Positions 1 to 64,000 of a DNA stretch of 64,000 bases are shown piece after piece; position 1 is the first letter of the stretch; each line of letters starts with the position of its first letter. This DNA comes from Bacillota bacterium. GTDB taxonomy: Bacteria > Bacillota > Clostridia > Lachnospirales > Lachnospiraceae. Below the pieces are notes generated by a model. That model had not been told where the DNA came from. It searched no databases and saw only the letters and a program-made list of their open reading frames with translations. The stretch is from NCBI GenBank assembly GCA_023663285.1, contig JAMPHT010000008.1:21749-85748 (forward strand), given 5' to 3'. The position numbers and the translations under genes are program-made.

Positions 1-630
1 GGTATAGAGGGCCAGATGTCCGTAGCGCATGAAGATCACCTCGTCCAGCACCTGCTCGATGTCCCCGATCAGATGAGTGGATATGATAACGGTTGCGTCC
101 TGATTATAATTATTGATGATAGTACGCAGGATATAATCCCTTGCCGCCGGATCCACCCCCGCAATGGGCTCATCCAGCACATACAGATCCGCATTGCGGC
201 TCATGACCAGGATCAGCTGCACCTTCTCCTTGTTGCCCTTGGACAGGGTCTTTAGCTTTACGGAAGGATCAATGTTAAGGCTGTGGAGCATCTCCAGCGC
301 CTTTTCCTTTGAAAAATCCGCATAAAAATCGCAGAAGTAATCCAGTATCTGGCCGATCTTCTGTCCGCCCGACAGATAGGTACGGTCCGGCAGATACGCC
401 ACATGGGCTTTGGTCTCCGTCCCCACATACTGTCCGTTGATCTTGATGCTTCCCTGCGTAGGGGTCAGAAGCCCGTTCATCATTTTGATCAGGGTGGTCT
501 TACCGCTGCCGTTTGGCCCTAAAAGACCGATGATCTTTCCCTTCGGAAGGGTCAGCGTGATGTTGTTCACTGCAATGTTTTTTGAATCGTAGGATTTCGT
601 CACTCCTACCAGCTCTACCAGTTCATTCAT
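1..630 (-). CDS. ABC transporter ATP-binding protein (3' end outside window)
   Basis: This is the ATPase subunit of an ABC transporter; translation from the ATG at 630 runs off the left edge. The Walker A motif GPNGSGKT is at about residues 38-45. A variant signature LSKGNKEK replaces LSGGQ, followed by Walker B in YVLDEPIAGVDP and the switch histidine in STHL. The start overlaps the stop of the upstream GntR gene by 4 bases (ATGA), so the two are translationally coupled. A YtrA-type GntR regulator followed by an ATPase with a degenerate signature is typical of ytr-like or bacitracin/multidrug-type exporters. The permease, not visible, should follow to the left. The substrate cannot be told from sequence. 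Confidence 0.93.
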   Translation of the reverse strand, partial: MNELVELVGVTKSYDSKNIAVNNITLTLPKGKIIGLLGPNGSGKTTLIKMMNGLLTPTQGSIKINGQYVGTETKAHVAYLPDRTYLSGGQKIGQILDYFCDFYADFSKEKALEMLHSLNIDPSVKLKTLSKGNKEKVQLILVMSRNADLYVLDEPIAGVDPAARDYILRTIINNYNQDATVIISTHLIGDIEQVLDEVIFMRYGHLALYT

Positions 631-1019
631 TTCTGTTCTCCCTCATTATTATGCATAAAGTGTTTTTGGTTCAGCAACTCCACCGTCTCTGCCCCCTCAT
701 AGCCAAGCTCCTTCATCCTGGCGAAAAAGCTATCCACCTGGGCCTGGGCCAGGCTCGCTCTGATGTCCTTTATCCGCTGCCCGTCCTCGGTGACATTTCT
801 GCCGTTGGTCCGCTGCGTCACGATCAGCCCGCTTCTCTCCAGCTCTGCAAACGCCTTCTGCATCGTGTTGGGATTCACCGACGCTTCCGCCGCCAGATCC
901 CTGACGCTGGGAAGCTTCCCTCCCGGCGGGTACTGCCCCGACACGATCTGCATCTGGATCCTGTCCACAAGCTGCGCGTAGATCGGTCTGTCATTATCCA
1001 GTTTCCATGCCATTTTCAT
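627..1019 (-). CDS. GntR family (YtrA subfamily) transcriptional repressor
   Basis: A 130-residue DNA-binding protein. The N-terminal winged helix (about residues 10-76) carries the GntR signature around LPSVRDLAAEASVNPNT. Only a short C-terminal helical dimerisation tail follows, as in YtrA regulators, with no FadR or UTRA effector domain. The ATG at 1019 is preceded by AAAGGA. It overlaps the ABC ATPase by 4 bases. Its promoter and a 36-bp perfect palindrome lie immediately upstream, so autorepression of the operon is the simplest reading. Confidence 0.93.
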   Translation of the reverse strand: MKMAWKLDNDRPIYAQLVDRIQMQIVSGQYPPGGKLPSVRDLAAEASVNPNTMQKAFAELERSGLIVTQRTNGRNVTEDGQRIKDIRASLAQAQVDSFFARMKELGYEGAETVELLNQKHFMHNNEGEQK

Positions 1020-1028
1020 CGTCCTTTC

Positions 1029-1064
1029 TGTATTTTTGTATTAAGTTCTTAATACAAAAATACA
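1029..1064. promoter_or_regulatory. 36-bp perfect palindromic operator of the GntR operon
   Basis: Arms of 17 bases (TGTATTTTTGTATTAAG and its exact complement) flank a central TT. The site overlaps the -10 box of the minus-strand promoter and ends next to the ribosome site of the GntR gene. That position suits a repressor operator; binding by this GntR protein is inferred. Confidence 0.75.
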
Positions 1065-1085
1065 CCATGTCAGATAATTCGTCAA
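1057..1085 (-). promoter_or_regulatory. Promoter of the GntR/ABC operon
   Basis: On the minus strand TTGACG, 17 bases, then TATTTT. The -10 box falls inside the palindromic operator. Confidence 0.6.
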
Positions 1086-1150
1086 GTACTTTTTGCACTT
1101 TTTTTCAAAACGGGCATATAAATACCATAACAAATCCTTTGAGGTTCCAT

Positions 1151-1885
1151 ATGTCCAATATAAATCTACGTTCCGCAAACACCCCGGCGCCTGAGCTGAC
1201 TGCTTCTCAGGAGCCGGATACAAGCGCCGGCACACTGAAGATCAGTGTCATCTCCACCATAGGGCTGGTCCCCGTAGAAAATGCCACTGTCACCGTCTCC
1301 TACACCGGCGATCCGGAAAACCCTCTGGAAGTACTTACCACCGACAGCTCCGGACAGACTCCCACCATAGAGCTGGCCGCACCTCCCATTGAGCTTTCCC
1401 TGAACCCGGACGCATCCGAGCAGCCATACTCCGAATACAATATATCCGTCACCGCCGAAGGATATGAGCCCGTTTATGTATCCGGCTCCGAGATCCTGGC
1501 GGATGAGCTGTCCCTGCAGGTCATCCGCATGGACCCCCTTGCCGCCGCAGACGAGGCGGAAAAAGTGGTCACCATCCCCGCCCACACTCTCTGGGGAGAA
1601 TACCCGCCGAAAATACCGGAGGACGAGATCAAGCCCATGGCGGAAACAGGGGAGATCGTATTGAGCCGTGTGGTCATACCGGAGTACGTCATTGTCCATG
1701 ACGGCGCTCCCGGAGACCCCACCGCCCCCAACTACTGGGTCCGCTACCGGGACTATATCAAGAATGTGGCCTCCTGCGAAATATACTCCACCTGGCCTGA
1801 AAGCGCCATCTATGCCAATGTGCTCGCCATCCAGTCCTTTACCCTGAACCGGGTATATACGGAGTGGTACCGGAATCACCACTGA
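1151..1885 (+). pseudogene. SpoIID-like peptidoglycan-binding protein, 5' part (split by insertion)
   Basis: N-terminal half of a gene cut at base 1867/1868 by the serine-recombinase element. The start chosen is the ATG at 1151 (MSNINLRS). A beta-sandwich-like region rich in Thr, Pro and Val covers residues 10-150. The start of a SpoIID/LytB-type segment follows, with DYIKNVASCEIYSTWPESAI and the FTLNRVYTEWYRN helix. Codons after 1867 belong to the element and end at a TGA at 1883. Joining 1867 to 4684 gives a continuous 432-codon frame, so this is an insertional disruption and not decay. A cell-wall or spore-envelope role is inferred from the domains. Confidence 0.85.
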
Positions 1886-3512
1886 TTCGGGGTAGGAAGT
1901 CATTCAGATTGATTTTAAAACGCACTACAATCTGTTCGTTGGTCACATCAATTCTTTCTATCAGCTTATTTACAAGAACTCTCTGGGTCTCTCTGTCGGC
2001 GTCTCTGAATATCTGCTGCCAGGTTTTCCATTCATCCGCTGTGACCCTGACCTCTTTTAATGCTTCCCGTTTTTCCTGCAGCAGCCGTTCCTCTTCCGCC
2101 TTCTTTTCTTTCCGTTTATGAATGGCATCCATCAATTCCGTCAGGGATAGCGCATAATCTCCTGTCATTGCTTCGGGAATATGCTCTTCCATAGTTTCAA
2201 TTCCCTGTATGGTCTTTGCAAGCCCTTTCTGCAGCTTTGCTATCTCCGCTTCCTGCTTCTTCTTTTCCTTATTCTGGCTCTGTTCTATTATATCAAAAAT
2301 GTTTTCATTCTCCTGCAAACGTCCAATATATTCTGTCAGACACTCAAATACTATCTTTTCCACCCAGTCAGCGCGGAACTGTTTCACTTTATTATGGGGG
2401 ATTCCACTTTGTGCAGACTGGCAGCGATAAATAGGGGTTTTGCTGGTTCTCTTTTCGCCTGTTTCTTTTATTATCCAATAATTATATTTACTTCCGTTTG
2501 TCATTTTTCTGCCGCAATAACCACAGTGAATCACGTCTATGAGCGATAACATACCGTCGTTCCTCCTTATTACAGTTACATTTTCATGTTCCAGCGTTTT
2601 TACGTACTCATCAGACCTACACTTTCGCTTATCCTGTGTCCTGTCCCACATTTCACCGCTGATGATTTGTATGCTTTCATCAGGACTGTTTGACTTTATC
2701 CAGTCCTTGCTATCCAGTCTATGGAGCTTTCCGTCTTGCCGTTCACGGCGTTTGTATGCCACATGACCCGCGTAAACAGGGTTTGTCAGGATGCTTGTAA
2801 TAGTGCCGGCTTTCCATGTGTCCTTGGGCGCTTTGCTTTTATAATAATCATCTTCGTTCAGCAATCTGGCTATTTTGGTCGAGCCAAATTCCTGATTAAG
2901 TGATAAATCATAGATATGTTTTACCACTTCTGCCTGTTCTGGAATAATTTCAAGATGATGCAAGGCTCTCCCGTGCTTGCTCAATTCTCCTGATAATTCT
3001 AATTTATAGCCATACGGAGCCGCCCCGCCCATAAATTTTCCCTGCTGGACCAATTTCCAGGCAGTGTCCCTGACCCTCATTCCCGTATCAGAGCTGCTTT
3101 TCTGGGCATTGCCATATCGAAGCGCTAACATTATCTGACCCATCATATCTTCGACTTCAGGGGTAATACAGCCATCCTTGACCGTATAAATATCCACTCC
3201 TGCATTCTTTAAAGCCATAACATATGGCCCAATTTCCCACATTCTGCGTCCTACACGGTCATCCTTATATGCCACCAGAATATCATATTCTGAATTTTGT
3301 GCATCCCGCAGCGCCTCCTGAAGGACATCTCTGTCTGCCACCGCATTTTTGTAGCCACTGTTACTTCCCTCAAAATATTCCTTTGTATCCAATACCCAAT
3401 CATCCTGCCTACCCACATACTCTGCTACTAATTGCCGCTGTACAGACAAATCTCCATCCGCTTCCAATTGCTGATTAGAACTTACTCTTAATAACATCCG
3501 CACTCTCTTCAT
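1839..3512 (-). CDS. Large serine recombinase
   Basis: A 557-residue site-specific recombinase that should integrate and excise the surrounding element. The N-terminal resolvase domain has RVSSNQQ near residues 9-15 (catalytic serine) and DDRVGRRMWE. A Recombinase domain follows, with GAAPYGYKLE and ILTNPVYAGHVAYKRR. A zinc ribbon has CGYCGRKM and a later YRCQS. A coiled coil then covers roughly residues 400-480. The last 8 codons (1842-1865) and the stop are antisense host sequence beyond the left junction. In the circular element the frame would instead run on for 35 codons to a TAA at 4574-4576. The start overlaps the small upstream ORF by ATGA. Confidence 0.95.
   Translation of the reverse strand: MKRVRMLLRVSSNQQLEADGDLSVQRQLVAEYVGRQDDWVLDTKEYFEGSNSGYKNAVADRDVLQEALRDAQNSEYDILVAYKDDRVGRRMWEIGPYVMALKNAGVDIYTVKDGCITPEVEDMMGQIMLALRYGNAQKSSSDTGMRVRDTAWKLVQQGKFMGGAAPYGYKLELSGELSKHGRALHHLEIIPEQAEVVKHIYDLSLNQEFGSTKIARLLNEDDYYKSKAPKDTWKAGTITSILTNPVYAGHVAYKRRERQDGKLHRLDSKDWIKSNSPDESIQIISGEMWDRTQDKRKCRSDEYVKTLEHENVTVIRRNDGMLSLIDVIHCGYCGRKMTNGSKYNYWIIKETGEKRTSKTPIYRCQSAQSGIPHNKVKQFRADWVEKIVFECLTEYIGRLQENENIFDIIEQSQNKEKKKQEAEIAKLQKGLAKTIQGIETMEEHIPEAMTGDYALSLTELMDAIHKRKEKKAEEERLLQEKREALKEVRVTADEWKTWQQIFRDADRETQRVLVNKLIERIDVTNEQIVVRFKINLNDFLPRISGDSGTTPYIPGSG
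1866..1872. other. Left attachment core (attL side)
   Basis: GGTACCG shared with 4682-4688. The flank to the left is host gene, to the right is element. AGTGGT (1863-1868) and ACCACT (1878-1883) form a short inverted repeat across it. Confidence 0.7.
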
Positions 3513-3685
3513 AAAAAATCACTCTTCCTTTTTTTCATCTGTTTATGCAATTCCATTTTCAGAATCTCTTTCACTTCTTCAATATGCGTTGTTCTGCCAG
3601 TTTCTTCCGGAAATTGCAAAATCACATGAACTTTTTTGTTCTTATATTCCATTTCTTTTTCTATTTCTTTCATAGACTGCCCCAC
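3509..3685 (-). CDS. Small protein encoded just upstream of the recombinase
   Basis: A 58-codon frame from GTG 3685 (54 codons from the ATG at 3673). It is rich in Lys and Glu, with the central stretch VHVILQFPEE and a helical C-terminus EVKEILKMELHKQMKKRK. The GTG is preceded by AAAGGATATTGCT, a fair ribosome site. Its TGA overlaps the recombinase ATG (ATGA), which argues that it is translated. I do not recognise a family. A role as recombinase accessory or directionality factor is possible from position only. Confidence 0.6.
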   Translation of the reverse strand: MGQSMKEIEKEMEYKNKKVHVILQFPEETGRTTHIEEVKEILKMELHKQMKKRKSDFL

Positions 3686-3734
3686 AGCAATATCCTTTAC
3701 ATTAAATCATATGTGCTAAAGTGTTGAATTTTTA

Positions 3735-3763
3735 ATGACTTTTACCACTTTGTCTGTTATAAT
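3735..3763 (+). promoter_or_regulatory. Promoter of the element's cargo pair
   Basis: ATGACT, 17 bases, TATAAT, followed by GGGAGG at 3785-3790 ahead of the ATG at 3799. Confidence 0.6.
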
Positions 3764-3798
3764 GATAAAAAAGCTATAAGTGCAGGGAGGTTGATTAC

Positions 3799-4029
3799 AT
3801 GAGACTGACACGGCAGCAGATGGCAGAAAAGTATCCTGACAGGTATTTGGGGATTACAGATATACAATATGAAAACAACGATGGTGTAACAATAGAGTCG
3901 GCAGAAATCGTTTACACAGATAAATCAGAAGAAGAACTGCTTACTTTGCAGATATCAGGAACAGAAGACATTATGTGCTGGTATACCACGGGAAGTAAAG
4001 TAAACGTAGGAGTTATGACTTTATGCTGA
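3799..4029 (+). CDS. Hypothetical small protein, partner of the aspartic protease
   Basis: 76 residues, starting MRLTRQQMAEKYPDRYLG, with an acidic centre (YTDKSEEELL) and a C-terminal Cys. No family is recognised. A GGAGG site precedes it. It ends inside the next gene (7-base overlap, 4023-4029), so the two are co-translated. The sequence looks like a small alpha/beta domain. Confidence 0.6.
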   Translation: MRLTRQQMAEKYPDRYLGITDIQYENNDGVTIESAEIVYTDKSEEELLTLQISGTEDIMCWYTTGSKVNVGVMTLC

Positions 4030-4511
4030 CAGAAGAAATATACAATCTGGATAAAAAAGAAAACAGTCCTGTCATTGTACTGCCTTGGTTCTATAACTGC
4101 AGAGTTTTGGTTGACACAGGCTCAACAATGCCTATGTGGTTAAAAAGCATTGTGCCGTTAAAAATCAAAGGCGCAGTAAAGCAGGACAGACAGTTGGAAT
4201 TAAACGGCGTTGGCGGCAAAACATCAGGAGATTTGTATAAGGTAAATTTTGACTTTGGAAATATTCACTTTAAGGACTTGCCCATTGTACACAAAGAAAT
4301 AAAAGTTGCCGACGCTTATATGATATTACCTGCAACCTTATTTGAAGGTATGATTTATGAGATTAACAATATAGAGCATACCTTTAAAGTAAAGGTTGAC
4401 AACAAAAGCTATTACAGACAATTTAAGATAAAGGATAATCACGGCGTTCCATATGTATATTTGGCTAATACATATGAAACAGAAGAAGAATATGATTCCT
4501 ATATCACTTAA
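4023..4511 (+). CDS. Retropepsin-like aspartic protease domain protein
   Basis: 162 residues. The pattern RVLVDTGSTMPMW puts the catalytic motif D31-T-G-S after a hydrophobic strand, as in single-domain retroviral-type aspartic proteases, which work as homodimers. A second hydrophobic segment (ADAYMILPATLF) sits where such enzymes have Ile/Leu-Leu-Gly. The Gly is Pro here, so activity is not assured. There is no signal peptide or membrane segment, so it is probably cytoplasmic. It overlaps the 76-residue gene upstream and is the last gene of the mobile element. A cargo or accessory role is inferred. Confidence 0.65.
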   Translation: MLTEEIYNLDKKENSPVIVLPWFYNCRVLVDTGSTMPMWLKSIVPLKIKGAVKQDRQLELNGVGGKTSGDLYKVNFDFGNIHFKDLPIVHKEIKVADAYMILPATLFEGMIYEINNIEHTFKVKVDNKSYYRQFKIKDNHGVPYVYLANTYETEEEYDSYIT

Positions 4512-4681
4512 ACTGACAGATTCAGGCAGACAAATATGAAAATGTTCTTATTTGCCTGCCTGCACAATACCCATTATATTATTTTTTTCTCTATTATTTC
4601 ATATGCCTCTTTCCCCTTTAGTTTGATTACCAGCTCGTCCAATATAAGCTCTCTGCAACCACGAATCAGTGATGGTTTCGG

Positions 4682-4688
4682 GGTACCG
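4682..4688. other. Right attachment core (attR side)
   Basis: Second copy of GGTACCG. Host coding resumes at TAC 4684 in the frame that continues TGG 1865-1867. Confidence 0.7.
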
Positions 4689-5265
4689 CAACCAGGGCTA
4701 TGACTTTACCATTACCTCCTCCACCGCCTATGACCAGAAATGGATATACGGCAGGAACATCTACGAAAATATCGACTATCTGGTGGATACCATTTTTGCC
4801 AACTACCTGTCCAGGCCCGGCGTGCGGCAGCCCATATTCACCTCCTACTGCGACGGCAACAGGGTGACCTGCAACGGCCTGAGCCAGTGGGGGTCCAAAT
4901 ATCTGGGAGACCAGGGCTATTCCGCCATCGAGATCATCCGTTACTACTACGGCAACGATATGTATATCAACACGGCGGAGATCATTTCCGGCGTGCCCTC
5001 CTCCTGGCCCGGCTATGCTCTGAACATCGGGGCTTCCGGCGATAAGGTGCGCCAGCTTCAGACCCAGTTAAACCGCATTGCCCGCAACTATCCCGCCATC
5101 CCCACCATTGCGGCGGACGGCATCTACGGCCCCAGGACCGCCGAGGCGGTCCGAATTTTCCAGGGCATTTTCAATCTGCCTCAGACAGGCGTGACGGACT
5201 ATGCCACCTGGTATGAGATCTCGGAGATCTATGTGGGAGTGTCCAGGATATCGGAGCCGGGCTGA
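4684..5265 (+). pseudogene. SpoIID-like peptidoglycan-binding protein, 3' part
   Basis: C-terminal half of the split gene. It completes the SpoIID-like region (VTCNGLSQWGSKYLGDQGYS and RYYYGNDM, matching the family's conserved SQWG and YYxG positions). It ends with a peptidoglycan-binding type 1 domain (about 65 residues: GDKVRQLQTQLN, DGIYGPRTAEAVRIFQ). A possible GTG/ATG restart at 4669/4672 lies in element DNA. Without the N-terminal half it is unlikely to work. A hairpin terminator follows at 5274. Confidence 0.85.
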
Positions 5266-5273
5266 AAGTCAAT

Positions 5274-5308
5274 GGGACTGCACACTATTACAACCAGCGT
5301 GCAGTCCC
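5274..5308. terminator. Bidirectional hairpin terminator
   Basis: Perfect 10-bp stem GGGACTGCAC/GTGCAGTCCC with a 15-base loop, between two converging genes. Confidence 0.7.
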
Positions 5309-5314
5309 TCATAT

Positions 5315-6340
5315 TCATTTCCCATTTTGGGGAATGTTGTTCTTTGTCAAAAACTCCCTGTACTTTAAATATTTCTGCTCATAACCTTTGTTAAACGCTT
5401 TGTAGTCTGCCAGTTCATAATAATATTCTATTGGCTTTGTATCGTCAAAGTCACAAGGCCTGATAAACGGCAGTTCAAAATATCGGAGCATCTCTTCCGT
5501 TCTGCTGTCTATGGCAAAAAACAGCGCTGGAATCCTATCCCATAATGCCACTACATTTCCGTGAAAGCGAAACCCCATCGAAAACTGGAAAGCTGTTAAA
5601 TATTTTTTCCATTCGTCTACATCAAAGTATATTTTTTTCTTACTGTTGATCCATTTTGACACATAATTATAATAGTTCCTATCCACCGCATTATCCGGAG
5701 TAAATTCATACTGAGTCTGTTCGACAAAATCATATCCTCTGTTTGCACAGTATGTCAGAAAATGCTTTTCTTCTCTCGAAAGCAGCCCATAAAATGTTCT
5801 AAAGTTGACGCTTACTCTGTTTATTTTATCCACTTTTTTTTCTATCTTAAAACTCGTAGTACCTGCATAATATAATGAGGGACAGCCTATTATCTCAATA
5901 TTTTTGATGCCATGCCGGCTTAATATCTCTGCCGTATATTCTCCTCTCACTCCTATGACGGCACGCTCCTGTATCGCAGAAAGTGTCCTTTGCACAGAGC
6001 TGTTCAACTTAAAGTCCGTATCAAAACTTTTTGCCTGCAATCCCGCACTTATAGGCACAAAGGCTATATCCTTAAATCTCCGCACCCTGTCATACAGATA
6101 ATCGAAATTACTGCTCTCATTTATCCATATGAGATCTGTCACCACAACAGGTAGGCCCACGTATTTTTCCTGTGCGGCACAATATTCCTCATAGGTCATC
6201 TTCTCTAAGAGCAAATTGCGTAAAAGTGCTTCTCTGAAAACCTGATTTCCAGAATTTAAGCCAACCGATTCAAAGGAACTGCTCAACGTACTGTAATCAT
6301 GATGTCTTTCCAGTAAAACTGCACCAATAGCTTTATTCAT
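5315..6340 (-). CDS. Polysaccharide pyruvyl transferase family protein
   Basis: 341 residues resembling the CsaB/WcaK family, which puts pyruvyl ketals (or related groups) on cell-surface polysaccharides. Features are the N-terminal GLNSGNQVFREALLRN segment, the Rossmann-like block DIAFVPISAGLQAKS, RGEYTAEILSRHGIKNIEIIGCPSLYY, and the C-terminal FRFHGNVVALW (family HG motif). No signal peptide or membrane segment is seen, so it should be cytoplasmic. The start overlaps the stop of the upstream GT2-HAD gene by ATGA, so they form one operon. Substrate unknown. Confidence 0.85.
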   Translation of the reverse strand: MNKAIGAVLLERHHDYSTLSSSFESVGLNSGNQVFREALLRNLLLEKMTYEEYCAAQEKYVGLPVVVTDLIWINESSNFDYLYDRVRRFKDIAFVPISAGLQAKSFDTDFKLNSSVQRTLSAIQERAVIGVRGEYTAEILSRHGIKNIEIIGCPSLYYAGTTSFKIEKKVDKINRVSVNFRTFYGLLSREEKHFLTYCANRGYDFVEQTQYEFTPDNAVDRNYYNYVSKWINSKKKIYFDVDEWKKYLTAFQFSMGFRFHGNVVALWDRIPALFFAIDSRTEEMLRYFELPFIRPCDFDDTKPIEYYYELADYKAFNKGYEQKYLKYREFLTKNNIPQNGK

Positions 6341-9300
6341 GTGTTCTCTTCTCCACTACCTTTTTTGAGATGCTCTGAAAGTCTTTTTTTGAAAAAACTT
6401 TTATCAACACAAAACCAATATAATCCTTTTACGATCAAGTTCCGCTTATGTACATTTTTTAGATAGACCTCATAGTTCAGATCCTGACCTGCATAAACTG
6501 CTTGCTCCTGCGCAGTCTGGACTTTATTTGTTTTTTGATCGTCACGCTGCCAATCCCACTGTTCATTCAGTGGCTTCTGCTTTATACCCCCGAAAAATTC
6601 GTCCTCTATCATACAGCAGTCAAAAATATTTTCGTCAAACCTTTTGGGCATAACAAGAAAGTTTTCGTACAGGACGCTTGCATCCATGGGCTGAAATTTG
6701 ATAATATCTCTTCTTTTTCCAAAGAATTTCAAAAACTCTTCTGTAAATTTACACGCTCCCCGGTTGATCTCATTCACAACATAATCGCCAATATAGTCCT
6801 TCATCTTGTCCTCAAAAAGCGGAATGACTCCATTTTCGTTTTCCGAATAGCCCACACAGGATGGATTTCGGTCTGAAAATATATATTCGTTTATGATTCC
6901 TTCCATACTTGGTACAAAATTATAGTAGGATCGAATATCAAGCGACTTCTTCTCGATTCGCCTGAGCGCATCATACCCAGCGATATTCACATAGGCTCCC
7001 GCCACATTTTCCCCAATTGCCTCTACCACATATTGATGAAGCCTACCGCTATAGCCCAAATCAAAAATCAAATCGTTTTTACCGATATTTCCCGCCAAAT
7101 ATTTCCTGCATAGTTCAAAGCTTATTTTGGCTTTCTTTTCCGAAAACTGCTGTGCTTTGAGTACTTTAATAAATACTGCAAACTCGTCCTCGTTCTGAAA
7201 TCTTTTTCCCAGCAGGAATCCTGCTGCTTTGTATTCTGCCGCCAATTCCTCCGTCAGTGGCTTCAGAACAAAGTTATATCTGTCGATTATTGTCTGCGGG
7301 GTGTTCGCGGAAAACACACAGCTTGCTAAGATCCTGTCAACAAAATTTGCCTCACATATCTCTACAGGGATCAGCGCCTTTCTACTTATATATAAATAAT
7401 TACTTTTTGCATCAGTTCCTGCAGCACTTTTGTTTATCAGGTCAAAAATTCTTTTGAGATAAAAGCCGTCTCTGGCCGCAAAATGCACTTTTTCATAATC
7501 GGCATATCTAACCTGTTCCAAAAGCCACATGGCAATTCCGTACATATGCATCCCTACCGGAACGCATCCAAGAAAATATGGATCACCGTTATAATCTGAA
7601 TCTGCGTTAAAGGAAACAAACGGATTATCAAACATGGTATTGGCTGCAACCGCAAACAGGCATCTGACAGCCAGACTGTCAAAATATCTGGAATAATCAA
7701 CAATGCTGCCGCTGTTTCCGATAGCTGCTCCGATTCCATTTCCGGTATAAGCATCCCCCAAGTAGTTAAATAAAATGTCCTTCGTTTTAGGAAGAAAAAA
7801 AGACTTGATCCCCTTATCTGCCGGAATAATCACATCTGACTGCCAGTTATCTCCAATATGTACCACATTGATGCCTTCAAATCCTGTCTCAGAAAGAAAT
7901 AAATCGAATAAATGCCCTGTTGACTTTAACAGTCTCTCCTCTGACGATAAATATACTTTGCTATAGCCGGTATAATTATTTTGATGAAGGACATTTTCTA
8001 TATCGGCCATTTCAAGATACATATCTGAAATGACAAAAATCTCTTTTCCCAAGGCGCAGGCCAATTCATATAATTCTTCACCTGTTTGCCTTTTAACGGA
8101 AAATTCCAGTTCTGTCTCTATTTCCTTTCTCTTCAATCGTTCACACAATGCCTTATCCACATTGTATCTCTCTTCCATCTCTTCATATATCTCGCCTAAT
8201 GTCACATCCTCATACTGCGGAAATCTCTTATTTATGCTTCTTCTCACCTGCTCTTCCGCAAGCCTTCTGTATTTTGTAATAATCTTAGCATCATACGGAT
8301 AGATATCGATCTCTGAAAGAGCAATTTCATATACATCCTCCGGGTATAATACCGGACGCATGATCAATGTATCGAACAAATCAAACGATACTGCTATGCA
8401 TTCCTGTGAAGCAACTGCCCTCTTTATTTCCTCCAGTGCGCAGTTCCATTCCGTCTTTTTCTGCTCGAAATATCCATCTTCCGCTCTTGCATACTCATAC
8501 TCCTTCTTTTCAAAGGCATCCAGAAATTTATCTCTAAGTTTTAAGGCTTCTGCATCGTTTCTGTAATTTGTTTCAAAGATTGGACTCCAAAATCTAAAAT
8601 ATCTGTCACGCCATTCTTCATAGAAACACTTATATTCATCAAAAATGCCCTGCTTCTCCATAAAGCATTTGACACTTTGAAAAACATAGATCAGATCCTC
8701 TATATTCTTTTTATATTTGTCACCGGAATCACCACTCAATGTAGCGGAATCCGAATTGCGATAATATAAATATCCATCATGATTTGAAAAAGACATTCTC
8801 TGTGCGTAAAAAAATAGAATACAGGAAAACAGGATATCCTCCGTCATTACCAGATGTCGGCTATCTTCCCTTAAGTCCCTCCATGCCCTTTCCCACAAAG
8901 TACGTGAATATAGCTTATTCCAAACAGTATGTATAGAAAAGTCAAGTCCGCAGTCTTTCATAAAAAAATCAATGATTTCTTTCTCTTCAAGCATTTGTCG
9001 CGTACATAAGGAATAATTACTGTTGAAAACATACTTCCAATTGTTTTCATCCATGCATATCGTTCTACCCATAACAATATCCGAATGATTCTTTTCCGCG
9101 TTCATGACCAATATTCTGATCCAGTCAATCGTAATCGTATCATCTGCATCTACAAATGCAATATACTTCGAGTTTGACATACTGACCCCCGTCAGTCTTG
9201 CCTGATACAGACCCCTGTTTTGATCATGCCTTATAACTGCAATACGTCTGTCCTTTTCTTTTAGTTCTTTGAGAAACGCTTCATAAGCCTCTTCGTTTCC

Positions 9301-9441
9301 GTCATCCACTAATATTATATCGATATTTTGATAAGTTTGAGCAACGATGCTCTCAACACAGTGTTCAATAAGCTCTCTTTTTACATTATATACAGGAACT
9401 ATAACCGCTACTTTCGGACAATTGTTCATAATTCGTTTCAA
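6337..9441 (-). CDS. GT2 glycosyltransferase fused to a HAD-like domain
   Basis: 1,034 residues in at least three parts. Residues 8-230 form a GT-A family 2 domain (VAVIVPVYNV, then FVDADDTIT holding the DxD metal site). Around residue 355 a HAD-type domain begins with SFDLFDTLI and closes with HIGDNWQSDV. The C-terminal third (from about residue 630, FAARDGFYLKRIFDLI) is the extension that often follows such HAD domains in polysaccharide loci. The start is TTG 9441, spaced well from AGGAGAG; an ATG four codons on is less well placed. It is coupled by ATGA to the pyruvyl transferase. Probable role: building a surface polysaccharide. Confidence 0.85.
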   Translation of the reverse strand: MKRIMNNCPKVAVIVPVYNVKRELIEHCVESIVAQTYQNIDIILVDDGNEEAYEAFLKELKEKDRRIAVIRHDQNRGLYQARLTGVSMSNSKYIAFVDADDTITIDWIRILVMNAEKNHSDIVMGRTICMDENNWKYVFNSNYSLCTRQMLEEKEIIDFFMKDCGLDFSIHTVWNKLYSRTLWERAWRDLREDSRHLVMTEDILFSCILFFYAQRMSFSNHDGYLYYRNSDSATLSGDSGDKYKKNIEDLIYVFQSVKCFMEKQGIFDEYKCFYEEWRDRYFRFWSPIFETNYRNDAEALKLRDKFLDAFEKKEYEYARAEDGYFEQKKTEWNCALEEIKRAVASQECIAVSFDLFDTLIMRPVLYPEDVYEIALSEIDIYPYDAKIITKYRRLAEEQVRRSINKRFPQYEDVTLGEIYEEMEERYNVDKALCERLKRKEIETELEFSVKRQTGEELYELACALGKEIFVISDMYLEMADIENVLHQNNYTGYSKVYLSSEERLLKSTGHLFDLFLSETGFEGINVVHIGDNWQSDVIIPADKGIKSFFLPKTKDILFNYLGDAYTGNGIGAAIGNSGSIVDYSRYFDSLAVRCLFAVAANTMFDNPFVSFNADSDYNGDPYFLGCVPVGMHMYGIAMWLLEQVRYADYEKVHFAARDGFYLKRIFDLINKSAAGTDAKSNYLYISRKALIPVEICEANFVDRILASCVFSANTPQTIIDRYNFVLKPLTEELAAEYKAAGFLLGKRFQNEDEFAVFIKVLKAQQFSEKKAKISFELCRKYLAGNIGKNDLIFDLGYSGRLHQYVVEAIGENVAGAYVNIAGYDALRRIEKKSLDIRSYYNFVPSMEGIINEYIFSDRNPSCVGYSENENGVIPLFEDKMKDYIGDYVVNEINRGACKFTEEFLKFFGKRRDIIKFQPMDASVLYENFLVMPKRFDENIFDCCMIEDEFFGGIKQKPLNEQWDWQRDDQKTNKVQTAQEQAVYAGQDLNYEVYLKNVHKRNLIVKGLYWFCVDKSFFKKRLSEHLKKGSGEENT

Positions 9442-9483
9442 CTTCTCTCCTCTGAAATTCCCTACACTGCTTGTTTCCTCAAA

Positions 9484-9681
9484 TCACCCGTTTTCAAACA
9501 ATTCTTCTACAGGCAATTCTTCCTCCAGATATTCTTTTATGAGAATGGCTTCATCTAAAGTAAACTTAGACTTTCCTGATATTTTTGAGAGAATTTTTCC
9601 ATAGCTTACATTTATGCCTTCTGCAAGCTGTTTTTTGCTAATACCCTTATATGCAAGCCTTGATTCCAATAATTTGTACAT
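9484..9681 (-). CDS. Small HTH (XRE-like) regulator
   Basis: 66 residues from the ATG at 9681 (AAAGGAAGAG upstream). A single helix-turn-helix spans KGISKKQLAEGINVSYGKIL and ends in an acidic tail. It lies 42 bases upstream of the GT2-HAD gene on the same strand and may regulate it and itself. Two operator-like repeats lie in its promoter. Confidence 0.75.
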   Translation of the reverse strand: MYKLLESRLAYKGISKKQLAEGINVSYGKILSKISGKSKFTLDEAILIKEYLEEELPVEELFENG

Positions 9682-9716
9682 TTTATCTCTTCCTTTAGTA
9701 ATTATTCCCTCTTGCA

Positions 9717-9732
9717 AAACGGTTTGTCGTTT
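9717..9732. promoter_or_regulatory. Operator-like repeat 1
   Basis: AAACGGTTTGTCGTTT has inverted AAACG/CGTTT arms and shares ACGGTTTG with the site at 9749. It lies just downstream of the minus-strand -10 box. Confidence 0.5.
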
Positions 9733-9742
9733 CTATTGTATA

Positions 9743-9771
9743 ATTTTAACACGGTTTGCTGTGTTTTTCAA
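9743..9771 (-). promoter_or_regulatory. Promoter of the small XRE gene and probably the GT2-HAD operon
   Basis: Minus strand TTGAAA, 17 bases, TAAAAT. The spacer is filled by operator-like repeat 2. Confidence 0.55.
9749..9764. promoter_or_regulatory. Operator-like repeat 2
   Basis: ACACGGTTTGCTGTGT has ACAC/GTGT arms around the same ACGGTTTG core and sits exactly between -35 and -10. Confidence 0.5.
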
Positions 9772-9811
9772 TATTATTTTAAAATGCAACACGACATAGT
9801 ATTTTTCAGCA

Positions 9812-9840
9812 TTGCTTTCTTATTATCAAAATGCTATTAT
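9812..9840 (+). promoter_or_regulatory. Promoter of the HTH gene at 9884
   Basis: TTGCTT, 17 bases, TATTAT. Confidence 0.5.
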
Positions 9841-9883
9841 AGTACATAGGATTTTCCTCACTGCTTAAGGGAGCGCGATTATT

Positions 9884-10222
9884 TTGACAAGAGAACAATA
9901 TTTGAAAAATCTCATTAAGAAAAATGGCTTTACGATAAAAGATTATGCTAAAAAGATAGATATGCCTTATTCAACTTTACTGACTATGTTAAATGAAGAA
10001 AAAATTGGCAATGCAGCAGTAGATAGCGTAATAAGAATATGCCAGGGGCTAAATATCACCATACAGGATTTACAATCTGTACAAAATCCTAATAACTCTC
10101 CGCCTCATCATCTAATATTATCCCAACACGAAAAACTGTTGATCAGCAATTATCGCAAGAAGAAAAATTTGCAAAAAGCAATTGATATATTATTGCTTTC
10201 AGATGCAAATGACGCCACATAA
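9884..10222 (+). CDS. XRE-family helix-turn-helix protein
   Basis: 112 residues from a TTG start (9884) preceded by AAGGGAG. The N-terminal HTH (residues 8-65) contains FTIKDYAKKIDMPYSTLLTM and RICQGLNITIQDL. The basic C-terminal part (ISNYRKKKNLQKAIDILL) resembles the helical tail of small Firmicute repressors. It is divergent from the small XRE gene at 9681. Target unknown. Confidence 0.8.
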   Translation: MTREQYLKNLIKKNGFTIKDYAKKIDMPYSTLLTMLNEEKIGNAAVDSVIRICQGLNITIQDLQSVQNPNNSPPHHLILSQHEKLLISNYRKKKNLQKAIDILLLSDANDAT

Positions 10223-10264
10223 ATTGCCGCTTTCACGATTATTAAACCGTAAAAGCGGCAATTT
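10221..10264. terminator. Bidirectional terminator
   Basis: A 13-bp stem AAATTGCCGCTTT/AAAGCGGCAATTT between the converging HTH and chemotaxis genes. Confidence 0.75.
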
Positions 10265-10288
10265 GATTTCATCATAGCTATGCTTTGC

Positions 10289-12034
10289 TTACACCTTCTT
10301 GAATCTCTCCACCTCGTCAGACAGCATCTGGGAGATATTTTTACTGTTCTCCGTCTCAGACTGGATCTGGTTGATGGCTTCCACCAGGCTGACCGCGTTG
10401 TCCGCCACGCTGGTCACTCCCTTTGCGCTCTCGTCGACCGCAAGGGAAATATCGCTGATTCCGGTATTCATAGCCTGCATGGTCTCCTCGATCTCGCCCG
10501 CATTGCTTGCAAACTCATTCAAGATCTCATTGACGCTCTCCGCATCCTGTTGATACTGATCTACCACCTCCACAAAGGTGTCATAGTCCTTCATGACCTT
10601 GGTATCGATAAACTTCAGCATTGCCTCGGCATTGGCTGCAAGCCGCTCCACAGCCTCGGTGACCGTGGCGCTGATGCTCTGGATATTGCTTGCGGTAGAT
10701 GCGCTGCTGTCCGCCAGGCCTCTGATCTCATCCGCCACCACAGCAAAGCCTCTGCCAGCGTCTCCCGCTCTCGCCGCCTCGATAGAGGCGTTCAGGGACA
10801 GCAGGTTGGTCTGGCTGGAGATCCCCAGAATATCCTGGGTCAGTTCGTTGATCTTCTCCACGCTGCGGCTGTCCGCCAGAGCCGCATTCAAGGTCTCTCT
10901 GATGCGCTCCACATTCTCCGCCGTCTCTTCCTTGCTCTCCAGGGTCTCCTTGTGCATTTCGTCCGCACGGTTCGTAATATCACGCACCAGCCGCACGCCG
11001 TCCTGCACGTAATTGTTCATCTGCTGGATCTCTGTCATGACCGCATCGCTGCCTGAGACGATCTGCCCCAGAGTAGCGGAGATCTCCTCCATGCTTGCCG
11101 CCATCTCCTCCATTGCCGCAGACACGCTGCCCGCGTTCTCATTGGAGGTTCCCACCTCATTATTGATCTTGACAGCTGAGTTTTTAAGATTCTCCGACTC
11201 CGTTTTCAGCTTGCGCATGATGAGCTGCAGCTGCTCGATAAAGTTGTTGACTCCCACCGCCATCTGGCCGATCTCATCCCCGGAGATGATTGCGATACGT
11301 TCCGTCAGGTCGCCCTCGTCGTTTTCGATCTTCCGCACGATGTCATCCACCTGCTTCCGGGACTTCTTCGCAGGACCTGCCACCGTTTTCGCCACGATCA
11401 GTATCCCCGCCAGGGAGCAGGCTATGATCAAGCCGCACATCACCATATCAAAGGCACGAGTGCCGGAAGTTTTTATTGTGGTCCGCTCCATGATGTAGCG
11501 GCAGTATGTATCCATCTCCCCGGCAAACTCGTCCTTCTTCTCCATCATGTCATTGATATAGCCGGTGAGCTGTGCCGCTTCCTCGGTAAAGGTAGCCCGG
11601 TCAAATGCCTCCACTGCCGCAATCAGCCGCTCCGCGCAGACCACCAGTTCGGAGACCGACAACAGATAGGTGTTAGCTGCCGCTGTCAGGGTCTCATCCC
11701 CTGTGCCTTCCGCAAGGTTACGCACCTCCGCACCGTAGGTCTGTACCTCTTCCGTAGCTTTTTTCAGGCTGGAACGATAGAACTCGGAGGCTTCTCCCGT
11801 CTGCTCATAGTGGAGCAGGGAGGAATACATCTGCATCTTCTGGACAGACGCCTCCAGCTGTCCGCTGGCACGTTCCATTCCAAGGCAGTTTTCCCCAATC
11901 ACCCCATTATAATTTCCGATGATCCCCAGCGCACTGATATCACTTATGACCGTAAACACGATAACGACCGCCATTATCGCCATAGTGCTGAAAACCTTTA
12001 CGCCAATGCTGCTCTTTTTTACTTTTTTTGCCAT
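10289..12034 (-). CDS. Methyl-accepting chemotaxis protein
   Basis: 581 residues. The first membrane segment is at about residues 14-36. A roughly 160-residue extracytoplasmic four-helix-type sensor follows ([19 protein letters not shown] is typical of 4HB_MCP). The second membrane segment ([17 protein letters not shown]) is near residue 205. Then come a HAMP domain and a signalling domain whose hairpin tip reads [20 protein letters not shown]. Ligand unknown. It sends ligand occupancy to CheA/CheW at the membrane. No che genes are in the window. Confidence 0.95.
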
Positions 12035-12133
12035 ATGATCTCCCCTCTTTTTTCAGCCGGGTCGTCAAATTTCACGAAGCCAAACGCCCTATAGGTTAAA
12101 TTATACAACTATTTTCAGGAAAAGGATAGTATT

Positions 12134-14419
12134 TTATTTACTTTTCTGAAGTTTTTTTGATTGCCTCCTTTTAAAGCCGAATACCGCCAGACCCGCCAGC
12201 GTAAGCAGACTGGCCGCTTCCGCCATCCGCCAGTACAGGGGACTTACAAATTTTACCTCTATCTTTCCGGAGAAAAAAGCCGGCAGGATCACCCTGAGTT
12301 GGTTATTCTGGTTATAGGTGATGTCCAGCCGCTCACCGGAATCCACGACATACGCCTGATAACCCTTATACAGCAGCAGGGGCATATCCACATAGCCCTG
12401 CTTGGATCCGCTGTTGATACAGCGGGCTGTAATATGGAGGTTCTCCTTGACATAAGAGCTGATCGATACAGCATCCGAAGGGCGAGGCCTGTCAAAGGTC
12501 AGCAGCGTATCATCCGTGCCCTGGATCACATATTCCGCGCCGGATATATAGCCAAAGCCGATTGCCTCCTCCGTATATACCTTAGGACGTTCAATGGTTT
12601 TATTTGCACCCTCCAGCAGATAACAGGCAGAAACCACTGACAAAAGCATGATCCCTATCACAACATGATTTCCCATCTTTCCCAAGTAATGCTTTCTCTC
12701 TTTGAAGCAATAGCCCATGACCGTCACAAGCAGGCAGGTTCCCCAGCCCAGGAACCGATAAGGGACCTGCAGGCTGCTGATAAGTGATGCGGGTAGGGAG
12801 CCAAGCGCCTGGAGCCTGTCCCAGGGAAAGACCTGGAGACTGAACAACAGCAGAATCCCTGACAGAACCGCAGAAACCTTCACAAACCGAGTCAGGGGGC
12901 TTTTATCCTTCAGCCTGCCGCTAAACCATAAAATCAGGAAAAGCACCAGCCCTGCCGTTAGGATCACACTGCAGCCGTAGGGGTCGCTGTTTGTCATGCC
13001 AGCACCCGATAATGCAGAATTCTCCGGCATCTTGTAAAACAACCCCAGAAGCTGCCCCAAAAATAGGCCCCGCTCCTGTATGGTCCTTCCTGACACATAC
13101 TTTATATGCACATCCTGAGTCAGATAATAGTCCACAAAGGGCACCAGATACCACAGGCTCAGCAGCACCGCCCCCCCCGCTCCCTTCAGCAGCGTAAGAA
13201 AAGCATCCTTCCTAAACACCCGGCGGATATAAGCCAGACAGAAAAGGAAGGTTACCAGCGCCGTGATCTCACTGGTCAGCACATGGGTCTGAAACAGTCC
13301 CGCGTAGCCCAGGGCAATGTGAAGCCAGACTCCGCGCCCAAGCTTCTCCTGCTCAGACACTGAAAACACCTCATACAGCCCCAGCAGGATCAGGGGAAGA
13401 AAAATCTGGGCAGTGCTCTCCCCCAGCACCCCCACCATAATAAATCTGTACAGCCTGAAGGTGGACAGCGTATACAGTGCGCTGCAGCAGATACCGATCT
13501 TATGATCCCGAAATATACGGCTGAAACTGTAATAAGCGACCCATGCGGTGAGGGCGTTCACCCCAACCGCAAAAATCTGATAGCTTATCCCCAGCGGGAA
13601 TCCCAAAAGACGGAGCAAAGCCGGAAAGATCAACAGCAGATCACAGTAAAATATCGGGGCTGCATACCCCTGCCCATAGAGCCAGCGGGGCGCAATGCGG
13701 ACAGGGAACTGTCCTGATGTCACCCCGGCGCTCACCGACTCTATGCGGTGAAAATGATACCCCAGATCCGCCCCCATGCTGACGCCGTCCAGCAACAGCG
13801 GGGTACTTGACAGCAGCACTACCGTCGTCAGGCAGAAAAAGACACTTTTTGCTCTGACAGATACGCCGTACTGCTTCTGATGAACAGAAAATGCCATGCA
13901 GCCGATAATACAGATGCCGCAGAACAAAATGATCGTGAGCAGCATCGTCCACAGCCCGTTGGTCTCCACGATTCTCAGCCCGCCAGCCACAAAAGTACTG
14001 CCTTCTTCCAGTCTCACAGAGACGGTCAGGGTATCCGTAGATTCAAAGAGCCAGATAGTATAATCCGTAACGGACAAATTGGAATACAAGACGTCATAGT
14101 TCACCAGCAGACCGCCCGGATACACATACCCATCCTCCACCTGGCAAAAAGACCGGCCATCTGTATCCGTGGTATAGGATAATTGAATGCGGTATACCCC
14201 CGGAGACAGGGAGATATTCTCATAAACAGGAATATTTCCGCCATTTTCTGCAGAAAAAAGATTTCCCGCCTCTTCGAAGGTATAGATATGATTTGGAAGC
14301 AGGATCCGCACAATGCAAAACAACGACAGGACAAGCGTCACCGCTGCCGTACAGATGAAGCTTTTGCGGCGCACCAGGCAAAAGAATACTGTTTTCAAAC
14401 GATGGTTGTTTTCGTTCAT
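12134..14419 (-). CDS. PTPS-related multi-membrane protein (GT-C-like)
   Basis: 761 residues from the ATG at 14419, which overlaps the stop of the upstream gene by ATGA; a longer frame from 14614 would overlap it by 199 bases and is rejected. After a first membrane helix there is a beta-rich ectodomain, then about ten membrane helices with the motif RWLYGQGYAAPIFYCDLLL, followed by a C-terminal extracellular segment and a last helix with basic tail. This layout matches the '6-pyruvoyl-tetrahydropterin synthase related' membrane family (PTPS_related), thought to be GT-C-type polysaccharide or lipid-linked sugar transferases. The paralogue at 17477 shares the plan. Confidence 0.8.
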   Translation of the reverse strand: MNENNHRLKTVFFCLVRRKSFICTAAVTLVLSLFCIVRILLPNHIYTFEEAGNLFSAENGGNIPVYENISLSPGVYRIQLSYTTDTDGRSFCQVEDGYVYPGGLLVNYDVLYSNLSVTDYTIWLFESTDTLTVSVRLEEGSTFVAGGLRIVETNGLWTMLLTIILFCGICIIGCMAFSVHQKQYGVSVRAKSVFFCLTTVVLLSSTPLLLDGVSMGADLGYHFHRIESVSAGVTSGQFPVRIAPRWLYGQGYAAPIFYCDLLLIFPALLRLLGFPLGISYQIFAVGVNALTAWVAYYSFSRIFRDHKIGICCSALYTLSTFRLYRFIMVGVLGESTAQIFLPLILLGLYEVFSVSEQEKLGRGVWLHIALGYAGLFQTHVLTSEITALVTFLFCLAYIRRVFRKDAFLTLLKGAGGAVLLSLWYLVPFVDYYLTQDVHIKYVSGRTIQERGLFLGQLLGLFYKMPENSALSGAGMTNSDPYGCSVILTAGLVLFLILWFSGRLKDKSPLTRFVKVSAVLSGILLLFSLQVFPWDRLQALGSLPASLISSLQVPYRFLGWGTCLLVTVMGYCFKERKHYLGKMGNHVVIGIMLLSVVSACYLLEGANKTIERPKVYTEEAIGFGYISGAEYVIQGTDDTLLTFDRPRPSDAVSISSYVKENLHITARCINSGSKQGYVDMPLLLYKGYQAYVVDSGERLDITYNQNNQLRVILPAFFSGKIEVKFVSPLYWRMAEAASLLTLAGLAVFGFKRRQSKKLQKSK

Positions 14420-16065
14420 AAATTTGAATCCTCCCCCGAAAGCAAATATCCGATACTTACCGGAAACCCATAAAACAGCACCAGATAATAACGTACCAGA
14501 GAAATCGGCCCAAGGAGTACAGTCATGCAATATAACAGCACCGGCAGCATCGCCGCAGTCAAAGGACGCCGCTTCCGATATATGGCAAATGTGATTGTAA
14601 ATATGGCCGCCCAAAGCATTGCACCTATGGAAAATAGCAGACGTATTATCGGCAGTTTCTGATAATACACCTCTGTCGCAAGCTTCTGATAAAACTGCAG
14701 CAATGCCGGCGCCTTTGTCTCACGATACCCTCCGGCGCACATACCCGTATCAAAATAAAATGTTTTCCCGGCATTCGGAGCATTATAGATCGACGTACCC
14801 GGATACCATGCCTGATAGGTGTTATCCAGAAAAGCCTGCACATATGTTCTGGGATACTGTACCCCCTTTTTTATCCATAACAGCAGATAGTCCGATTTAT
14901 GCGCTCTGACAATATCAAAGTTCAAGCTATTCTTTATATTGTCTGACAGAAATGGATCATACCCCCTCAGCCTTTCCGCAGAAATGACAGCATATATCAT
15001 TTCCAGTTCATCTTCCTCAAAGGCTTCCTCCCCGTGGTCATTATATACCCTTGCAAGCTGCTGCATGGGCACGGACAACATTTCAGCCGCACTTGCCTCT
15101 TCAGCGTCCAGTATCCGGATAAGCCCTCTGTTTACCGCCGTATAAATAAGTATTGTCATCCCAAACAGAAGAAATATCTGTCTACAGTATTTTCTGTACA
15201 GCAACAGCATAAAAGGAATCAGGCAGACCACCACGTAGATGCCGTTTTTTCTGAAAAGACACATAAGAAGCACCGTTCCCGCAAACCGTATCACCCTTCG
15301 TCCGGATGCAAAAAAGGCAGACATATCCCTGCACATATCATACAGGAAAATAACTGTCAGCTGTAGTAAAAGGGAAAAGATCGTGTCCTTTGTGGTGCTT
15401 ATGGCAAACATGGGAATCAGCGGGAAAAAACCATAATAACAGAACGCAGCCGCATAAAGCCACCGCCTGCCTGAATTTTTCAAAAGATAACAGCAGATAT
15501 AGGCAAAAGCCGCCGCACAGATAATCATCTGGATCATGCTATGCAAAGCAATACCATCATTTAAGTCTACACCGTGATGATATCCAAACGCAATGATCTT
15601 ACCCATAAACAGCGTATGCAAAAGAGGATGATGGGCAGAATAACGGACTGTATCATAAAGCGCCTGGGGCGTCTGTGAAAACGCATCATAATTATAAAAA
15701 CCCGGATAAGCCGCCAGAAAACACAACATCCAGCATCCCATCAGCAGAACTGTCGTCAGCGCCCATATCCCGACGAGCCTGCCACCGTATTCTTTCTTTT
15801 CCTGACTCTTTACACGTTCCAGCAACGTAAACAGCAGATACAGCAGTACGCTTCCTATTGCAAATTCTGTCGTTGCCAGCACAACGCATTGTATGCCGGA
15901 CAATACGCCTATCCTCTGAAAGAACGCAGATTGATGCACTGTGGTCCCATAATACATACTGATCTGGTAACCTGTGATCTGCATGGCAGTAAATAAAAAA
16001 GAGAATGCTGCCGCAAATATTCTTTTTCTTCTATTTCCATGGTATCCGTTTAACTCACTCCACAT
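14416..16065 (-). CDS. DUF6020 family membrane protein (GT-C-like)
   Basis: 549 residues with about eleven hydrophobic helices. Recognisable family sequence includes AAYPGFYNYDAFSQTPQ, YSAHHPLLHTLFMGKI and FAISTTKDTIFSLLLQL. DUF6020 proteins resemble GT-C glycosyltransferases or flippase partners in surface polysaccharide loci. It is followed by an ATGA overlap with the PTPS-related gene. The ribosome site is weak (GGAGGA 12 bases upstream). Confidence 0.8.
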   Translation of the reverse strand: MWSELNGYHGNRRKRIFAAAFSFLFTAMQITGYQISMYYGTTVHQSAFFQRIGVLSGIQCVVLATTEFAIGSVLLYLLFTLLERVKSQEKKEYGGRLVGIWALTTVLLMGCWMLCFLAAYPGFYNYDAFSQTPQALYDTVRYSAHHPLLHTLFMGKIIAFGYHHGVDLNDGIALHSMIQMIICAAAFAYICCYLLKNSGRRWLYAAAFCYYGFFPLIPMFAISTTKDTIFSLLLQLTVIFLYDMCRDMSAFFASGRRVIRFAGTVLLMCLFRKNGIYVVVCLIPFMLLLYRKYCRQIFLLFGMTILIYTAVNRGLIRILDAEEASAAEMLSVPMQQLARVYNDHGEEAFEEDELEMIYAVISAERLRGYDPFLSDNIKNSLNFDIVRAHKSDYLLLWIKKGVQYPRTYVQAFLDNTYQAWYPGTSIYNAPNAGKTFYFDTGMCAGGYRETKAPALLQFYQKLATEVYYQKLPIIRLLFSIGAMLWAAIFTITFAIYRKRRPLTAAMLPVLLYCMTVLLGPISLVRYYLVLFYGFPVSIGYLLSGEDSNL

Positions 16066-16197
16066 CCTGCATTTTAATCCTCCATGTCAGAGCAGTTTAC
16101 TGCGATCAGGGCATATCTGCGGCTCTGATGCAAATTGCCGATTGAAAAATAAGCTAGAAGCAAACGAGTTTACCGCCTGTGGACACGCCGCCGTGTA

Positions 16198-17403
16198 TCA
16201 CAGCGCCATCGGCAGCCTGCTGAAAATGTACATATTACACTGATAGATCGTGGTGCCCAGACACAGGATAAAAAGCACCGCCATGAGGAATACCTTCCCC
16301 GGCTTATCATTTTCCCGATACAGCCTGCCCATTGCCCTTCCGCAGGGGATCGTCAGCAAAAAGCAGGCAAGCTGTAGAAACAATCCCGGCGTCTGAAAGA
16401 GAGCCACCATTTTCAAAAATACCGGATGGACCCGCTGGACCAGATCCCAGGGGAAATACCGTAGCGAAAGGACCACCAGGAACATCCCTGCAAACAGACA
16501 GACCTTATCCCTTTTTTCCAGAAGGGATCTGCCGTTTACAAAGCGGATATATGCCATCAGCGCCAGCAGAAGCAGAAGTCCCGCTCCCGGACCGGGCTTG
16601 CCGTCCGCATAGATAAAGCAGCTAAACAGCTCCCCTATGGCATATCCCCTGGGCATGATACTGTCATAGGAGACATAGGCTGCAGACAGCGAAGAGTTCT
16701 CGCCACTGAACAGGAACTTCAGATAGTGCCTTAAGCCCGGCAGCGAAAGCACCAGGCCGCCCAGGACCGTGACAGGCAGAAAACCGTTTAATCTAATCAG
16801 TGCCGCCAGCAGTGTCAGTCCCGCGGCCACCGGAAAAACCGCCGCGTTTCCATAGCCTATGGCTGCCAGAAGCGCTATGGACAGCAGCATGAACCGGTAT
16901 CTTTTATTATCATCCAAAATATGAAGAATACTCCAGAGGTAATAGGGAAGCAGCATCCACACCACCGCCAGAGAAATATCCGCCCGGTCATAACACAGGT
17001 AGATCCTGACAGGCAGCGTCATATAGAGCAGAATACCGCACAGGGCCCCCGCCCTCCCAGGACACGCATACCGATAGAGCAGCACCGCGCCGCCAAGGCT
17101 TATTATCTGTATGCCAAAAAGCATAAGCACCCAGGTCCACTGCATACTGCCGTTTAGCTTATACATAAGCGCAGGCAAAAGCAAAAAAAGCTTGGAATTC
17201 AATGCCTGGGCAAAAAAACCGTTCTCCTGCGCATATTCCACTTCGGGAAATAAAGCGATCCTATTTACGGACAACTCCTGCAGCAGAGCGGTCCACTGTC
17301 TCACCATGCCTCCGTCCATGATATACATACAAAAGACAGGGATGGACGCAACGACAAGGATCAGCGCCAGCAAAGCGGCATATAACCTGTTCTCCTCTTT
17401 CAT
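16198..17403 (-). CDS. PTPS-related membrane protein, short form
   Basis: 401 residues, about ten membrane helices, similar in style to the neighbouring PTPS-related proteins (LRYFPWDLVQRVHPVFLKMVALFQTP matches the block LKYFPWD or VFPWD in both paralogues). It lacks the N-terminal and C-terminal ectodomains and is little more than half their length. Its ATG at 17403 would overlap by ATGA the restored reading frame of the 703-codon gene upstream. Function presumed in envelope glycan assembly. Confidence 0.65.
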   Translation of the reverse strand: MKEENRLYAALLALILVVASIPVFCMYIMDGGMVRQWTALLQELSVNRIALFPEVEYAQENGFFAQALNSKLFLLLPALMYKLNGSMQWTWVLMLFGIQIISLGGAVLLYRYACPGRAGALCGILLYMTLPVRIYLCYDRADISLAVVWMLLPYYLWSILHILDDNKRYRFMLLSIALLAAIGYGNAAVFPVAAGLTLLAALIRLNGFLPVTVLGGLVLSLPGLRHYLKFLFSGENSSLSAAYVSYDSIMPRGYAIGELFSCFIYADGKPGPGAGLLLLLALMAYIRFVNGRSLLEKRDKVCLFAGMFLVVLSLRYFPWDLVQRVHPVFLKMVALFQTPGLFLQLACFLLTIPCGRAMGRLYRENDKPGKVFLMAVLFILCLGTTIYQCNMYIFSRLPMAL

Positions 17404-17476
17404 ATCACATCAACCATACCTTTCCGCCGCCAGGCACACTTCTTAAGCAGCATAACTCCCGCCAGCCCCAATATGC

Positions 17477-19588
17477 TTAGAAGCGATATAAGGTCGGCGG
17501 CCAGATACAGAGGCGGCTCCCGATAACAGATTTCTGCCCCCCCAAGTAGCCGCCGGGAACCCCGATGCGCAGATCGCCGTGAGCCCCTCTCTCTTCCGCA
17601 ATATACAGAGGACTTGTGACAGTATAGCCCAGGTAACCTGTCAGCGGCACCTCGATATATTCTGTCCGGGATGAGGTGTTGGCAATATTCATCCGAACAA
17701 CAGTCCCCTGCTTCTCATAGTCGGACCAGACGATATGCTCCTCCGCCACCGGACCGTGACAGTAATAATCCCTCTCCATAGCGCCATCCAGAAGGTATTC
17801 TCCGTTTATGACGGACACGGTTCCCATATTTTCCGCGGAGTACAGTCTGGTCGCCCCTGAATGAAAGGCGATATCATTTGCCTGATAGATGGCGGGGACC
17901 AGGCATAAAGCCCCCAGAAAGGCGACACAGCCCCTCCGTATCCATCCCGGAAACCGTTTCCCCGCCCATAGATAAAAGAACGCCAGGAAAAAGCCTCCGA
18001 ACATGATCGTCGGTGAAAGCAGCCTGTAGGGGAACTGGATGGCCGTGGTCAAAAAGTTCAGCACCGGAATCCCTTTCAGCGCATCCCAGGGAAAGTACTT
18101 CGTGCTCAGGACAAGGAGTATTCCGGTACAGCCAAAAAAGCGGGCGCAGATATTCCTGCAGGCTTCTTTTTCCGAGCGGAATCCATACAGTACAAAGACC
18201 AGAAGCGCAAACAAAAGCGCGGCTCCCGGCTGCAGCGCCGCTGCATTATATAGGCTCGGCAGTATCCCGCCCTTATTGGTAGTCAGCTGCAGCAGGTGGC
18301 CAAGAGTGATCCCCCAGGACTGAATGCTTTCCTCCGTCAGCCCCCGGAAAGCAAAGCTGTCGCTGCCCATCATATGCAGCATGGGAAGCCAGAAAAAGCA
18401 GTTTATAAGCAGTATGACGCCCGCTGTCTGGACAAACTGCACCAGAGTCTTTTTACGAATGGTTTTCTTCCAGTGGATCAGGCAGAATGCAAACACCATG
18501 ACCACACTCATCTCGCAGGTGATCAAATGGCACTGCAGCACCGCGCTGAGCCCTGCGATCACATACCATTTATACCTTTTATATTCCGGCGAAGCCGTAT
18601 CCCCGGTATACAGCAGGAACATCCCCGCAATGATAAGGGGCAGAAAGGCCATGGCCATATATTCCCCCAGGGCTCCCCTGTTGTACATATTGTGGAAATT
18701 GTAAGGGGACAGCAGGGTGCATAAGCTTCCCAGAAGCGCAGCGTAATCACTGCCGGTACATTTACGGAGACAGTGAAAGGCGATAAGCGCATGAAGCACC
18801 AGCACCAGAAAAATGGTACTCTTCCAGACGGTTCCCAGGGGAAAGCCAATGATACGCAGGATCGCCGGAATATACAGGAAGAAATCGCTGTAAAAGGTGG
18901 AGGTCATATAGCCGTGGTCATACAGCCAGTAATCCTGCACACGCACAGGGAACTGATTCCCGTAAAGCAATGTCTCCTTCAGCCCTTCGATCCTCAGCAG
19001 ATGAAAGGCCGTATCCGCTCCCATAATAAAATAATCGCTCAGATAGGGCAGAAAAGCGATAACGATCCCTGCCGCCAGCGTCCAGACCGCAACCTGCCTG
19101 GATACCGGGATCTTCCCGGAAAGTATCCCGTCCCTGAACCGCATCAATCCGCAGACCAGCCCGCCGCCCAGAAGGAAAAGGCACAAAAGCAGTCTGGCTC
19201 CGATCCTTGTCCTGTAAAGGGAGATCTCCTCCACCGTGCCGCCAACCGCATTGGCAAAAGCATATTCCAGCCTTGGGCCCTGCAGGGTGTCAAGGACGTA
19301 CACCTCAAAATCCGTCTCCTCCTGTCCCGCATACACTCCCACAGTATTCCCCCGCAGCGCCTTGTAAGTGGAGGATGCACAATTAAGCGTAACGCTGAAC
19401 GTCCCACCCTCCGGAAGCTTAACGCCCCGGACATACACCCTGTAGACTCCGGGGGCAAGCTCCGCGGCCTGCTCGGAGTCTGCAGAAAAGACCAGTTCTT
19501 CTTTGCCAAAGCATCTTATCAGCAGCACGATACTGATCACCGCCATGACTGCCAGAACGATAGTATATTTATTGATTCTCTTTTTCAT
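17477..19588 (-). CDS. PTPS-related multi-membrane protein, 3' end frameshifted
   Basis: 703 residues as read. An N-terminal helix and an ectodomain (residues 30-125) are followed by about ten helices with VQDYWLYDHGYMTSTFYSDF, the block equivalent to the paralogue at 12134. The terminal 27 residues after Gly-Gly at 17537-17543 are out of phase. With one more G in the run, the frame continues as YREPPLYLAADLISLL, LGLAGVMLLKK, giving the missing last membrane helix and basic tail. It would then stop at 17400 with an ATGA overlap to the next gene. It starts the four-gene membrane run; GAGAGGAGG precedes the ATG. Confidence 0.8.
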   Translation of the reverse strand: MKKRINKYTIVLAVMAVISIVLLIRCFGKEELVFSADSEQAAELAPGVYRVYVRGVKLPEGGTFSVTLNCASSTYKALRGNTVGVYAGQEETDFEVYVLDTLQGPRLEYAFANAVGGTVEEISLYRTRIGARLLLCLFLLGGGLVCGLMRFRDGILSGKIPVSRQVAVWTLAAGIVIAFLPYLSDYFIMGADTAFHLLRIEGLKETLLYGNQFPVRVQDYWLYDHGYMTSTFYSDFFLYIPAILRIIGFPLGTVWKSTIFLVLVLHALIAFHCLRKCTGSDYAALLGSLCTLLSPYNFHNMYNRGALGEYMAMAFLPLIIAGMFLLYTGDTASPEYKRYKWYVIAGLSAVLQCHLITCEMSVVMVFAFCLIHWKKTIRKKTLVQFVQTAGVILLINCFFWLPMLHMMGSDSFAFRGLTEESIQSWGITLGHLLQLTTNKGGILPSLYNAAALQPGAALLFALLVFVLYGFRSEKEACRNICARFFGCTGILLVLSTKYFPWDALKGIPVLNFLTTAIQFPYRLLSPTIMFGGFFLAFFYLWAGKRFPGWIRRGCVAFLGALCLVPAIYQANDIAFHSGATRLYSAENMGTVSVINGEYLLDGAMERDYYCHGPVAEEHIVWSDYEKQGTVVRMNIANTSSRTEYIEVPLTGYLGYTVTSPLYIAEERGAHGDLRIGVPGGYLGGQKSVIGSRLCIWPPTLYRF
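17537..17543 (-). other. G7 homopolymer at a frameshift
   Basis: A run of seven G (minus strand). Eight (or five) would restore the conserved C-terminal membrane helix and the ATGA junction. It may be a sequencing error, a mutation, or slippage. Confidence 0.75.
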
Positions 19589-19679
19589 GCTGCCTCCTCT
19601 CTGCCGGAACCCGGCCGGATGTCCTTTGCCTTCTCCGCGGCCGGCTTTATTCTAACGTGAATCCTGAGAAATGTCAAAT

Positions 19680-19709
19680 CCCCTTAAGCAGCTTTGACTG
19701 CCTAAGGGG
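19680..19709. terminator. Hairpin terminator after htpG
   Basis: Stem CCCCTTAAGCAG/CTGCCTAAGGGG with one mismatch; the T-tract is weak. Confidence 0.6.
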
Positions 19710-19722
19710 AAGTTACTCATTT

Positions 19723-21930
19723 TTATTTCGCCAGCAGCAGCATGATGTCATTGCTCCGGGCGATAAACTTTGTCATGGCTTCGGGCGATAAGGGCGCGTG
19801 CTGCAGCTTTGCCAGATCGTAAAGCTGCTCGCAGATCATGGTCACGTTCTCCCCGTCCTTATGCTCTGTGACATACTGCACCAGCGGATGGTTTGCGTTG
19901 AGGATCAAAGTCTCCCCCTCGCCGCCAAACCCTCCCATATCCATGCCGGGCATGGAGTACATCTTCATCATGTCCTGCATACGCCTGGTCTCCTCGGACA
20001 GGGTGATCATGGAAGAGATCTTCTTATTCTTCAGCTTATCCACCTTGATGGTGATCTTATCGTTTTTCAGAGCCTTCTTCATGATCTCCGAGATAGCCTT
20101 CGCCTGCTCTTCAAACTGCTCCTGGGCCTTCTTGGAGGTCTTGCTCTTTAATGCGTCCGTCACGTCGGCGTCGATCCTCTGGAACTTCACGCCTTCGTTT
20201 TTGGACTCCAGCTGGGAGATAAAGGGCTGGTCGATATTGTGAGTCAGGATGACCGCATCCATCTTCGCCGCCTTAAACATATTGATATACTGGCTCTGCT
20301 GCTGTTCGTCGGTGACATAGTAGATGATTTTTTCCTTCTTCTCCGGCTCTTCATCGTCCCCGACAGCTGCACCGTTATCCTCGTCCCCGGCGTCTCCGCC
20401 GCTGACGATCTCCGCTTCCACCTCCTCGCCGTTCTCGTCCGTGGCGCTTCCGCCGCTGACGATCTCCGCTTCCACCTTCTCACCGTTCTCGTCCACGGCG
20501 CTTCCGCCGTTTGCTGCCTGCGCTTCCACCTTCCCGCCGTTCTCGTCCGTGGCGCTTTCTGCCTTATCAGCGTCCTCTGTGTCCACAGGCTTCGTCTCCA
20601 GGCACTCCGGCAGGGTCAGATACTTGCCCTCCAGATTTTTGAACAGGATGTAGTCGTTCATCTTTTCACAGAACTTGTCGTCCTTCAAGCATCCGAACTT
20701 GATGAAGGGACTGATATCGTCCCAATACTTGTCATATTCTTCCTTCTCCGTCTTGCACATACCGGACAGCTTATCCGCCACCTTCCGGGAGATGTACTCG
20801 GATATCTTCTTTACAAAGCCGTCGTTCTGCAGCGCGCTCCTGGATACGTTCAAGGGCAGATCGGGACAGTCGATGACGCCCTTTAACAGAAGCAGGAACT
20901 CCGGAATGACCTCCTTGATGTTGTCTGCGATGAACACCTGGTTGTTGTACAGCTTGATGGTCCCCTCTATGGACTCGTATTCCATATTGATCTTGGGGAA
21001 ATACAGAATGCCCTTCAGGTTAAAGGGATAGTCCATGTTCAGATGGATCCAGAACAGGGGCTCCTTATAATCCTGGAATACTTTCCGGTAAAACTCCAGA
21101 TACTCCTCTCTGGTGCAGTCGTTGGGGTGTTTGGTCCACAGGGGCGTCGTCTCGTTCAAAAGCTCCGGGCGCTTGGTGATCTTCAGCTTTTCCTCGCCCT
21201 CGGTGGTGCCGTCCTCCTTCACCTCAGGATGGATCTCCTCCCGGATGACGTCCCCCTCCTGCAGCTCATCCGGCTTGATGATCTGAGTCTCCTTGGTGTC
21301 CGCCTTGGACAGATAGATCTCGGTGGGCATGAAGGAGCAGTATTTTTTGATGATCTCTCTTGCCTTGTATTCGTTGCAGAACTCCAGGCAGTCCTCGTTC
21401 AGGAACAGAGTGATGGCAGTGCCCACTTCCGTCCTGTCCCCATCCTCCATGGAAAATTCCGTTCCGCCGTCACATTCCCAGTGTACGGGGACCGCGCCTT
21501 CCTTATAAGATAAAGTGTCGATATGCACCTCGTCCGCTACCATAAACGCGGAATAGAAGCCCAAGCCGAAGTGGCCAATGATCTGATCCGCATTGCTCTT
21601 GTCCTTATATTTTTCGATGAAATCCGTGGCTCCGGAAAAAGCGATCTGATTGATATACTCCTCCACCTCGTCCGCCGTCATTCCCAGACCGTTGTCTATG
21701 AAGGTCAGCGTCTTTTTCTCCGCATCCGTCACCACATCGATCCTTGCCCTATAGTTATCAGGCAAGGCATACTCTCCCAGCATATCCAGCTTTTTCAGCT
21801 TTGTCACGGCGTCACAGCCGTTGGAGATCAGCTCCCTGTAAAAAATATCATGGTCCGAATACAACCACTTCTTGATGATTGGAAAAATGTTCTCACTGTT
21901 GATTGATAAGCTGCCGCTTTTCGTTGCCAT
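19723..21930 (-). CDS. htpG: Molecular chaperone HtpG (Hsp90)
   Basis: 735 residues, longer than the usual 610-640. The N-terminal GHKL ATPase carries ELISNGCDAVTKLKK (N-box), TFIDNGLGMTADEV and GHFGLGFYSAFMVAD (lid and ATP site). The middle domain has FWIHLNMDYPFNLKGILYFPK and LPLNVSRSALQND. The C-terminal dimerisation domain ends ARSNDIMLLLAK. The extra length is an acidic, Gly-rich insert at about residues 447-535 with an 18-residue repeat. Transcription should be under HrcA control through the CIRCE element at 22082. It acts in the cytosol on folding clients. Confidence 0.97.
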   Translation of the reverse strand: MATKSGSLSINSENIFPIIKKWLYSDHDIFYRELISNGCDAVTKLKKLDMLGEYALPDNYRARIDVVTDAEKKTLTFIDNGLGMTADEVEEYINQIAFSGATDFIEKYKDKSNADQIIGHFGLGFYSAFMVADEVHIDTLSYKEGAVPVHWECDGGTEFSMEDGDRTEVGTAITLFLNEDCLEFCNEYKAREIIKKYCSFMPTEIYLSKADTKETQIIKPDELQEGDVIREEIHPEVKEDGTTEGEEKLKITKRPELLNETTPLWTKHPNDCTREEYLEFYRKVFQDYKEPLFWIHLNMDYPFNLKGILYFPKINMEYESIEGTIKLYNNQVFIADNIKEVIPEFLLLLKGVIDCPDLPLNVSRSALQNDGFVKKISEYISRKVADKLSGMCKTEKEEYDKYWDDISPFIKFGCLKDDKFCEKMNDYILFKNLEGKYLTLPECLETKPVDTEDADKAESATDENGGKVEAQAANGGSAVDENGEKVEAEIVSGGSATDENGEEVEAEIVSGGDAGDEDNGAAVGDDEEPEKKEKIIYYVTDEQQQSQYINMFKAAKMDAVILTHNIDQPFISQLESKNEGVKFQRIDADVTDALKSKTSKKAQEQFEEQAKAISEIMKKALKNDKITIKVDKLKNKKISSMITLSEETRRMQDMMKMYSMPGMDMGGFGGEGETLILNANHPLVQYVTEHKDGENVTMICEQLYDLAKLQHAPLSPEAMTKFIARSNDIMLLLAK
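20390..20560 (-). repeat. 54-bp tandem repeat inside htpG
   Basis: About three copies of a 54-bp unit (18 residues, VEAEIVSGGSATDENGEE-like), with a partial fourth copy. Spacing is visible as GCTGAC at 20401 and 20455. It encodes a flexible acidic spacer. Confidence 0.8.
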
Positions 21931-22081
21931 TTTATCACATTCCTTTCTGTTTCTTTTTTAGAGCCGCCATGACAGCTCCTTTTTATGTCAGGTATCTGTC
22001 CCGACAGGCATCTGTCTGACAGGGATTTATCACCCTCTGAAGGATAGTGTAAATCTCTCCTTTTCAAAAGTCAACAAAAAA

Positions 22082-22108
22082 TTAGCACTCATTCCGAATG
22101 AGTGCTAA
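22082..22108. promoter_or_regulatory. CIRCE element (HrcA operator)
   Basis: An exact match to TTAGCACTC-N9-GAGTGCTAA. The nine-base spacer ATTCCGAAT is itself palindromic apart from its centre. It lies just downstream of the -10 box and about 150 bases upstream of the htpG start. Confidence 0.95.
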
Positions 22109-22136
22109 CAATATCTATCAAGCCCTTGTAAATCAA
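22108..22136 (-). promoter_or_regulatory. htpG promoter
   Basis: Minus strand TTGATT, 17 bases, TATTGT, abutting CIRCE. Confidence 0.6.
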
Positions 22137-22180
22137 AGGTTTCCACATTTCTAAAATTTTTCTAAAACACCTTTGCCCGC

Positions 22181-23290
22181 TCAAAGCTCTCCGGGAAAGT
22201 ACTTTGCGTAAATTTCAAAGAAGTTCGTGGTTTTCACCTCATCATCATGGATCAGAGCGATCTCCTCCCACAGCTCCGTGTTCAGCTGTCGCACCAGCGT
22301 ATCCGCAAACGCGTCGTATTCTTCTCCGAACACCTCTCTGCGGCGCTCCTCCACGATCTCCAGCTTGCTCAACTCCGTCTGCTCCCTGTCAAATGTGTTG
22401 GTACATTTGATAATATGGTAGCCGCTTTCCGTCTCGATGACCTGGCTGACCTCCCCTGTCTCCAGAGAAAAGGCCGTCTCCTCAAACACAGCGTCCATCA
22501 CGCCCTTGCCAAAGGAGTAAGTGATAGTGGTGTCATCACTGTACCGGGAAGCCAGATCCAGGAAATCCTGTTCACCGGACGCCGCCGTCTCCCTGATCTC
22601 GCAGGCCTTCTCGTAGACGGACTCCTTCACGTCCTCCGTGTATGCCACCCTGGCTCCGCTGCCGTCCGTGGTCCAGGTGCGCAGCAGGATATGCTGTACC
22701 GTAATAGTCCTCGCCTCGTCGTCGCTGATCTCAGGGTTGATGTCCTGAATGATATACTTATACACCTTGTTTGCAAGAGCGTACTCCTCATACAGCTGAC
22801 GAATGGTTCCCACCTCCACTCCCATCAGCCGCACCTCCGTCTCGTTCAGAGAAGCAAAATACTCTGCCGCCGCCTGCTCCGCAGACCTGATCTCATCGCT
22901 GTCCAGCTCCACCTTCTCGCGCTCCGCCAGCAGGCACATGGTCTTGATCTGGGCGATCCTTGCAAGCACCGTGTCCTTTACATTTTCCTCCAGCGTCACA
23001 TCATCCTTTGCCACGTTCCAGATCTTGGGGCCATACACGCTCTCATAACGGTTCTGCATGGTGACCAGGTACACCATGATCTCCGGCCGGGTACAATTTA
23101 TGTCCGCTATACGGAACACCTCATTCTCCCCAAGCCCGGTGGTGAACACCACCCTTGCGCCTTCTCCGTCACAGGCAGTCAGTCCAAAAAGCCCCAGCCA
23201 AAGACACAGCATCAGAATGCAGCACTGTCTCTTAAGCCGGGCAGCCATGCCGCCCGGCCGATATGATTTCTTTTCTATCCTTCGCCGCAT
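22181..23290 (-). CDS. PrsA/SurA-like peptidyl-prolyl isomerase lipoprotein
   Basis: 369 residues. A basic N-terminus and hydrophobic stretch end in the lipobox LTAC (Cys40), so it is anchored to the outer face of the membrane. A SurA-type helical chaperone region follows. The parvulin domain runs from about residue 195 (TVQHILLRTW, DLASRYSDDTTI, FGKGVMDAVFEETAFSL, ESGYHIIKC). The ATG at 23290 has AGGAAG upstream; an internal Met at residue 15 would give a more usual signal length but has no ribosome site. It assists folding of exported proteins. It lies 8 bases after ilvE on the same strand. Confidence 0.88.
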   Translation of the reverse strand: MRRRIEKKSYRPGGMAARLKRQCCILMLCLWLGLFGLTACDGEGARVVFTTGLGENEVFRIADINCTRPEIMVYLVTMQNRYESVYGPKIWNVAKDDVTLEENVKDTVLARIAQIKTMCLLAEREKVELDSDEIRSAEQAAAEYFASLNETEVRLMGVEVGTIRQLYEEYALANKVYKYIIQDINPEISDDEARTITVQHILLRTWTTDGSGARVAYTEDVKESVYEKACEIRETAASGEQDFLDLASRYSDDTTITYSFGKGVMDAVFEETAFSLETGEVSQVIETESGYHIIKCTNTFDREQTELSKLEIVEERRREVFGEEYDAFADTLVRQLNTELWEEIALIHDDEVKTTNFFEIYAKYFPGEL

Positions 23291-23298
23291 TATGCTTC

Positions 23299-24324
23299 CT
23301 ACTCTATCACATGGATCCAGCCTGCAGGCGCTTCGATCCTTCCCATCTGGATGCCGGTCAGGGTATCATACAGCTTTCTGGTGACAGGTCCCATATCCTC
23401 CATGCCGCTGGGCAGACAGATCTCTTTCCCGTGATCCACGATCTTTCCTACAGGGGAAATGACCGCCGCAGTACCGCAGAGCCCACATTCCGCAAAGTCT
23501 TTGACTTCCTCCAGGAATACCTCCCGCTCCTCCACCTCCAGTCCAAGATACTCCTTCGCCACATGGACAAGGGAGCGGCGGGTAATGGAAGGCAGGATAC
23601 TGTCGGACTTAGGCGTCACCACCTTATTGTCCTTCGTGACAAACAGGAAATTGGCGCCTCCCGTCTCCTCCACCTTGGTGCGGGTGCCGGGATCCAGATA
23701 CATATTCTCGTCATACCCTTCCTCATGGGCGGTGACGATCGCGTGAAGGCTCATTGCATAATTCAGTCCCGCCTTGATGTTGCCGGTTCCGTGAGGCGCC
23801 GCACGGTCAAAATCACTGACCCGAATGGTCAAAGGCTTGACGCCTCCCTTGAAATAAGGCCCCACCGGAGTACAGAAAACTCTGAACTGATACTCTTCGG
23901 CAGGCTTTACGCCGATAACAGGGTTTGTGCCGAACATATAAGGGCGCAGATACAGGGTCGCTCCGCTGCCGTAAGGGGGCACAAAAGCCGCGTTCGCCGC
24001 AACCACCTTTGTGACCGCCTCCACAAAGCGCTCTCTGGGGAAAACAGGCATCTCCAGCCTCTTTGCGGAGGCTTCCATACGCTCTGCATTCAGGTCAGGG
24101 CGAAAGGTGACGATATGTCCGTCGTCCGTGGTGTATGCCTTCAGCCCCTCAAATATGGTCTGGGCATACTGCAGCACGCCTGCACACTCGTTCAGGACGA
24201 TGTTTGCGTCCTCCGTGATAACACCTTCATCCCATGCGCCGTTCTTATAATCGGAAACGTATCGGTAATCCGTCTGAACGTATCCGAATCCAAGGTTGCT
24301 CCAGTCAATATCTTTCTTTTCCAT
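23299..24324 (-). CDS. ilvE: Branched-chain amino acid aminotransferase
   Basis: 341 residues, PLP fold type IV. It transfers the amino group between glutamate and Leu, Ile or Val keto acids. Family blocks seen are QTIFEGLKAYTT, RPYMFGTNP, GLNYAMSLHAIVTAHEEGYDE (the catalytic lysine is normally in the equivalent of NIKAGLNYA), VEETGGANFLFV and AECGLCGTAAVISPVG. The ATG at 24324 (AAGAAGG upstream) is preferred over TTG 24330. Confidence 0.95.
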   Translation of the reverse strand: MEKKDIDWSNLGFGYVQTDYRYVSDYKNGAWDEGVITEDANIVLNECAGVLQYAQTIFEGLKAYTTDDGHIVTFRPDLNAERMEASAKRLEMPVFPRERFVEAVTKVVAANAAFVPPYGSGATLYLRPYMFGTNPVIGVKPAEEYQFRVFCTPVGPYFKGGVKPLTIRVSDFDRAAPHGTGNIKAGLNYAMSLHAIVTAHEEGYDENMYLDPGTRTKVEETGGANFLFVTKDNKVVTPKSDSILPSITRRSLVHVAKEYLGLEVEEREVFLEEVKDFAECGLCGTAAVISPVGKIVDHGKEICLPSGMEDMGPVTRKLYDTLTGIQMGRIEAPAGWIHVIE

Positions 24325-24389
24325 AGCCAAATGCCTTCTTTCCCTGTAAAGATTTTTATCCTAAAAAATTTCCCCTTCAGATGGTAATC

Positions 24390-24418
24390 ATTATTATACT
24401 TTTACCGCCAAAAGTCAA
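24390..24418 (-). promoter_or_regulatory. Possible ilvE promoter
   Basis: Minus strand TTGACT, 17 bases, AATAAT; an overlapping TATAAT has a spacing too short. Confidence 0.4.
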
Positions 24419-24435
24419 TATGCTTTTCTCCTGTC

Positions 24436-24930
24436 TCATCCCTTTTTCCTTTCGTATTTCAGAAAGGTGTACGCAATATCGAAATAGGTCTGTTCGTCGC
24501 TGTCTGCGGTGATCTCCCACTCCGGGTCCTTATCCAGATCGGGGAACCAGGTGTCCGCCTCATATTCCCTGTCGATCTTTGTGATATGAGCCACGTCGCA
24601 GTAGGGCAGCAGCTGACGGTATACGCTCTCCCCGCCTATCACGTAGACCTCCTCCGTCCTATAGGCTTTCAACTCATCCAGAAGCTCCTCCACCGAATGC
24701 ACCACCACCGCGTCCTTTACGGTGAAATTTTTATCTCCGGAAAGGATGATGTTGGTCCTGTTTTTCAGAGGCATACCCTGGGGAAAGGTCTGCAGGGTCT
24801 TTCTTCCCAGCACCACTACCTTCCCGGTGGTCTCCTCCCGGAAATGCTTATGATCGTTGGGGATGCGGACCAGAAGCTCCCCTTTGTTTCCGATCGCCCA
24901 ATTATTATCTACAGCTGCAATGATATTCAT
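24436..24930 (-). CDS. folA: Dihydrofolate reductase
   Basis: 164 residues, the usual chromosomal length. It reduces dihydrofolate to tetrahydrofolate with NADPH. Seen are MNIIAAVDNNWAIGNKGELL (substrate and cofactor loop), VVLGRKTLQTFPQGMPLKNR, and EVYVIGGESVYRQLLPYCD. It lies 20 bases downstream of thyA, the enzyme that makes its dihydrofolate. Confidence 0.96.
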   Translation of the reverse strand: MNIIAAVDNNWAIGNKGELLVRIPNDHKHFREETTGKVVVLGRKTLQTFPQGMPLKNRTNIILSGDKNFTVKDAVVVHSVEELLDELKAYRTEEVYVIGGESVYRQLLPYCDVAHITKIDREYEADTWFPDLDKDPEWEITADSDEQTYFDIAYTFLKYERKKG

Positions 24931-24950
24931 GTATACACCTCCATAAGCGG

Positions 24951-25799
24951 TCAGATAGCGATAGGGATGTCCTTTATCTGCTCCCCCGTCTCATAGCCCT
25001 CCAGCTTTACGTCATCCCTCGTAAACCGGTAAAAGTCATGTACCTCAGGGTTCAGCCAGAACCTTGGCGCTTCCTTCGGCTCTCTGGCGATCAGTTCCTT
25101 GATGATGGGCACATGGCGGTCATAGATGTGAGCGTCAGCGATCACGTGTACAAGCTCCCCCACATTCATGTCACAGACCTGGGCCAGCATATGCACCAGC
25201 ACCGCGTACTGCACCACATTCCAGTTGTTGGCCGCCAGCACATCCTGGGAGCGTTGGTTCAAAATGGCATTCAAGGTCAGCCGCTCTTCCCCCGGCTTCT
25301 GGGTCACATTAAAGGTCATGCTGTAGGCGCAGGGGTATAGGTTCATCTCATGGAGATCCTGATGTACATATATATTTGTCATGATGCGGCGGCTGAAGGG
25401 ATTATTTTTCAGGTCATACAGGACCCTGTCCACCTGGTCCATCATGCCTTCCTTATATTGGTGCTTCACCCCCAGCTGATAACCGTAGGCTTTGCCGATG
25501 GAACCGTCCTCATCCGCCCACTCGTCCCAGATATGGCTGTGGAGATCATGGATATTGTTGGATTTCTGCTGCCATATCCAGAGGATCTCGTCTGTGGCGG
25601 ATTTTAACGCCGTCCTGCGGAGGGTCATGATGGGAAACTCCTTCGACAGGTCATAGCGGTTCACCACGCCGAACTTTTTGATCGTATAGGCGGGGGTTCC
25701 GTCCGGCCAGTGGGGGCGTACCTTCTCCCCTTCCGTACTGGCGCCGTTTTCCAGAATATCCCTGCACATCTCTATAAAAACCTTGTCTGCATAACTCAT
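24951..25799 (-). CDS. thyA: Thymidylate synthase
   Basis: 282 residues. It makes dTMP from dUMP with methylene-tetrahydrofolate. Family sequence includes LRRTALKSATDEILWIWQQ, NPFSRRIMTNIY, LYPCAYSMTFNV (the active-site Cys in the PCAYS motif), NQRSQDVLAANNWNVVQYAVL and HVIADAHIYDRHV. The ATG at 25799 is used; an upstream frame start at 25829 would overlap the preceding gene. Confidence 0.96.
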   Translation of the reverse strand: MSYADKVFIEMCRDILENGASTEGEKVRPHWPDGTPAYTIKKFGVVNRYDLSKEFPIMTLRRTALKSATDEILWIWQQKSNNIHDLHSHIWDEWADEDGSIGKAYGYQLGVKHQYKEGMMDQVDRVLYDLKNNPFSRRIMTNIYVHQDLHEMNLYPCAYSMTFNVTQKPGEERLTLNAILNQRSQDVLAANNWNVVQYAVLVHMLAQVCDMNVGELVHVIADAHIYDRHVPIIKELIAREPKEAPRFWLNPEVHDFYRFTRDDVKLEGYETGEQIKDIPIAI

Positions 25800-25810
25800 C
25801 CACCTGTCTC

Positions 25811-27412
25811 CTACTGATATCTGTCGCACAGCGAATTGATCTGGTCTGCAAATCTGGCGGCCTCCTTGTTGGGCATACCATCCTTTTTCTGCACCAGTGC
25901 CAGAAGCCTCTGGGCTGCCGCCAGCAGCCTTGCATAGACCCCTGCCGCCACGGCAGATCTGCCCTTCTTCTTGACGGGCACCGGCGCCGCTTCATACTCA
26001 AGCTTGCCGGATATCAGGTTGAACACAGTCCCGCTGTATGGCGCATAGGCCCTCTGGCCGTATTCTATCTTCAGGCACTCCGCAAAGGAAGTGCAGACGG
26101 TATCCTCTCCATGCACTACAAAGACCTTTTTCGGTTTTTCCTCAAAGCCGGAGATCCACTCAAGCAGCCCGTCCTTATCCGCATGGCCGCTCATGCCAAT
26201 CAGCTGTCTGATCTGCGCCCGCACCTGGATGGTCTCGCCGAAAAGCCGTACCTCTTTCGCACCCTCCACAATGCTTCTGCCCAGAGTCCCTATTGCCTGG
26301 TAGCCCACAAAAAGTATGGTACACTCCGGCCGCCAGAGGTTGTGCTTCAGATGATGCCTGATACGTCCCGCCTCGCACATACCGGAAGCGGATATGATGA
26401 CCTTGGGCGTGTCGATAAAGTTGATCTCCTTGGATTCCTCACCGGTGATGGCAAGCTTCAGACCCGCAAAGGAGATAGGGTTGATGCCCTCCCGCACCAG
26501 CTCCATGGCCTCTTCATTGAAGCAGTCCCAGCGGTTCTCTTCAAAAATACCTGTGGCCTCCACCGCCAGGGGACTGTCCACATACACGGGAAACCTCTCA
26601 TGCCCCTTTACCAGCCGGTCTACCTTGATCTTCCGCAGGAAATACAGAATCTCCTGGGTGCGCCCCACGGCAAAGGAAGGGATCACCACATTCCCGCCCC
26701 TGTCAAAAGTCTCTTTCAGGATCGCCGCCAGCTCCGTCACAAAGTCCGGCTGCTCCGTACTGTGAAGCCTGTTTCCGTAGGTGGACTCCATCACCACATA
26801 GTCCGCCTCCTTTGTCAGGGTCGGATTTTTAAGCAGCGGCAGGTTCTTGTTTCCGATGTCCCCGGAAAATACCAGCTTCTTCGTCGCGCCGTCCTCCGTC
26901 AGCCACACCTCAATGCTGGCGGAGCCTAAGAGATGTCCGATATCGGTAAAGCGGATCTTTACTTCGTCGCAGACCTGGACCTCTCTGCCATAATGGCAGG
27001 GCACGAGCTTCTTGATGACGCCCTCCGCGTCCTCCATGGTATAAAGAGGCTCCGACGCCTGGAACTCCCCGCCTCTCCTGGCCTTCCGGTTCTTCCATTC
27101 CGCCTCCATCATCTGGATGTGGGCACAGTCACGAAGCATGATGCTGCAAAGATCTGCCGTCGCATCCGTGGCAAACACCTGCCCCCTGAAGCCTCCCGCA
27201 TACAGCAGGGGCAACAGCCCCGAATGGTCTATATGGGCATGGGTCAGGAACACATAGTCTATCATGGACGGACTCACCGGCAGCGGCTCGTTTTCAAACG
27301 TGTTGACCCCCTGCTCCATCCCGTAATCCACCAGGATATGCTTCTTTCCCACCTCAATGTAATGACAGCTTCCCGTCACCTCATGGTCCGCACCCAAAAA
27401 TACAAGCTTCAT
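25811..27412 (-). CDS. MBL-fold beta-CASP RNA metallo-hydrolase
   Basis: 533 residues from the internal ATG at 27412 (MKLVFLGADHEVTGSCHYIE). The zinc ligands lie in FLTHAHIDHSGLLP, then the HLLGSAS and FSGDIG strands. The beta-CASP part has SFAVGRTQEILYFL, and the last motifs are SASGMCEAGRIRHHLKHNL and GMSGHADKDGLLEWI. These match the YsxC/CPSF-like group of RNA nucleases with a C-terminal extension. About 80 residues at the end look helical and Ala-rich. It is the first gene of a run with thyA and folA. Confidence 0.92.
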   Translation of the reverse strand: MKLVFLGADHEVTGSCHYIEVGKKHILVDYGMEQGVNTFENEPLPVSPSMIDYVFLTHAHIDHSGLLPLLYAGGFRGQVFATDATADLCSIMLRDCAHIQMMEAEWKNRKARRGGEFQASEPLYTMEDAEGVIKKLVPCHYGREVQVCDEVKIRFTDIGHLLGSASIEVWLTEDGATKKLVFSGDIGNKNLPLLKNPTLTKEADYVVMESTYGNRLHSTEQPDFVTELAAILKETFDRGGNVVIPSFAVGRTQEILYFLRKIKVDRLVKGHERFPVYVDSPLAVEATGIFEENRWDCFNEEAMELVREGINPISFAGLKLAITGEESKEINFIDTPKVIISASGMCEAGRIRHHLKHNLWRPECTILFVGYQAIGTLGRSIVEGAKEVRLFGETIQVRAQIRQLIGMSGHADKDGLLEWISGFEEKPKKVFVVHGEDTVCTSFAECLKIEYGQRAYAPYSGTVFNLISGKLEYEAAPVPVKKKGRSAVAAGVYARLLAAAQRLLALVQKKDGMPNKEAARFADQINSLCDRYQ

Positions 27413-27577
27413 ACCTCTCCTCCTTCTCCTGTGCCTCTCCCCGCGTCCGCCTTCCGGCTCCATCCGAAAAACCGCTTATGTATGATTCTATTTTATCTTT
27501 ATACCGGGAGAAGCGCAAGAGAAAAATAAGATTGGTTTATTTTATGGCTGTTTTAAGGCTGGCCCTCAAAAAAACGA

Positions 27578-27606
27578 TTGACATTCCCGGCACAGCATGG
27601 TATTAT
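27578..27606 (+). promoter_or_regulatory. tRNA-Gly promoter
   Basis: TTGACA, 17 bases, TATTAT. Confidence 0.75.
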
Positions 27607-27636
27607 CTCAAGGTAGCGATTTTTAATACTTCTTTT

Positions 27637-27709
27637 GCGATAGTAGTACAGTTGGTAGTACGCCACCTTGCCAAGGTGGAGGTCGCGGGTTCGAGTCCCG
27701 TCTATCGCT
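27637..27709 (+). tRNA. tRNA-Gly (anticodon GCC)
   Basis: A 73-base cloverleaf. The acceptor stem is GCGATAG/CTATCGC, the anticodon arm CCACC-TTGCCAA-GGTGG, and the T arm contains GGTTCGAGTCC. The discriminator base is T; CCA is not encoded. The last 20 bases recur at 30088-30107, marking this gene as an integration site. Confidence 0.96.
27690..27709. repeat. Island direct repeat, left copy (tRNA 3' end)
   Basis: TTCGAGTCCCGTCTATCGCT, identical to 30088-30107. Confidence 0.85.
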
Positions 27710-27759
27710 TTATTTTCGTGTGCGGAAACCTTGATGTTTACAGGGTTTCCGTCAACGAG

Positions 27760-27975
27760 TTAATGTTCTATTTTTTTATCGACCATAGCTAAAATATCTT
27801 CCACGGAATAATCCGGCTGCTCATATTTTTCCTTTGTATAGTCTCCTTGTCCGCCTTTATCATATTCCTCAAGATATCTGGCCATTCCGATGGGTCCCAG
27901 CGTTTTAACCAATGCTTCAGTTCCCAATCTCCGTACTTCACTCATTTTAACTATTTTCATTGTCTGATTCATCAT
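27760..27975 (-). CDS. Small protein downstream of PIN gene (possible antitoxin)
   Basis: 71 residues, starting MMNQTMKIVKMSEVRRLG, with GGAGGT eight bases upstream; the frame overlaps the PIN gene by 29 bases. A basic N-terminal half and an acidic C-terminal half (PDYSVEDILAMVDKKIEH) resemble the layout of DNA-binding/toxin-binding antitoxins. I recognise no family. The antitoxin role is inferred only from coupling to a PIN gene. Confidence 0.6.
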   Translation of the reverse strand: MMNQTMKIVKMSEVRRLGTEALVKTLGPIGMARYLEEYDKGGQGDYTKEKYEQPDYSVEDILAMVDKKIEH

Positions 27976-28414
27976 AACCAAATACCTCCATTACAAAGTC
28001 AATCGGATTTTTCACCGCTATTCTTGTATTGATTCTTTGACTGTTCTTTAAAAATTTCATATCTGTTGTCAGTAAAACATCTGCGCCAACCTCTGCGCTT
28101 GCTAAATGCAAACTGTCGAAGCTCCTTATATTCGATGTGTCTTTTATCTGGGCAGCACGCTGACTCACTTCATAAGTTGCCTTTATTGAATGATTCACAA
28201 GTACATTGTAAAGACCCTCAACATTGTTTCTCTTTTCTTCATTTCTAATCTTTGACATCTCTGCTTTCAGAATATCTGAGCCGATAATTTGTAATTCATT
28301 ATCGAAAGCTTTTTGCATAATTATCAGAACCGCTTCCCGTTCTAAATAATTTTTGATATTTGATCTATCGTCGAACAAACGATTAAAGCAGCAATTATCC
28401 AAATATACTATCAA
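27947..28414 (-). CDS. PIN-domain protein (VapC-like)
   Basis: 155 residues from TTG 28414, eight bases after GGAGGG. The PIN acidic quartet is recognisable: D6 in VYLDNCCF, E in ILKAEMSKI, D in RSFDSLHLASAE, and D in LLTTDMKFLK. Such proteins are Mg-dependent RNases, often toxins cutting tRNA or rRNA. The overlapping downstream small gene would be the antitoxin, though toxin-first order is less usual. It sits on the tRNA island. Confidence 0.75.
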   Translation of the reverse strand: MIVYLDNCCFNRLFDDRSNIKNYLEREAVLIIMQKAFDNELQIIGSDILKAEMSKIRNEEKRNNVEGLYNVLVNHSIKATYEVSQRAAQIKDTSNIRSFDSLHLASAEVGADVLLTTDMKFLKNSQRINTRIAVKNPIDFVMEVFGYDESDNENS

Positions 28415-28783
28415 GGGATTTACCCTCCTTGCTTCCGTTTTCTACACAATAATTATAACAAATATTTTATAAAGTTACACTAAGAATTTAATGTTATTAA
28501 TTTCCTGGCGAATCCTGTTCATTGATTTTTAAATTCTTTAATACCAGTAATTTCATAATGAAATTTGCATCGTAAAAGTAACTATGATTATATCATATAG
28601 TATTTTATTTGTATAGATGCGTTGAAAATGAATAAGAAACCGGAAACGTAAATCACAGACGAAATATGCAAAAAGCATATATGGCTCAAAATTCAAAGAA
28701 TATATATCCTTTTTATGTATGCAAATGCGTGATATACTTTATTCGGAAAACGCGATATAATGCTAATCGGAAGGGGTGATAAA

Positions 28784-30019
28784 ATGACTTATAAAATTGA
28801 CAATCAAAAAATAGGAATGTATATTTCGGGACTAATTGAACGGGAATTTGAATCTGCACGACAATTTTGCAGCGTATACCTTCAAACACGCGATGGAAAT
28901 CAGCCAACCGGGGAAGCTATACAAAACATGGCGAACCGTCTGTCCCAAATAAAAAAAGGTACAAAGGCAATCCAAATTGAAGATTTACCAATCTTTTCAG
29001 AATTGCTTCATGTCTCTTTTGAACAGATATTGAGCGGCGGAGAACATGGCGAACCTAAGAGCAACAGAATGACAAATTATACTGTTGCCCAATCACACAA
29101 TAAGACTGAGTGGACTGCATACATTAGGGAAAAGAACCAGCCCATCCTGAATCCGGATGAATACGGAAAGACTGTATTAGACTATGCAATCATGTTCGGT
29201 AATTATGAATTCTTAAAGTTTTTAATAGATGAAAATTATATATGGTTTGATAGCCGACAAGATAAAGATTATGTTATGACGTTTGGTGCAGGAACAAATA
29301 TTCAGCGCATTAAATTTGAAGAACTGGATAACGGTTTTTTTGTACGCAAACCTGGTATGAATGACTTGCAGTATAAGCTTGCAACAGAGGATCAGTTGAG
29401 AATGTATATCATTTCTTTTGCTGCAGACCACAACGATATATCCATGCTGGAAAAACTGAGGGCAAGGGAGATTCCTGAATTATATTATAAAGCACATTAT
29501 CTGTCCTGCGCCTGCCCGGATTTTGATATTCATTATGACAAAAACATGGTAAGCCATATCGCGAAATCCAGTGATAAGGTACTGGATTATTTCACAGATT
29601 GCTTTGAAATCCGAGACCGAATTCGATACAAAGACGGCAGCAACCGTAGACACACATTTGTATTTCCGTATATTTCTCAACTGTTGGATATGATGATTGA
29701 AAACAATAGCACCTTTTTAAGAACAGCATTGGAAAAATCTATTGAACATAATGAGAATACATGGAGAAAACTGAAAGCGTTAATAAATGAATCTGTTAAT
29801 GATGGCTGTTATTATGGAGATTATTGGAAAAAGGAAGTTGCTTTCCATGAAAATGGGAATGTTGTTCATTTTCGAGATACGTTTGCCGTAACAGGAATCA
29901 TCACCAATATAGCCAAAACAACAAAGAAGTCCTCAGATAGTCAAATAAACGGGTTAATCAACAAATTGAATGATTCGTATGATAGGATTAAATATATTAC
30001 CGAAGATGAGATCACATGA
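28784..30019 (+). CDS. HTH-domain protein with ankyrin-like region
   Basis: 411 residues from the ATG at 28784 (GGAAGGGGTGATAAA upstream; a frame start at 28760 has no site). The N-terminus looks like a diverged XRE domain (MANRLSQIKKGTKAIQIEDL and FSELLHVSFEQILSGG). Residues about 110-170 look like an ankyrin-type helix pair (YGKTVLDYAIMFGNYEFLKFLIDEN). The C-terminal half is helical with no motif I know. There is no membrane segment. A regulator or defence component of the island is possible; nothing proves either. Confidence 0.65.
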   Translation: MTYKIDNQKIGMYISGLIEREFESARQFCSVYLQTRDGNQPTGEAIQNMANRLSQIKKGTKAIQIEDLPIFSELLHVSFEQILSGGEHGEPKSNRMTNYTVAQSHNKTEWTAYIREKNQPILNPDEYGKTVLDYAIMFGNYEFLKFLIDENYIWFDSRQDKDYVMTFGAGTNIQRIKFEELDNGFFVRKPGMNDLQYKLATEDQLRMYIISFAADHNDISMLEKLRAREIPELYYKAHYLSCACPDFDIHYDKNMVSHIAKSSDKVLDYFTDCFEIRDRIRYKDGSNRRHTFVFPYISQLLDMMIENNSTFLRTALEKSIEHNENTWRKLKALINESVNDGCYYGDYWKKEVAFHENGNVVHFRDTFAVTGIITNIAKTTKKSSDSQINGLINKLNDSYDRIKYITEDEIT

Positions 30020-30087
30020 GGAAAGTTTTCTATATGATGATATAAGAACTGCAAAACAGATCTTTGTTTACCAGATTTCATAAAGGC

Positions 30088-30107
30088 TTCGAGTCCCGTC
30101 TATCGCT
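30088..30107. repeat. Island direct repeat, right copy
   Basis: 20 bases identical to the 3' end of the tRNA-Gly gene. The sequence after it (CTTTATTTTGCC) is probably the original tRNA trailer. Confidence 0.85.
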
Positions 30108-30198
30108 CTTTATTTTGCCTTTTTTCAGGGCCTCGGTTTTTATGGGTACCCCGGAAACAGCCGGGAAAAGAAAAAGGATATAGGGCAGACAAAAAAAC

Positions 30199-30227
30199 TT
30201 GTCAATATCCGCATGACGTGATATGAT
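30199..30227 (+). promoter_or_regulatory. Promoter of the small RNA
   Basis: TTGTCA, 17 bases, TATGAT. Confidence 0.7.
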
Positions 30228-30233
30228 AGACAA

Positions 30234-30337
30234 TAGAAAAGGGAAAGCCATAGAAGCGGCTCTACCCTTGATAGTATAGTTAAAACCTCTTAACGAGGTC
30301 AGCCGTTGCTATTTCCGGTAGCAGCGGCTATTTTTTT
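30234..30337 (+). ncRNA. Structured small RNA of about 100 nt
   Basis: It lies behind a good promoter and ends in a strong terminator. Three stem-loops are visible: GGG-AAGCC/GGCT-CCC at 30241-30267, CCTC/GAGG at 30286-30298, and the terminator AGCCGTTGCTA/TAGCAGCGGCT plus a T-tract at 30301-30337. An 18-codon frame starting at the ATG at 30224 could be read, but no ribosome site precedes it and that ATG lies within the -10 region. The layout recalls the antisense RNA of Fst/holin-like type I toxin modules, but no toxin gene is seen converging on it. Confidence 0.55.
30301..30337 (+). terminator. Intrinsic terminator of the small RNA
   Basis: An 11-bp stem with one G-U pair, seven-base loop, then ATTTTTTT. 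Confidence 0.8.
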
Positions 30338-30423
30338 CCTTGAAGATTCTATAACATAAACCTACAAGGTTCCGATAAAAGTAATATCCCTTTCGGTTGT
30401 GCTATGTAAAAAAATATGCTAAA

Positions 30424-30458
30424 ATACAGCTTGACACGAAAGCTGTATTCACTATAGC
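30424..30458 (+). promoter_or_regulatory. Promoter with overlapping inverted repeat
   Basis: TTGACA at 30431-30436, 16 bases, TATAGC. A perfect 9-bp inverted repeat (ATACAGCTT/AAGCTGTAT, 30424-30448) covers the -35 box, so a repressor or activator may bind here. Confidence 0.5.
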
Positions 30459-30496
30459 CATATAAGTGAATGTATACACAGGCGGGAGGTTTTTTC

Positions 30497-31963
30497 ATGA
30501 TTTGTCCTGAATGCGGAAAAGAAATATCAGAGAACGCTCTCTTTTGCAGATATTGCGGCGTTTCGGTGACTGCTGCCGGGGAACCGGCAGTCAAAGAACC
30601 GTCATCTGTCTCCGGAAAAAAAAGACAGGCTCGACAAATCTTTGTCTCCCTGCTCCTGTTTTTTATCTTCGCGGGCGGCCTGGCGGTCAGCTGCCGCTTT
30701 TTGTTCAGCGCCTGGAAGGAATACCGCGCCCCCTATCAGGAAGCGGCCTTTGCCGCACTGGATGATGAGCTTGCAAAAAGGGAAGGCTGCGCCGATAAAG
30801 TTACAGAGCTTGACGGCCTTCTCAAAGTCAATATCCGGGAGGCCGGAGAATTGGAATCCGCCCTCGCCCGCTATCGCGTCCAGCGGGAAGAAGAAATCCT
30901 GACTGCCGCGGCCGATTCTGCGAAAGCTGACTACGAGGCTCTGTTTGCAACGGACTTTTTTTCCTCTGCCTACCTGCAGTATATAGAGGACCTTCTGAGC
31001 GCCTTTCGGCAGGACGCTTTGGCAGACAGCTGGCTTTACTCCTATTATGACTACTCTGCGCATTACAGCGCAAACGCCTATATTGATCAGGCTTTGTGGA
31101 TCTATGACAGCGATGCGGCGGATGAAAAGTTCAGCGGACTCCTTGATGACCCCAAACACTTTTACGTCAGCGTCTACACGGCCACGTTGTCCGACCATTT
31201 TGCGCTGAACGAACACCTGTATGTCACCGGACTGGATCTGTTGGGGGGCCTGTTCAGAATACCCGGCTATGTTCTGGACGACGCGGTGTTCGCAAAAGCA
31301 TACGGCGGCAGTCCCTATCCGTCTGAGATGGAGGTTCCCGGCTGGAGTCAGCAGGATTATGATGATTTCTGGAGATCTGCAGGTATTCCTTTCGATTCCC
31401 CTTATGCTTTCTGGGCGGACTACGGCCTGTCCGCTCCGGATTTCGATATCGACTGGAATACTCTGGTAGATGAAGCTGCTTACTACAAGGCATATGAAAA
31501 ATTCATGGATACGATCGCTCCCGATCTGGAGCGGTATGATATGGCACAGTATGCGCCTGACGACGACTACTACGGAGGCGTCCGCTATGAGCTGTCCGGC
31601 GCCGAGGCTTCTCCCCAGGAAATTGCCGTCGCTTACATTGCAGCCCACCCTGACTGCCTGGAGGAGCTGGGTATCCGGACAGAAGCCCTGTCCTCCTCTT
31701 ATGACGACCTGATCGCCGAGGCGGAGCTTCAGCTGGCGGAGCTGACGGACGCCGCCGACGATCTGACGCTGCAAAAAAGTGAGGCTGAATGGCTGCGGGA
31801 CAGCAACGCCTTCTTTCTGCAGCAGCGGGAAAGGCTTCTCGCTATGGAGGCTCAGCACAGGGAGCTTGTGATCCGGACTCTTTGGATCTTTGCCCTGATC
31901 ATAGTGTTTCTGTTCCTTATGGCAGCCGCCAGCCTACGCCGGTTTATCCGCGCCTTACGGTGA
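30497..31963 (+). CDS. Zinc-ribbon membrane protein of unknown function
   Basis: 488 residues from the ATG at 30497 (GCGGGAGG upstream). The N-terminus is a zinc ribbon with two Cys pairs (CPECGKEI and CRYCGVSV). A membrane helix follows at about residues 50-70. The long outer region is acidic and rich in Tyr and Asp, with LPDD-like segments, and ends in a coiled coil (about residues 410-460). A second membrane helix (TLWIFALIIVFLFLMAAA) closes the chain with a short basic tail. No family for the middle is recognised. It converges with GH5 and overlaps it by 9 bases. Confidence 0.75.
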   Translation: MICPECGKEISENALFCRYCGVSVTAAGEPAVKEPSSVSGKKRQARQIFVSLLLFFIFAGGLAVSCRFLFSAWKEYRAPYQEAAFAALDDELAKREGCADKVTELDGLLKVNIREAGELESALARYRVQREEEILTAAADSAKADYEALFATDFFSSAYLQYIEDLLSAFRQDALADSWLYSYYDYSAHYSANAYIDQALWIYDSDAADEKFSGLLDDPKHFYVSVYTATLSDHFALNEHLYVTGLDLLGGLFRIPGYVLDDAVFAKAYGGSPYPSEMEVPGWSQQDYDDFWRSAGIPFDSPYAFWADYGLSAPDFDIDWNTLVDEAAYYKAYEKFMDTIAPDLERYDMAQYAPDDDYYGGVRYELSGAEASPQEIAVAYIAAHPDCLEELGIRTEALSSSYDDLIAEAELQLAELTDAADDLTLQKSEAEWLRDSNAFFLQQRERLLAMEAQHRELVIRTLWIFALIIVFLFLMAAASLRRFIRALR

Positions 31964-33676
31964 AAGGTTCGCGCTGCCGCTCACGATGAAGCCTATGTTT
32001 TCAGCGGCTCCTCCGTTTTCCAGCTGTCCGTTATAATCCACCGAGGAAATATGCAGCGTGTTGCCCTCCAGGGTAAAGACGCCGTTCCAGGAATCGGACA
32101 ACTCCGGCGCTTCATTGAATACAATGTCCGCCTGCCAGCCGCTTAAGCTTACGCCCGAAACATTCTCCACCGTCATTTCGTACTGGTAAAAATGCTTTCC
32201 CTCCGATTCCCAGCTGTTGACTACCTGAAGGGTAATATTCAGCTCCCCTGTGGAAAGTGTCGATCCTCCCGGCTGCTCCTGACTGTTCTGAGACTGACTT
32301 CCCTGACCGTTTCCCGGCTGGCTCTGGGTCTGTCCGCCCTGGCTGCTTCCCGGCCGGCTCTGGGTCTGTCCGCTCTGGGACTGACTTCCCTGCAGTGTGC
32401 CCTGTCCGCCTGTCAGCACACCATACAGCCATTTCCCCGTACTGCTCAGGTCCTTCTCCGTAAGTCCGCTGGTCTTACTGCAGGAGCTGCTGATAAGCGC
32501 AGACGTCTCATTCTTATTGGACAGGCTCCACGCCACATAGCTGATTCCGTACCTGTCCATGGTCTCCACCCAGGCTGCCGCCTGGGCCTCGTCAATGCCG
32601 CCGTTTCCGCTGGCGTCACAGATACTGTATTCCGACACAAATATGGGCAGTCCCGCCTCCAGTGCCGCAGTCATAGTCTGCCGGAGGCTGTCCTTGTGGG
32701 TGGCCGCATAGAAATGCAGGGTATACATGATATTGTCCCAGCCCGTAATGGGATCTGCCGCAGCCTGGTCCACATACTGGCTCCAGTTGGGCGTTCCCAC
32801 CAGGATTATGGCGTCCTCATCATTCTCCCGGATAACGGGAATGATTTCCTCCGCATACTCCTTCACCCTGCTCCAGCTTGTGCCGCCGTTGGGCTCGTTA
32901 CAGATCTCATACAGGATATTCTCCCGGTCTGCAAATTCCGCAGACATTTCCCGGAAGAAATTCTTTGCTTCCTCCTTATAGGTGTTGGGATCTCCGTCCG
33001 ACAGAATATGCCAGTCGATGATCACATACATATCCTGGGCTGAGGCATACTCCACCCCGTCCCGTATCAACTGCTTCAGCTGCTCCTTATCGCCGCCGGA
33101 GCAGTAGCCGCCATTTTCCGCAGTATACATTGCCAGCCGGACCACATTCACATTCCACTGCTCATGCAGTTCCCTGAAAAGCGCCTCGTTTACATAATCG
33201 GGATACCATGCAAGGCCATGGGTACTGACCCCTCTAAGCTGTATCGGATCTCCACTGCTGTCGCAGAGACTTGTGCCGATCACCTGCAGCGGACCGGCCG
33301 CCCGGCTCTCCGTTCCCTGACTCCTGCTTTCTTCCTGCGTCGGGCTCTCCGAATCCTTTGAATGCTCCGTTCCCGCCCCTCCGGATCCCTCCTGATGCTT
33401 TCCGTGCAGGTCATTGCTCTCTGCTTCCGCCCCGTCCGACGCCCCGGACTCTTCCCTGCTCTCTTCCTGCTTTGAGTTCTCCGGCTCCTTTGAATCGTCC
33501 GGCTCCTTCCGGTCGGCTTCCTCCGATATTCCGCTCTGTTCCGCTTTCCCCGCCGCGCCTGAGAGATCTTCAGATTCTCCTACCGCTTTCAAAATGAAAA
33601 AGGTAACAGCGGCGGTTAGGACCACCAAAAGGACTCCTCCCCCGATCATGGCAAGCTTCTTCTTTTTCCCTTTCAT
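31955..33676 (-). CDS. GH5 endoglucanase with cellulose-binding module
   Basis: 573 residues. A signal-anchor helix (residues 8-30) is followed by an acidic Ser/Glu linker to about residue 130. The GH5 (subfamily 2-like) barrel follows, with RGVSTHGLAWYP, acid/base Glu in YEICNEPNG (about 260) and nucleophile Glu in IFVSEYSI (about 347). A Gln/Ser/Gly linker follows (GQTQS-type repeats, residues 410-460). The C-terminal module (YQYEMTVENVSG, LSGWQADIVF, SSVDYNGQL) looks like a CBM2/CBM3-type beta sandwich. It should cut beta-1,4-glucans outside the cell. Start overlaps the MATE stop by ATGA. Confidence 0.92.
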   Translation of the reverse strand: MKGKKKKLAMIGGGVLLVVLTAAVTFFILKAVGESEDLSGAAGKAEQSGISEEADRKEPDDSKEPENSKQEESREESGASDGAEAESNDLHGKHQEGSGGAGTEHSKDSESPTQEESRSQGTESRAAGPLQVIGTSLCDSSGDPIQLRGVSTHGLAWYPDYVNEALFRELHEQWNVNVVRLAMYTAENGGYCSGGDKEQLKQLIRDGVEYASAQDMYVIIDWHILSDGDPNTYKEEAKNFFREMSAEFADRENILYEICNEPNGGTSWSRVKEYAEEIIPVIRENDEDAIILVGTPNWSQYVDQAAADPITGWDNIMYTLHFYAATHKDSLRQTMTAALEAGLPIFVSEYSICDASGNGGIDEAQAAAWVETMDRYGISYVAWSLSNKNETSALISSSCSKTSGLTEKDLSSTGKWLYGVLTGGQGTLQGSQSQSGQTQSRPGSSQGGQTQSQPGNGQGSQSQNSQEQPGGSTLSTGELNITLQVVNSWESEGKHFYQYEMTVENVSGVSLSGWQADIVFNEAPELSDSWNGVFTLEGNTLHISSVDYNGQLENGGAAENIGFIVSGSANLSP

Positions 33677-35061
33677 ATTCCTTCCACCCTTTCCGCCGTC
33701 TGCTTTTTAAAGCCCCTAAACATCCTTATCAATACCATCACCGCCACCGCCGCAAGGATCATCTCCGCCACCGTCTGGGCATAGGCAAGCCCGTACAGCG
33801 GAAACAGCCTGTTAAGCAGATAGAGCGCCGGTATTTCCAGCACGATCTTCCGCATCAGAGCAAATATCAATGACTTTCTGCCCATGCCGCAGGCCTGGAA
33901 AACACCCACTGCCAGAAAGTCCGTGGCAAGGAAGGGTGTGGCAAGGCACATTCCTCTTAAGAAGCGGGAACCGTAGCCTATGATGATTTCATTTTTCATA
34001 AACAGGGAAATAAGCAGCTCCGCGCCCGCATAGTACCCAATGGCAGCCGCCGACAGGAAGCCCACCGTCAGCTTTGCGGAAAACAGCAGCGTCTTTTTCA
34101 TGCGCTCATAATTCCCCGCCGCAAAATTATAGCTGATCAGCGGCATGATCCCCTGGGAAAGCCCCATGGCCACATACATGGGGATCATATTGATCTTCTG
34201 AGATATACCCATGGCCGCCACCGCATCCGAGGAAAAATCCGCCGTAAAATTGTTCAGGACAGTCATTCCCGTCACATTCAACAGGTTCTGTATGGCTGCC
34301 GGGACGCCTACGCCACAGACTCCCAGCAGGATCGCCTTTCGGAAACCGAAATATTTGGGATGGATGCAGACATAAGTGCGGCCCCGCCTGACATACAGCA
34401 ATATAAAAAAGTACAGACAGGCGATGCAGTTGGAAATAAAGGTTGCGCACCCTGCGCCTGCCGCTCCCATATTCAGGTACTCCGGCAGGATGAAAAGAGG
34501 GTCAAGGGCAATATTGAGAATACATCCGCTCATGGTGCCGATGCTGGCATGGAGCGCCGCGCCCTCCGCCCGGACAAGATACCCCAGCACCACGTTCAGT
34601 ATGGCGGGCACTGCTCCGCAGGTTACGGTCCAGAACAGATAGCTGCCTGTCTGGGAAGCATTTTCCGGAGCCGTTCCCAGCAGCGCCAGAAGCGGTCCCT
34701 CAAAAACAGTACAGCCCAAAGCAAAGAAAATGCTGCAGGCCAGGGCGCTGTAGAATCCAAAGGCGGAGCTTCTGTACACCGTCTCGTCATCCTTTGTTCC
34801 CAGAGCCCGGCTCATCATGCTGGAAGCGCCCACGCCGAACAGATTGTTCACCGCGTTAAAGGCCAGCAGCACAGGCGCCGCCAGGGTCACTGCGGCATTC
34901 TGTATGGGGTCGTTCAGCTTTCCCACAAAATAAGTGTCCGCAAGGTTATACAGCATGGTCACAAGACAGCCCAGTACCGTGGGTACGGCCAGCTTCATCA
35001 CAGCCCTGGGAATGGGCATCTCTTCAAACAACTGCACTTTACTCTTATCATCCATTTTCAT
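33673..35061 (-). CDS. MATE family efflux transporter
   Basis: 462 residues, 12 predicted membrane helices. MATE hallmarks are PTVLGCLVTMLYNLADTYFVGKL near the N-terminus and the repeated half starting around LLGVCGVGVPAAIQNLLNVTG. It exports organic cations or drugs in exchange for Na or H. The ATG at 35061 has GGGAG eight bases upstream. It is in a run with HD-GYP upstream and GH5 downstream; the association with GH5 may be only transcriptional. Confidence 0.93.
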   Translation of the reverse strand: MKMDDKSKVQLFEEMPIPRAVMKLAVPTVLGCLVTMLYNLADTYFVGKLNDPIQNAAVTLAAPVLLAFNAVNNLFGVGASSMMSRALGTKDDETVYRSSAFGFYSALACSIFFALGCTVFEGPLLALLGTAPENASQTGSYLFWTVTCGAVPAILNVVLGYLVRAEGAALHASIGTMSGCILNIALDPLFILPEYLNMGAAGAGCATFISNCIACLYFFILLYVRRGRTYVCIHPKYFGFRKAILLGVCGVGVPAAIQNLLNVTGMTVLNNFTADFSSDAVAAMGISQKINMIPMYVAMGLSQGIMPLISYNFAAGNYERMKKTLLFSAKLTVGFLSAAAIGYYAGAELLISLFMKNEIIIGYGSRFLRGMCLATPFLATDFLAVGVFQACGMGRKSLIFALMRKIVLEIPALYLLNRLFPLYGLAYAQTVAEMILAAVAVMVLIRMFRGFKKQTAERVEGI

Positions 35062-35115
35062 CAAATAATCTCCCAAACGGCATCCATGCCCTTTGGGAGA
35101 CCCTTTCCGCCTTTA

Positions 35116-36213
35116 CTACTCGATAATGATGTTTGCACAGCTCACATCCAGCGCCAGATCCAGTACCTTTCCCGCTGTCAGCGTCACCACCTTGGGCCTT
35201 GTGGGATAGTCTATATTGTTCTCCACCACCTTGGCCGCCTCGCCGGTGCTCAAGGTCACAACGGAATCCACCGGATACAGGATCACACTCTTTAAAAACA
35301 TTTTTATCATATTTACATCCAGGTCCTCTGTCATGGCCATGATCATCTCCACCGCATCCCTGGGTGAAAAGCCCTTTTTATAGGGCCGCTCTGTCACAAG
35401 GGCGTCATAGATATCAGCCACCGCAAGGATCTTTGCATAAGGACTGATCTTTGCGGCAGGGAGCGCCAGCGGATAACCGTTTCCGCCCATCTTCTCATGG
35501 TGCTGCAGCACGCCCATCAGTATCTCCGGCGCAATGTCCGGCTTATCCTTCAACAGATTGTAGCCTCTGGCAGGATGGGACTTCATCACCTCAAATTCCT
35601 CGTCGGTCAGCCTTGAGGGCTTGTTCAGTATCTCGTTTGGTATCTCCGACTTTCCCAGGTCATGAAGCAGTCCGGAGATCCCGATCTGATGCACATCCTT
35701 TTCGGACATTCCGCTCTGGCGGGCAATGATCATGGCAATGGACGCCACGTCAACACAGTGTTTAAAGGTGTACTCGTCGCTCACCTTCAGCGCGTCGATA
35801 TTCACCGCCACGGCGTCATTCTCCGTGATGGTTTTCATCAACTCGCCGGAAATGCTCTTTGCAGCATCCATGAACCCGGCGTCCCTGGGATTGTTGAACA
35901 TAAACTGCATACCGGTGGCGACCCGCGCCTTTACGCTCTCCGACAGCTGCATCTTTGTCCTGTCGGCTTTCTTGAGCTTTTCAATGGTCTGCAAAGTCTC
36001 CGGGGAGACCTCGATATCGCCCGTTATCGGCTCTTCCTCGCCCTCCCTGATATAGACGCCCGTTATCTTCAGCTTCCGAAGTCCGTCGATGATATAGTCG
36101 TCCAACGGGGTCTTTCGCGCCACCAGGACCCGCCCCGTACCGTCAATGATGGACTGATCGATCACCATGCCGCTTTCCAGCAGCCTTGTACTTATGTATC
36201 TTCGCTTTATCAA
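35116..36213 (-). CDS. HD-GYP domain c-di-GMP phosphodiesterase
   Basis: 365 residues from TTG 36213 (GGGAGG 11 bases upstream); the longer frame to 36366 would overlap the GH3 gene. The N-terminal 150 residues hold a DUF3391-like segment. The HD-GYP domain carries HCVDVASIAMII, HDLGK, HPARGYNLL, HHEKMGGNGYP (the GYP motif) and DIYDALVTERPYKKG. It should degrade c-di-GMP in the cytosol. A C-terminal extension of about 60 residues (VDSVVTLSTGEAAKVVEN) is common in this class. Confidence 0.93.
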   Translation of the reverse strand: MIKRRYISTRLLESGMVIDQSIIDGTGRVLVARKTPLDDYIIDGLRKLKITGVYIREGEEEPITGDIEVSPETLQTIEKLKKADRTKMQLSESVKARVATGMQFMFNNPRDAGFMDAAKSISGELMKTITENDAVAVNIDALKVSDEYTFKHCVDVASIAMIIARQSGMSEKDVHQIGISGLLHDLGKSEIPNEILNKPSRLTDEEFEVMKSHPARGYNLLKDKPDIAPEILMGVLQHHEKMGGNGYPLALPAAKISPYAKILAVADIYDALVTERPYKKGFSPRDAVEMIMAMTEDLDVNMIKMFLKSVILYPVDSVVTLSTGEAAKVVENNIDYPTRPKVVTLTAGKVLDLALDVSCANIIIE

Positions 36214-36244
36214 TAGTGGATTAGCCTCCCTTTTAAGCAGATTC

Positions 36245-37582
36245 TTATTCCTCGATCTTATCCGCGTACTTGATCCTGTATATCCTCCGAAGGGCGTCGT
36301 CAATGCGCTCCTCTGAAATCGTACCGTCACGGACAGCCTGAAGGACGCCGTTGTATGCCTTCTCAAAATCCTCCGGCATATAAAGCATATCGCAGCCCGC
36401 CTTCAACGCCATGATCGCAGCTTCCTCAGAACCATTATAATCGGAAATTGCCGCCATGTCCAGCGAATCGGATATGATCACTCCCTCAAAGCCCATTTCC
36501 TCCCGCAGAATTTCCGTGACCACCCTGGCGGAAAAAACGCAGGGTTCATTGTTCCCGGTCAGGCCGGGAGCCGCCACGCTGCTGACCATGATCATATCCG
36601 CGCCGGAATCGATCACTGCCTGAAACGCCGGAAGCTCCTCGCTTCTAAACTGCTCCTCCGTCCTCTCCGTACCTGCCAGGCCCTTCTCCGGGTCCTCAGC
36701 GGTACTGCCCACACCAGGAAAATACTTCACACAGACCGTCACATCCTGACTCTGAAGACCCTGCGCCACAGAGCCGGCCATGGAGCCGACCAGTGCGCCG
36801 TCCGCTCCGAAAGAGCGCTCTCCCAGCCAGTTATTTTCCGTCACAGCCGGGTCCGCCACCGGCCCAAGATTTAAATTGATCCCAACCCCCGCAAGATTTG
36901 TGCCCAGGGTAACTCCTGCCTGGTAGGCGGCGTCCGTATCTCCCGACTGCCCGATGGTCTTTGCAGCATCTACCTTTGTTCCGATTCCCGCATTTGCTAC
37001 CACGGAGTTCTTTCCGCCTTCTTCCTCCACCGCAAGGAAAATGGGATACTTCGTGTACAGGTTTGTGTTTTCCAGCATCTCTTTGAACTGCGCTTCTGAT
37101 TTTATGTTCTTTGCGGCATAGACGATGCCGCCCACCGCATATTTTGTCAGCGCGTCCTTCGTCCCCTCTCCCGCCTTTACCGCGGTGCCCACGCCGGTTA
37201 TAGACTCCGGCGTCACGATAAAGAGGTTCGCCACCTTATCCTCCAGAGGCATCACCTTTATCAGCTCATTGACGATCTCATCCAGCTTCTGCTTGGCCGT
37301 CAGCTCCGGCGCCGGTTCCGGCGTAGCTTCCGCAGACGGATCCGATTCAGGCGGCGGCGTGGGAAGCTCCGGCTCTGACGCCAGAAGCTCATTCAATGCC
37401 GCCTGGCTGCCCTTCTGCTGGTCCTTCGACGCCTGCCTGCCCTCCGTGATCTGCCGTACTCCGAATACCACACCCGCCGCTCCTGCGGCTATCAGCAGCA
37501 TCACTGCCATATAGGAGATCACCTGATTTCTGATCCTTCGCCTGCGTCTCGCTTCTCTTTTCTCCTGCTGTCTGTCGTCCAT
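36245..37582 (-). CDS. GH3-family beta-N-acetylhexosaminidase-like protein
   Basis: 445 residues with a basic N-terminus and a membrane helix (residues 21-43), then a Pro/Glu-rich linker, so it faces outside. The GH3 barrel has FLAVEEEGGKNSVV, GINLNLGPVADPAV, YFPGVGST and GVIISDSLDMAAIS (nucleophile Asp in SDSLDM). In NagZ-type enzymes the block after GPVADV is KHFPGHG...DSH; here it is KYFPGVGST...DPEKG, so the catalytic His/Asp dyad is lost. Activity on GlcNAc links is therefore uncertain. It is the first gene of a four-gene run. Confidence 0.85.
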   Translation of the reverse strand: MDDRQQEKREARRRRRIRNQVISYMAVMLLIAAGAAGVVFGVRQITEGRQASKDQQKGSQAALNELLASEPELPTPPPESDPSAEATPEPAPELTAKQKLDEIVNELIKVMPLEDKVANLFIVTPESITGVGTAVKAGEGTKDALTKYAVGGIVYAAKNIKSEAQFKEMLENTNLYTKYPIFLAVEEEGGKNSVVANAGIGTKVDAAKTIGQSGDTDAAYQAGVTLGTNLAGVGINLNLGPVADPAVTENNWLGERSFGADGALVGSMAGSVAQGLQSQDVTVCVKYFPGVGSTAEDPEKGLAGTERTEEQFRSEELPAFQAVIDSGADMIMVSSVAAPGLTGNNEPCVFSARVVTEILREEMGFEGVIISDSLDMAAISDYNGSEEAAIMALKAGCDMLYMPEDFEKAYNGVLQAVRDGTISEERIDDALRRIYRIKYADKIEE

Positions 37583-37715
37583 TGTTTCTCCTTATGTTTC
37601 GATCCTGCATCCTGTCACGCCTCCGGGCAGGAGACCGCATCGCAGACCGCTTCCATTCGCTAAAAAAGCGAACCTTGTACGCATTTTCATACGGAATTTC
37701 CTACTCAATAACAAC

Positions 37716-37747
37716 ATAAGGAAACGAATATTACTTCGTTTCCTTAT
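37716..37747. terminator. Hairpin terminator after lysC
   Basis: A 12-bp perfect stem ATAAGGAAACGA/TCGTTTCCTTAT. The roughly 410-base gap 37583-37995 holds only this and the repeat below. Confidence 0.6.
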
Positions 37748-37790
37748 AAAAATTTCATCTTTTGTACTTTTTGAATTCTTCCGTGCTTCA

Positions 37791-37880
37791 AGCTTCTTTT
37801 GTATTCCGGTTTCTTTTGTATTCCGGCTTCTTTTGCAGTTTAATCTTCTTTTGTATCTTATGTCTCTTTTGTATTTTAAC
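37791..37880. repeat. Degenerate 16-18-bp tandem repeat
   Basis: About five copies of a unit like TTCTTTTGTATTCCGG, the first two nearly identical, then drifting. No ribosome site or convincing coding use is seen. Confidence 0.6.
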
Positions 37881-37995
37881 AGCTTTCTCTTCTGCCTGCC
37901 AGCCGACACGTCTCAACTGACATTCTCATTATATTTGCCTTCTCGACAAATGTCAACAGCAAACAATGAATTGTTACATTTTTCCTATGCCGCTT

Positions 37996-39315
37996 TTATA
38001 ATCTGGTCAGCACAAAAATATCGTAGATTGCCCTGATTGCAGTCTCAAAGTCCTCGTCCGCCACACCTATGATGATATTCTGCTCGGAAGAGCCCTGGTC
38101 TATCATGCGGACATTCACATTGACATGGGCCAGGGCGGAAAAGATACGCCCTGCCGTACCTCTGGTGGACTTCATGCCCCGTCCCACAACGGCGATCAGC
38201 GCAAGATCCGACTCGATCTCTATGGAATCCGGGGCAGCCAGCCGATGGATCCCCGCCACCACCTTCTGCTCCTTGTGCATAAACTCGTCCTGGTGTACAA
38301 ATACCGTCATCGTATCAATTCCGGAGGGCACGTGCTCAAAGGAGATACCGTTTTCCTCAAACGCCTGCAGCACCTTCCTGCCGAAGCCGATCTCCGAGTT
38401 CATCATATCCTTTTCTATATTGATGGAGCAAAATCCCTTCTTTCCCGCGATGCCGGTGATCACATATCTGGATTTCTGACAGGTGCTTCCCACGATCCAT
38501 GTTCCGTTGTCCTCCGGGGCGTTGGTATTGCGGATATTGATGGGAATTCCCTGCTGGCGCACCGGGAAAATGGATTCCTCATGAAGCACACCCGCGCCCA
38601 TGTAGGACAGCTCCCGCAGCTCCTTGTAGGTGATCGTCTCGATGCCTGCGGGATTCTCTATGATCCTGGGATCCGCCACCAGAAATCCCGACACATCGGT
38701 CCAGTTCTCATACACATCCACCTGGGCCGCCCTGGCCACAATAGATCCCGTAATATCGGATCCGCCTCTGGAAAAGGTCTTTATGCTGCCATCCGGCATC
38801 GCCCCGTAAAATCCGGGCACCACCGCCCTGTCGCATCCTTTAAGCCTTTCCGACAGTACCTCATCTGTCTTAGCCTCATCCAGACTTCCGTCATCCTTAA
38901 AAAAGATGACCATTGCCGCGTCTATAAAGGTTGCTCCAAGATACGCCGCCAGGATGATCCCATTCAGATATTCGCCTCTGGAAGCAGCATAATTGCTGCC
39001 TGCACGCTCCTTAAAATTCTTCTCGATGATCCCGAACTCCTGTTCCAGGCTCAGGTCCAGCTCCAGGCCCTGGATGATCTCCCTGTATCTGTCCTCAATG
39101 GCACTCAGCTCCTTTTTATAGCTCTTGCCGGATTCCGCCAGCTCATAACAGGCATACAGCATATCCGTCACCTTCGTGTCGTCCTTAAAACGCTTTCCCG
39201 GCGCTGACGGGATCACATATTTTCTGGCGGGATCCGCCTTTATGATCTCTCCCACCTTTTTAAACTGCTGGGCGCTCGCCAGCGAGCTGCCTCCAAACTT
39301 CACAACCTTAGCCAT
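37996..39315 (-). CDS. lysC: Aspartate kinase
   Basis: 439 residues. It phosphorylates aspartate, the first step to Lys, Thr and Met. The kinase core opens with MAKVVKFGGSSLASAQQ. Later blocks are RGGSDITGSIVARA, VYENWTDVSGFLVADPR and RELSYMGAGVLHEESIFPV. Two C-terminal ACT domains (from about residue 300, VGRGMKSTRGTAGRIFSALA) suggest feedback control by an end-product amino acid. It is last in an operon with hom and the ACT regulator. Gene symbol by common usage; which isozyme is unknown. Confidence 0.94.
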   Translation of the reverse strand: MAKVVKFGGSSLASAQQFKKVGEIIKADPARKYVIPSAPGKRFKDDTKVTDMLYACYELAESGKSYKKELSAIEDRYREIIQGLELDLSLEQEFGIIEKNFKERAGSNYAASRGEYLNGIILAAYLGATFIDAAMVIFFKDDGSLDEAKTDEVLSERLKGCDRAVVPGFYGAMPDGSIKTFSRGGSDITGSIVARAAQVDVYENWTDVSGFLVADPRIIENPAGIETITYKELRELSYMGAGVLHEESIFPVRQQGIPINIRNTNAPEDNGTWIVGSTCQKSRYVITGIAGKKGFCSINIEKDMMNSEIGFGRKVLQAFEENGISFEHVPSGIDTMTVFVHQDEFMHKEQKVVAGIHRLAAPDSIEIESDLALIAVVGRGMKSTRGTAGRIFSALAHVNVNVRMIDQGSSEQNIIIGVADEDFETAIRAIYDIFVLTRL

Positions 39316-39358
39316 ATCTGCTGCACCTCGTATCTGTATTTTATATTTTGTAGCCGCT

Positions 39359-40570
39359 CTATGCCAGACGTATCCTGCTTAAAAGCTGCTGCCCCAATGC
39401 AGCGCTCTTCTCGCCGAATTCTTTCTCGCTCATCTCCTCTGTCAGGAAGCCGATATCCTCCGTCCTGCCTGCATCCACAAAGCTGCAGCCGGGGAAGCTC
39501 TCCTCCGCTTTCCCGCGTGCAGAAGCCTCCGCCCTGACAAAGAAACGCTTCCTGCTCTCCGCCACATCCGCAAGCTCTGCCTCTTCCCTGTCCCAGATAC
39601 AGATGATACTGCTGCGCCCTATATGCCTGGCACAGTCAATGACATCGGACACCACCGCGCTGGCAGTGGGCAGCTTGCCCGCTCCGCGGCCGTAAAACAT
39701 AACGTCCCCCAGCATATTTCCCCGGACAAACACACCGTTATACACATCATTCACCGCTGCCAGAGGATGCTCCAGGGGCACAAAGGCAGGCGCCACCATG
39801 GCAAGTACCTTTTCCTCCTCCAGAGCCTCGCTGGTGGCAAGCAGCTTGATCGTCATGCCTGCGGCTTTCGCATACTCAAAATCCGCCGTGCTGATCTTAC
39901 TGATACCCTCAGTGTATATTTTCTCCGCATCCACATTTTTTCCCATCATGAGAGAAGAGAGAATGGCCACCTTCCGGCAGGCGTCGTAGCCCTCCACATC
40001 CGCCTCCGGGTTCCGCTCCGCATAGCCCAGCTCCTGGGCCTTTTTCAGAGTGTCGCTGTAGCCGGCCCCCTCCTTCTCCATCTTCGTCAGGATATAGTTG
40101 GTGGTTCCGTTCAGGATGGCGGTGATCTTCTCGATCCTCTCAGCGGTCAGCGCCTTGGTAATGGGCCGGATAACGGGTATTCCGCCGCCTACGCTGGCCT
40201 CGAACATATAGCTGCACTTTCTGTCTCTGGCAATCTCCAGCAGCTCCGCTCCATGCTTCGCCACCAGCTCCTTATTGGAGGTGCATACGCTCTTCCCCGC
40301 CTCCAGCAGCTGCTTTGTAAACTGATAGGCTGCTCCCACGCCTCCCATGACCTCGCAGACTACGTCGATCTCCGGGTCATGCAAGATCACGTTAAAATCG
40401 TGTATCACCCTGTCCTCATAAGGATCTCCGGGAAAATCCCGCAGATCAAGAATGTACTTGACGTGCATTTCCTCGCCGGCCTTGACGCTGACCTGAGCGT
40501 TGTTGCTTTCAATGACCTCCACCACACCGCTTCCCACAGTGCCATATCCCAAAACCGCTACCTTTATCAT
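39359..40570 (-). CDS. hom: Homoserine dehydrogenase
   Basis: 403 residues. It reduces aspartate semialdehyde to homoserine. The ATG at 40570 (MIKVAVLGYGTVGSGVV, Rossmann nucleotide site) follows GGAGAGGG. Other blocks: TSNKELVAKHGAEL, FEASVGGGIPVIRPI, LNGTTNYILTKME and NPEADVEGYDACRKVAIL. The C-terminal 80 residues look like a reduced ACT domain. It is 43 bases upstream of lysC in the same run. Confidence 0.95.
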   Translation of the reverse strand: MIKVAVLGYGTVGSGVVEVIESNNAQVSVKAGEEMHVKYILDLRDFPGDPYEDRVIHDFNVILHDPEIDVVCEVMGGVGAAYQFTKQLLEAGKSVCTSNKELVAKHGAELLEIARDRKCSYMFEASVGGGIPVIRPITKALTAERIEKITAILNGTTNYILTKMEKEGAGYSDTLKKAQELGYAERNPEADVEGYDACRKVAILSSLMMGKNVDAEKIYTEGISKISTADFEYAKAAGMTIKLLATSEALEEEKVLAMVAPAFVPLEHPLAAVNDVYNGVFVRGNMLGDVMFYGRGAGKLPTASAVVSDVIDCARHIGRSSIICIWDREEAELADVAESRKRFFVRAEASARGKAEESFPGCSFVDAGRTEDIGFLTEEMSEKEFGEKSAALGQQLLSRIRLA

Positions 40571-40604
40571 GATTCCCTCTCCGTTTCTGTATTTTTTCTT
40601 CACA

Positions 40605-41048
40605 CTATTCGCGTGCCACCATCTTCACATGATGCACGCCCTTCTGGGCCTCCATCTGTTCCAGCATTTTTGATATGTCCCCGGTATTTTGAAGCACCTG
40701 CACACTAAGGCTCAAGGATGCCATGCCGTTTATTGGAATACTCTGGTGGATCGTCAGTATATTCGCACCGTATTCCGCTATGATCTTCAACACATCCGAC
40801 AGAAGCCCCGGTTCATCCTCCATCTGAAATGTCAGTGTGACCGTGGTTCCTCCGGTGTTATCATGAAACTGAAAAATATCATCCTTATATTTATAGAAAG
40901 AACTGCGGCTGATGCCGACAGCATCCACCGCCTCCTGGACTGTCAGGACCTTCTCCGACTCCAGAAGCCTCTTTGCCTCGACCACCCGCAGCAATACATC
41001 CGGCACCGCCTTCCGGGTCACCACATAATATTTTGCCGCTCCACTCAT
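40605..41048 (-). CDS. ACT domain protein (UPF0735 / PheB-like)
   Basis: 147 residues from the ATG at 41048 (MSGAAKYYVVTRKAVPDVL). A small HTH-like segment (VQEAVDAVGISRSSFYKYKD) is followed by an ACT domain (LTFQMEDEPGLLSDVLKIIAEYGANILTI, split here by description). This is the UPF0735 family, commonly placed before hom in Firmicutes. It likely senses an aspartate-family amino acid; regulation of the operon is inferred. Confidence 0.88.
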   Translation of the reverse strand: MSGAAKYYVVTRKAVPDVLLRVVEAKRLLESEKVLTVQEAVDAVGISRSSFYKYKDDIFQFHDNTGGTTVTLTFQMEDEPGLLSDVLKIIAEYGANILTIHQSIPINGMASLSLSVQVLQNTGDISKMLEQMEAQKGVHHVKMVARE

Positions 41049-41281
41049 ACCGTTTTCATGCCTTCTCATACTTTTTCCCGCGAACGTTCTTGCCTCGCGG
41101 ACACTTGTTTGCCAGCGAAAGATATTCTAGCACATATCATTTGAAAGCACAAGCCCTTTTTTATAACACATGATGCAAAAATGATCGATATTTTATGCCA
41201 GTTTGCGGAAATTTTGATGCACTTTTTGCGCATTTCCTTTTTATAATGGTTCTCGAAGTCATATTCCAGGGAGGTTTCACA

Positions 41282-43399
41282 ATGAGCATTATGAGAAAAA
41301 AAAGAATCTGCTGTCTTTTGGCGCTGCTGCTGTTTGCTATAAGCTGCCCCGCCGTTTACGCGGCGGAAGGAAATACCGCAGGGGACGGCAGTTCGGGCGC
41401 AGACAGCTCCGAGGAAAACGATTCCGATGAAAGTGACGGAGACAAGCTTCTTGCGCCTTATTTTATCATCCAGGGCACTGAGGAGGACACCCCTTCTCTG
41501 GAACACTTTCCGTTAAAAGCAACCAATGTAGTCTCCAACGTCAGCGGCATCATTGCCGAGACCTATGTAACACAGACTTACGCAAATGAAGGGGAGGTCC
41601 CCATCAATGCCAGCTATGTGTTCCCCGCCTCCTCATCCGTTACCATCCACGGCATGAAGATGGTGATCGGCAACGAAATGATCACCGCCCAGATCAAGGA
41701 GAAGGAAACAGCAAAGAAGGAATATACGGAGGCAAAGAGCGAGGGCAAAAGCGCTTCCCTGCTGGAGCAGAAAAGACCCAACGTGTTCACTATGGACGTG
41801 GCAAATATCATGCCCGGCGACATTGTAAATATCGAGCTGCACTATACCCAGCTGATCACTCCCAGAGAAAATACCTATGAATTTGTCTTTCCCACGGTAG
41901 TGGGTCCCCGCTATACCCCGCCCGCCACAGCAGACAGCCAGGGAGACGATGCAGGAGACGGCTCAAAAAACATTGACGGCAGCTCCGAAAACGACTGGAC
42001 GGCAAGCCCTTACCTGCCGGAGGGCACTACACCGCCCGGCGATTACAATATCACCGTAAATCTCTCCACAGGCGTTCCCATTGCCGACATCACAAGCAAA
42101 TCCCACGGCATTAGGATCGTTAAGACAAACGATTCCACCGCACAGATCACCCTGATGGATCCGGACGACTATGCGGGCAACCGGGACTTTATCTTAAGAT
42201 ACAGGCTCACCGGAGAAGAGATACAAAGCGGACTGGTGCTTTCCGAAGGCACGGACGAAAATTTCTTTATGCTGACCATACAGCCTCCTGAGAGATATGT
42301 GCCTGAGGACATTCCGCCCAGAGAATATATTTTTGTGCTGGATGTATCCGGCTCCATGTTCGGCTATCCCCTGGATACCGCAAAGGACTTACTTCACGAC
42401 CTGGTGGCGGACTTAAAAGAGACGGACACCTTCAACCTGGTCCTCTTTGCCAATGAGACCACCCTGCTTTCCCAGCGCTCCCTCCCTGCCACTCCGCAGA
42501 ATGTCGGGGCTGCCATACAGCTGATCGACAGGCAGGATGGAGGCGGCGGGACTTCCCTGCTTCCGGCGCTGCAGGACGCACTTGCAATACCGAAGGGAGA
42601 CGATACTGCGCGAAGCATTGTCATCATCACAGACGGCTACATTTCCAATGACGACGAGGTGGTTTCCTGCGTCACCGAAAACATGAGCAGGGCCAGCTTT
42701 TTCTCCTTCGGTATCGGAAGCTCCGTCAATGATTACCTGATCAAACAGATCGCAGGCTGCGGCCTGGGCGAATACTTTATCGTGACAGACAGAGAGGACG
42801 CTTCCGAATCTGCCGCCAGCTTCCGCACTTATATTGAAGCGCCTCTGCTCACGGATATTTCCGTAGCCTATCAAAATTTTGACGTCTATGACGTGGAGCC
42901 CTCCCTTCCCTCCATCCTGTACGCGGCGCAGCCTATTGTGCTCTTCGGAAAATGGCGGGGAGCTCCTGCAGGAACCATTACCGTTACCGGCAGAGCAGGC
43001 GCTGAGGACTATGTACAGGAAATTCCCGTCAATACCGTAAAGGTGGACAGGGAAAGCGACGCTCTCCGCTATCTGTGGGCCCGGACCCGCCTGGACCAAG
43101 TTGCAGGCTACGGCAGTATCCGCAACGACGTATCGGTAAAGGATGAAATCACCCTGCTTGGCTTAAACTATAGCATGATCACCCCTTATACCTCATTTAT
43201 CGCCGTTTCCGAGATCATCCGGAACCCGGAGAAAAACAGCCGGGACGTGGATCAGGCTCTCCCCCTGCCCCAGAGGGTATCCGGGCTGGCAGTGGGCGGC
43301 GGTTACCGGGCATATTCAGAGCCGGAGCTGCTCCTTCTGATTCTGCCCGCCGCGGCGGTATTCCTGCTAAGAACAAGAAAAGCAAAGCGCACCCACTGA
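41282..43399 (+). CDS. VIT/vWA surface protein with C-terminal sorting signal
   Basis: 705 residues from the ATG at 41282 (GGGAGG upstream). A signal peptide (residues 5-28, ending near VYAAEG) and a Ser/Asp/Gly-rich stretch precede a VIT domain (residues about 80-210, ETYVTQTYANEGEVPINASY). A vWA domain with MIDAS FVLDVSGSMFGYP, GGGTSLLPAL and IVIITDGYIS follows. The last 28 residues have YSEPE, a 14-residue hydrophobic stretch and a basic end RTRKAKR, i.e. an exosortase-type (PEP-CTERM-like) signal. The exosortase gene is next. It probably forms an adhesive or metal-binding surface layer component. Confidence 0.9.
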   Translation: MSIMRKKRICCLLALLLFAISCPAVYAAEGNTAGDGSSGADSSEENDSDESDGDKLLAPYFIIQGTEEDTPSLEHFPLKATNVVSNVSGIIAETYVTQTYANEGEVPINASYVFPASSSVTIHGMKMVIGNEMITAQIKEKETAKKEYTEAKSEGKSASLLEQKRPNVFTMDVANIMPGDIVNIELHYTQLITPRENTYEFVFPTVVGPRYTPPATADSQGDDAGDGSKNIDGSSENDWTASPYLPEGTTPPGDYNITVNLSTGVPIADITSKSHGIRIVKTNDSTAQITLMDPDDYAGNRDFILRYRLTGEEIQSGLVLSEGTDENFFMLTIQPPERYVPEDIPPREYIFVLDVSGSMFGYPLDTAKDLLHDLVADLKETDTFNLVLFANETTLLSQRSLPATPQNVGAAIQLIDRQDGGGGTSLLPALQDALAIPKGDDTARSIVIITDGYISNDDEVVSCVTENMSRASFFSFGIGSSVNDYLIKQIAGCGLGEYFIVTDREDASESAASFRTYIEAPLLTDISVAYQNFDVYDVEPSLPSILYAAQPIVLFGKWRGAPAGTITVTGRAGAEDYVQEIPVNTVKVDRESDALRYLWARTRLDQVAGYGSIRNDVSVKDEITLLGLNYSMITPYTSFIAVSEIIRNPEKNSRDVDQALPLPQRVSGLAVGGGYRAYSEPELLLLILPAAAVFLLRTRKAKRTH

Positions 43400-43446
43400 A
43401 ACTCTATTTTAGAAGCTCAATTTTTAAGGAAAGGCAGGCGCATCAA

Positions 43447-44253
43447 ATGTCAGTCAAAAAAGGAATCAACATTCTGCGTCACAGCTTCATCTTTTACCTG
43501 GCGGGAGTGCTTCTGCTTCTGGGGCTGAAATGCTATTACCGCCAGGCCGACTGCGATTCCCTGCGGTGGATCCTTACGCCCACCGCAGGATGGGTGCAGC
43601 TCTTAAGCGGGATACCTTTCACATATCTGCCGGGCGTTGGCTATGTAAATCACGACTTACGCCTGCTGATCGCGCCCTCCTGCTCCGGCGTCAGATTCAT
43701 GACCATCCTCTTCGCCACACTGGTCTTTTCCTTTGTCCATGTCATTGCGGCTCCGGAAGCACACTCTGCCTCCGAAGCAGCTTCTGATGACAGGAATTCC
43801 CGACATGGCATTATAAAAGGATCCTGCTGGATCGCTGCCAGCGGGATCCTGTCATGGCTGTTTACTGTCTTTGTCAACGGCCTGCGCATCATCGCCGCCA
43901 TTTATCTTCCCATATACCTTGAAGAAGCAGGGCTGATGCGGGACATCGACATACTGACCCCGGACCGCCTCCACACCGTCATAGGCGTGGTCATATATTT
44001 CATCGCTCTGCTTACCATCTACCGTCTGGCGGAATGGTCTGTCCAAAGGAAAACAGGCGCTGCCTTACTGTCAGACCTTCTGCGCAAATGGGCGCCCCCG
44101 GTATTCTGGTACTTTGCCCTCACTCTGGGGCTTCCCCTCCTGCACGGCTTCGGCCAGGCGCAGTCAGGGGAATTTGCAGTACTTGTCATCGGCTGCTGCT
44201 CGCTCATCCTGCTGCCCTATCTCACGGTACTTTTCCTTCGGCGGAAGAAGTAG
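43447..44253 (+). CDS. Exosortase (XrtK-like)
   Basis: 268 residues, about eight membrane helices. The catalytic triad of exosortases is in place: Cys79 in APSCSGVRF, Arg147 in VNGLRII and His176 in DRLHTVIG. It should cut and transfer the C-terminal signal of its substrate at the outer membrane face. It is 47 bases downstream of the VIT/vWA gene, whose signal it most likely processes. Firmicute examples are usually called exosortase K; the subfamily is from memory. A C-terminal domain of about 60 residues is hydrophobic and not recognised. Confidence 0.85.
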   Translation: MSVKKGINILRHSFIFYLAGVLLLLGLKCYYRQADCDSLRWILTPTAGWVQLLSGIPFTYLPGVGYVNHDLRLLIAPSCSGVRFMTILFATLVFSFVHVIAAPEAHSASEAASDDRNSRHGIIKGSCWIAASGILSWLFTVFVNGLRIIAAIYLPIYLEEAGLMRDIDILTPDRLHTVIGVVIYFIALLTIYRLAEWSVQRKTGAALLSDLLRKWAPPVFWYFALTLGLPLLHGFGQAQSGEFAVLVIGCCSLILLPYLTVLFLRRKK

Positions 44254-44262
44254 GTCGGACCG

Positions 44263-45306
44263 TTACACCACCAGCCTGTTCTTACCCGACTGCTTGCCCT
44301 GGTACAGCTTCAGGTCAGCCGCATTGATCCACTCGTCCACGCTCTGTTCCTTTGCATACCTGGCAAGGCCGATGGTGAGAGTGACCTTGATAGCTCTGCC
44401 TTCATATCGGAACTCGTACTTTTCCACCGCTCTGCGGACCTTCTCCATCACAAAGCTTGCTGATCCCGGTCCCTCTGTCCGATGCTCCGCCATACGTCCC
44501 ACCAGGATAAATTCCTCGCCGCCCCAGCGGCAGGGTATCATTCCGCAGCTGTTTTCCGAGATCAGCCCCGCCACGCTCTTCAACACATAATCGCCGCAGT
44601 TGTGCCCGTAGGTATCGTTGATCTTCTTGAAATCGTCAATATCCATCATTGCCAGCCAGTAATCCGCCATATCCTCCCCTTCATACACCTTCTGCAGATG
44701 CTCGATTAGATAGTTGCGGTTCACAAGCTCTGTCAGCTTGTCATGATTTGCCTGTCTCGTCAGCTCGTTCTCATAGAAGTTTGCCTTGGAGACCAGCAGC
44801 CAGAAGCAGACCGCCGCAAACGCAAACATAAACATGGCGTTGATAACGGTGATCACAAGGGCTATGCCGTCGTCCAGCTGATATCCGGGAGCAACCTGTC
44901 TTGACAGGATAAGCACCGCCGGAAAGGAGGCCGCACAGATCAGGGACAGCACTATGGTATTGAGCCGTTTCAGCTTCGCCCTGGCAAAAAAGTAATCCGT
45001 AAAGAACACCATTGCCATTGCCCCGAAGAAATAATACTGGAAACCGCAGCTCCAGCCAACGCTGGCCACGGCCAGCAGCATATGTACAATGATCTCCGCC
45101 AGCGTCACAAGGATGTATGTTCTGGACTTTTCATATTTAATGGCAAGAGTAAGCACCATATAAGTGGATACGCTAAAGACATTCACCCATACCATGAAGC
45201 TCACATGGGTAAATGCAAAAAAAGCCATAAGAAATGCGTGTACTGCCAGGATCAGGGTGTTGCCCAAATATAAAAAAGTTTTGATTTCTTTACTGTTTCC
45301 GTTCAT
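44263..45306 (-). CDS. Membrane-bound diguanylate cyclase (GGDEF)
   Basis: 347 residues. Six hydrophobic helices fill residues 8-190, followed by a GGDEF domain with the active site RWGGEEFILVGRM and NHDKLTELVNRNYL upstream. The RxxD inhibitory site just before the motif is absent, so product inhibition is not expected. It makes c-di-GMP from GTP at the membrane; the HD-GYP gene at 35116 could break it down. Confidence 0.92.
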   Translation of the reverse strand: MNGNSKEIKTFLYLGNTLILAVHAFLMAFFAFTHVSFMVWVNVFSVSTYMVLTLAIKYEKSRTYILVTLAEIIVHMLLAVASVGWSCGFQYYFFGAMAMVFFTDYFFARAKLKRLNTIVLSLICAASFPAVLILSRQVAPGYQLDDGIALVITVINAMFMFAFAAVCFWLLVSKANFYENELTRQANHDKLTELVNRNYLIEHLQKVYEGEDMADYWLAMMDIDDFKKINDTYGHNCGDYVLKSVAGLISENSCGMIPCRWGGEEFILVGRMAEHRTEGPGSASFVMEKVRRAVEKYEFRYEGRAIKVTLTIGLARYAKEQSVDEWINAADLKLYQGKQSGKNRLVV

Positions 45307-45429
45307 TTTGTTACCTTTTTCATTCGTTGCTCTTCACAATAAGGGACATTATATCACTTTCTCCTGCTATAGACAAGCCGGAATCCAAAAGTTTTGTTTC
45401 CAAGTGCCGCGTGGTTATGGTATAATATT

Positions 45430-45560
45430 CGCAAAGGGCAGAGTCAAGTGGCCGAAAAAAACTGCCGAGCTTGCTCGCGCAGTTTTTCTTTTGGACATTT
45501 GACGAGCGAAGCGACCCCGAAAAATCAAAGATTTTTTGGGGCTCTGCCCGTGGCTTGCGG
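45430..45560. repeat. Palindromic structured element, MITE-like
   Basis: Outer arms (GCAA)GGGCAGAG (45436-45443) and CTCTGCCC (45542-45549) enclose two inner hairpins: a long one (45444-45503) with core GAAAAAAACTGC/GCAGTTTTTC around CGAGC-TT-GCTCG, and CCCCGAAAAATC/GATTTTTTGGGG (45515-45541). TATGGTATAATA before and TATGGCATAATA after look like a duplicated promoter -10 region. No coding frame. It could be a non-autonomous mobile element or a structured RNA. Confidence 0.6.
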
Positions 45561-45604
45561 TAAATATGGCATAATACACTCAAGAATCCAGGAGGTATCA
45601 AACT

Positions 45605-47617
45605 ATGAAAAAGAAAAAGCATACAAAGCTCATGACCTGCGCCGGGATCCTGCTGGCAGCGGTATGTCTGTCCGGCTGCAGCGGGAAAGAAAGCTTTACG
45701 CCCCAGCACACGGACGTCACAGCCTTAGACCGCCCCGCGGAAATTTTTGTAAAGCAGGTGAAGGGGCTCTCCGACAGCTTCTGGCTGGGCGTGGATGTAT
45801 CTTCCATCCTCGCGGAGGAAGAAAGCGGCGTCGTCTATTATAATGAGGACGGCGAAGAACAGGATATTTTTCAGACCCTGAAGGAAAACAGCGTAAATGC
45901 AGTCCGCATCCGGGTCTGGAACGACCCCTGGGACGCCGACGGCAACTCCTACGGCGGCGGACACAACGATCTGAATACCGCCATCACCATCGGGCAGCGG
46001 GCAACGGACTACGGCATGAGTGTGCTGATAGACTTCCACTATTCAGATTTCTGGGCAGATCCCAACAAACAGATGGTACCCAAAGCCTGGGCGGATATGA
46101 ACCTGGACGCCAAGTGCGAGGCGCTGGCAGCCTACACGGAAGAATCTCTGAACGCTCTTCTGGACGCGGGTGTAAACGTAGCCGCCGTACAGGTGGGCAA
46201 CGAGACTACCACCGGTATGTCAGGAGAGAAAAACTGGGACTCTGTGCTGAAGCTCTTCTCCTCCGGCTGTGACGCTGTGCGCCGGGTCTCCGAGAAAAGA
46301 AAGCACCCCATGGAAATCGTTCTCCACTTCACCAATCCGGAGAACACCAATCAGTTCATGAGCTTTGCCCGAAGCTTAAGCAACGCCGATGTGGACTATG
46401 ATATATTTGCCACCTCCTATTACCCCTTCTGGCACGGTACACTGGAGAATCTGACCTCCGTCCTGTCCAACATTGCAGTGATCTACCACAAGAAAGTAAT
46501 GGTCGCCGAGGTCTCCTACTGCTATACCATGAGGGAGGGAGACGGTTCCGGCAACAGTATCGGCGAGGGCTCTACTGCCTGTGAGCTGAACTATCCCGTT
46601 TCCGTCCAGGGACAGGCGGATGCTGTCCGGGATGTAGTGAACGCGGTGGTATCCTGCGGAGATGCGGGCGTGGGCGTCTTTTACTGGGAGCCCGCCTGGA
46701 TCCCCGTCCCCGGCGACACCTATGACGCCAGACAGGCGCTCTGGGAGGCCAACGGCGCAGGCTGGGCGTCCAGCTATGCAGATGAATATGACCCTGATGA
46801 TGCAGGGCGCTATTACGGCGGTTCCTCCTGGGATAATCAGGCGCTCTTTGACTTCGAGGGACATCCTCTGGCTTCCTTAAGCGTATTCCGCTATCTCGCC
46901 ACCGGAGCCGAGACAGAGCTTCAGGAGGTTGCCCTGAAGGATACTGAAATGACCGTTAAGATAGGAGATGATATCATCCTGCCTGAGACGGCCACTGTTA
47001 TCTACAACGACGGCTCGGAAAAGCAGGAAGCCGTGACCTGGAATGTTACCCCGGAAACCATCGCAAGCTGGAAACCGGGCACCCATACCGCCATTGGCAC
47101 TCTGGCCAAAGAGACAGACATACCCGATTTCGCCCCCACCTGTAAGTGTACCGTACATATACTGGACATAAACTTTGTGCAGAATTACAGCTTTGAGGAG
47201 GAGGATACCTCCATGTGGACCATCACTGACACAAACGGCACTACCAGCGAGATCTATGTCATTGACAAAGCCTCCGATGCGGTCACCGGCAGCAAGTCCC
47301 TGCACTTCTACTCCGACCAGAGCGTGGACTTCACGGTGGAGCAGACCATCACCGGCCTTGAGCCCGGAACCTATTATTTCCAGATCACCCTCCATGGCGG
47401 AGATGCAGACCCTCAGGATATGTTCATCTACGCCATAGCCGACGGGGAGACTTACACCACCCCTACGGATGTAGGCAGCTGGACGGAATACCGTTTCCCC
47501 CGCATCGAGGCTATCACCACCACGGACGGCACCATCACCGTAGGCGCCCATATCATCAGTGCCCCCGGCTCCTGGGGCAACCTGGACGACTTCATTCTGT
47601 CGCCGGTGGCAGAATAA
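45605..47617 (+). CDS. GH53 endo-beta-1,4-galactanase lipoprotein
   Basis: 670 residues. The signal ends in lipobox LSGC (Cys25). The GH53 barrel (about residues 58-420) has FWLGVDVSSILAEEES, VRIRVWNDPWD, FHYSDFWADPNKQ, acid/base Glu in QVGNETTTG (about 198) and nucleophile Glu in MVAEVSYCYT (about 300). A bacterial Ig-like (Big_4) domain and a C-terminal carbohydrate-binding beta-sandwich (CBM61-like, ENYSFEEEDTSMW-type) follow. It cuts type I arabinogalactan outside the cell. CCAGGAGG precedes the ATG. Confidence 0.93.
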   Translation: MKKKKHTKLMTCAGILLAAVCLSGCSGKESFTPQHTDVTALDRPAEIFVKQVKGLSDSFWLGVDVSSILAEEESGVVYYNEDGEEQDIFQTLKENSVNAVRIRVWNDPWDADGNSYGGGHNDLNTAITIGQRATDYGMSVLIDFHYSDFWADPNKQMVPKAWADMNLDAKCEALAAYTEESLNALLDAGVNVAAVQVGNETTTGMSGEKNWDSVLKLFSSGCDAVRRVSEKRKHPMEIVLHFTNPENTNQFMSFARSLSNADVDYDIFATSYYPFWHGTLENLTSVLSNIAVIYHKKVMVAEVSYCYTMREGDGSGNSIGEGSTACELNYPVSVQGQADAVRDVVNAVVSCGDAGVGVFYWEPAWIPVPGDTYDARQALWEANGAGWASSYADEYDPDDAGRYYGGSSWDNQALFDFEGHPLASLSVFRYLATGAETELQEVALKDTEMTVKIGDDIILPETATVIYNDGSEKQEAVTWNVTPETIASWKPGTHTAIGTLAKETDIPDFAPTCKCTVHILDINFVQNYSFEEEDTSMWTITDTNGTTSEIYVIDKASDAVTGSKSLHFYSDQSVDFTVEQTITGLEPGTYYFQITLHGGDADPQDMFIYAIADGETYTTPTDVGSWTEYRFPRIEAITTTDGTITVGAHIISAPGSWGNLDDFILSPVAE

Positions 47618-47632
47618 TAGAATTCACGCATA

Positions 47633-47665
47633 AAAAAATGTGGGCCCCAGGGCCCACATTTTTTA
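47633..47665. terminator. Bidirectional hairpin terminator
   Basis: Stem AAAAATGTGGGCCC/GGGCCCACATTTTT with a two-base loop, between converging GH53 and comFB-like genes. Confidence 0.85.
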
Positions 47666-47668
47666 ACT

Positions 47669-47989
47669 TTAACTATTTGCCGCGCTCTCTTCCTTCTTGG
47701 GCGCGTTTCCCTGGCCCTGGGGGCCGGATATATGGGGGGATTTCCCCACGATCTCGATTCCCTGGCTTACGGCCACCGTAACTTCAATATCTCTCTGTAT
47801 CCGGTTGGACTCAAAGCGATACAGCACCTTTCCTTTCAGCGATTGTACATATTGCGCCGGCAGGCGATTCAAAGCATATGCCGCGATATCCATTTTGCAG
47901 CGTTCACATTTACAGTAATCTGTGTTCGGCCATAGATGGTCAATCTTATCTAATACGGTTTCTTCCATTAAATTTATTAACCCTTCCAT
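47669..47989 (-). CDS. ComFB-family late competence development protein
   Basis: 106 residues. The ComFB core includes NLMEETVLDKIDHLW, the Cys pair in YCKCERCKMDIAAYALNRLPAQYV and a hydrophobic RDIEVTVAVSQGIEIV stretch. The last 20 residues are Gly/Gln/Pro-rich. ComFB-like proteins are linked to competence or to c-di-GMP binding in some bacteria; the role here is open. No other competence genes are in the window. Confidence 0.82.
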   Translation of the reverse strand: MEGLINLMEETVLDKIDHLWPNTDYCKCERCKMDIAAYALNRLPAQYVQSLKGKVLYRFESNRIQRDIEVTVAVSQGIEIVGKSPHISGPQGQGNAPKKEESAANS

Positions 47990-48139
47990 ACCACTACCTC
48001 ATTTACCTTTGTTTTATCCTGCCGCCTTATACAGCCGTATACCGCCTGTTTTTGCGCTTTAACTCTTCTATCGCCTTATTATAACATTTTCCTCCGACTT
48101 TCTCAATATTTTTTTTACCTTGAGTCTATTAGGCCTTTG

Positions 48140-49141
48140 TCAGGGATATTTCACTTCCTTTTGCTCAAATTCCTCCACGCTCTCCGCTCTGGCGGCAGCG
48201 ACCAGCCAGCCGCTCAATGTATCCATATCCTTCTGCTCACGGATCCGCCGTTCCAGTCCCTCCGGAATCGGACCCTTTAAAGACAAAAGCTGCAGGACAG
48301 CCTCGGCCTTTCCCCTGACCCTTCCAGCTGCTTCTCCCGCTGCCCTGCCTTCTTCCCTGACATAATCATCCCTGGCGTATTTGTCCCGTATCTCCCTCAT
48401 ATGCCCTTCGTACAACGCACGCAGATCCTTCCTCAGACTCATGACCTTTACCTCTTTTACTGCCTCCAGTATGCCCTGATTTCCCGTCTTTGCCTTTATC
48501 ATATCCAACTCCGCCTCCGTCTCCGCGTTGAACAGCCGGATCCAGTCGTCCAACGGCTTCTCTCCGCTTATCTGCTTTTTCAGTTCGATCACGTGTATCT
48601 CAAACATATCCGAGAATTCTTCCCCGTTCTCGTCCCGCAGCTTATACCTCCTGTGGTATGCCGGAGACTCGTTCAGGTCAAAATCCAGGATATTGATGCA
48701 GATACACTTTTTCAGCTTATGATAGCGCTCCCCTGACAGCAGGTCCTCCGTGAACATCTTCGCCAAATAAAACAGGCTCCGCTTGTCCCATTGGGCCACC
48801 ATCCGGATCTGCAGCTCTATGTTCACCCGGCTGTCGTCGTTCAGTTCCACCCTCACATCCAGAATCCCCTGCTTCTGCAGCAAGCACAAACAATCCATGA
48901 GAAGAATGCCTTCCTTTGGCATTCTTCAGTGTGAGATTTAGAATTTCTTCGCGTAACAGCCTATGCTGTGAGCGATTAGAAATTCTTCTCACACTTTCCA
49001 CAGAAACGGATTCGCCAGACGGACAGAGCGGATCTCTCCCGCCGGAATTCCCAGAACATCGCTGATAAAATATTTTCGCACCTCTTCGTTCAGCATGAGC
49101 TGCTTAAAACTGAAATCGTACTTCAATGATACTATCTCCAT
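48140..49141 (-). pseudogene. Rpn-family PD-(D/E)XK recombination nuclease, disrupted
   Basis: Two parts of one gene share the same frame. The N-terminal part starts at the ATG at 49141 (MEIVSLKYDFSFKQLMLNEE and VLGIPAGEIRSVRLANPFLWK). The C-terminal part resumes at LQKQGILDVRVELND, with NIELQIRM and KRSLFYLAKMFTEDL, typical of this transposase-like nuclease family. Between them lies an insert of about 110 bases with three in-frame stops (TGA 48989, TAA and TGA further on). The insert is a palindromic 66-bp unit (48929-48994) plus a second hairpin (48901-48927). A product from the internal ATG 48922 would lack the first third of the nuclease fold. Confidence 0.8.
48901..48994. mobile_element. 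Small palindromic insertion in the Rpn gene
   Basis: Terminal arms GTGTGAGA/TCTCACAC (48929-48994) with inner imperfect GAATTTCTTC/GAAATTC complementarity, beside a perfect 10-bp hairpin GAAGAATGCC/GGCATTCTTC (48901-48927). It has the look of a MITE or REP-like unit. Confidence 0.55.
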
Positions 49142-49575
49142 CCTCTTCCTCCTTTGCGTACAGGAGGCTTTCCCTTGGATGGTATTTTGAAAATCTCCTG
49201 CTTTTTTATAGATTTGAATTCAAAAGCATAGATTTTCCGATCGTTCTGATTGATTTGACAGAAATTGACTGAAAATTAGAAACGGTTATGCTTTGTATCA
49301 ATGATAACACATCGCCGGAGCATCCGCAAGAAATATTTTCTTTTTTTGCTCAATCTACTCAATATCCCTACTGCTCTTCCTTGTATAAATACACTCAATT
49401 CTCCTGCTTACCGCCAAGATAAGTCAACAACCCGCGCGGCATTCGCCAAGTCAACTACGTTGACTTGGCTTATATGTCTGAAAGGTGCGCTATGTCAAAA
49501 AAGCATATTGGGCTCGCGGGAATCAAGAACGGTTATGCTTTGCCTCCTCGATTGGCCTTAAGTTCCCGGACTGAG
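49142..49575. other. Non-coding gap with hairpin and repeat
   Basis: About 430 bases without a gene. It holds a perfect 11-bp hairpin GCCAAGTCAAC/GTTGACTTGGC (49445-49469) and a 14-base direct repeat ACGGTTATGCTTTG (near 49284 and 49529). No further signal recognised. Confidence 0.5.
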
Positions 49576-50562
49576 TCACTTCAGATTTTCTTTGAAAAAC
49601 CGCTCCAGCTTATCAAAGGGAATGGCATCTTTCCCGCCGCCGTCATACAGATCCGTGTGGACCGCATCCGGAATGATGAGAAGCTCCTTATTGTCTGCGT
49701 ATGGATTATCCTTCACCATGGCTGCATAGGCGTCGCGGCTGAAATAGCAGGAATGGGCCTTCTCACCGTGCATGATCAAAACGGCGCTGCGGATCTCATT
49801 GCTGTACTGCAGGATCGGCTGGTTCATAAAGGACAGACAGCCGATCACATTCCAGCCCCCGTTGGAGTTCAGAGAACGCTTATGGTATCCTCGGTTCGTT
49901 TTATAGTAGTCATAATAATCCTTTACAAAAAAAGGCGCGTCCGCCGGAAGGGGATCCACCACTCCGCCTCCCAAAGCGTAGGTCCCGTTTCGGTAATCCG
50001 TGATCCTCTGGGCATTCATTGCCTGCTTCTTGGCATAACGGGCATCCGCGGAATCCTCCCCGTCAAAGTAACCTTTTGCATTGACACGGGTCATGTCGTA
50101 CATGGTGGACGCCACCGTCGCCTTGATCCGGGTGTCCAACGCCGCCACATTCAATGCCATGCCGCCCCAGCCACAGATGCCGATAATGCCGATTCTTTCC
50201 GGATCCACGTTATCCTGTACGGACAGAAAATCCACCGCCGCCTGAAAGTCCTCGGTGTTGATATCCGGGGACGCCATATAACGGGGTTCGCCGCCGCTCT
50301 CTCCCGTATAGGAGGGGTCAAATGCAATAGCAAGGAAACCCCGCTCCGCCATGGTCTGGGCATACAGACCTGACGCCTGCTCCTTTACCGCGCCAAAGGG
50401 ACCGCACACCGCAATCGCCGCCAGCCTGCCCTCTGCGTTTTTCGGCTCATACAGATCCGCCGCCAGGGTAATACCGTAGCGGTTGTGGAATGTCACCTTC
50501 CTGTGATCTACCTTTTCGCTTTTAGGAAATACCTTATCCCATTCCTTTGTCAGCTCCATCAT
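49576..50562 (-). CDS. Alpha/beta hydrolase (dienelactone hydrolase-like)
   Basis: 328 residues from the ATG at 50562 (AGGAAAGG seven bases upstream; another ATG two codons earlier has poor spacing). Alpha/beta-hydrolase features: GRLAAIAVCGPFGAVKEQ, the nucleophile elbow GICGWGG (Cys near residue 131 where most have Ser), and MHGEKAHS with the acid and His later in PDAVHTDL. A Cys nucleophile is usual in dienelactone hydrolases. It is divergent from a LysR gene, a common arrangement for regulation by that LysR protein. Substrate unknown. Confidence 0.82.
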   Translation of the reverse strand: MMELTKEWDKVFPKSEKVDHRKVTFHNRYGITLAADLYEPKNAEGRLAAIAVCGPFGAVKEQASGLYAQTMAERGFLAIAFDPSYTGESGGEPRYMASPDINTEDFQAAVDFLSVQDNVDPERIGIIGICGWGGMALNVAALDTRIKATVASTMYDMTRVNAKGYFDGEDSADARYAKKQAMNAQRITDYRNGTYALGGGVVDPLPADAPFFVKDYYDYYKTNRGYHKRSLNSNGGWNVIGCLSFMNQPILQYSNEIRSAVLIMHGEKAHSCYFSRDAYAAMVKDNPYADNKELLIIPDAVHTDLYDGGGKDAIPFDKLERFFKENLK

Positions 50563-50651
50563 TGTCATTCCTTCCTTTCCTGCTGCTTTCTTTATCGCTT
50601 TTCCCGACTGATAAACCAGATAGTCTTAATAGCCTTATTTATTGTAATCCG

Positions 50652-50680
50652 TTGACATAAGTTGCGCCAATGGTTATAAT
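50652..50680 (+). promoter_or_regulatory. Promoter of lysR-uxuA-uxuB
   Basis: TTGACA, 17 bases, TATAAT, an exact consensus. It lies between the divergent hydrolase and LysR genes. Confidence 0.85.
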
Positions 50681-50737
50681 TCATATCATGTTATTCTTAT
50701 TCGGAATACCACGGAAATTTCAGGAGTGAACAGCTTT

Positions 50738-51616
50738 ATGGAAATACGGACATTGAGATATTTTCTGGCCGCTGCCAGGGAAGAAAATATGACGCGGGCC
50801 GCCGAGCTGCTCCATGTGACCCAGCCCACGCTTTCCAAGCAGCTGAAAGCCCTGGAGGATGAGCTTGGCTGCAAGCTTTTTACACGGCACAGCTGCAGCA
50901 TCCGGCTGACGGAGGAAGGTATGCTCCTGCGCAAGCGGGCGGAGGATCTGGTGCAAATGGCGGATAAGATCACCGGCGAATTTCTCTCTCTGGACGATGT
51001 GACCGGCGGCGACGTTTATCTGGGGCTGGCGGAGTCCTATCAGATCCGCTTTCTGGCGCGGGAGATAAACACCTTTAAACAGTCTTACCCCGGACTGCGC
51101 TACCATATCACCAGCGGCGATACGGAACAGGTCACGGAGAAGCTGGATAAAGGCATTCTGGACTTTGCGGTGCTCGCAGAGGAGCCGGATGCCGCCAGGT
51201 ATAATTATCTGCTTTTTCCCGAAGCGGACGTCTGGGGCGTTATCATGCCTGAGAATTGCAGGCTGGCGAAAAAACAAAGGATAAGCGCAAAGGATCTGAT
51301 CGGACTGCCCCTGTTCTGCTCCGCGCAGGGATGGCGACAGGATATTGCCCGCTGGTGCGGGGGCAGAATAGAGGAATTACATCTGGAAGGTTCCTTTCGT
51401 CTCTCCTATAACGCTTCCCTCTTCGTAAAGGAAGGTCTGGGCTATCTGCTGACCTTCGACCGGCTGATCGACACCGGGCCGGACAGCGGGCTTGTATTCC
51501 GCCCGCTGTCTCCCCGGCTGGAAGCAAAAATGTATCTTGTCTGGAAAAAATATCAGGTATTCACGCCCATTGCGGAACGGCTGCTGGAGAGCCTGAAAGA
51601 AAAATTTGAATCGTAG
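50738..51616 (+). CDS. LysR-family transcriptional regulator
   Basis: 292 residues from the ATG at 50738. Winged HTH at residues 2-60 (LRYFLAAAREENMTRAAELLHVTQPTLSKQLK, shown in part). The substrate-binding domain begins near residue 88 (GDVYLGLAESYQI). It is followed by uxuA 18 bases after its stop, so it likely controls the uronate genes and the divergent hydrolase. The inducer is not known. Confidence 0.92.
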   Translation: MEIRTLRYFLAAAREENMTRAAELLHVTQPTLSKQLKALEDELGCKLFTRHSCSIRLTEEGMLLRKRAEDLVQMADKITGEFLSLDDVTGGDVYLGLAESYQIRFLAREINTFKQSYPGLRYHITSGDTEQVTEKLDKGILDFAVLAEEPDAARYNYLLFPEADVWGVIMPENCRLAKKQRISAKDLIGLPLFCSAQGWRQDIARWCGGRIEELHLEGSFRLSYNASLFVKEGLGYLLTFDRLIDTGPDSGLVFRPLSPRLEAKMYLVWKKYQVFTPIAERLLESLKEKFES

Positions 51617-51634
51617 GAAAAGGAGGACATTTCC

Positions 51635-52702
51635 ATGCAGATGACACTGCGCTGGTACGGCAGCAAATATGACACGGTGACCTTAAAGCAGATCCGCCAG
51701 ATCCCCGGTGTGACAGGTGTGATCTCCACCCTGTACGGCACCGCTCCGGGAGAAGTCTGGCAGACGGAAGATATTCTGGCTTTAAAAAAAGAAATTGAGG
51801 ATGCGGGACTTACACTGGCAGGCATCGAGAGCGTAAACATCCACGACGCTATCAAGGTGGGCACTCCGGACAGGGAGCAATATATCAACAATTATATCAC
51901 TACCCTGGAACGGCTGGGACAGGCAGGCATCCATATGGTGTGCTACAATTTCATGCCGGTCTTTGACTGGACCCGCACAGAGCTTGCTCGAATGCGTCCC
52001 GACGGCTCCACGGTGCTTGCCTACACCCAGGAGGCGGTGGACGCCCTGGATCCGGAAAAAATGTTTGAATCCATCGCAGGAGACACCAACGGCACGGTGA
52101 TGCCCGGCTGGGAGCCGGAGCGCATGGCCCATATCAGGGACCTTTTTGCAATGTACAGGGATGTGGATGATGAAAAGCTTTTTGCCAATCTGAAATATTT
52201 CCTGGAACGCATCATGCCCACCTGTGACAAGTATGACATCAACATGGCCATCCACCCGGACGACCCTGCCTGGAGCGTGTTCGGCCTGCCCCGCATCATC
52301 ATCAACAAAGCCAATATCCTGCGGATGATGCAGATGGTGGATGACCCGCACAACGGCGTGACCTTCTGCTCCGGCTCCTATGGCACCAACTTAAATAACG
52401 ACCTTCCCGACATGATCCGCTCCCTGAAGGGCCGTATCCATTTTGCCCATGTGCGGAACCTGAAGTTCAACTCTCCCACGGATTTTGAGGAATCCGCCCA
52501 CCTTTCCAGCGATGGCAGCTTTGATATGTACGAGATCATGCTGGCCCTCTATGACATTGGTTTTACAGGTCCCATCCGCCCGGATCACGGACGAATGATC
52601 TGGGACGAGGTGGCAATGCCCGGCTACGGCCTTTATGACAGGGCCCTGGGGGCCGCTTATCTGAACGGATTGTGGGAGGCCATTGACAAGCAGCACCGAT
52701 AA
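51635..52702 (+). CDS. uxuA: Mannonate dehydratase
   Basis: 355 residues. It dehydrates D-mannonate to 2-keto-3-deoxygluconate in uronate breakdown. Recognisable blocks: MTLRWYGSKYDTVTL, GIESVNIHDAIK, CYNFMPVFDWTRTEL, MAIHPDDPAWSVFGLPR and GSYGTNLNNDLPDMI, then GPIRPDHGRMIW (metal-binding His and Asp). AAAAGGAGG precedes the ATG. Confidence 0.96.
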   Translation: MQMTLRWYGSKYDTVTLKQIRQIPGVTGVISTLYGTAPGEVWQTEDILALKKEIEDAGLTLAGIESVNIHDAIKVGTPDREQYINNYITTLERLGQAGIHMVCYNFMPVFDWTRTELARMRPDGSTVLAYTQEAVDALDPEKMFESIAGDTNGTVMPGWEPERMAHIRDLFAMYRDVDDEKLFANLKYFLERIMPTCDKYDINMAIHPDDPAWSVFGLPRIIINKANILRMMQMVDDPHNGVTFCSGSYGTNLNNDLPDMIRSLKGRIHFAHVRNLKFNSPTDFEESAHLSSDGSFDMYEIMLALYDIGFTGPIRPDHGRMIWDEVAMPGYGLYDRALGAAYLNGLWEAIDKQHR

Positions 52703-52768
52703 AAAGCCGTAGCAAGCCAACAGCCGTATGCGGCAGACACAAAGACCGTAAAAACAAGGAGGACGAAC

Positions 52769-54391
52769 ATGGAATTGACAAGAAAAAGCATACAGGAACA
52801 GCGGGATGCCTTCCTCCGGGCAGGTTACCGCCTTCCGGAATTTGATCATGATAAAGTAAAGACCGCCACAGACGCCGCCCCCACCTGGATCCACTTCGGA
52901 GCCGGCAATATCTTCCGGGCTTTCCAGTGCAATGTGCTTCAGAACCTGCTGAACCGGGGTGAAGCGGACACAGGACTCATTGCCGTGGAGGGCTTCGATT
53001 ATGAAATCATCCAAAAAATGTACTGGCCTCACGATAACCTGTCCATCCTTGCCACCCTGAAAGCCAATAATACTGTGGAAAAAACCATTGTAGGCAGTAT
53101 TACCGAGTCCCTTATATTGGACAGTGCCAACAGCCGGCAGTATGACCGTTTAAAGCAGATTTTCGCCGCTCCCTCCCTGCAGATGGCAAGCTTTACCATC
53201 ACGGAAAAGGGCTACGCCCTGACAGACGCAGACGGCACTCTGCTGCCTGCCATCGAAGCTGATTTTGAAAAGGGGCCGGAATCTTCCGGCAGCTACCTGG
53301 GCAAAGTGGCCGCTCTCCTTTATCACCGCTACACGCAAGGCCGCCTTCCCATTGCCATGGTGAGTATGGATAACTGCTCCCACAACGGAGACAAGCTCCA
53401 CGCCGCCATGAGCGCTTTTGCCTCAGCCTGGACCGAGCGGAGACTGTTGAAAGACAGAGGCTTCTTCTCCTATGTGGAAGATCCCTCCTGCGTGTCCTTT
53501 CCCTGGTCCATGATCGACAAGATCACCCCCAGGCCCGATGCAAAGGTAGCAGAGCTGCTGAACCTGGACGGCATTCAGGGACTGGACGCCGTCGTCACCT
53601 CAAAGAACACTTATATTGCTCCCTTTGTCAATGCGGAGGAATGCGAATATCTGGTGATCGAGAACTGCTTCCCCAACGGACGGCCCGCCCTGGAAAAGGG
53701 CGGCGTCATCTTTACCGACCGGGAGACGGTGGATAAGGTAGAAAAGATGAAGGTCTGCACCTGCTTAAATCCCCTGCACACCGCCCTTGCCATCTACGGG
53801 TGCCTGCTGGGCTATACTCTGGTATCCGAGGAGATGAAGGATCCGCTGTTAAGATGCCTCGTGGAGCGTATAGGCTGCCAGGAGGGAATGCCTGTGGTAG
53901 TGGATCCGGGGATCCTGGACCCAAAGGAATTTCTGGACAGGGTGATACAGATCCGCATCCCCAATCCTTTTATGCCTGACACTCCCCAGCGCATTGCCAC
54001 GGACACCTCCCAGAAGCTGGCCATCCGCTTCGGTGAGACCATCAATGCCTATCAAAAGCGTCCGGATCTGGACACGGCGGACTTGAAGCTGATCCCGCTG
54101 GTATTTGCAGGCTGGCTGCGATATCTGATGGCCGTGGACGACGAGGGGAAGCCCTTCACTCCCAGCAGCGATCCCTTACTGGATACTGCCATGGCCTGCG
54201 TGGCGGACTATGCCCTGGACGATACCCCCAAGGATCTGTCCCGCCTGGATCCCCTGCTGTCCAATGAGAAGATCTTCGGCGTGGACCTGACCGCCATCCG
54301 CATGGACGGCCTGGTCAAGGAGTATTTTTCAGAGCTGTCCTCCGGCGCAGGGGCCGTGAAGGCGACGCTGGAAAAAGTGCTTTATAAATAA
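52769..54391 (+). CDS. uxuB: Fructuronate reductase (mannitol dehydrogenase family)
   Basis: 540 residues. It likely reduces D-fructuronate to mannonate with NADH, the step before uxuA. Features: WIHFGAGNIFRAF (nucleotide-binding start), MVSMDNCSHNGDKLH, FPWSMIDKITPRP (catalytic Lys within this block) and YLVIENCFPNGRP. Length matches the polyol-specific long-chain dehydrogenase family. CAAGGAGG precedes it. It converges on GH13 with a 10-base overlap. Confidence 0.9.
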   Translation: MELTRKSIQEQRDAFLRAGYRLPEFDHDKVKTATDAAPTWIHFGAGNIFRAFQCNVLQNLLNRGEADTGLIAVEGFDYEIIQKMYWPHDNLSILATLKANNTVEKTIVGSITESLILDSANSRQYDRLKQIFAAPSLQMASFTITEKGYALTDADGTLLPAIEADFEKGPESSGSYLGKVAALLYHRYTQGRLPIAMVSMDNCSHNGDKLHAAMSAFASAWTERRLLKDRGFFSYVEDPSCVSFPWSMIDKITPRPDAKVAELLNLDGIQGLDAVVTSKNTYIAPFVNAEECEYLVIENCFPNGRPALEKGGVIFTDRETVDKVEKMKVCTCLNPLHTALAIYGCLLGYTLVSEEMKDPLLRCLVERIGCQEGMPVVVDPGILDPKEFLDRVIQIRIPNPFMPDTPQRIATDTSQKLAIRFGETINAYQKRPDLDTADLKLIPLVFAGWLRYLMAVDDEGKPFTPSSDPLLDTAMACVADYALDDTPKDLSRLDPLLSNEKIFGVDLTAIRMDGLVKEYFSELSSGAGAVKATLEKVLYK

Positions 54392-55944
54392 TAATATCCC
54401 GCAAAGCAGGGCGGAACGGTGATCCTGCCATTTTCGACGTGAGGCTCTCCGCCAAAGGAATAAACCTTCTCTCCAGGCCGATATCCACAGTCGAAGGAGA
54501 CCTGCCGTTTGGCAGGATTTATGATCACAAGGATCCTTTCCTCCCCTGCACTCCTGAGGTAGACAAAGGGATAGGCGTTCTTTTCCGCATACACGAACTC
54601 TATCTCCCCCCGGCTCTGCAGAGCGGCATGAGAATGTCTGATGCCTATAAGCCTCTTTATCTCGCTGCAGAGGGAAGTTTCATCCGCAAGCTGTGCCTTT
54701 ACCGTGGGGCGATCAGAGCTTTCATCCTGCCTGATGTAAAGCCTTTCCACCGGAGCAGAGCTGAATCCGGCGTTCGTGGTGCCGTCCCACTGCATAGGGG
54801 AGCGGGAACCTGTTCTGTTATACCCGCCCTCAACCGAGGCCAGCCCCTCAACATATCTCATGCCTATCTCGTCGCCGTAATAAATAAACGGTGCGCCGGG
54901 CATTGAAAGCAGGAAGGCAAAGGCGACCTTCAGATTTTCCCCCTGAATGCTCCGCGCAAGCCTGTCCATATCATGATTTCCTGAGGGGATGCAGATGAGC
55001 CCCGCCTTCCCTGTCTTTCCGTAATTTTCCTCATATTTTTTCACAAATTCCGAAATGTCCCCCTTACCGCGGTCGGAAAAATAAGGTTCTTCACAGCGGA
55101 ACAGATCGTTGTAGTGTGAGGGACCAAAGTGCAGCAGGAAATCCATATGAAAGCCGCCCTGCAGGGACTTATCAGGCTCCCCCCACTCGGAAACCATTGC
55201 CGCCTGGGGGAACTCCTCATCGAGAAATGCCCGGACATTCTGCCAGAGCCTTATCGTTCCCCTGCCCTCTTCATCACGCTTTACCAGCGAACCGGCCATG
55301 TCCACACGGAAACCGTCGCAGCCCATTCCCAGCCAGAAGCGCATGATATTTTTCAGTTCTTCAAGGGTGGCTTTCGCATCTTCGCTGTCGGCGGGCTGCT
55401 GCCACTTCTTATCGGGATCGCATTTATAAAAGCCGTAGTTCAGAGCGGGCTGATGGGAGAAGAAATTCACCGCACAGGAGCCGTCCCTGTCGGATATTCC
55501 CCGTATGCAGCCCATGCCCTGGGGCTCCTCCCAGATACTGTCCGTCCAGACATAACGATTAGTATACTGATTTCTCTCTGCCTTCATCGACTCCCGAAAC
55601 CACTTATGTTCAACGGAAGTGTGCCCCGGTACAAGGTCCAGCAAAATATGCATATCCCGCTTATGGACCTCCTCAAAAAGCCTCTTCAGGTCCTCATTTG
55701 TGCCATATCTGGGCGCCACGGAGTAATAGTCAGAAACATCGTAGCCCGCATCGCCGAAGGGCGATTCAAAGCAGGGATTCATCCATATGGCATTGCAGCC
55801 CAGACTCTTTACATAGTCAAGCTTCTCAATAATACCGTTAAAATCCCCGATCCCGTCCCCGTTGCTGTCGCAGAAGGACTGCGGGTAGATCTCGTAAAAC
55901 ACCGCGTCGTCAAGCCACTCAGGCTGGTTATTACTGTTCATCAT
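54382..55944 (-). CDS. GH13 alpha-glucosidase
   Basis: 520 residues from the ATG at 55944 (GGGAGGG upstream); a frame from 56073 would run into the chemotaxis gene. The GH13 barrel opens with DDAVFYEIYPQSFCDSNGDG. Catalytic residues: Asp in CDGFRVDMAG (about 214), Glu in VSEWGEPDKS (about 253), Asp in GNHDMDRLA (about 323). There is no signal peptide, so it acts on imported oligosaccharides in the cytosol. Specificity between maltose, isomaltose and trehalose is not set by what can be seen. Confidence 0.9.
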   Translation of the reverse strand: MMNSNNQPEWLDDAVFYEIYPQSFCDSNGDGIGDFNGIIEKLDYVKSLGCNAIWMNPCFESPFGDAGYDVSDYYSVAPRYGTNEDLKRLFEEVHKRDMHILLDLVPGHTSVEHKWFRESMKAERNQYTNRYVWTDSIWEEPQGMGCIRGISDRDGSCAVNFFSHQPALNYGFYKCDPDKKWQQPADSEDAKATLEELKNIMRFWLGMGCDGFRVDMAGSLVKRDEEGRGTIRLWQNVRAFLDEEFPQAAMVSEWGEPDKSLQGGFHMDFLLHFGPSHYNDLFRCEEPYFSDRGKGDISEFVKKYEENYGKTGKAGLICIPSGNHDMDRLARSIQGENLKVAFAFLLSMPGAPFIYYGDEIGMRYVEGLASVEGGYNRTGSRSPMQWDGTTNAGFSSAPVERLYIRQDESSDRPTVKAQLADETSLCSEIKRLIGIRHSHAALQSRGEIEFVYAEKNAYPFVYLRSAGEERILVIINPAKRQVSFDCGYRPGEKVYSFGGEPHVENGRITVPPCFAGYYYL

Positions 55945-55993
55945 TATACCCTCCCTGGCAATTTTTTCACCTGCATTGCCTATGCTGCAGTCT

Positions 55994-58036
55994 TTACTGT
56001 ACAAACCTCTCCACCACAGAGCTGATCCTTGCGGCGTTATCCTGAGTGGCACTGCCCACATTCTGCAGATCACCTGCCATAGAATTAGTATGCTCTATCT
56101 TTTTGGCAATCTCGTCAACTCCAACTTCATTTTCCCTGGATGCGGTCTGTATCACTCCCATCCGATCCCGGATGCTTGCCACAGAATCCACAAAGCCATT
56201 AGTTCTTGTCTCAATCTCTCCAATCGTGCTGCGAATATCAGTCACAGAATGGCCATACTCATTGGCGATATTCACAAACTCATGGAACCGCTCGGATACG
56301 TCCCCCTCCATAAAGCCTATGATATCATCCATGCAGCCCTGGACATTAGCGATATTGCTGTTGATATCCTCACATATTTCCGAGATCTGTCTGGCCGTAT
56401 CGGAGGAATTGGCAGCCAGATTTCCAATTTCCTGAGCCACCACCGCAAAGCCTCTTCCCTGTTCCCCGGCTCTTGCCGCCTCAATGGAGGCATTTAAGGA
56501 GAGCAGATTGGTCTGGGTGGCAATACTCAGTATCTGATTTGCCATCTCGTTTATGCGGGTAAGAGACTGCAGCTTTTCCATAGCCGCCTCCATATTGGAA
56601 CGATTCTGTCCAATCTTCACTCCCGCCTCCTGCAGGGCATGATCCGCTATCCCGCGCATATTCTCTGCTGTTCTAATCAGCTCTCTGCTCTTTTCATCCC
56701 CGACCTTTACCTTTTCCTCTACCTGTTCAACCAATCCTGAGATTTTCTCCACCTCGCCGGCCACATTCCCGATAGCCTCGTTAGTAGTGATGATGCCTGC
56801 CGCAAGCTGCTGGGTGGTAGCGGAATTGTCGCCCACATAATCGATCAGCGTATTTGCCGCCTCATTCATGGTCTCCGTTGATACCTTCAAGGATTCCGTA
56901 CAATCCTGAAGAGTAGATACAATACCGCTTAAGGTGCCATACAGGGAGCCCATGGCCGTTGCGATCTGCCCCGTCTCACTCCTGCCGCCCACATACCTCT
57001 TCAGCTCCTCCGGCATCGTAAGATTCAAGCCTTCCATGCTTAAAATGGATCTTCTGACCACATTAAGCGGCTTGACGCAGAACCATACCGCCACCCAGGC
57101 CAGCACCACGATCAGCGCCCAGACTCCCACGCAGAACATAGCCAGCCTGTTCCTGCTGGCATAGGCCTCCCGGTATATCTCGCTCTGGCTGTCGCTGAGC
57201 ACCAGCGCCCAGCCACGGTTCGGCATAGCCTGGTATACCGCAATGCTTTCCACACCTTCCGCAGAGATATACTCCATGCTGCCGAAGCTGCTTTTTCCTG
57301 CCACCTTATCGACTACAGATAACAGCATCTCATCCTCAATGGGCTGAGCCATACGCTCCTCCTTCTCATCCAGGATATGTACTCCGGCAGCCGTATTGAT
57401 CATATAGTTTCTGGCACTCTCCATGCCTTTTACCTGAAGCCCGTCCAGAAGGCTTTTAAGGCTGTCGGCAAACTGCGCCCCGCCCACATAGCCTAAGATG
57501 GTCTCCCCGTCCGTATCATACACCGGGCAATACAGTGACAGTGCCAGCTTCTGGGAAGCAGGAGAGACTATGATACCCGTGTTATAAATGCCGCCTGCCG
57601 CCGTCATAGCATCCTGCAAAGCCTTTAAGGGCTCCCCTTCACGGGTGGTAATTCCCACTACGGCCGGATTGGAATGGGCCAGTACATGGGTGTCCCACTC
57701 CGCGATATAAATCCCTTCCCATCCCGCCAAATCAGCATATAAATTCTCCGTATATGCCTGGGCTGCCTTTACCGCATCGGCATCCTGAGGATTTTTCAGC
57801 AGCTCGGCCACTGCAGGAGCTTTCCCATAGGCCGTCAACAACTTCTCGGCCTTATCCACATACTCCTCAACGATCGCCACTCTGGCCTCCAGCGAGGTCT
57901 GCATATTTTCCACCGCCGTGTCCCGCATAGTCTCCATCGTACTGCGGCTGGCCGTCAGAAACAGCAAAAGGATACACGCTGCCGCCACTATGGATATGAT
58001 AGTAGTGATTACCACGCTCATCTTTAAATTCTTCAT
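55994..58036 (-). CDS. Methyl-accepting chemotaxis protein with Cache sensor
   Basis: 680 residues. TM1 at about residues 7-28, a large extracytoplasmic dCache-type region (residues 35-300, with [19 protein letters not shown] and [16 protein letters not shown]), and TM2 around residues 305-325 ([19 protein letters not shown]). HAMP and a signalling domain follow, with the tip [19 protein letters not shown]. It probably senses small carboxylates or amino acids; the ligand is not readable. Confidence 0.94.
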
Positions 58037-58061
58037 CTTAAAAATTACTCCTTTTCTTCAT

Positions 58062-59069
58062 TTATCCTGCATAAACATCCTGCATAAAAGCATCTGCCAG
58101 GGGCAGCCAGAGCTGAAAATTTCCGAATTTCTCCTCGCCCAGATGCTGCATTCCTGCCTGTCCGTGAGGAACCCCCGCAAACGTATGAACCTCCGCCTTC
58201 ACACCTGCCTTCAGCAGGTCAAAATAAGCAGCGTTCAGATTCTGTAAGGCGGAATCCTCCCGTCCCACGGCGAAAAATACCGGCGGGTATTCCACGCCCT
58301 CGTAGTCAAAGGCTGCACCTGCAAACCTGGGTCCGTAGACGCACAGAAATGCATCCGGCGCTCCCTTATAATCGTCCAGTTCGTCCGGTTCATAGCCGGG
58401 AAAATGCTCTCTGACCGTATGCCTGCCGGAATAACGCTCAATGCAGGCCTCCCCGGTCAAACCGCCGTTGGAAAATCCCGCGAAGGCAACCCGATTCGGC
58501 AAAATGCGGTACTTTTCAGCGTCAGCCCGGACGATCCGTATCGCGCGGGCGGCATCCGCGCCGCATTCCTCCCTGCTCCATGGCCGCATATTCACCCGAT
58601 TCAGCAGCAGAAAGCACTGATAGCCCAGCCGATTCAGATCCAGACAGGAAAAATATCCTTCATGGAAGGAGGCTTCCCCGTGATCTCCTCCGGCACATAC
58701 CACCACGGCTCCCTTGGGACAGACATCCTCCGGAACAGGCATTGCAAACATATAGGGCCGATATCCCGGCTCATGGTTATACTCTCCCTCCGAATTATCC
58801 GTATACACCGTGCTTTCCGGCATTTTTCCCTCCGGCCACAGCCATATCTTTTCAGGCGCATCGGGAAACATCTTCAGGGAATCCAAAGCCTGTCGGTATT
58901 CCTCCGCTATTTTTCCCATGACGGATAAATCCGCCTGCCTCCAAAAATCCCGCTCCAAGCGAAACAGACGAATCAGCTCCTCCGTCGGATAGCAGGGCGC
59001 GTCATCAAAGTAGGGAACCGCCCTGTGCATCAGGGTCTTCATGCATTTTTCCAGCTCTTCTCTTTTCAC
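58062..59069 (-). CDS. Alpha/beta hydrolase (esterase-like)
   Basis: 335 residues from GTG 59069 (AAAGGAGCG upstream). The nucleophile elbow is AGFSNGGLTGE; a DY-acid region is in PPVFFAVGRED and the His in FAGVPHGQAG. No signal peptide. It could be an intracellular carbohydrate esterase working with neighbouring glycoside hydrolases; substrate not known. Confidence 0.8.
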   Translation of the reverse strand: MKREELEKCMKTLMHRAVPYFDDAPCYPTEELIRLFRLERDFWRQADLSVMGKIAEEYRQALDSLKMFPDAPEKIWLWPEGKMPESTVYTDNSEGEYNHEPGYRPYMFAMPVPEDVCPKGAVVVCAGGDHGEASFHEGYFSCLDLNRLGYQCFLLLNRVNMRPWSREECGADAARAIRIVRADAEKYRILPNRVAFAGFSNGGLTGEACIERYSGRHTVREHFPGYEPDELDDYKGAPDAFLCVYGPRFAGAAFDYEGVEYPPVFFAVGREDSALQNLNAAYFDLLKAGVKAEVHTFAGVPHGQAGMQHLGEEKFGNFQLWLPLADAFMQDVYAG

Positions 59070-59386
59070 TGTACGCTCCTTTCTTGTACCATATATAAAT
59101 ATAAAATTTAGACAATCTATTAATATATTATATCCTATATTATAGTATGAAATCAAACTCTTCATATATAGATTTTTTGCTCTCTTATTGTGATTTCTTG
59201 TCCTTTCAAATATAACATCCCTTTTTTATAATAGGATCTCAGTAGAACTCAGGCAGAAAATCTACCGTAAACGGTCATACCTTCCGGCACAGAAGGAAAC
59301 CCTATTTAAGCTATGCACAAGGAGAACGATCAATATGCGGCAGGCGCCGGGCAGGGTAACGGTGAGCTTCTCGGCGGAGGGATTGA

Positions 59387-60043
59387 CCCCAGCATCGGTT
59401 GAGCTTCGACAGCTTTCTTTTGATTATTCTGCTGGACTGCTATCAGGAACACTGCTATTCCTCGTAAGTCGGCTGGGAAGCTACCTGGATCCATTTTGAC
59501 GGCCCAACGGCCCGAAAAATGTACCAGATGATCGTAGGCAAGCTGGGCAATGTCTTTTCCCTGTCCTCCCCGCTTTCCCTTCTGAACCGGATATCCAATG
59601 TCTACCAGCCCTTTGCCAGACAGGAGGAAATCCGGGAGGTGTTGCTTGCAAAATACCTCAATGATATCCTGACAGAATTTATCATCTATACACTACAGCA
59701 GATCAAGATCGTACAGCGCATCGCCGCAGTGGAAAACTGCAAGACCTATATCCAGAATCATCTGGAGGAAGAGATGCGAATCGAGGATTTGGCAAAGCAG
59801 GCCTTTATGAGCACCTACTATTTTATCCGTGTCTTTAAAAACGAGACAGGTATGTCACCTCATGAATATATTATCAAAGCCCGGATCCGTCTGGCCAAAG
59901 TACTCCTCCTGGAAACCAGCCTTTCCGTCAGCGATGTCTGTCATCGTTCCGGCTTTTCCTCGGAAAGTGTGTTCTGCGCCGCTTTTAAGAAAAATGTCGG
60001 AATAACGCCTACTGTATATCGGAAAAAGGGACGAGCTTCCTGA
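59387..60043 (+). pseudogene. AraC-family regulator, degraded
   Basis: The C-terminal part is intact from the Met at 59519: a double HTH (IEDLAKQAFMSTYYFIRVFKNETGMSP and VSDVCHRSGFSSESVFCAAFKK, in part). Upstream, in the same frame, only remnants of the cupin-type sensor remain (LLDCYQEHCYSS, then a TAA at 59465, then VGWEATWIHFDGPTARK). The first half of the sensor is missing. The 59070-59386 gap holds nothing else I recognise. Confidence 0.75.
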
Positions 60044-60087
60044 CGGCGCGTCCCCTTCTCTCTCTTCCGTGGCAGTAGGATACTTTC

Positions 60088-61275
60088 CTATGCGCGGACG
60101 TAGACATCAGCAACAGCAGCTTCAATCAATGCCTGCTTATCCGAAATCTGGCAGGGACTTAAGTTCAATATCCGGCTTCCGCCCCGAAGCGGGAGAATAC
60201 ACTGACTGTAGCCGGTGTAACTGTAGTTATTGTCAATGGGAATCAGACTTTCCATCTTCTCCCAGAATCCCATTCCCATTTCAGAATTAGCGAAAATATG
60301 TGAAAATCCTCTTCCTGTCACCAGAATGGTCCCACTCTCCCCACCCTTGTCGATCCATGCCACATAGGGTGTGCCGGTAAGATAGCTTCCGTCTGCAGCA
60401 ATCACAGGACTGCCCATGAAATCCGGATCCCCCCAGTCATCCATGGAATCGGAGATTCTAAAGTACACAGGAATCCTGTCCTGATTTACCATCTCGTAGA
60501 CCATGATGAATTTCCCCTTTGGCAGATAGGCCACAATAGGCATACCTGGACGAAGATTTCCGTCAGGAAAGGCCACGTCCAGCTTTTCCTCACTCCAGGT
60601 ACAGCCCCCATCCTCAGATACCTTGTGTGCCAGCAGCTGATTATAATTTCCGTGATTCTTGTATCTTTCATCTGAATAATAGCAGAACAGTCTTCCGTCA
60701 GGAGACTGGAGCAGGAACGGCTCCCACACGGGAAGCCCCATAGGATGCTTCTCATCCTTTTCTCCCCTTACGATCTCACTGACAAACTCCCATGTTCTCC
60801 CCGCATCCTCGCTCTTATACATATGGAGGACGGTCAGGCTCATATCCTTCGGGATGATATTTCCTGCACAGAGAATCGTCCCCTCCTTCAGCTCTCCCAT
60901 GTCGCAGGGCAGCTCAAACAGATGGGGCTGAAAGCGGCATCCCCATCCCAGCTGTGTATCCTCCACACAGCTTAAATAGTGCCAACTGTGCGCCTCGTCA
61001 GTGCTCTCATAGATGGGGAAAACCGGCGTTGTCTGTGTATAATATTCCATCGTTGCCAGCAGCGTCCCGTTTTTCTCTCCATTGTGCTCCAAACAGATAC
61101 AACGGGGATACATAGTGCCCGGCCCTCTCTGCCCTTCAACAGGCTCTTCCGGACAATGCACCACGCTGCTGTATCTTTTTTTAAGCAGAATAGAACAGCT
61201 TCCGCCCTCCTTTGGCATATGTCCTCCGTTTGCCGCATAAAGCGAATCATGAATTATTTTACCGTCATTGATCAT
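60088..61275 (-). CDS. Sialidase-fold (BNR) glycoside hydrolase-like protein
   Basis: 395 residues from the ATG at 61275 (AGGGTGGG upstream). Asp-box-type repeats SEDAGRTWEF, SEDGGCTWSE and STDEAHSWHY mark a six-bladed propeller. Blocks such as WEPFLLQSPDGRLFCYYSDE and RPGMPIVAYLPKGKF fit sialidase-like or GH93-type enzymes. No signal peptide is visible, so a cytosolic role is likely. It converges on the AraC remnant. Exact substrate unknown. Confidence 0.75.
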   Translation of the reverse strand: MINDGKIIHDSLYAANGGHMPKEGGSCSILLKKRYSSVVHCPEEPVEGQRGPGTMYPRCICLEHNGEKNGTLLATMEYYTQTTPVFPIYESTDEAHSWHYLSCVEDTQLGWGCRFQPHLFELPCDMGELKEGTILCAGNIIPKDMSLTVLHMYKSEDAGRTWEFVSEIVRGEKDEKHPMGLPVWEPFLLQSPDGRLFCYYSDERYKNHGNYNQLLAHKVSEDGGCTWSEEKLDVAFPDGNLRPGMPIVAYLPKGKFIMVYEMVNQDRIPVYFRISDSMDDWGDPDFMGSPVIAADGSYLTGTPYVAWIDKGGESGTILVTGRGFSHIFANSEMGMGFWEKMESLIPIDNNYSYTGYSQCILPLRGGSRILNLSPCQISDKQALIEAAVADVYVRA

Positions 61276-61383
61276 TTTTCCCACCCTTTCATCCCTCGTA
61301 CGTTGCGTCTCCCTGCCGGACCCATATCCGCCGCCTCATTGCCCACAGAAGTCAATATCCGGTCCGAAAATACTGTCAAACCT

Positions 61384-62661
61384 TCATATATCCTGCTCCA
61401 TTGCTTTCTGCAAATTCCAGGCCTCCTCAAGCTGTTCTGCTTTTACGTCTCCCCTCTCCTGTGGGGTCCGGTCCACGTCATTGCGCTCGTCGATCAGCCT
61501 CTGTACCTCCTCTGCCAGCTCGTCGGACGCTTTGCTAAGACTGCTCTGCCCCGCTTCTCCAAGGGCTGTGTCAGCCGCCGACAGCATCATGCTCTCTTTG
61601 GTCTGCTGCACTCCTCTCAGCGGGTCATCTGCGATATGCTGTATCTTCAGATTACTCACCTCCTGCAAAACCTGCAGTCCAAAGGTCCTGAAGTTTTTTA
61701 CATTATCAAAATTGAGCGTCATTCCTTCCTGAAAGCTCTCCATCATCTCCGCAATGTCCTCATTGGAGAAGGCCTCGTCGTCAAAAGCCGCCCTGATATT
61801 TGCACTTTCCCGAAGCACATTCCGGGTGATGGAATCCGCCGTGTCAAGGAACCAGTGTCCGGAATCCTCGATTGCGCCTAACAGCTCATCCACGCCCATT
61901 TCACGGTTTACGGAGGACGCCATAAACTGCGCCGCCGAGCCCTGGATCATGTCGGCGGAAGATTTCACTGTGCCGGATGCGTCAATGCTGCTCCCGCCGT
62001 CCTCCGCTTCGCCTCTCTCCTGCTCTTCCTCCGCCTTCTCAGCCTCTTCCATGGTCTTGAGCAGAGTCAGCAGATCCCGATTATTTTCATCCACCTCTTC
62101 TTTATACTGAGCCGCCTGCAGAGCAAGCTGCTGTGCCTCCTTCGCCCGTCTCTGACCCTCCTCCGTCTGGAACTGCTTCTGGCTCTGCATAGCCTCCCGC
62201 AGCTCCATCTCTTCATCGATGGTCTTTTCCAGCAGCGCCGCATCATAAAGCACCTTGCGCATTTCCACCTTCCTGTTATAGGAAGAATTATATTCCGTTA
62301 TCTGCTTATCGATCTCATTCAGCTTCTCCCTGTATCCGTCTCTGATCTCCTTGTCAAGCTCAGCCGCCTCCTGCTGTCTAAGCAGCTTTCTCTCCTCCCT
62401 GACGCTGCTGGCGCTGCCGGACTCCGTTTCTGCCTGAGCCTTCTGCTGTCTGCTTAAGCTTCTTCCCTCCCGTGAGATCGTTACCCTGCACTCAGGGCCG
62501 AACCTGTCGCCGCCCTCTGCCTGCGCCTGACCGATGCCCGGAAGGCTGTTTCCCTGCATTACCTGTCCTGCCGCCAGACCTGCGGCGTTGATCGTGATCG
62601 ATTCCACCTGCATCTCTGATCCCTCCAATCCATTGAATATCCGCTGCAATTCCATTTGCAT
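61384..62661 (-). CDS. Coiled-coil protein of unknown function
   Basis: 425 residues, or about 410 from an internal Met at 62613 (MQVESITINAAG). Long helices rich in Glu, Gln and Lys occupy residues 75-215 and 330-420. A conserved-looking middle (GVDELLGAIEDSGHWFLDTADSITR) is between. No signal peptide, membrane segment or known catalytic motif. I recognise it only as a Lachnospiraceae-type hypothetical. Confidence 0.65.
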   Translation of the reverse strand: MQMELQRIFNGLEGSEMQVESITINAAGLAAGQVMQGNSLPGIGQAQAEGGDRFGPECRVTISREGRSLSRQQKAQAETESGSASSVREERKLLRQQEAAELDKEIRDGYREKLNEIDKQITEYNSSYNRKVEMRKVLYDAALLEKTIDEEMELREAMQSQKQFQTEEGQRRAKEAQQLALQAAQYKEEVDENNRDLLTLLKTMEEAEKAEEEQERGEAEDGGSSIDASGTVKSSADMIQGSAAQFMASSVNREMGVDELLGAIEDSGHWFLDTADSITRNVLRESANIRAAFDDEAFSNEDIAEMMESFQEGMTLNFDNVKNFRTFGLQVLQEVSNLKIQHIADDPLRGVQQTKESMMLSAADTALGEAGQSSLSKASDELAEEVQRLIDERNDVDRTPQERGDVKAEQLEEAWNLQKAMEQDI

Positions 62662-62814
62662 GGCATATGTATATTTATATATCGTCTGTTTCAGGGATTT
62701 TCTGTAGCTTCTTTTTATATCCGCAGTCGCAGTACGGTCCTCCTTTTCAAAAGCGTCGTGTACAACGCTCCTGGGCGGACTTTTAAAGAACTCGAAAGCG
62801 GCAACTAAATGCGT

Positions 62815-64000
62815 TCATGAGTATAACCGCCACCCTGCACTTTGCCGCTGCAGCTCCACCATGCGGCGGTAAAGGCCGTTTTTTTCCATCAGTTCTGCCG
62901 GCGTCCCTTCTTCCGCGACCCGGCCATCTGCCAGAACGATGACTTTATCGGCTGCCTCCACAGTACGCATCCGGTGGGCGATCACCAATACGGTCTTTCC
63001 GGCCAGCAGACGGGAGAGCGCCTCCTGGATCTTTGTCTCGTTCTCTACGTCCAGACTGGCTGTTGCCTCGTCAAGAAGGACGATGGGCGCACTTTTAAGC
63101 AGGGCTCTGGCAATGGAGATCCGCTGCCGTTCCCCGCCGGAAAGCTTTGCGCCATTCTCTCCGATGGGGGTGTCGTAGCCCTGGGGAAGTCTGCGGACAA
63201 ACTCATCGCAGTTTGCCGCTTTGGCCGCAGCCCGCACTTCTTCATCTGTTGCGCCGCGCCTGCCAAGACGGATGTTTTCCATCACTGTATCATCGAACAG
63301 CACCACATCCTGAAACACCATAGAATAATCCCGCAGCAGTACCTCCGGGTCTACGGTGGAAATATCCACACCGCCTACACGGATCACGCCTTCTGAAATG
63401 TCCCACAGCCTTGCGGCAAGCCGGGCGCAGGTGCTTTTACCGGAGCCGGAAGGGCCTACTAACGCCGTGATCTCTCCCTCTTTCGCGGTAAAGCTCACAT
63501 CATGCAGGACTTCTTTTCCATCATTTTCATCATAAGAAAATCCCACGTGTTCAAAGATGATATCATGCCCCAGTGGCTCAAATTTTTCTGCGCCTTCCGC
63601 TGCAGGCGTGTCATAAATTTCATTCATACGGTCAGCCGACACCTGGGAGACAAACATTTCCGCAATGATTGCCAGGCTTTGGTCGAACGGCGCATAGACG
63701 CGGGTAATGACAAGCAGAAACAGGAACAAAAGCATGAAGTCAATGCTGCCGGACAGGATCAGATCCGCACCTGTAAGAATGGTGGTTGCCACACCCAGCC
63801 GCATGATAACGCTGGCGCATTGACAAAGAGGCCGGTCCCCAGTTCCCCCCGGATCGTAACTCGTTCATGTTCGTCAATTTTCTGGTTCAGCCCCTCCAGA
63901 TACCTCTCCTCCTGATTTGTGGCACGAATCTCTCTGACATTTTCCAATGCTTCCTGAATACCGTCTGATACCCGGAGGGCAGCTTTTTTCGTCCGCTCGG
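62815..64000 (-). pseudogene. ABC exporter (permease-ATPase), frameshifted, 5' end outside window
   Basis: The C-terminal half (62815-63804) has a membrane helix pair, then an ATPase with Walker A GPSGSGKST, signature LSGGERQR, Walker B VLLDEATASLD and AHRMRTVE. The upstream frame (63759 to the window edge) carries the preceding segment ENVREIRATNQEERYLEGLN in another phase. Adding one base near 63815 (in GTCAATGCGCC) links them. This may be a true mutation or a base-call error. It is a type I half-transporter. Confidence 0.8.

Follow-up and report, generated by a model that had tools for sequence, protein, structure and literature searches.

A 2,816-bp mobile element of a gut bacterium, located in the window (the whole stretch of 64,000 nucleotides that was analysed), carries a large serine recombinase gene that appears to run through the element's own attP site, such that integration would move the tail of the gene away and give the enzyme a host-coded end. 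We regard this explanation as likely when taken as a whole. Its anatomy, with attP inside the gene and two alternative C-termini, together with selection acting on the tail, is very probable from the comparisons presented below. The functional step, in which loss of the tail would change or lower the activity of the integrated recombinase, is put forward tentatively, with doubt slightly outweighing belief.

The element occupies positions 1866–4681, between two copies of GGTACCG (1866–1872 and 4682–4688 on the forward strand, with the likely crossover dinucleotide GT at 1867–1868 and 4683–4684), inside a SpoIID/LytB-like gene. When it was excised in silico, the flanks fused cleanly and in frame into a single host ORF. 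The left half of this gene (1151–1864, forward strand) starts at a likely ATG and spans ...NRVYTE/WYRN..., and its ORF as integrated stops at 1885; the right half (4682–5265, forward strand) contains a peptidoglycan-binding domain. GGTACCG occurs twice in the window against 3.25 expected, so the 7-mer by itself is no proof of the element's ends. What establishes the insertion is the host gene in genomes G344 and G022 of the same genus, which is intact across the site at 81% identity. In the intact host-gene copies L202 and L203, PG_binding_1 matched above its cut-off and SpoIID/LytB matched below its cut-off. Exact-pattern searches of the window's own assembly found no joined attP and no empty attB, and the element had no DNA match among plasmids.

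The element-coded body of the recombinase lies on the reverse strand at 1866–3512 and contains the Resolvase, Recombinase and Zn_ribbon_recom domains (PF00239, PF07508 and PF13408) in order, all above cut-off, which places it among the large serine recombinases. It matches phrog_95 integrase (E 7.8e-76) and stays below the curated NCBIfam cut-offs for XisF (93.6 of 375 bits), CcrB (76.4 of 900) and CcrC (75.2 of 900). Read as an ORF, the integrated frame continues into a host-coded end, TPYIPGSG plus a stop (1839–1865, reverse strand), giving a protein of 557 residues, versus 584 residues when the element is circularised at the core (predicted junction ...TTTCGGGGTACCGGAATC...). In the circle the frame runs on into the detached 3′ end of the gene (4574–4681, reverse strand), which consists of a 35-residue tail at 4577–4681, conserved in relatives, and a stop at 4574–4576. 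The recombinase-side attP arm, an imperfect inverted repeat, lies at 1869–1892 and the distal arm at 4659–4682, both with approximate limits; the first 8–9 tail codons fall within the attP arm. The initial annotation had placed attP inside the recombinase gene and predicted different C-termini for the circular and integrated forms. Both points are borne out: the frame is open through the joined core, ORF reading yields the two proteins, and relatives share the arrangement.

Those relatives came from two sources. Among 397 genomes of the bacterial family we found 11 other full or near-full recombinases (37–64% identity), and every one of them (L112–L122) has half of this host gene, or of a paralogue, no more than about 1 kb away. 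GTDB contigs were also scanned, and of 124 loci the best 80 were kept. A host-gene match was present in the fetched stretch of 77 of these 80, in one of which (L092) the stretch is unbroken over the site; the three without a match (L035, L039 and L099) run to contig ends. Five elements (L044, L051, L070, L087 and L122) are inserted in a host-gene paralogue (about 34–53% identity) at the matching codon. A single metagenome bin (one assembly) holds three members of the recombinase family (L033, L037 and L094).

Missing element ends were sought in the same genome with the host-gene halves as queries, and ends were joined by script, with the core of L035 placed by hand. A first tally of 67 joined elements, 47 of them crossing attP, became 65 and 45 when L118 (a copy of L073) and L033 and L037 (both paired with L162, which belongs to L094) were dropped and L113 was added. 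The initial annotation had counted homologues that end at the integrated length as evidence against the arrangement, and this objection holds for part of the family: of the 65 elements with both ends, window included, 20 stop before attP (two of them, L093 and L104, with disrupted recombinase frames) and 45 stay in frame through it. As the 20 are integrated all the same, integration in those lineages can do without the tail. All 55 loci with a crossing frame share one frame phase at the core. The integrated host-coded end, counted from the core codon, is usually 3 or 6 residues long in elements of one orientation and 9 in those of the opposite one.

A conserved tail was counted in 31 of the 45 crossing elements (21 in one orientation, 10 in the other), and the remaining 14 have an unrecognisable tail. 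The near relatives L032 and L040 are among the elements that stop before attP or lack a recognisable tail. The figure of 31 comprises 28 tails supported by profile and 3 scored by eye: the tail profile finds 27 at E<1e-3, 12 of which served as its seeds, and L113 matches a joined C-terminal profile (E 6.1e-5). The three scored by eye (L107, L108 and L111) were counted on the strength of a common tail form similar to the motif; the tail profile reached L107 only at E 0.89, and L108 and L111 were absent from its matches at E up to 1.

Insertions fall at one host codon (TGG TAC of EWYRN; 1865–1868 in the window) and in both orientations. Across 58 reconstructed attPs, window included, mean arm symmetry was highest at the core dinucleotide (0.56 in 39 attPs and 0.60 in 19, versus 0.17–0.30 at shifts of 1–4). 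On the coding strand the centre is GT in the 39 host-forward elements and AC in the 19 host-reverse elements, letters that follow from how the core was set; the symmetry itself is independent of that setting. The test left out L035, four loci whose core was mis-set by a few bases (L069, L072, L093 and L096) and the three dropped rows, and L039, whose orientation is unset, was unscored.

We placed these characters on a recombinase tree of 82 rows, built by a quick method and drawn with a midpoint root, with several long branches flagged. At least 6 switches of orientation are needed on the 63 rows with both ends, and 11 when every tree row of known orientation is included. The close relatives L068 and L041/L042 have opposite orientations. 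The tail label was clustered (0 of 500 shuffles gave as low a count, in a run that counted L033 and L037 as crossing without a tail) and requires 17 changes in the corrected set. Profile-supported tails are scattered across a clade of roughly 60% identity, and tails in the 40% clade were recognised by eye only. On the simplest reading the tail may be an old feature that was lost repeatedly, although parsimony counts of this kind are blind to gain versus loss.

IMG/VR contigs of 68 kb (L197) and 146 kb (L215) hold two members of the recombinase family, which is therefore probably used by phages as well as by small elements. The initial annotation had proposed a search for the tail in uninserted homologues. 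In L215 (IMGVR_UViG_3300032007_000029, 145,752 bp; recombinase 59% identical), a single ORF runs from the body through a palindromic attP into ...LLIRGYRNIILKDLIIQY, a tail that is short and matches at only 15.2 bits. Its attP is symmetric at 13 of 24 arm positions around a GT centre, the best among 13 centres tried, and its neighbours look phage-like by eye rather than by family search. We take L215 to be uninserted from its intact attP and the absence of host flanks; a host-gene search of the record gave no match, and an empty answer there carries little weight. Over 5.2 kb the uninserted contig L197 shares 99.8% identity with integrated L094, and the L094 and L162 junctions join to give the attP of L197, as predicted. 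Because the recombinase gene of this pair ends ahead of attP, the pair is a test of the join and not of the tail.

The removable tail bears marks of protein coding beyond the attP arm. Tail codons 10–30 had 78, 48 and 103 substitutions at codon positions 1, 2 and 3 (11 disjoint pairs), and the z score of amino-acid similarity was 8.25 in the recombinase frame and −1.1 and −0.15 in the other frames. The dN/dS ratio was 0.26 for the tail versus 0.084 for 26 body codons. The tails used in these tests were picked for alignability. In L098 and L113 an in-frame insert separates the attP arm from the conserved tail, a displacement for which constraint on attP offers no explanation. Judged by these comparisons, the tail is under purifying selection and, beyond the arm, is protein-like in the recombinase frame only; such selection implies that the free element probably produces and uses the full-length protein. 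The earlier impression that the circle-specific tail is real protein thus gains support from a conserved coding segment in relatives and from the joined body and tail of L215.

The joined C-terminal profile, built from typed joined sequences, matched 16 of the 397 genomes and gave no full-length match; body and tail were separate matches in G000, G032 and G104, and in G163 the tail alone was matched. G319 (L005/L114) was considered as a natural contiguous tail because it matched joined-profile positions 3–90, but it reached only E 0.88 with the tail profile and is unsupported. A Pfam scan of three tails gave no match, the tail alignment had one weak match in the PDB (a designed protein, E 0.38), and the L046 tail had no match among phages at E up to 1.

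A small ORF (3509–3685, reverse strand) with a V.L.FP...EVK.IL pattern that recurs in relatives lies immediately upstream of the recombinase. It matched 15 other fetched loci by tblastn at E≤0.01 (L004 and L113 being one place), and a loose filter shows a similar-looking upstream ORF in 62 of 92 loci, counting duplicates. Its product is a candidate accessory or directionality factor. Two cargo ORFs were read on the forward strand. The first (3799–4029, 76 residues) had no family match and no copy in other fetched loci. The second (4023–4511, 162 residues) contains a VDTGS stretch that we take to resemble an aspartic protease motif; no family scored above cut-off (DUF1811 reached 19.1 of 27 bits), and no copy was found in other fetched loci or plasmids.

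The sequence shows body, attP and tail as a single ORF in the free element; crossover at the central GT (host strand) shifts the tail to the element's far end, and the recombinase gains its host-coded end. After entry or excision, we propose, the full-length form may work more actively or be better directed. Loss of the tail would alter, and most likely lower, the activity of the integrated copy and so help the element to stay. A further step, which we think unlikely, would make the detachable tail a built-in directionality control: the tailed free enzyme would integrate, and the tail-less one would be unable to reintegrate or would be tuned for excision together with the small upstream protein. 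It is no more probable that, as this step would entail, the recombination product reprograms its own catalyst and lineages without a tail use some other control. In phage serine integrases a separate factor usually sets the direction of recombination; here it would be the DNA product that changes the enzyme.

The best of the competing accounts, a real possibility that we nevertheless lean against, is a compact int-attP module in which the tail aids folding or binding in the free element and its loss on integration has no regulatory role. Repeated tail loss among integrated elements (20 of 65 stopping before attP, 14 of 65 unrecognisable) would fit such a module, as would the looser constraint on the tail compared with the body (0.26 versus 0.084), but the tail is kept in many clades even though other members make clear that the gene can end before attP. 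We consider it improbable, if compatible with a tail swap, that the element is a skin- or gin-like sporulation intervening element whose regulated excision restores the host gene, with the tail secondary. The SpoIID matches of the host gene fall under cut-off, and family members also occur in phage-like contigs; pointing the other way are the SpoIID/LytB-like character and peptidoglycan-binding domain of that gene, the presence of sigma-E and Spo0A in the window's own genome and the clean in-frame fusion of the flanks. Conservation of the tail through attP DNA alone, with the frame incidental, is largely refuted and very hard to credit: the attP arm does hold the first 8–9 codons, its imperfect palindrome is conserved and some members have a tail frame that is open yet unconserved, but the coding signal lies outside the arm in a single frame, and in L098 and L113 the conserved tail is shifted by the insert. 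Least credible of all is a separate small peptide translated alone from the distal end, since, although in the host-forward orientation a junction ATG or GTG in frame with the tail can come from host codons (ATG in L188), no ATG, GTG or TTG directly precedes the tail in the window's orientation (by eye), tail and body share their phase in all 55 crossing loci, and L215 joins them in a single ORF.

The dozens of natural variants, with the tail conserved, decayed or absent and in two orientations, open the role of the tail to direct test. Should the tail prove important for activity, the design of self-limiting integrases for genome engineering could also benefit.

The comparisons with known systems draw on excerpts of the cited papers. 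The window element falls with Mx8 and the rumA ICEs among elements whose integrase gene contains attP, in that its frame crosses attP and its C-termini differ. In the rumA ICEs of Streptococcus, the att site of the single serine integrase lies in the integrase gene, and the target and integrase genes swap their 3′ parts (PMC4701971). The window element likewise has a serine integrase with the att site in its own gene, a likeness drawn from arrangement; unlike these conjugative elements in rumA (PMC4701971), it targets a SpoIID-like gene or paralogue. In Mx8, attP lies within int, and IntP is given a new 3′ end after integration (PMC6070905, PMC4701971). There 13 residues take the place of a 112-residue end, and activity of the modified enzyme is reduced, according to one account (PMC4701971); another has the enzyme altered in specificity and not inactivated (PMC6070905). 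IntP is a tyrosine integrase (PMC4701971), whereas the window enzyme is a serine recombinase. Mx8 is the nearest measured case for an activity change of the integrated form. Archaeal suicidal integrases (SSV1, pTN3 and pT26-2) also carry the att site in the integrase gene, which integration splits; they are tyrosine enzymes with halves described as inactive (PMC8371274), whereas the window's enzyme loses no more than a short tail and keeps its recognised domains. In mycobacteriophage BPs, attP lies in an ORF whose integrated protein is C-terminally 33 residues shorter and differs in activity, but the protein exchanged is the repressor, not the integrase, and the removed part includes a degradation tag (PMC4557955). 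The gin element of Bacillus cereus gerE, with GirC and GirX, has measured sporulation-specific excision (PMC5595907). Like the window element it lies in a gene and has a serine recombinase and a small accessory protein (a candidate one in the window), with precise excision in gin; unlike in the window element, no tail swap is mentioned in the portion of PMC5595907 examined. Among the literature matches listed, with subscription papers mostly outside coverage, there was no paper on this recombinase family or target. The principle is thus already published, going by the excerpts available, for a tyrosine enzyme (Mx8) and for serine enzymes (rumA ICEs) (PMC6070905, PMC4701971); the present case has another target and probably another family, its removable tail shows selection, and insertions occur in both orientations.
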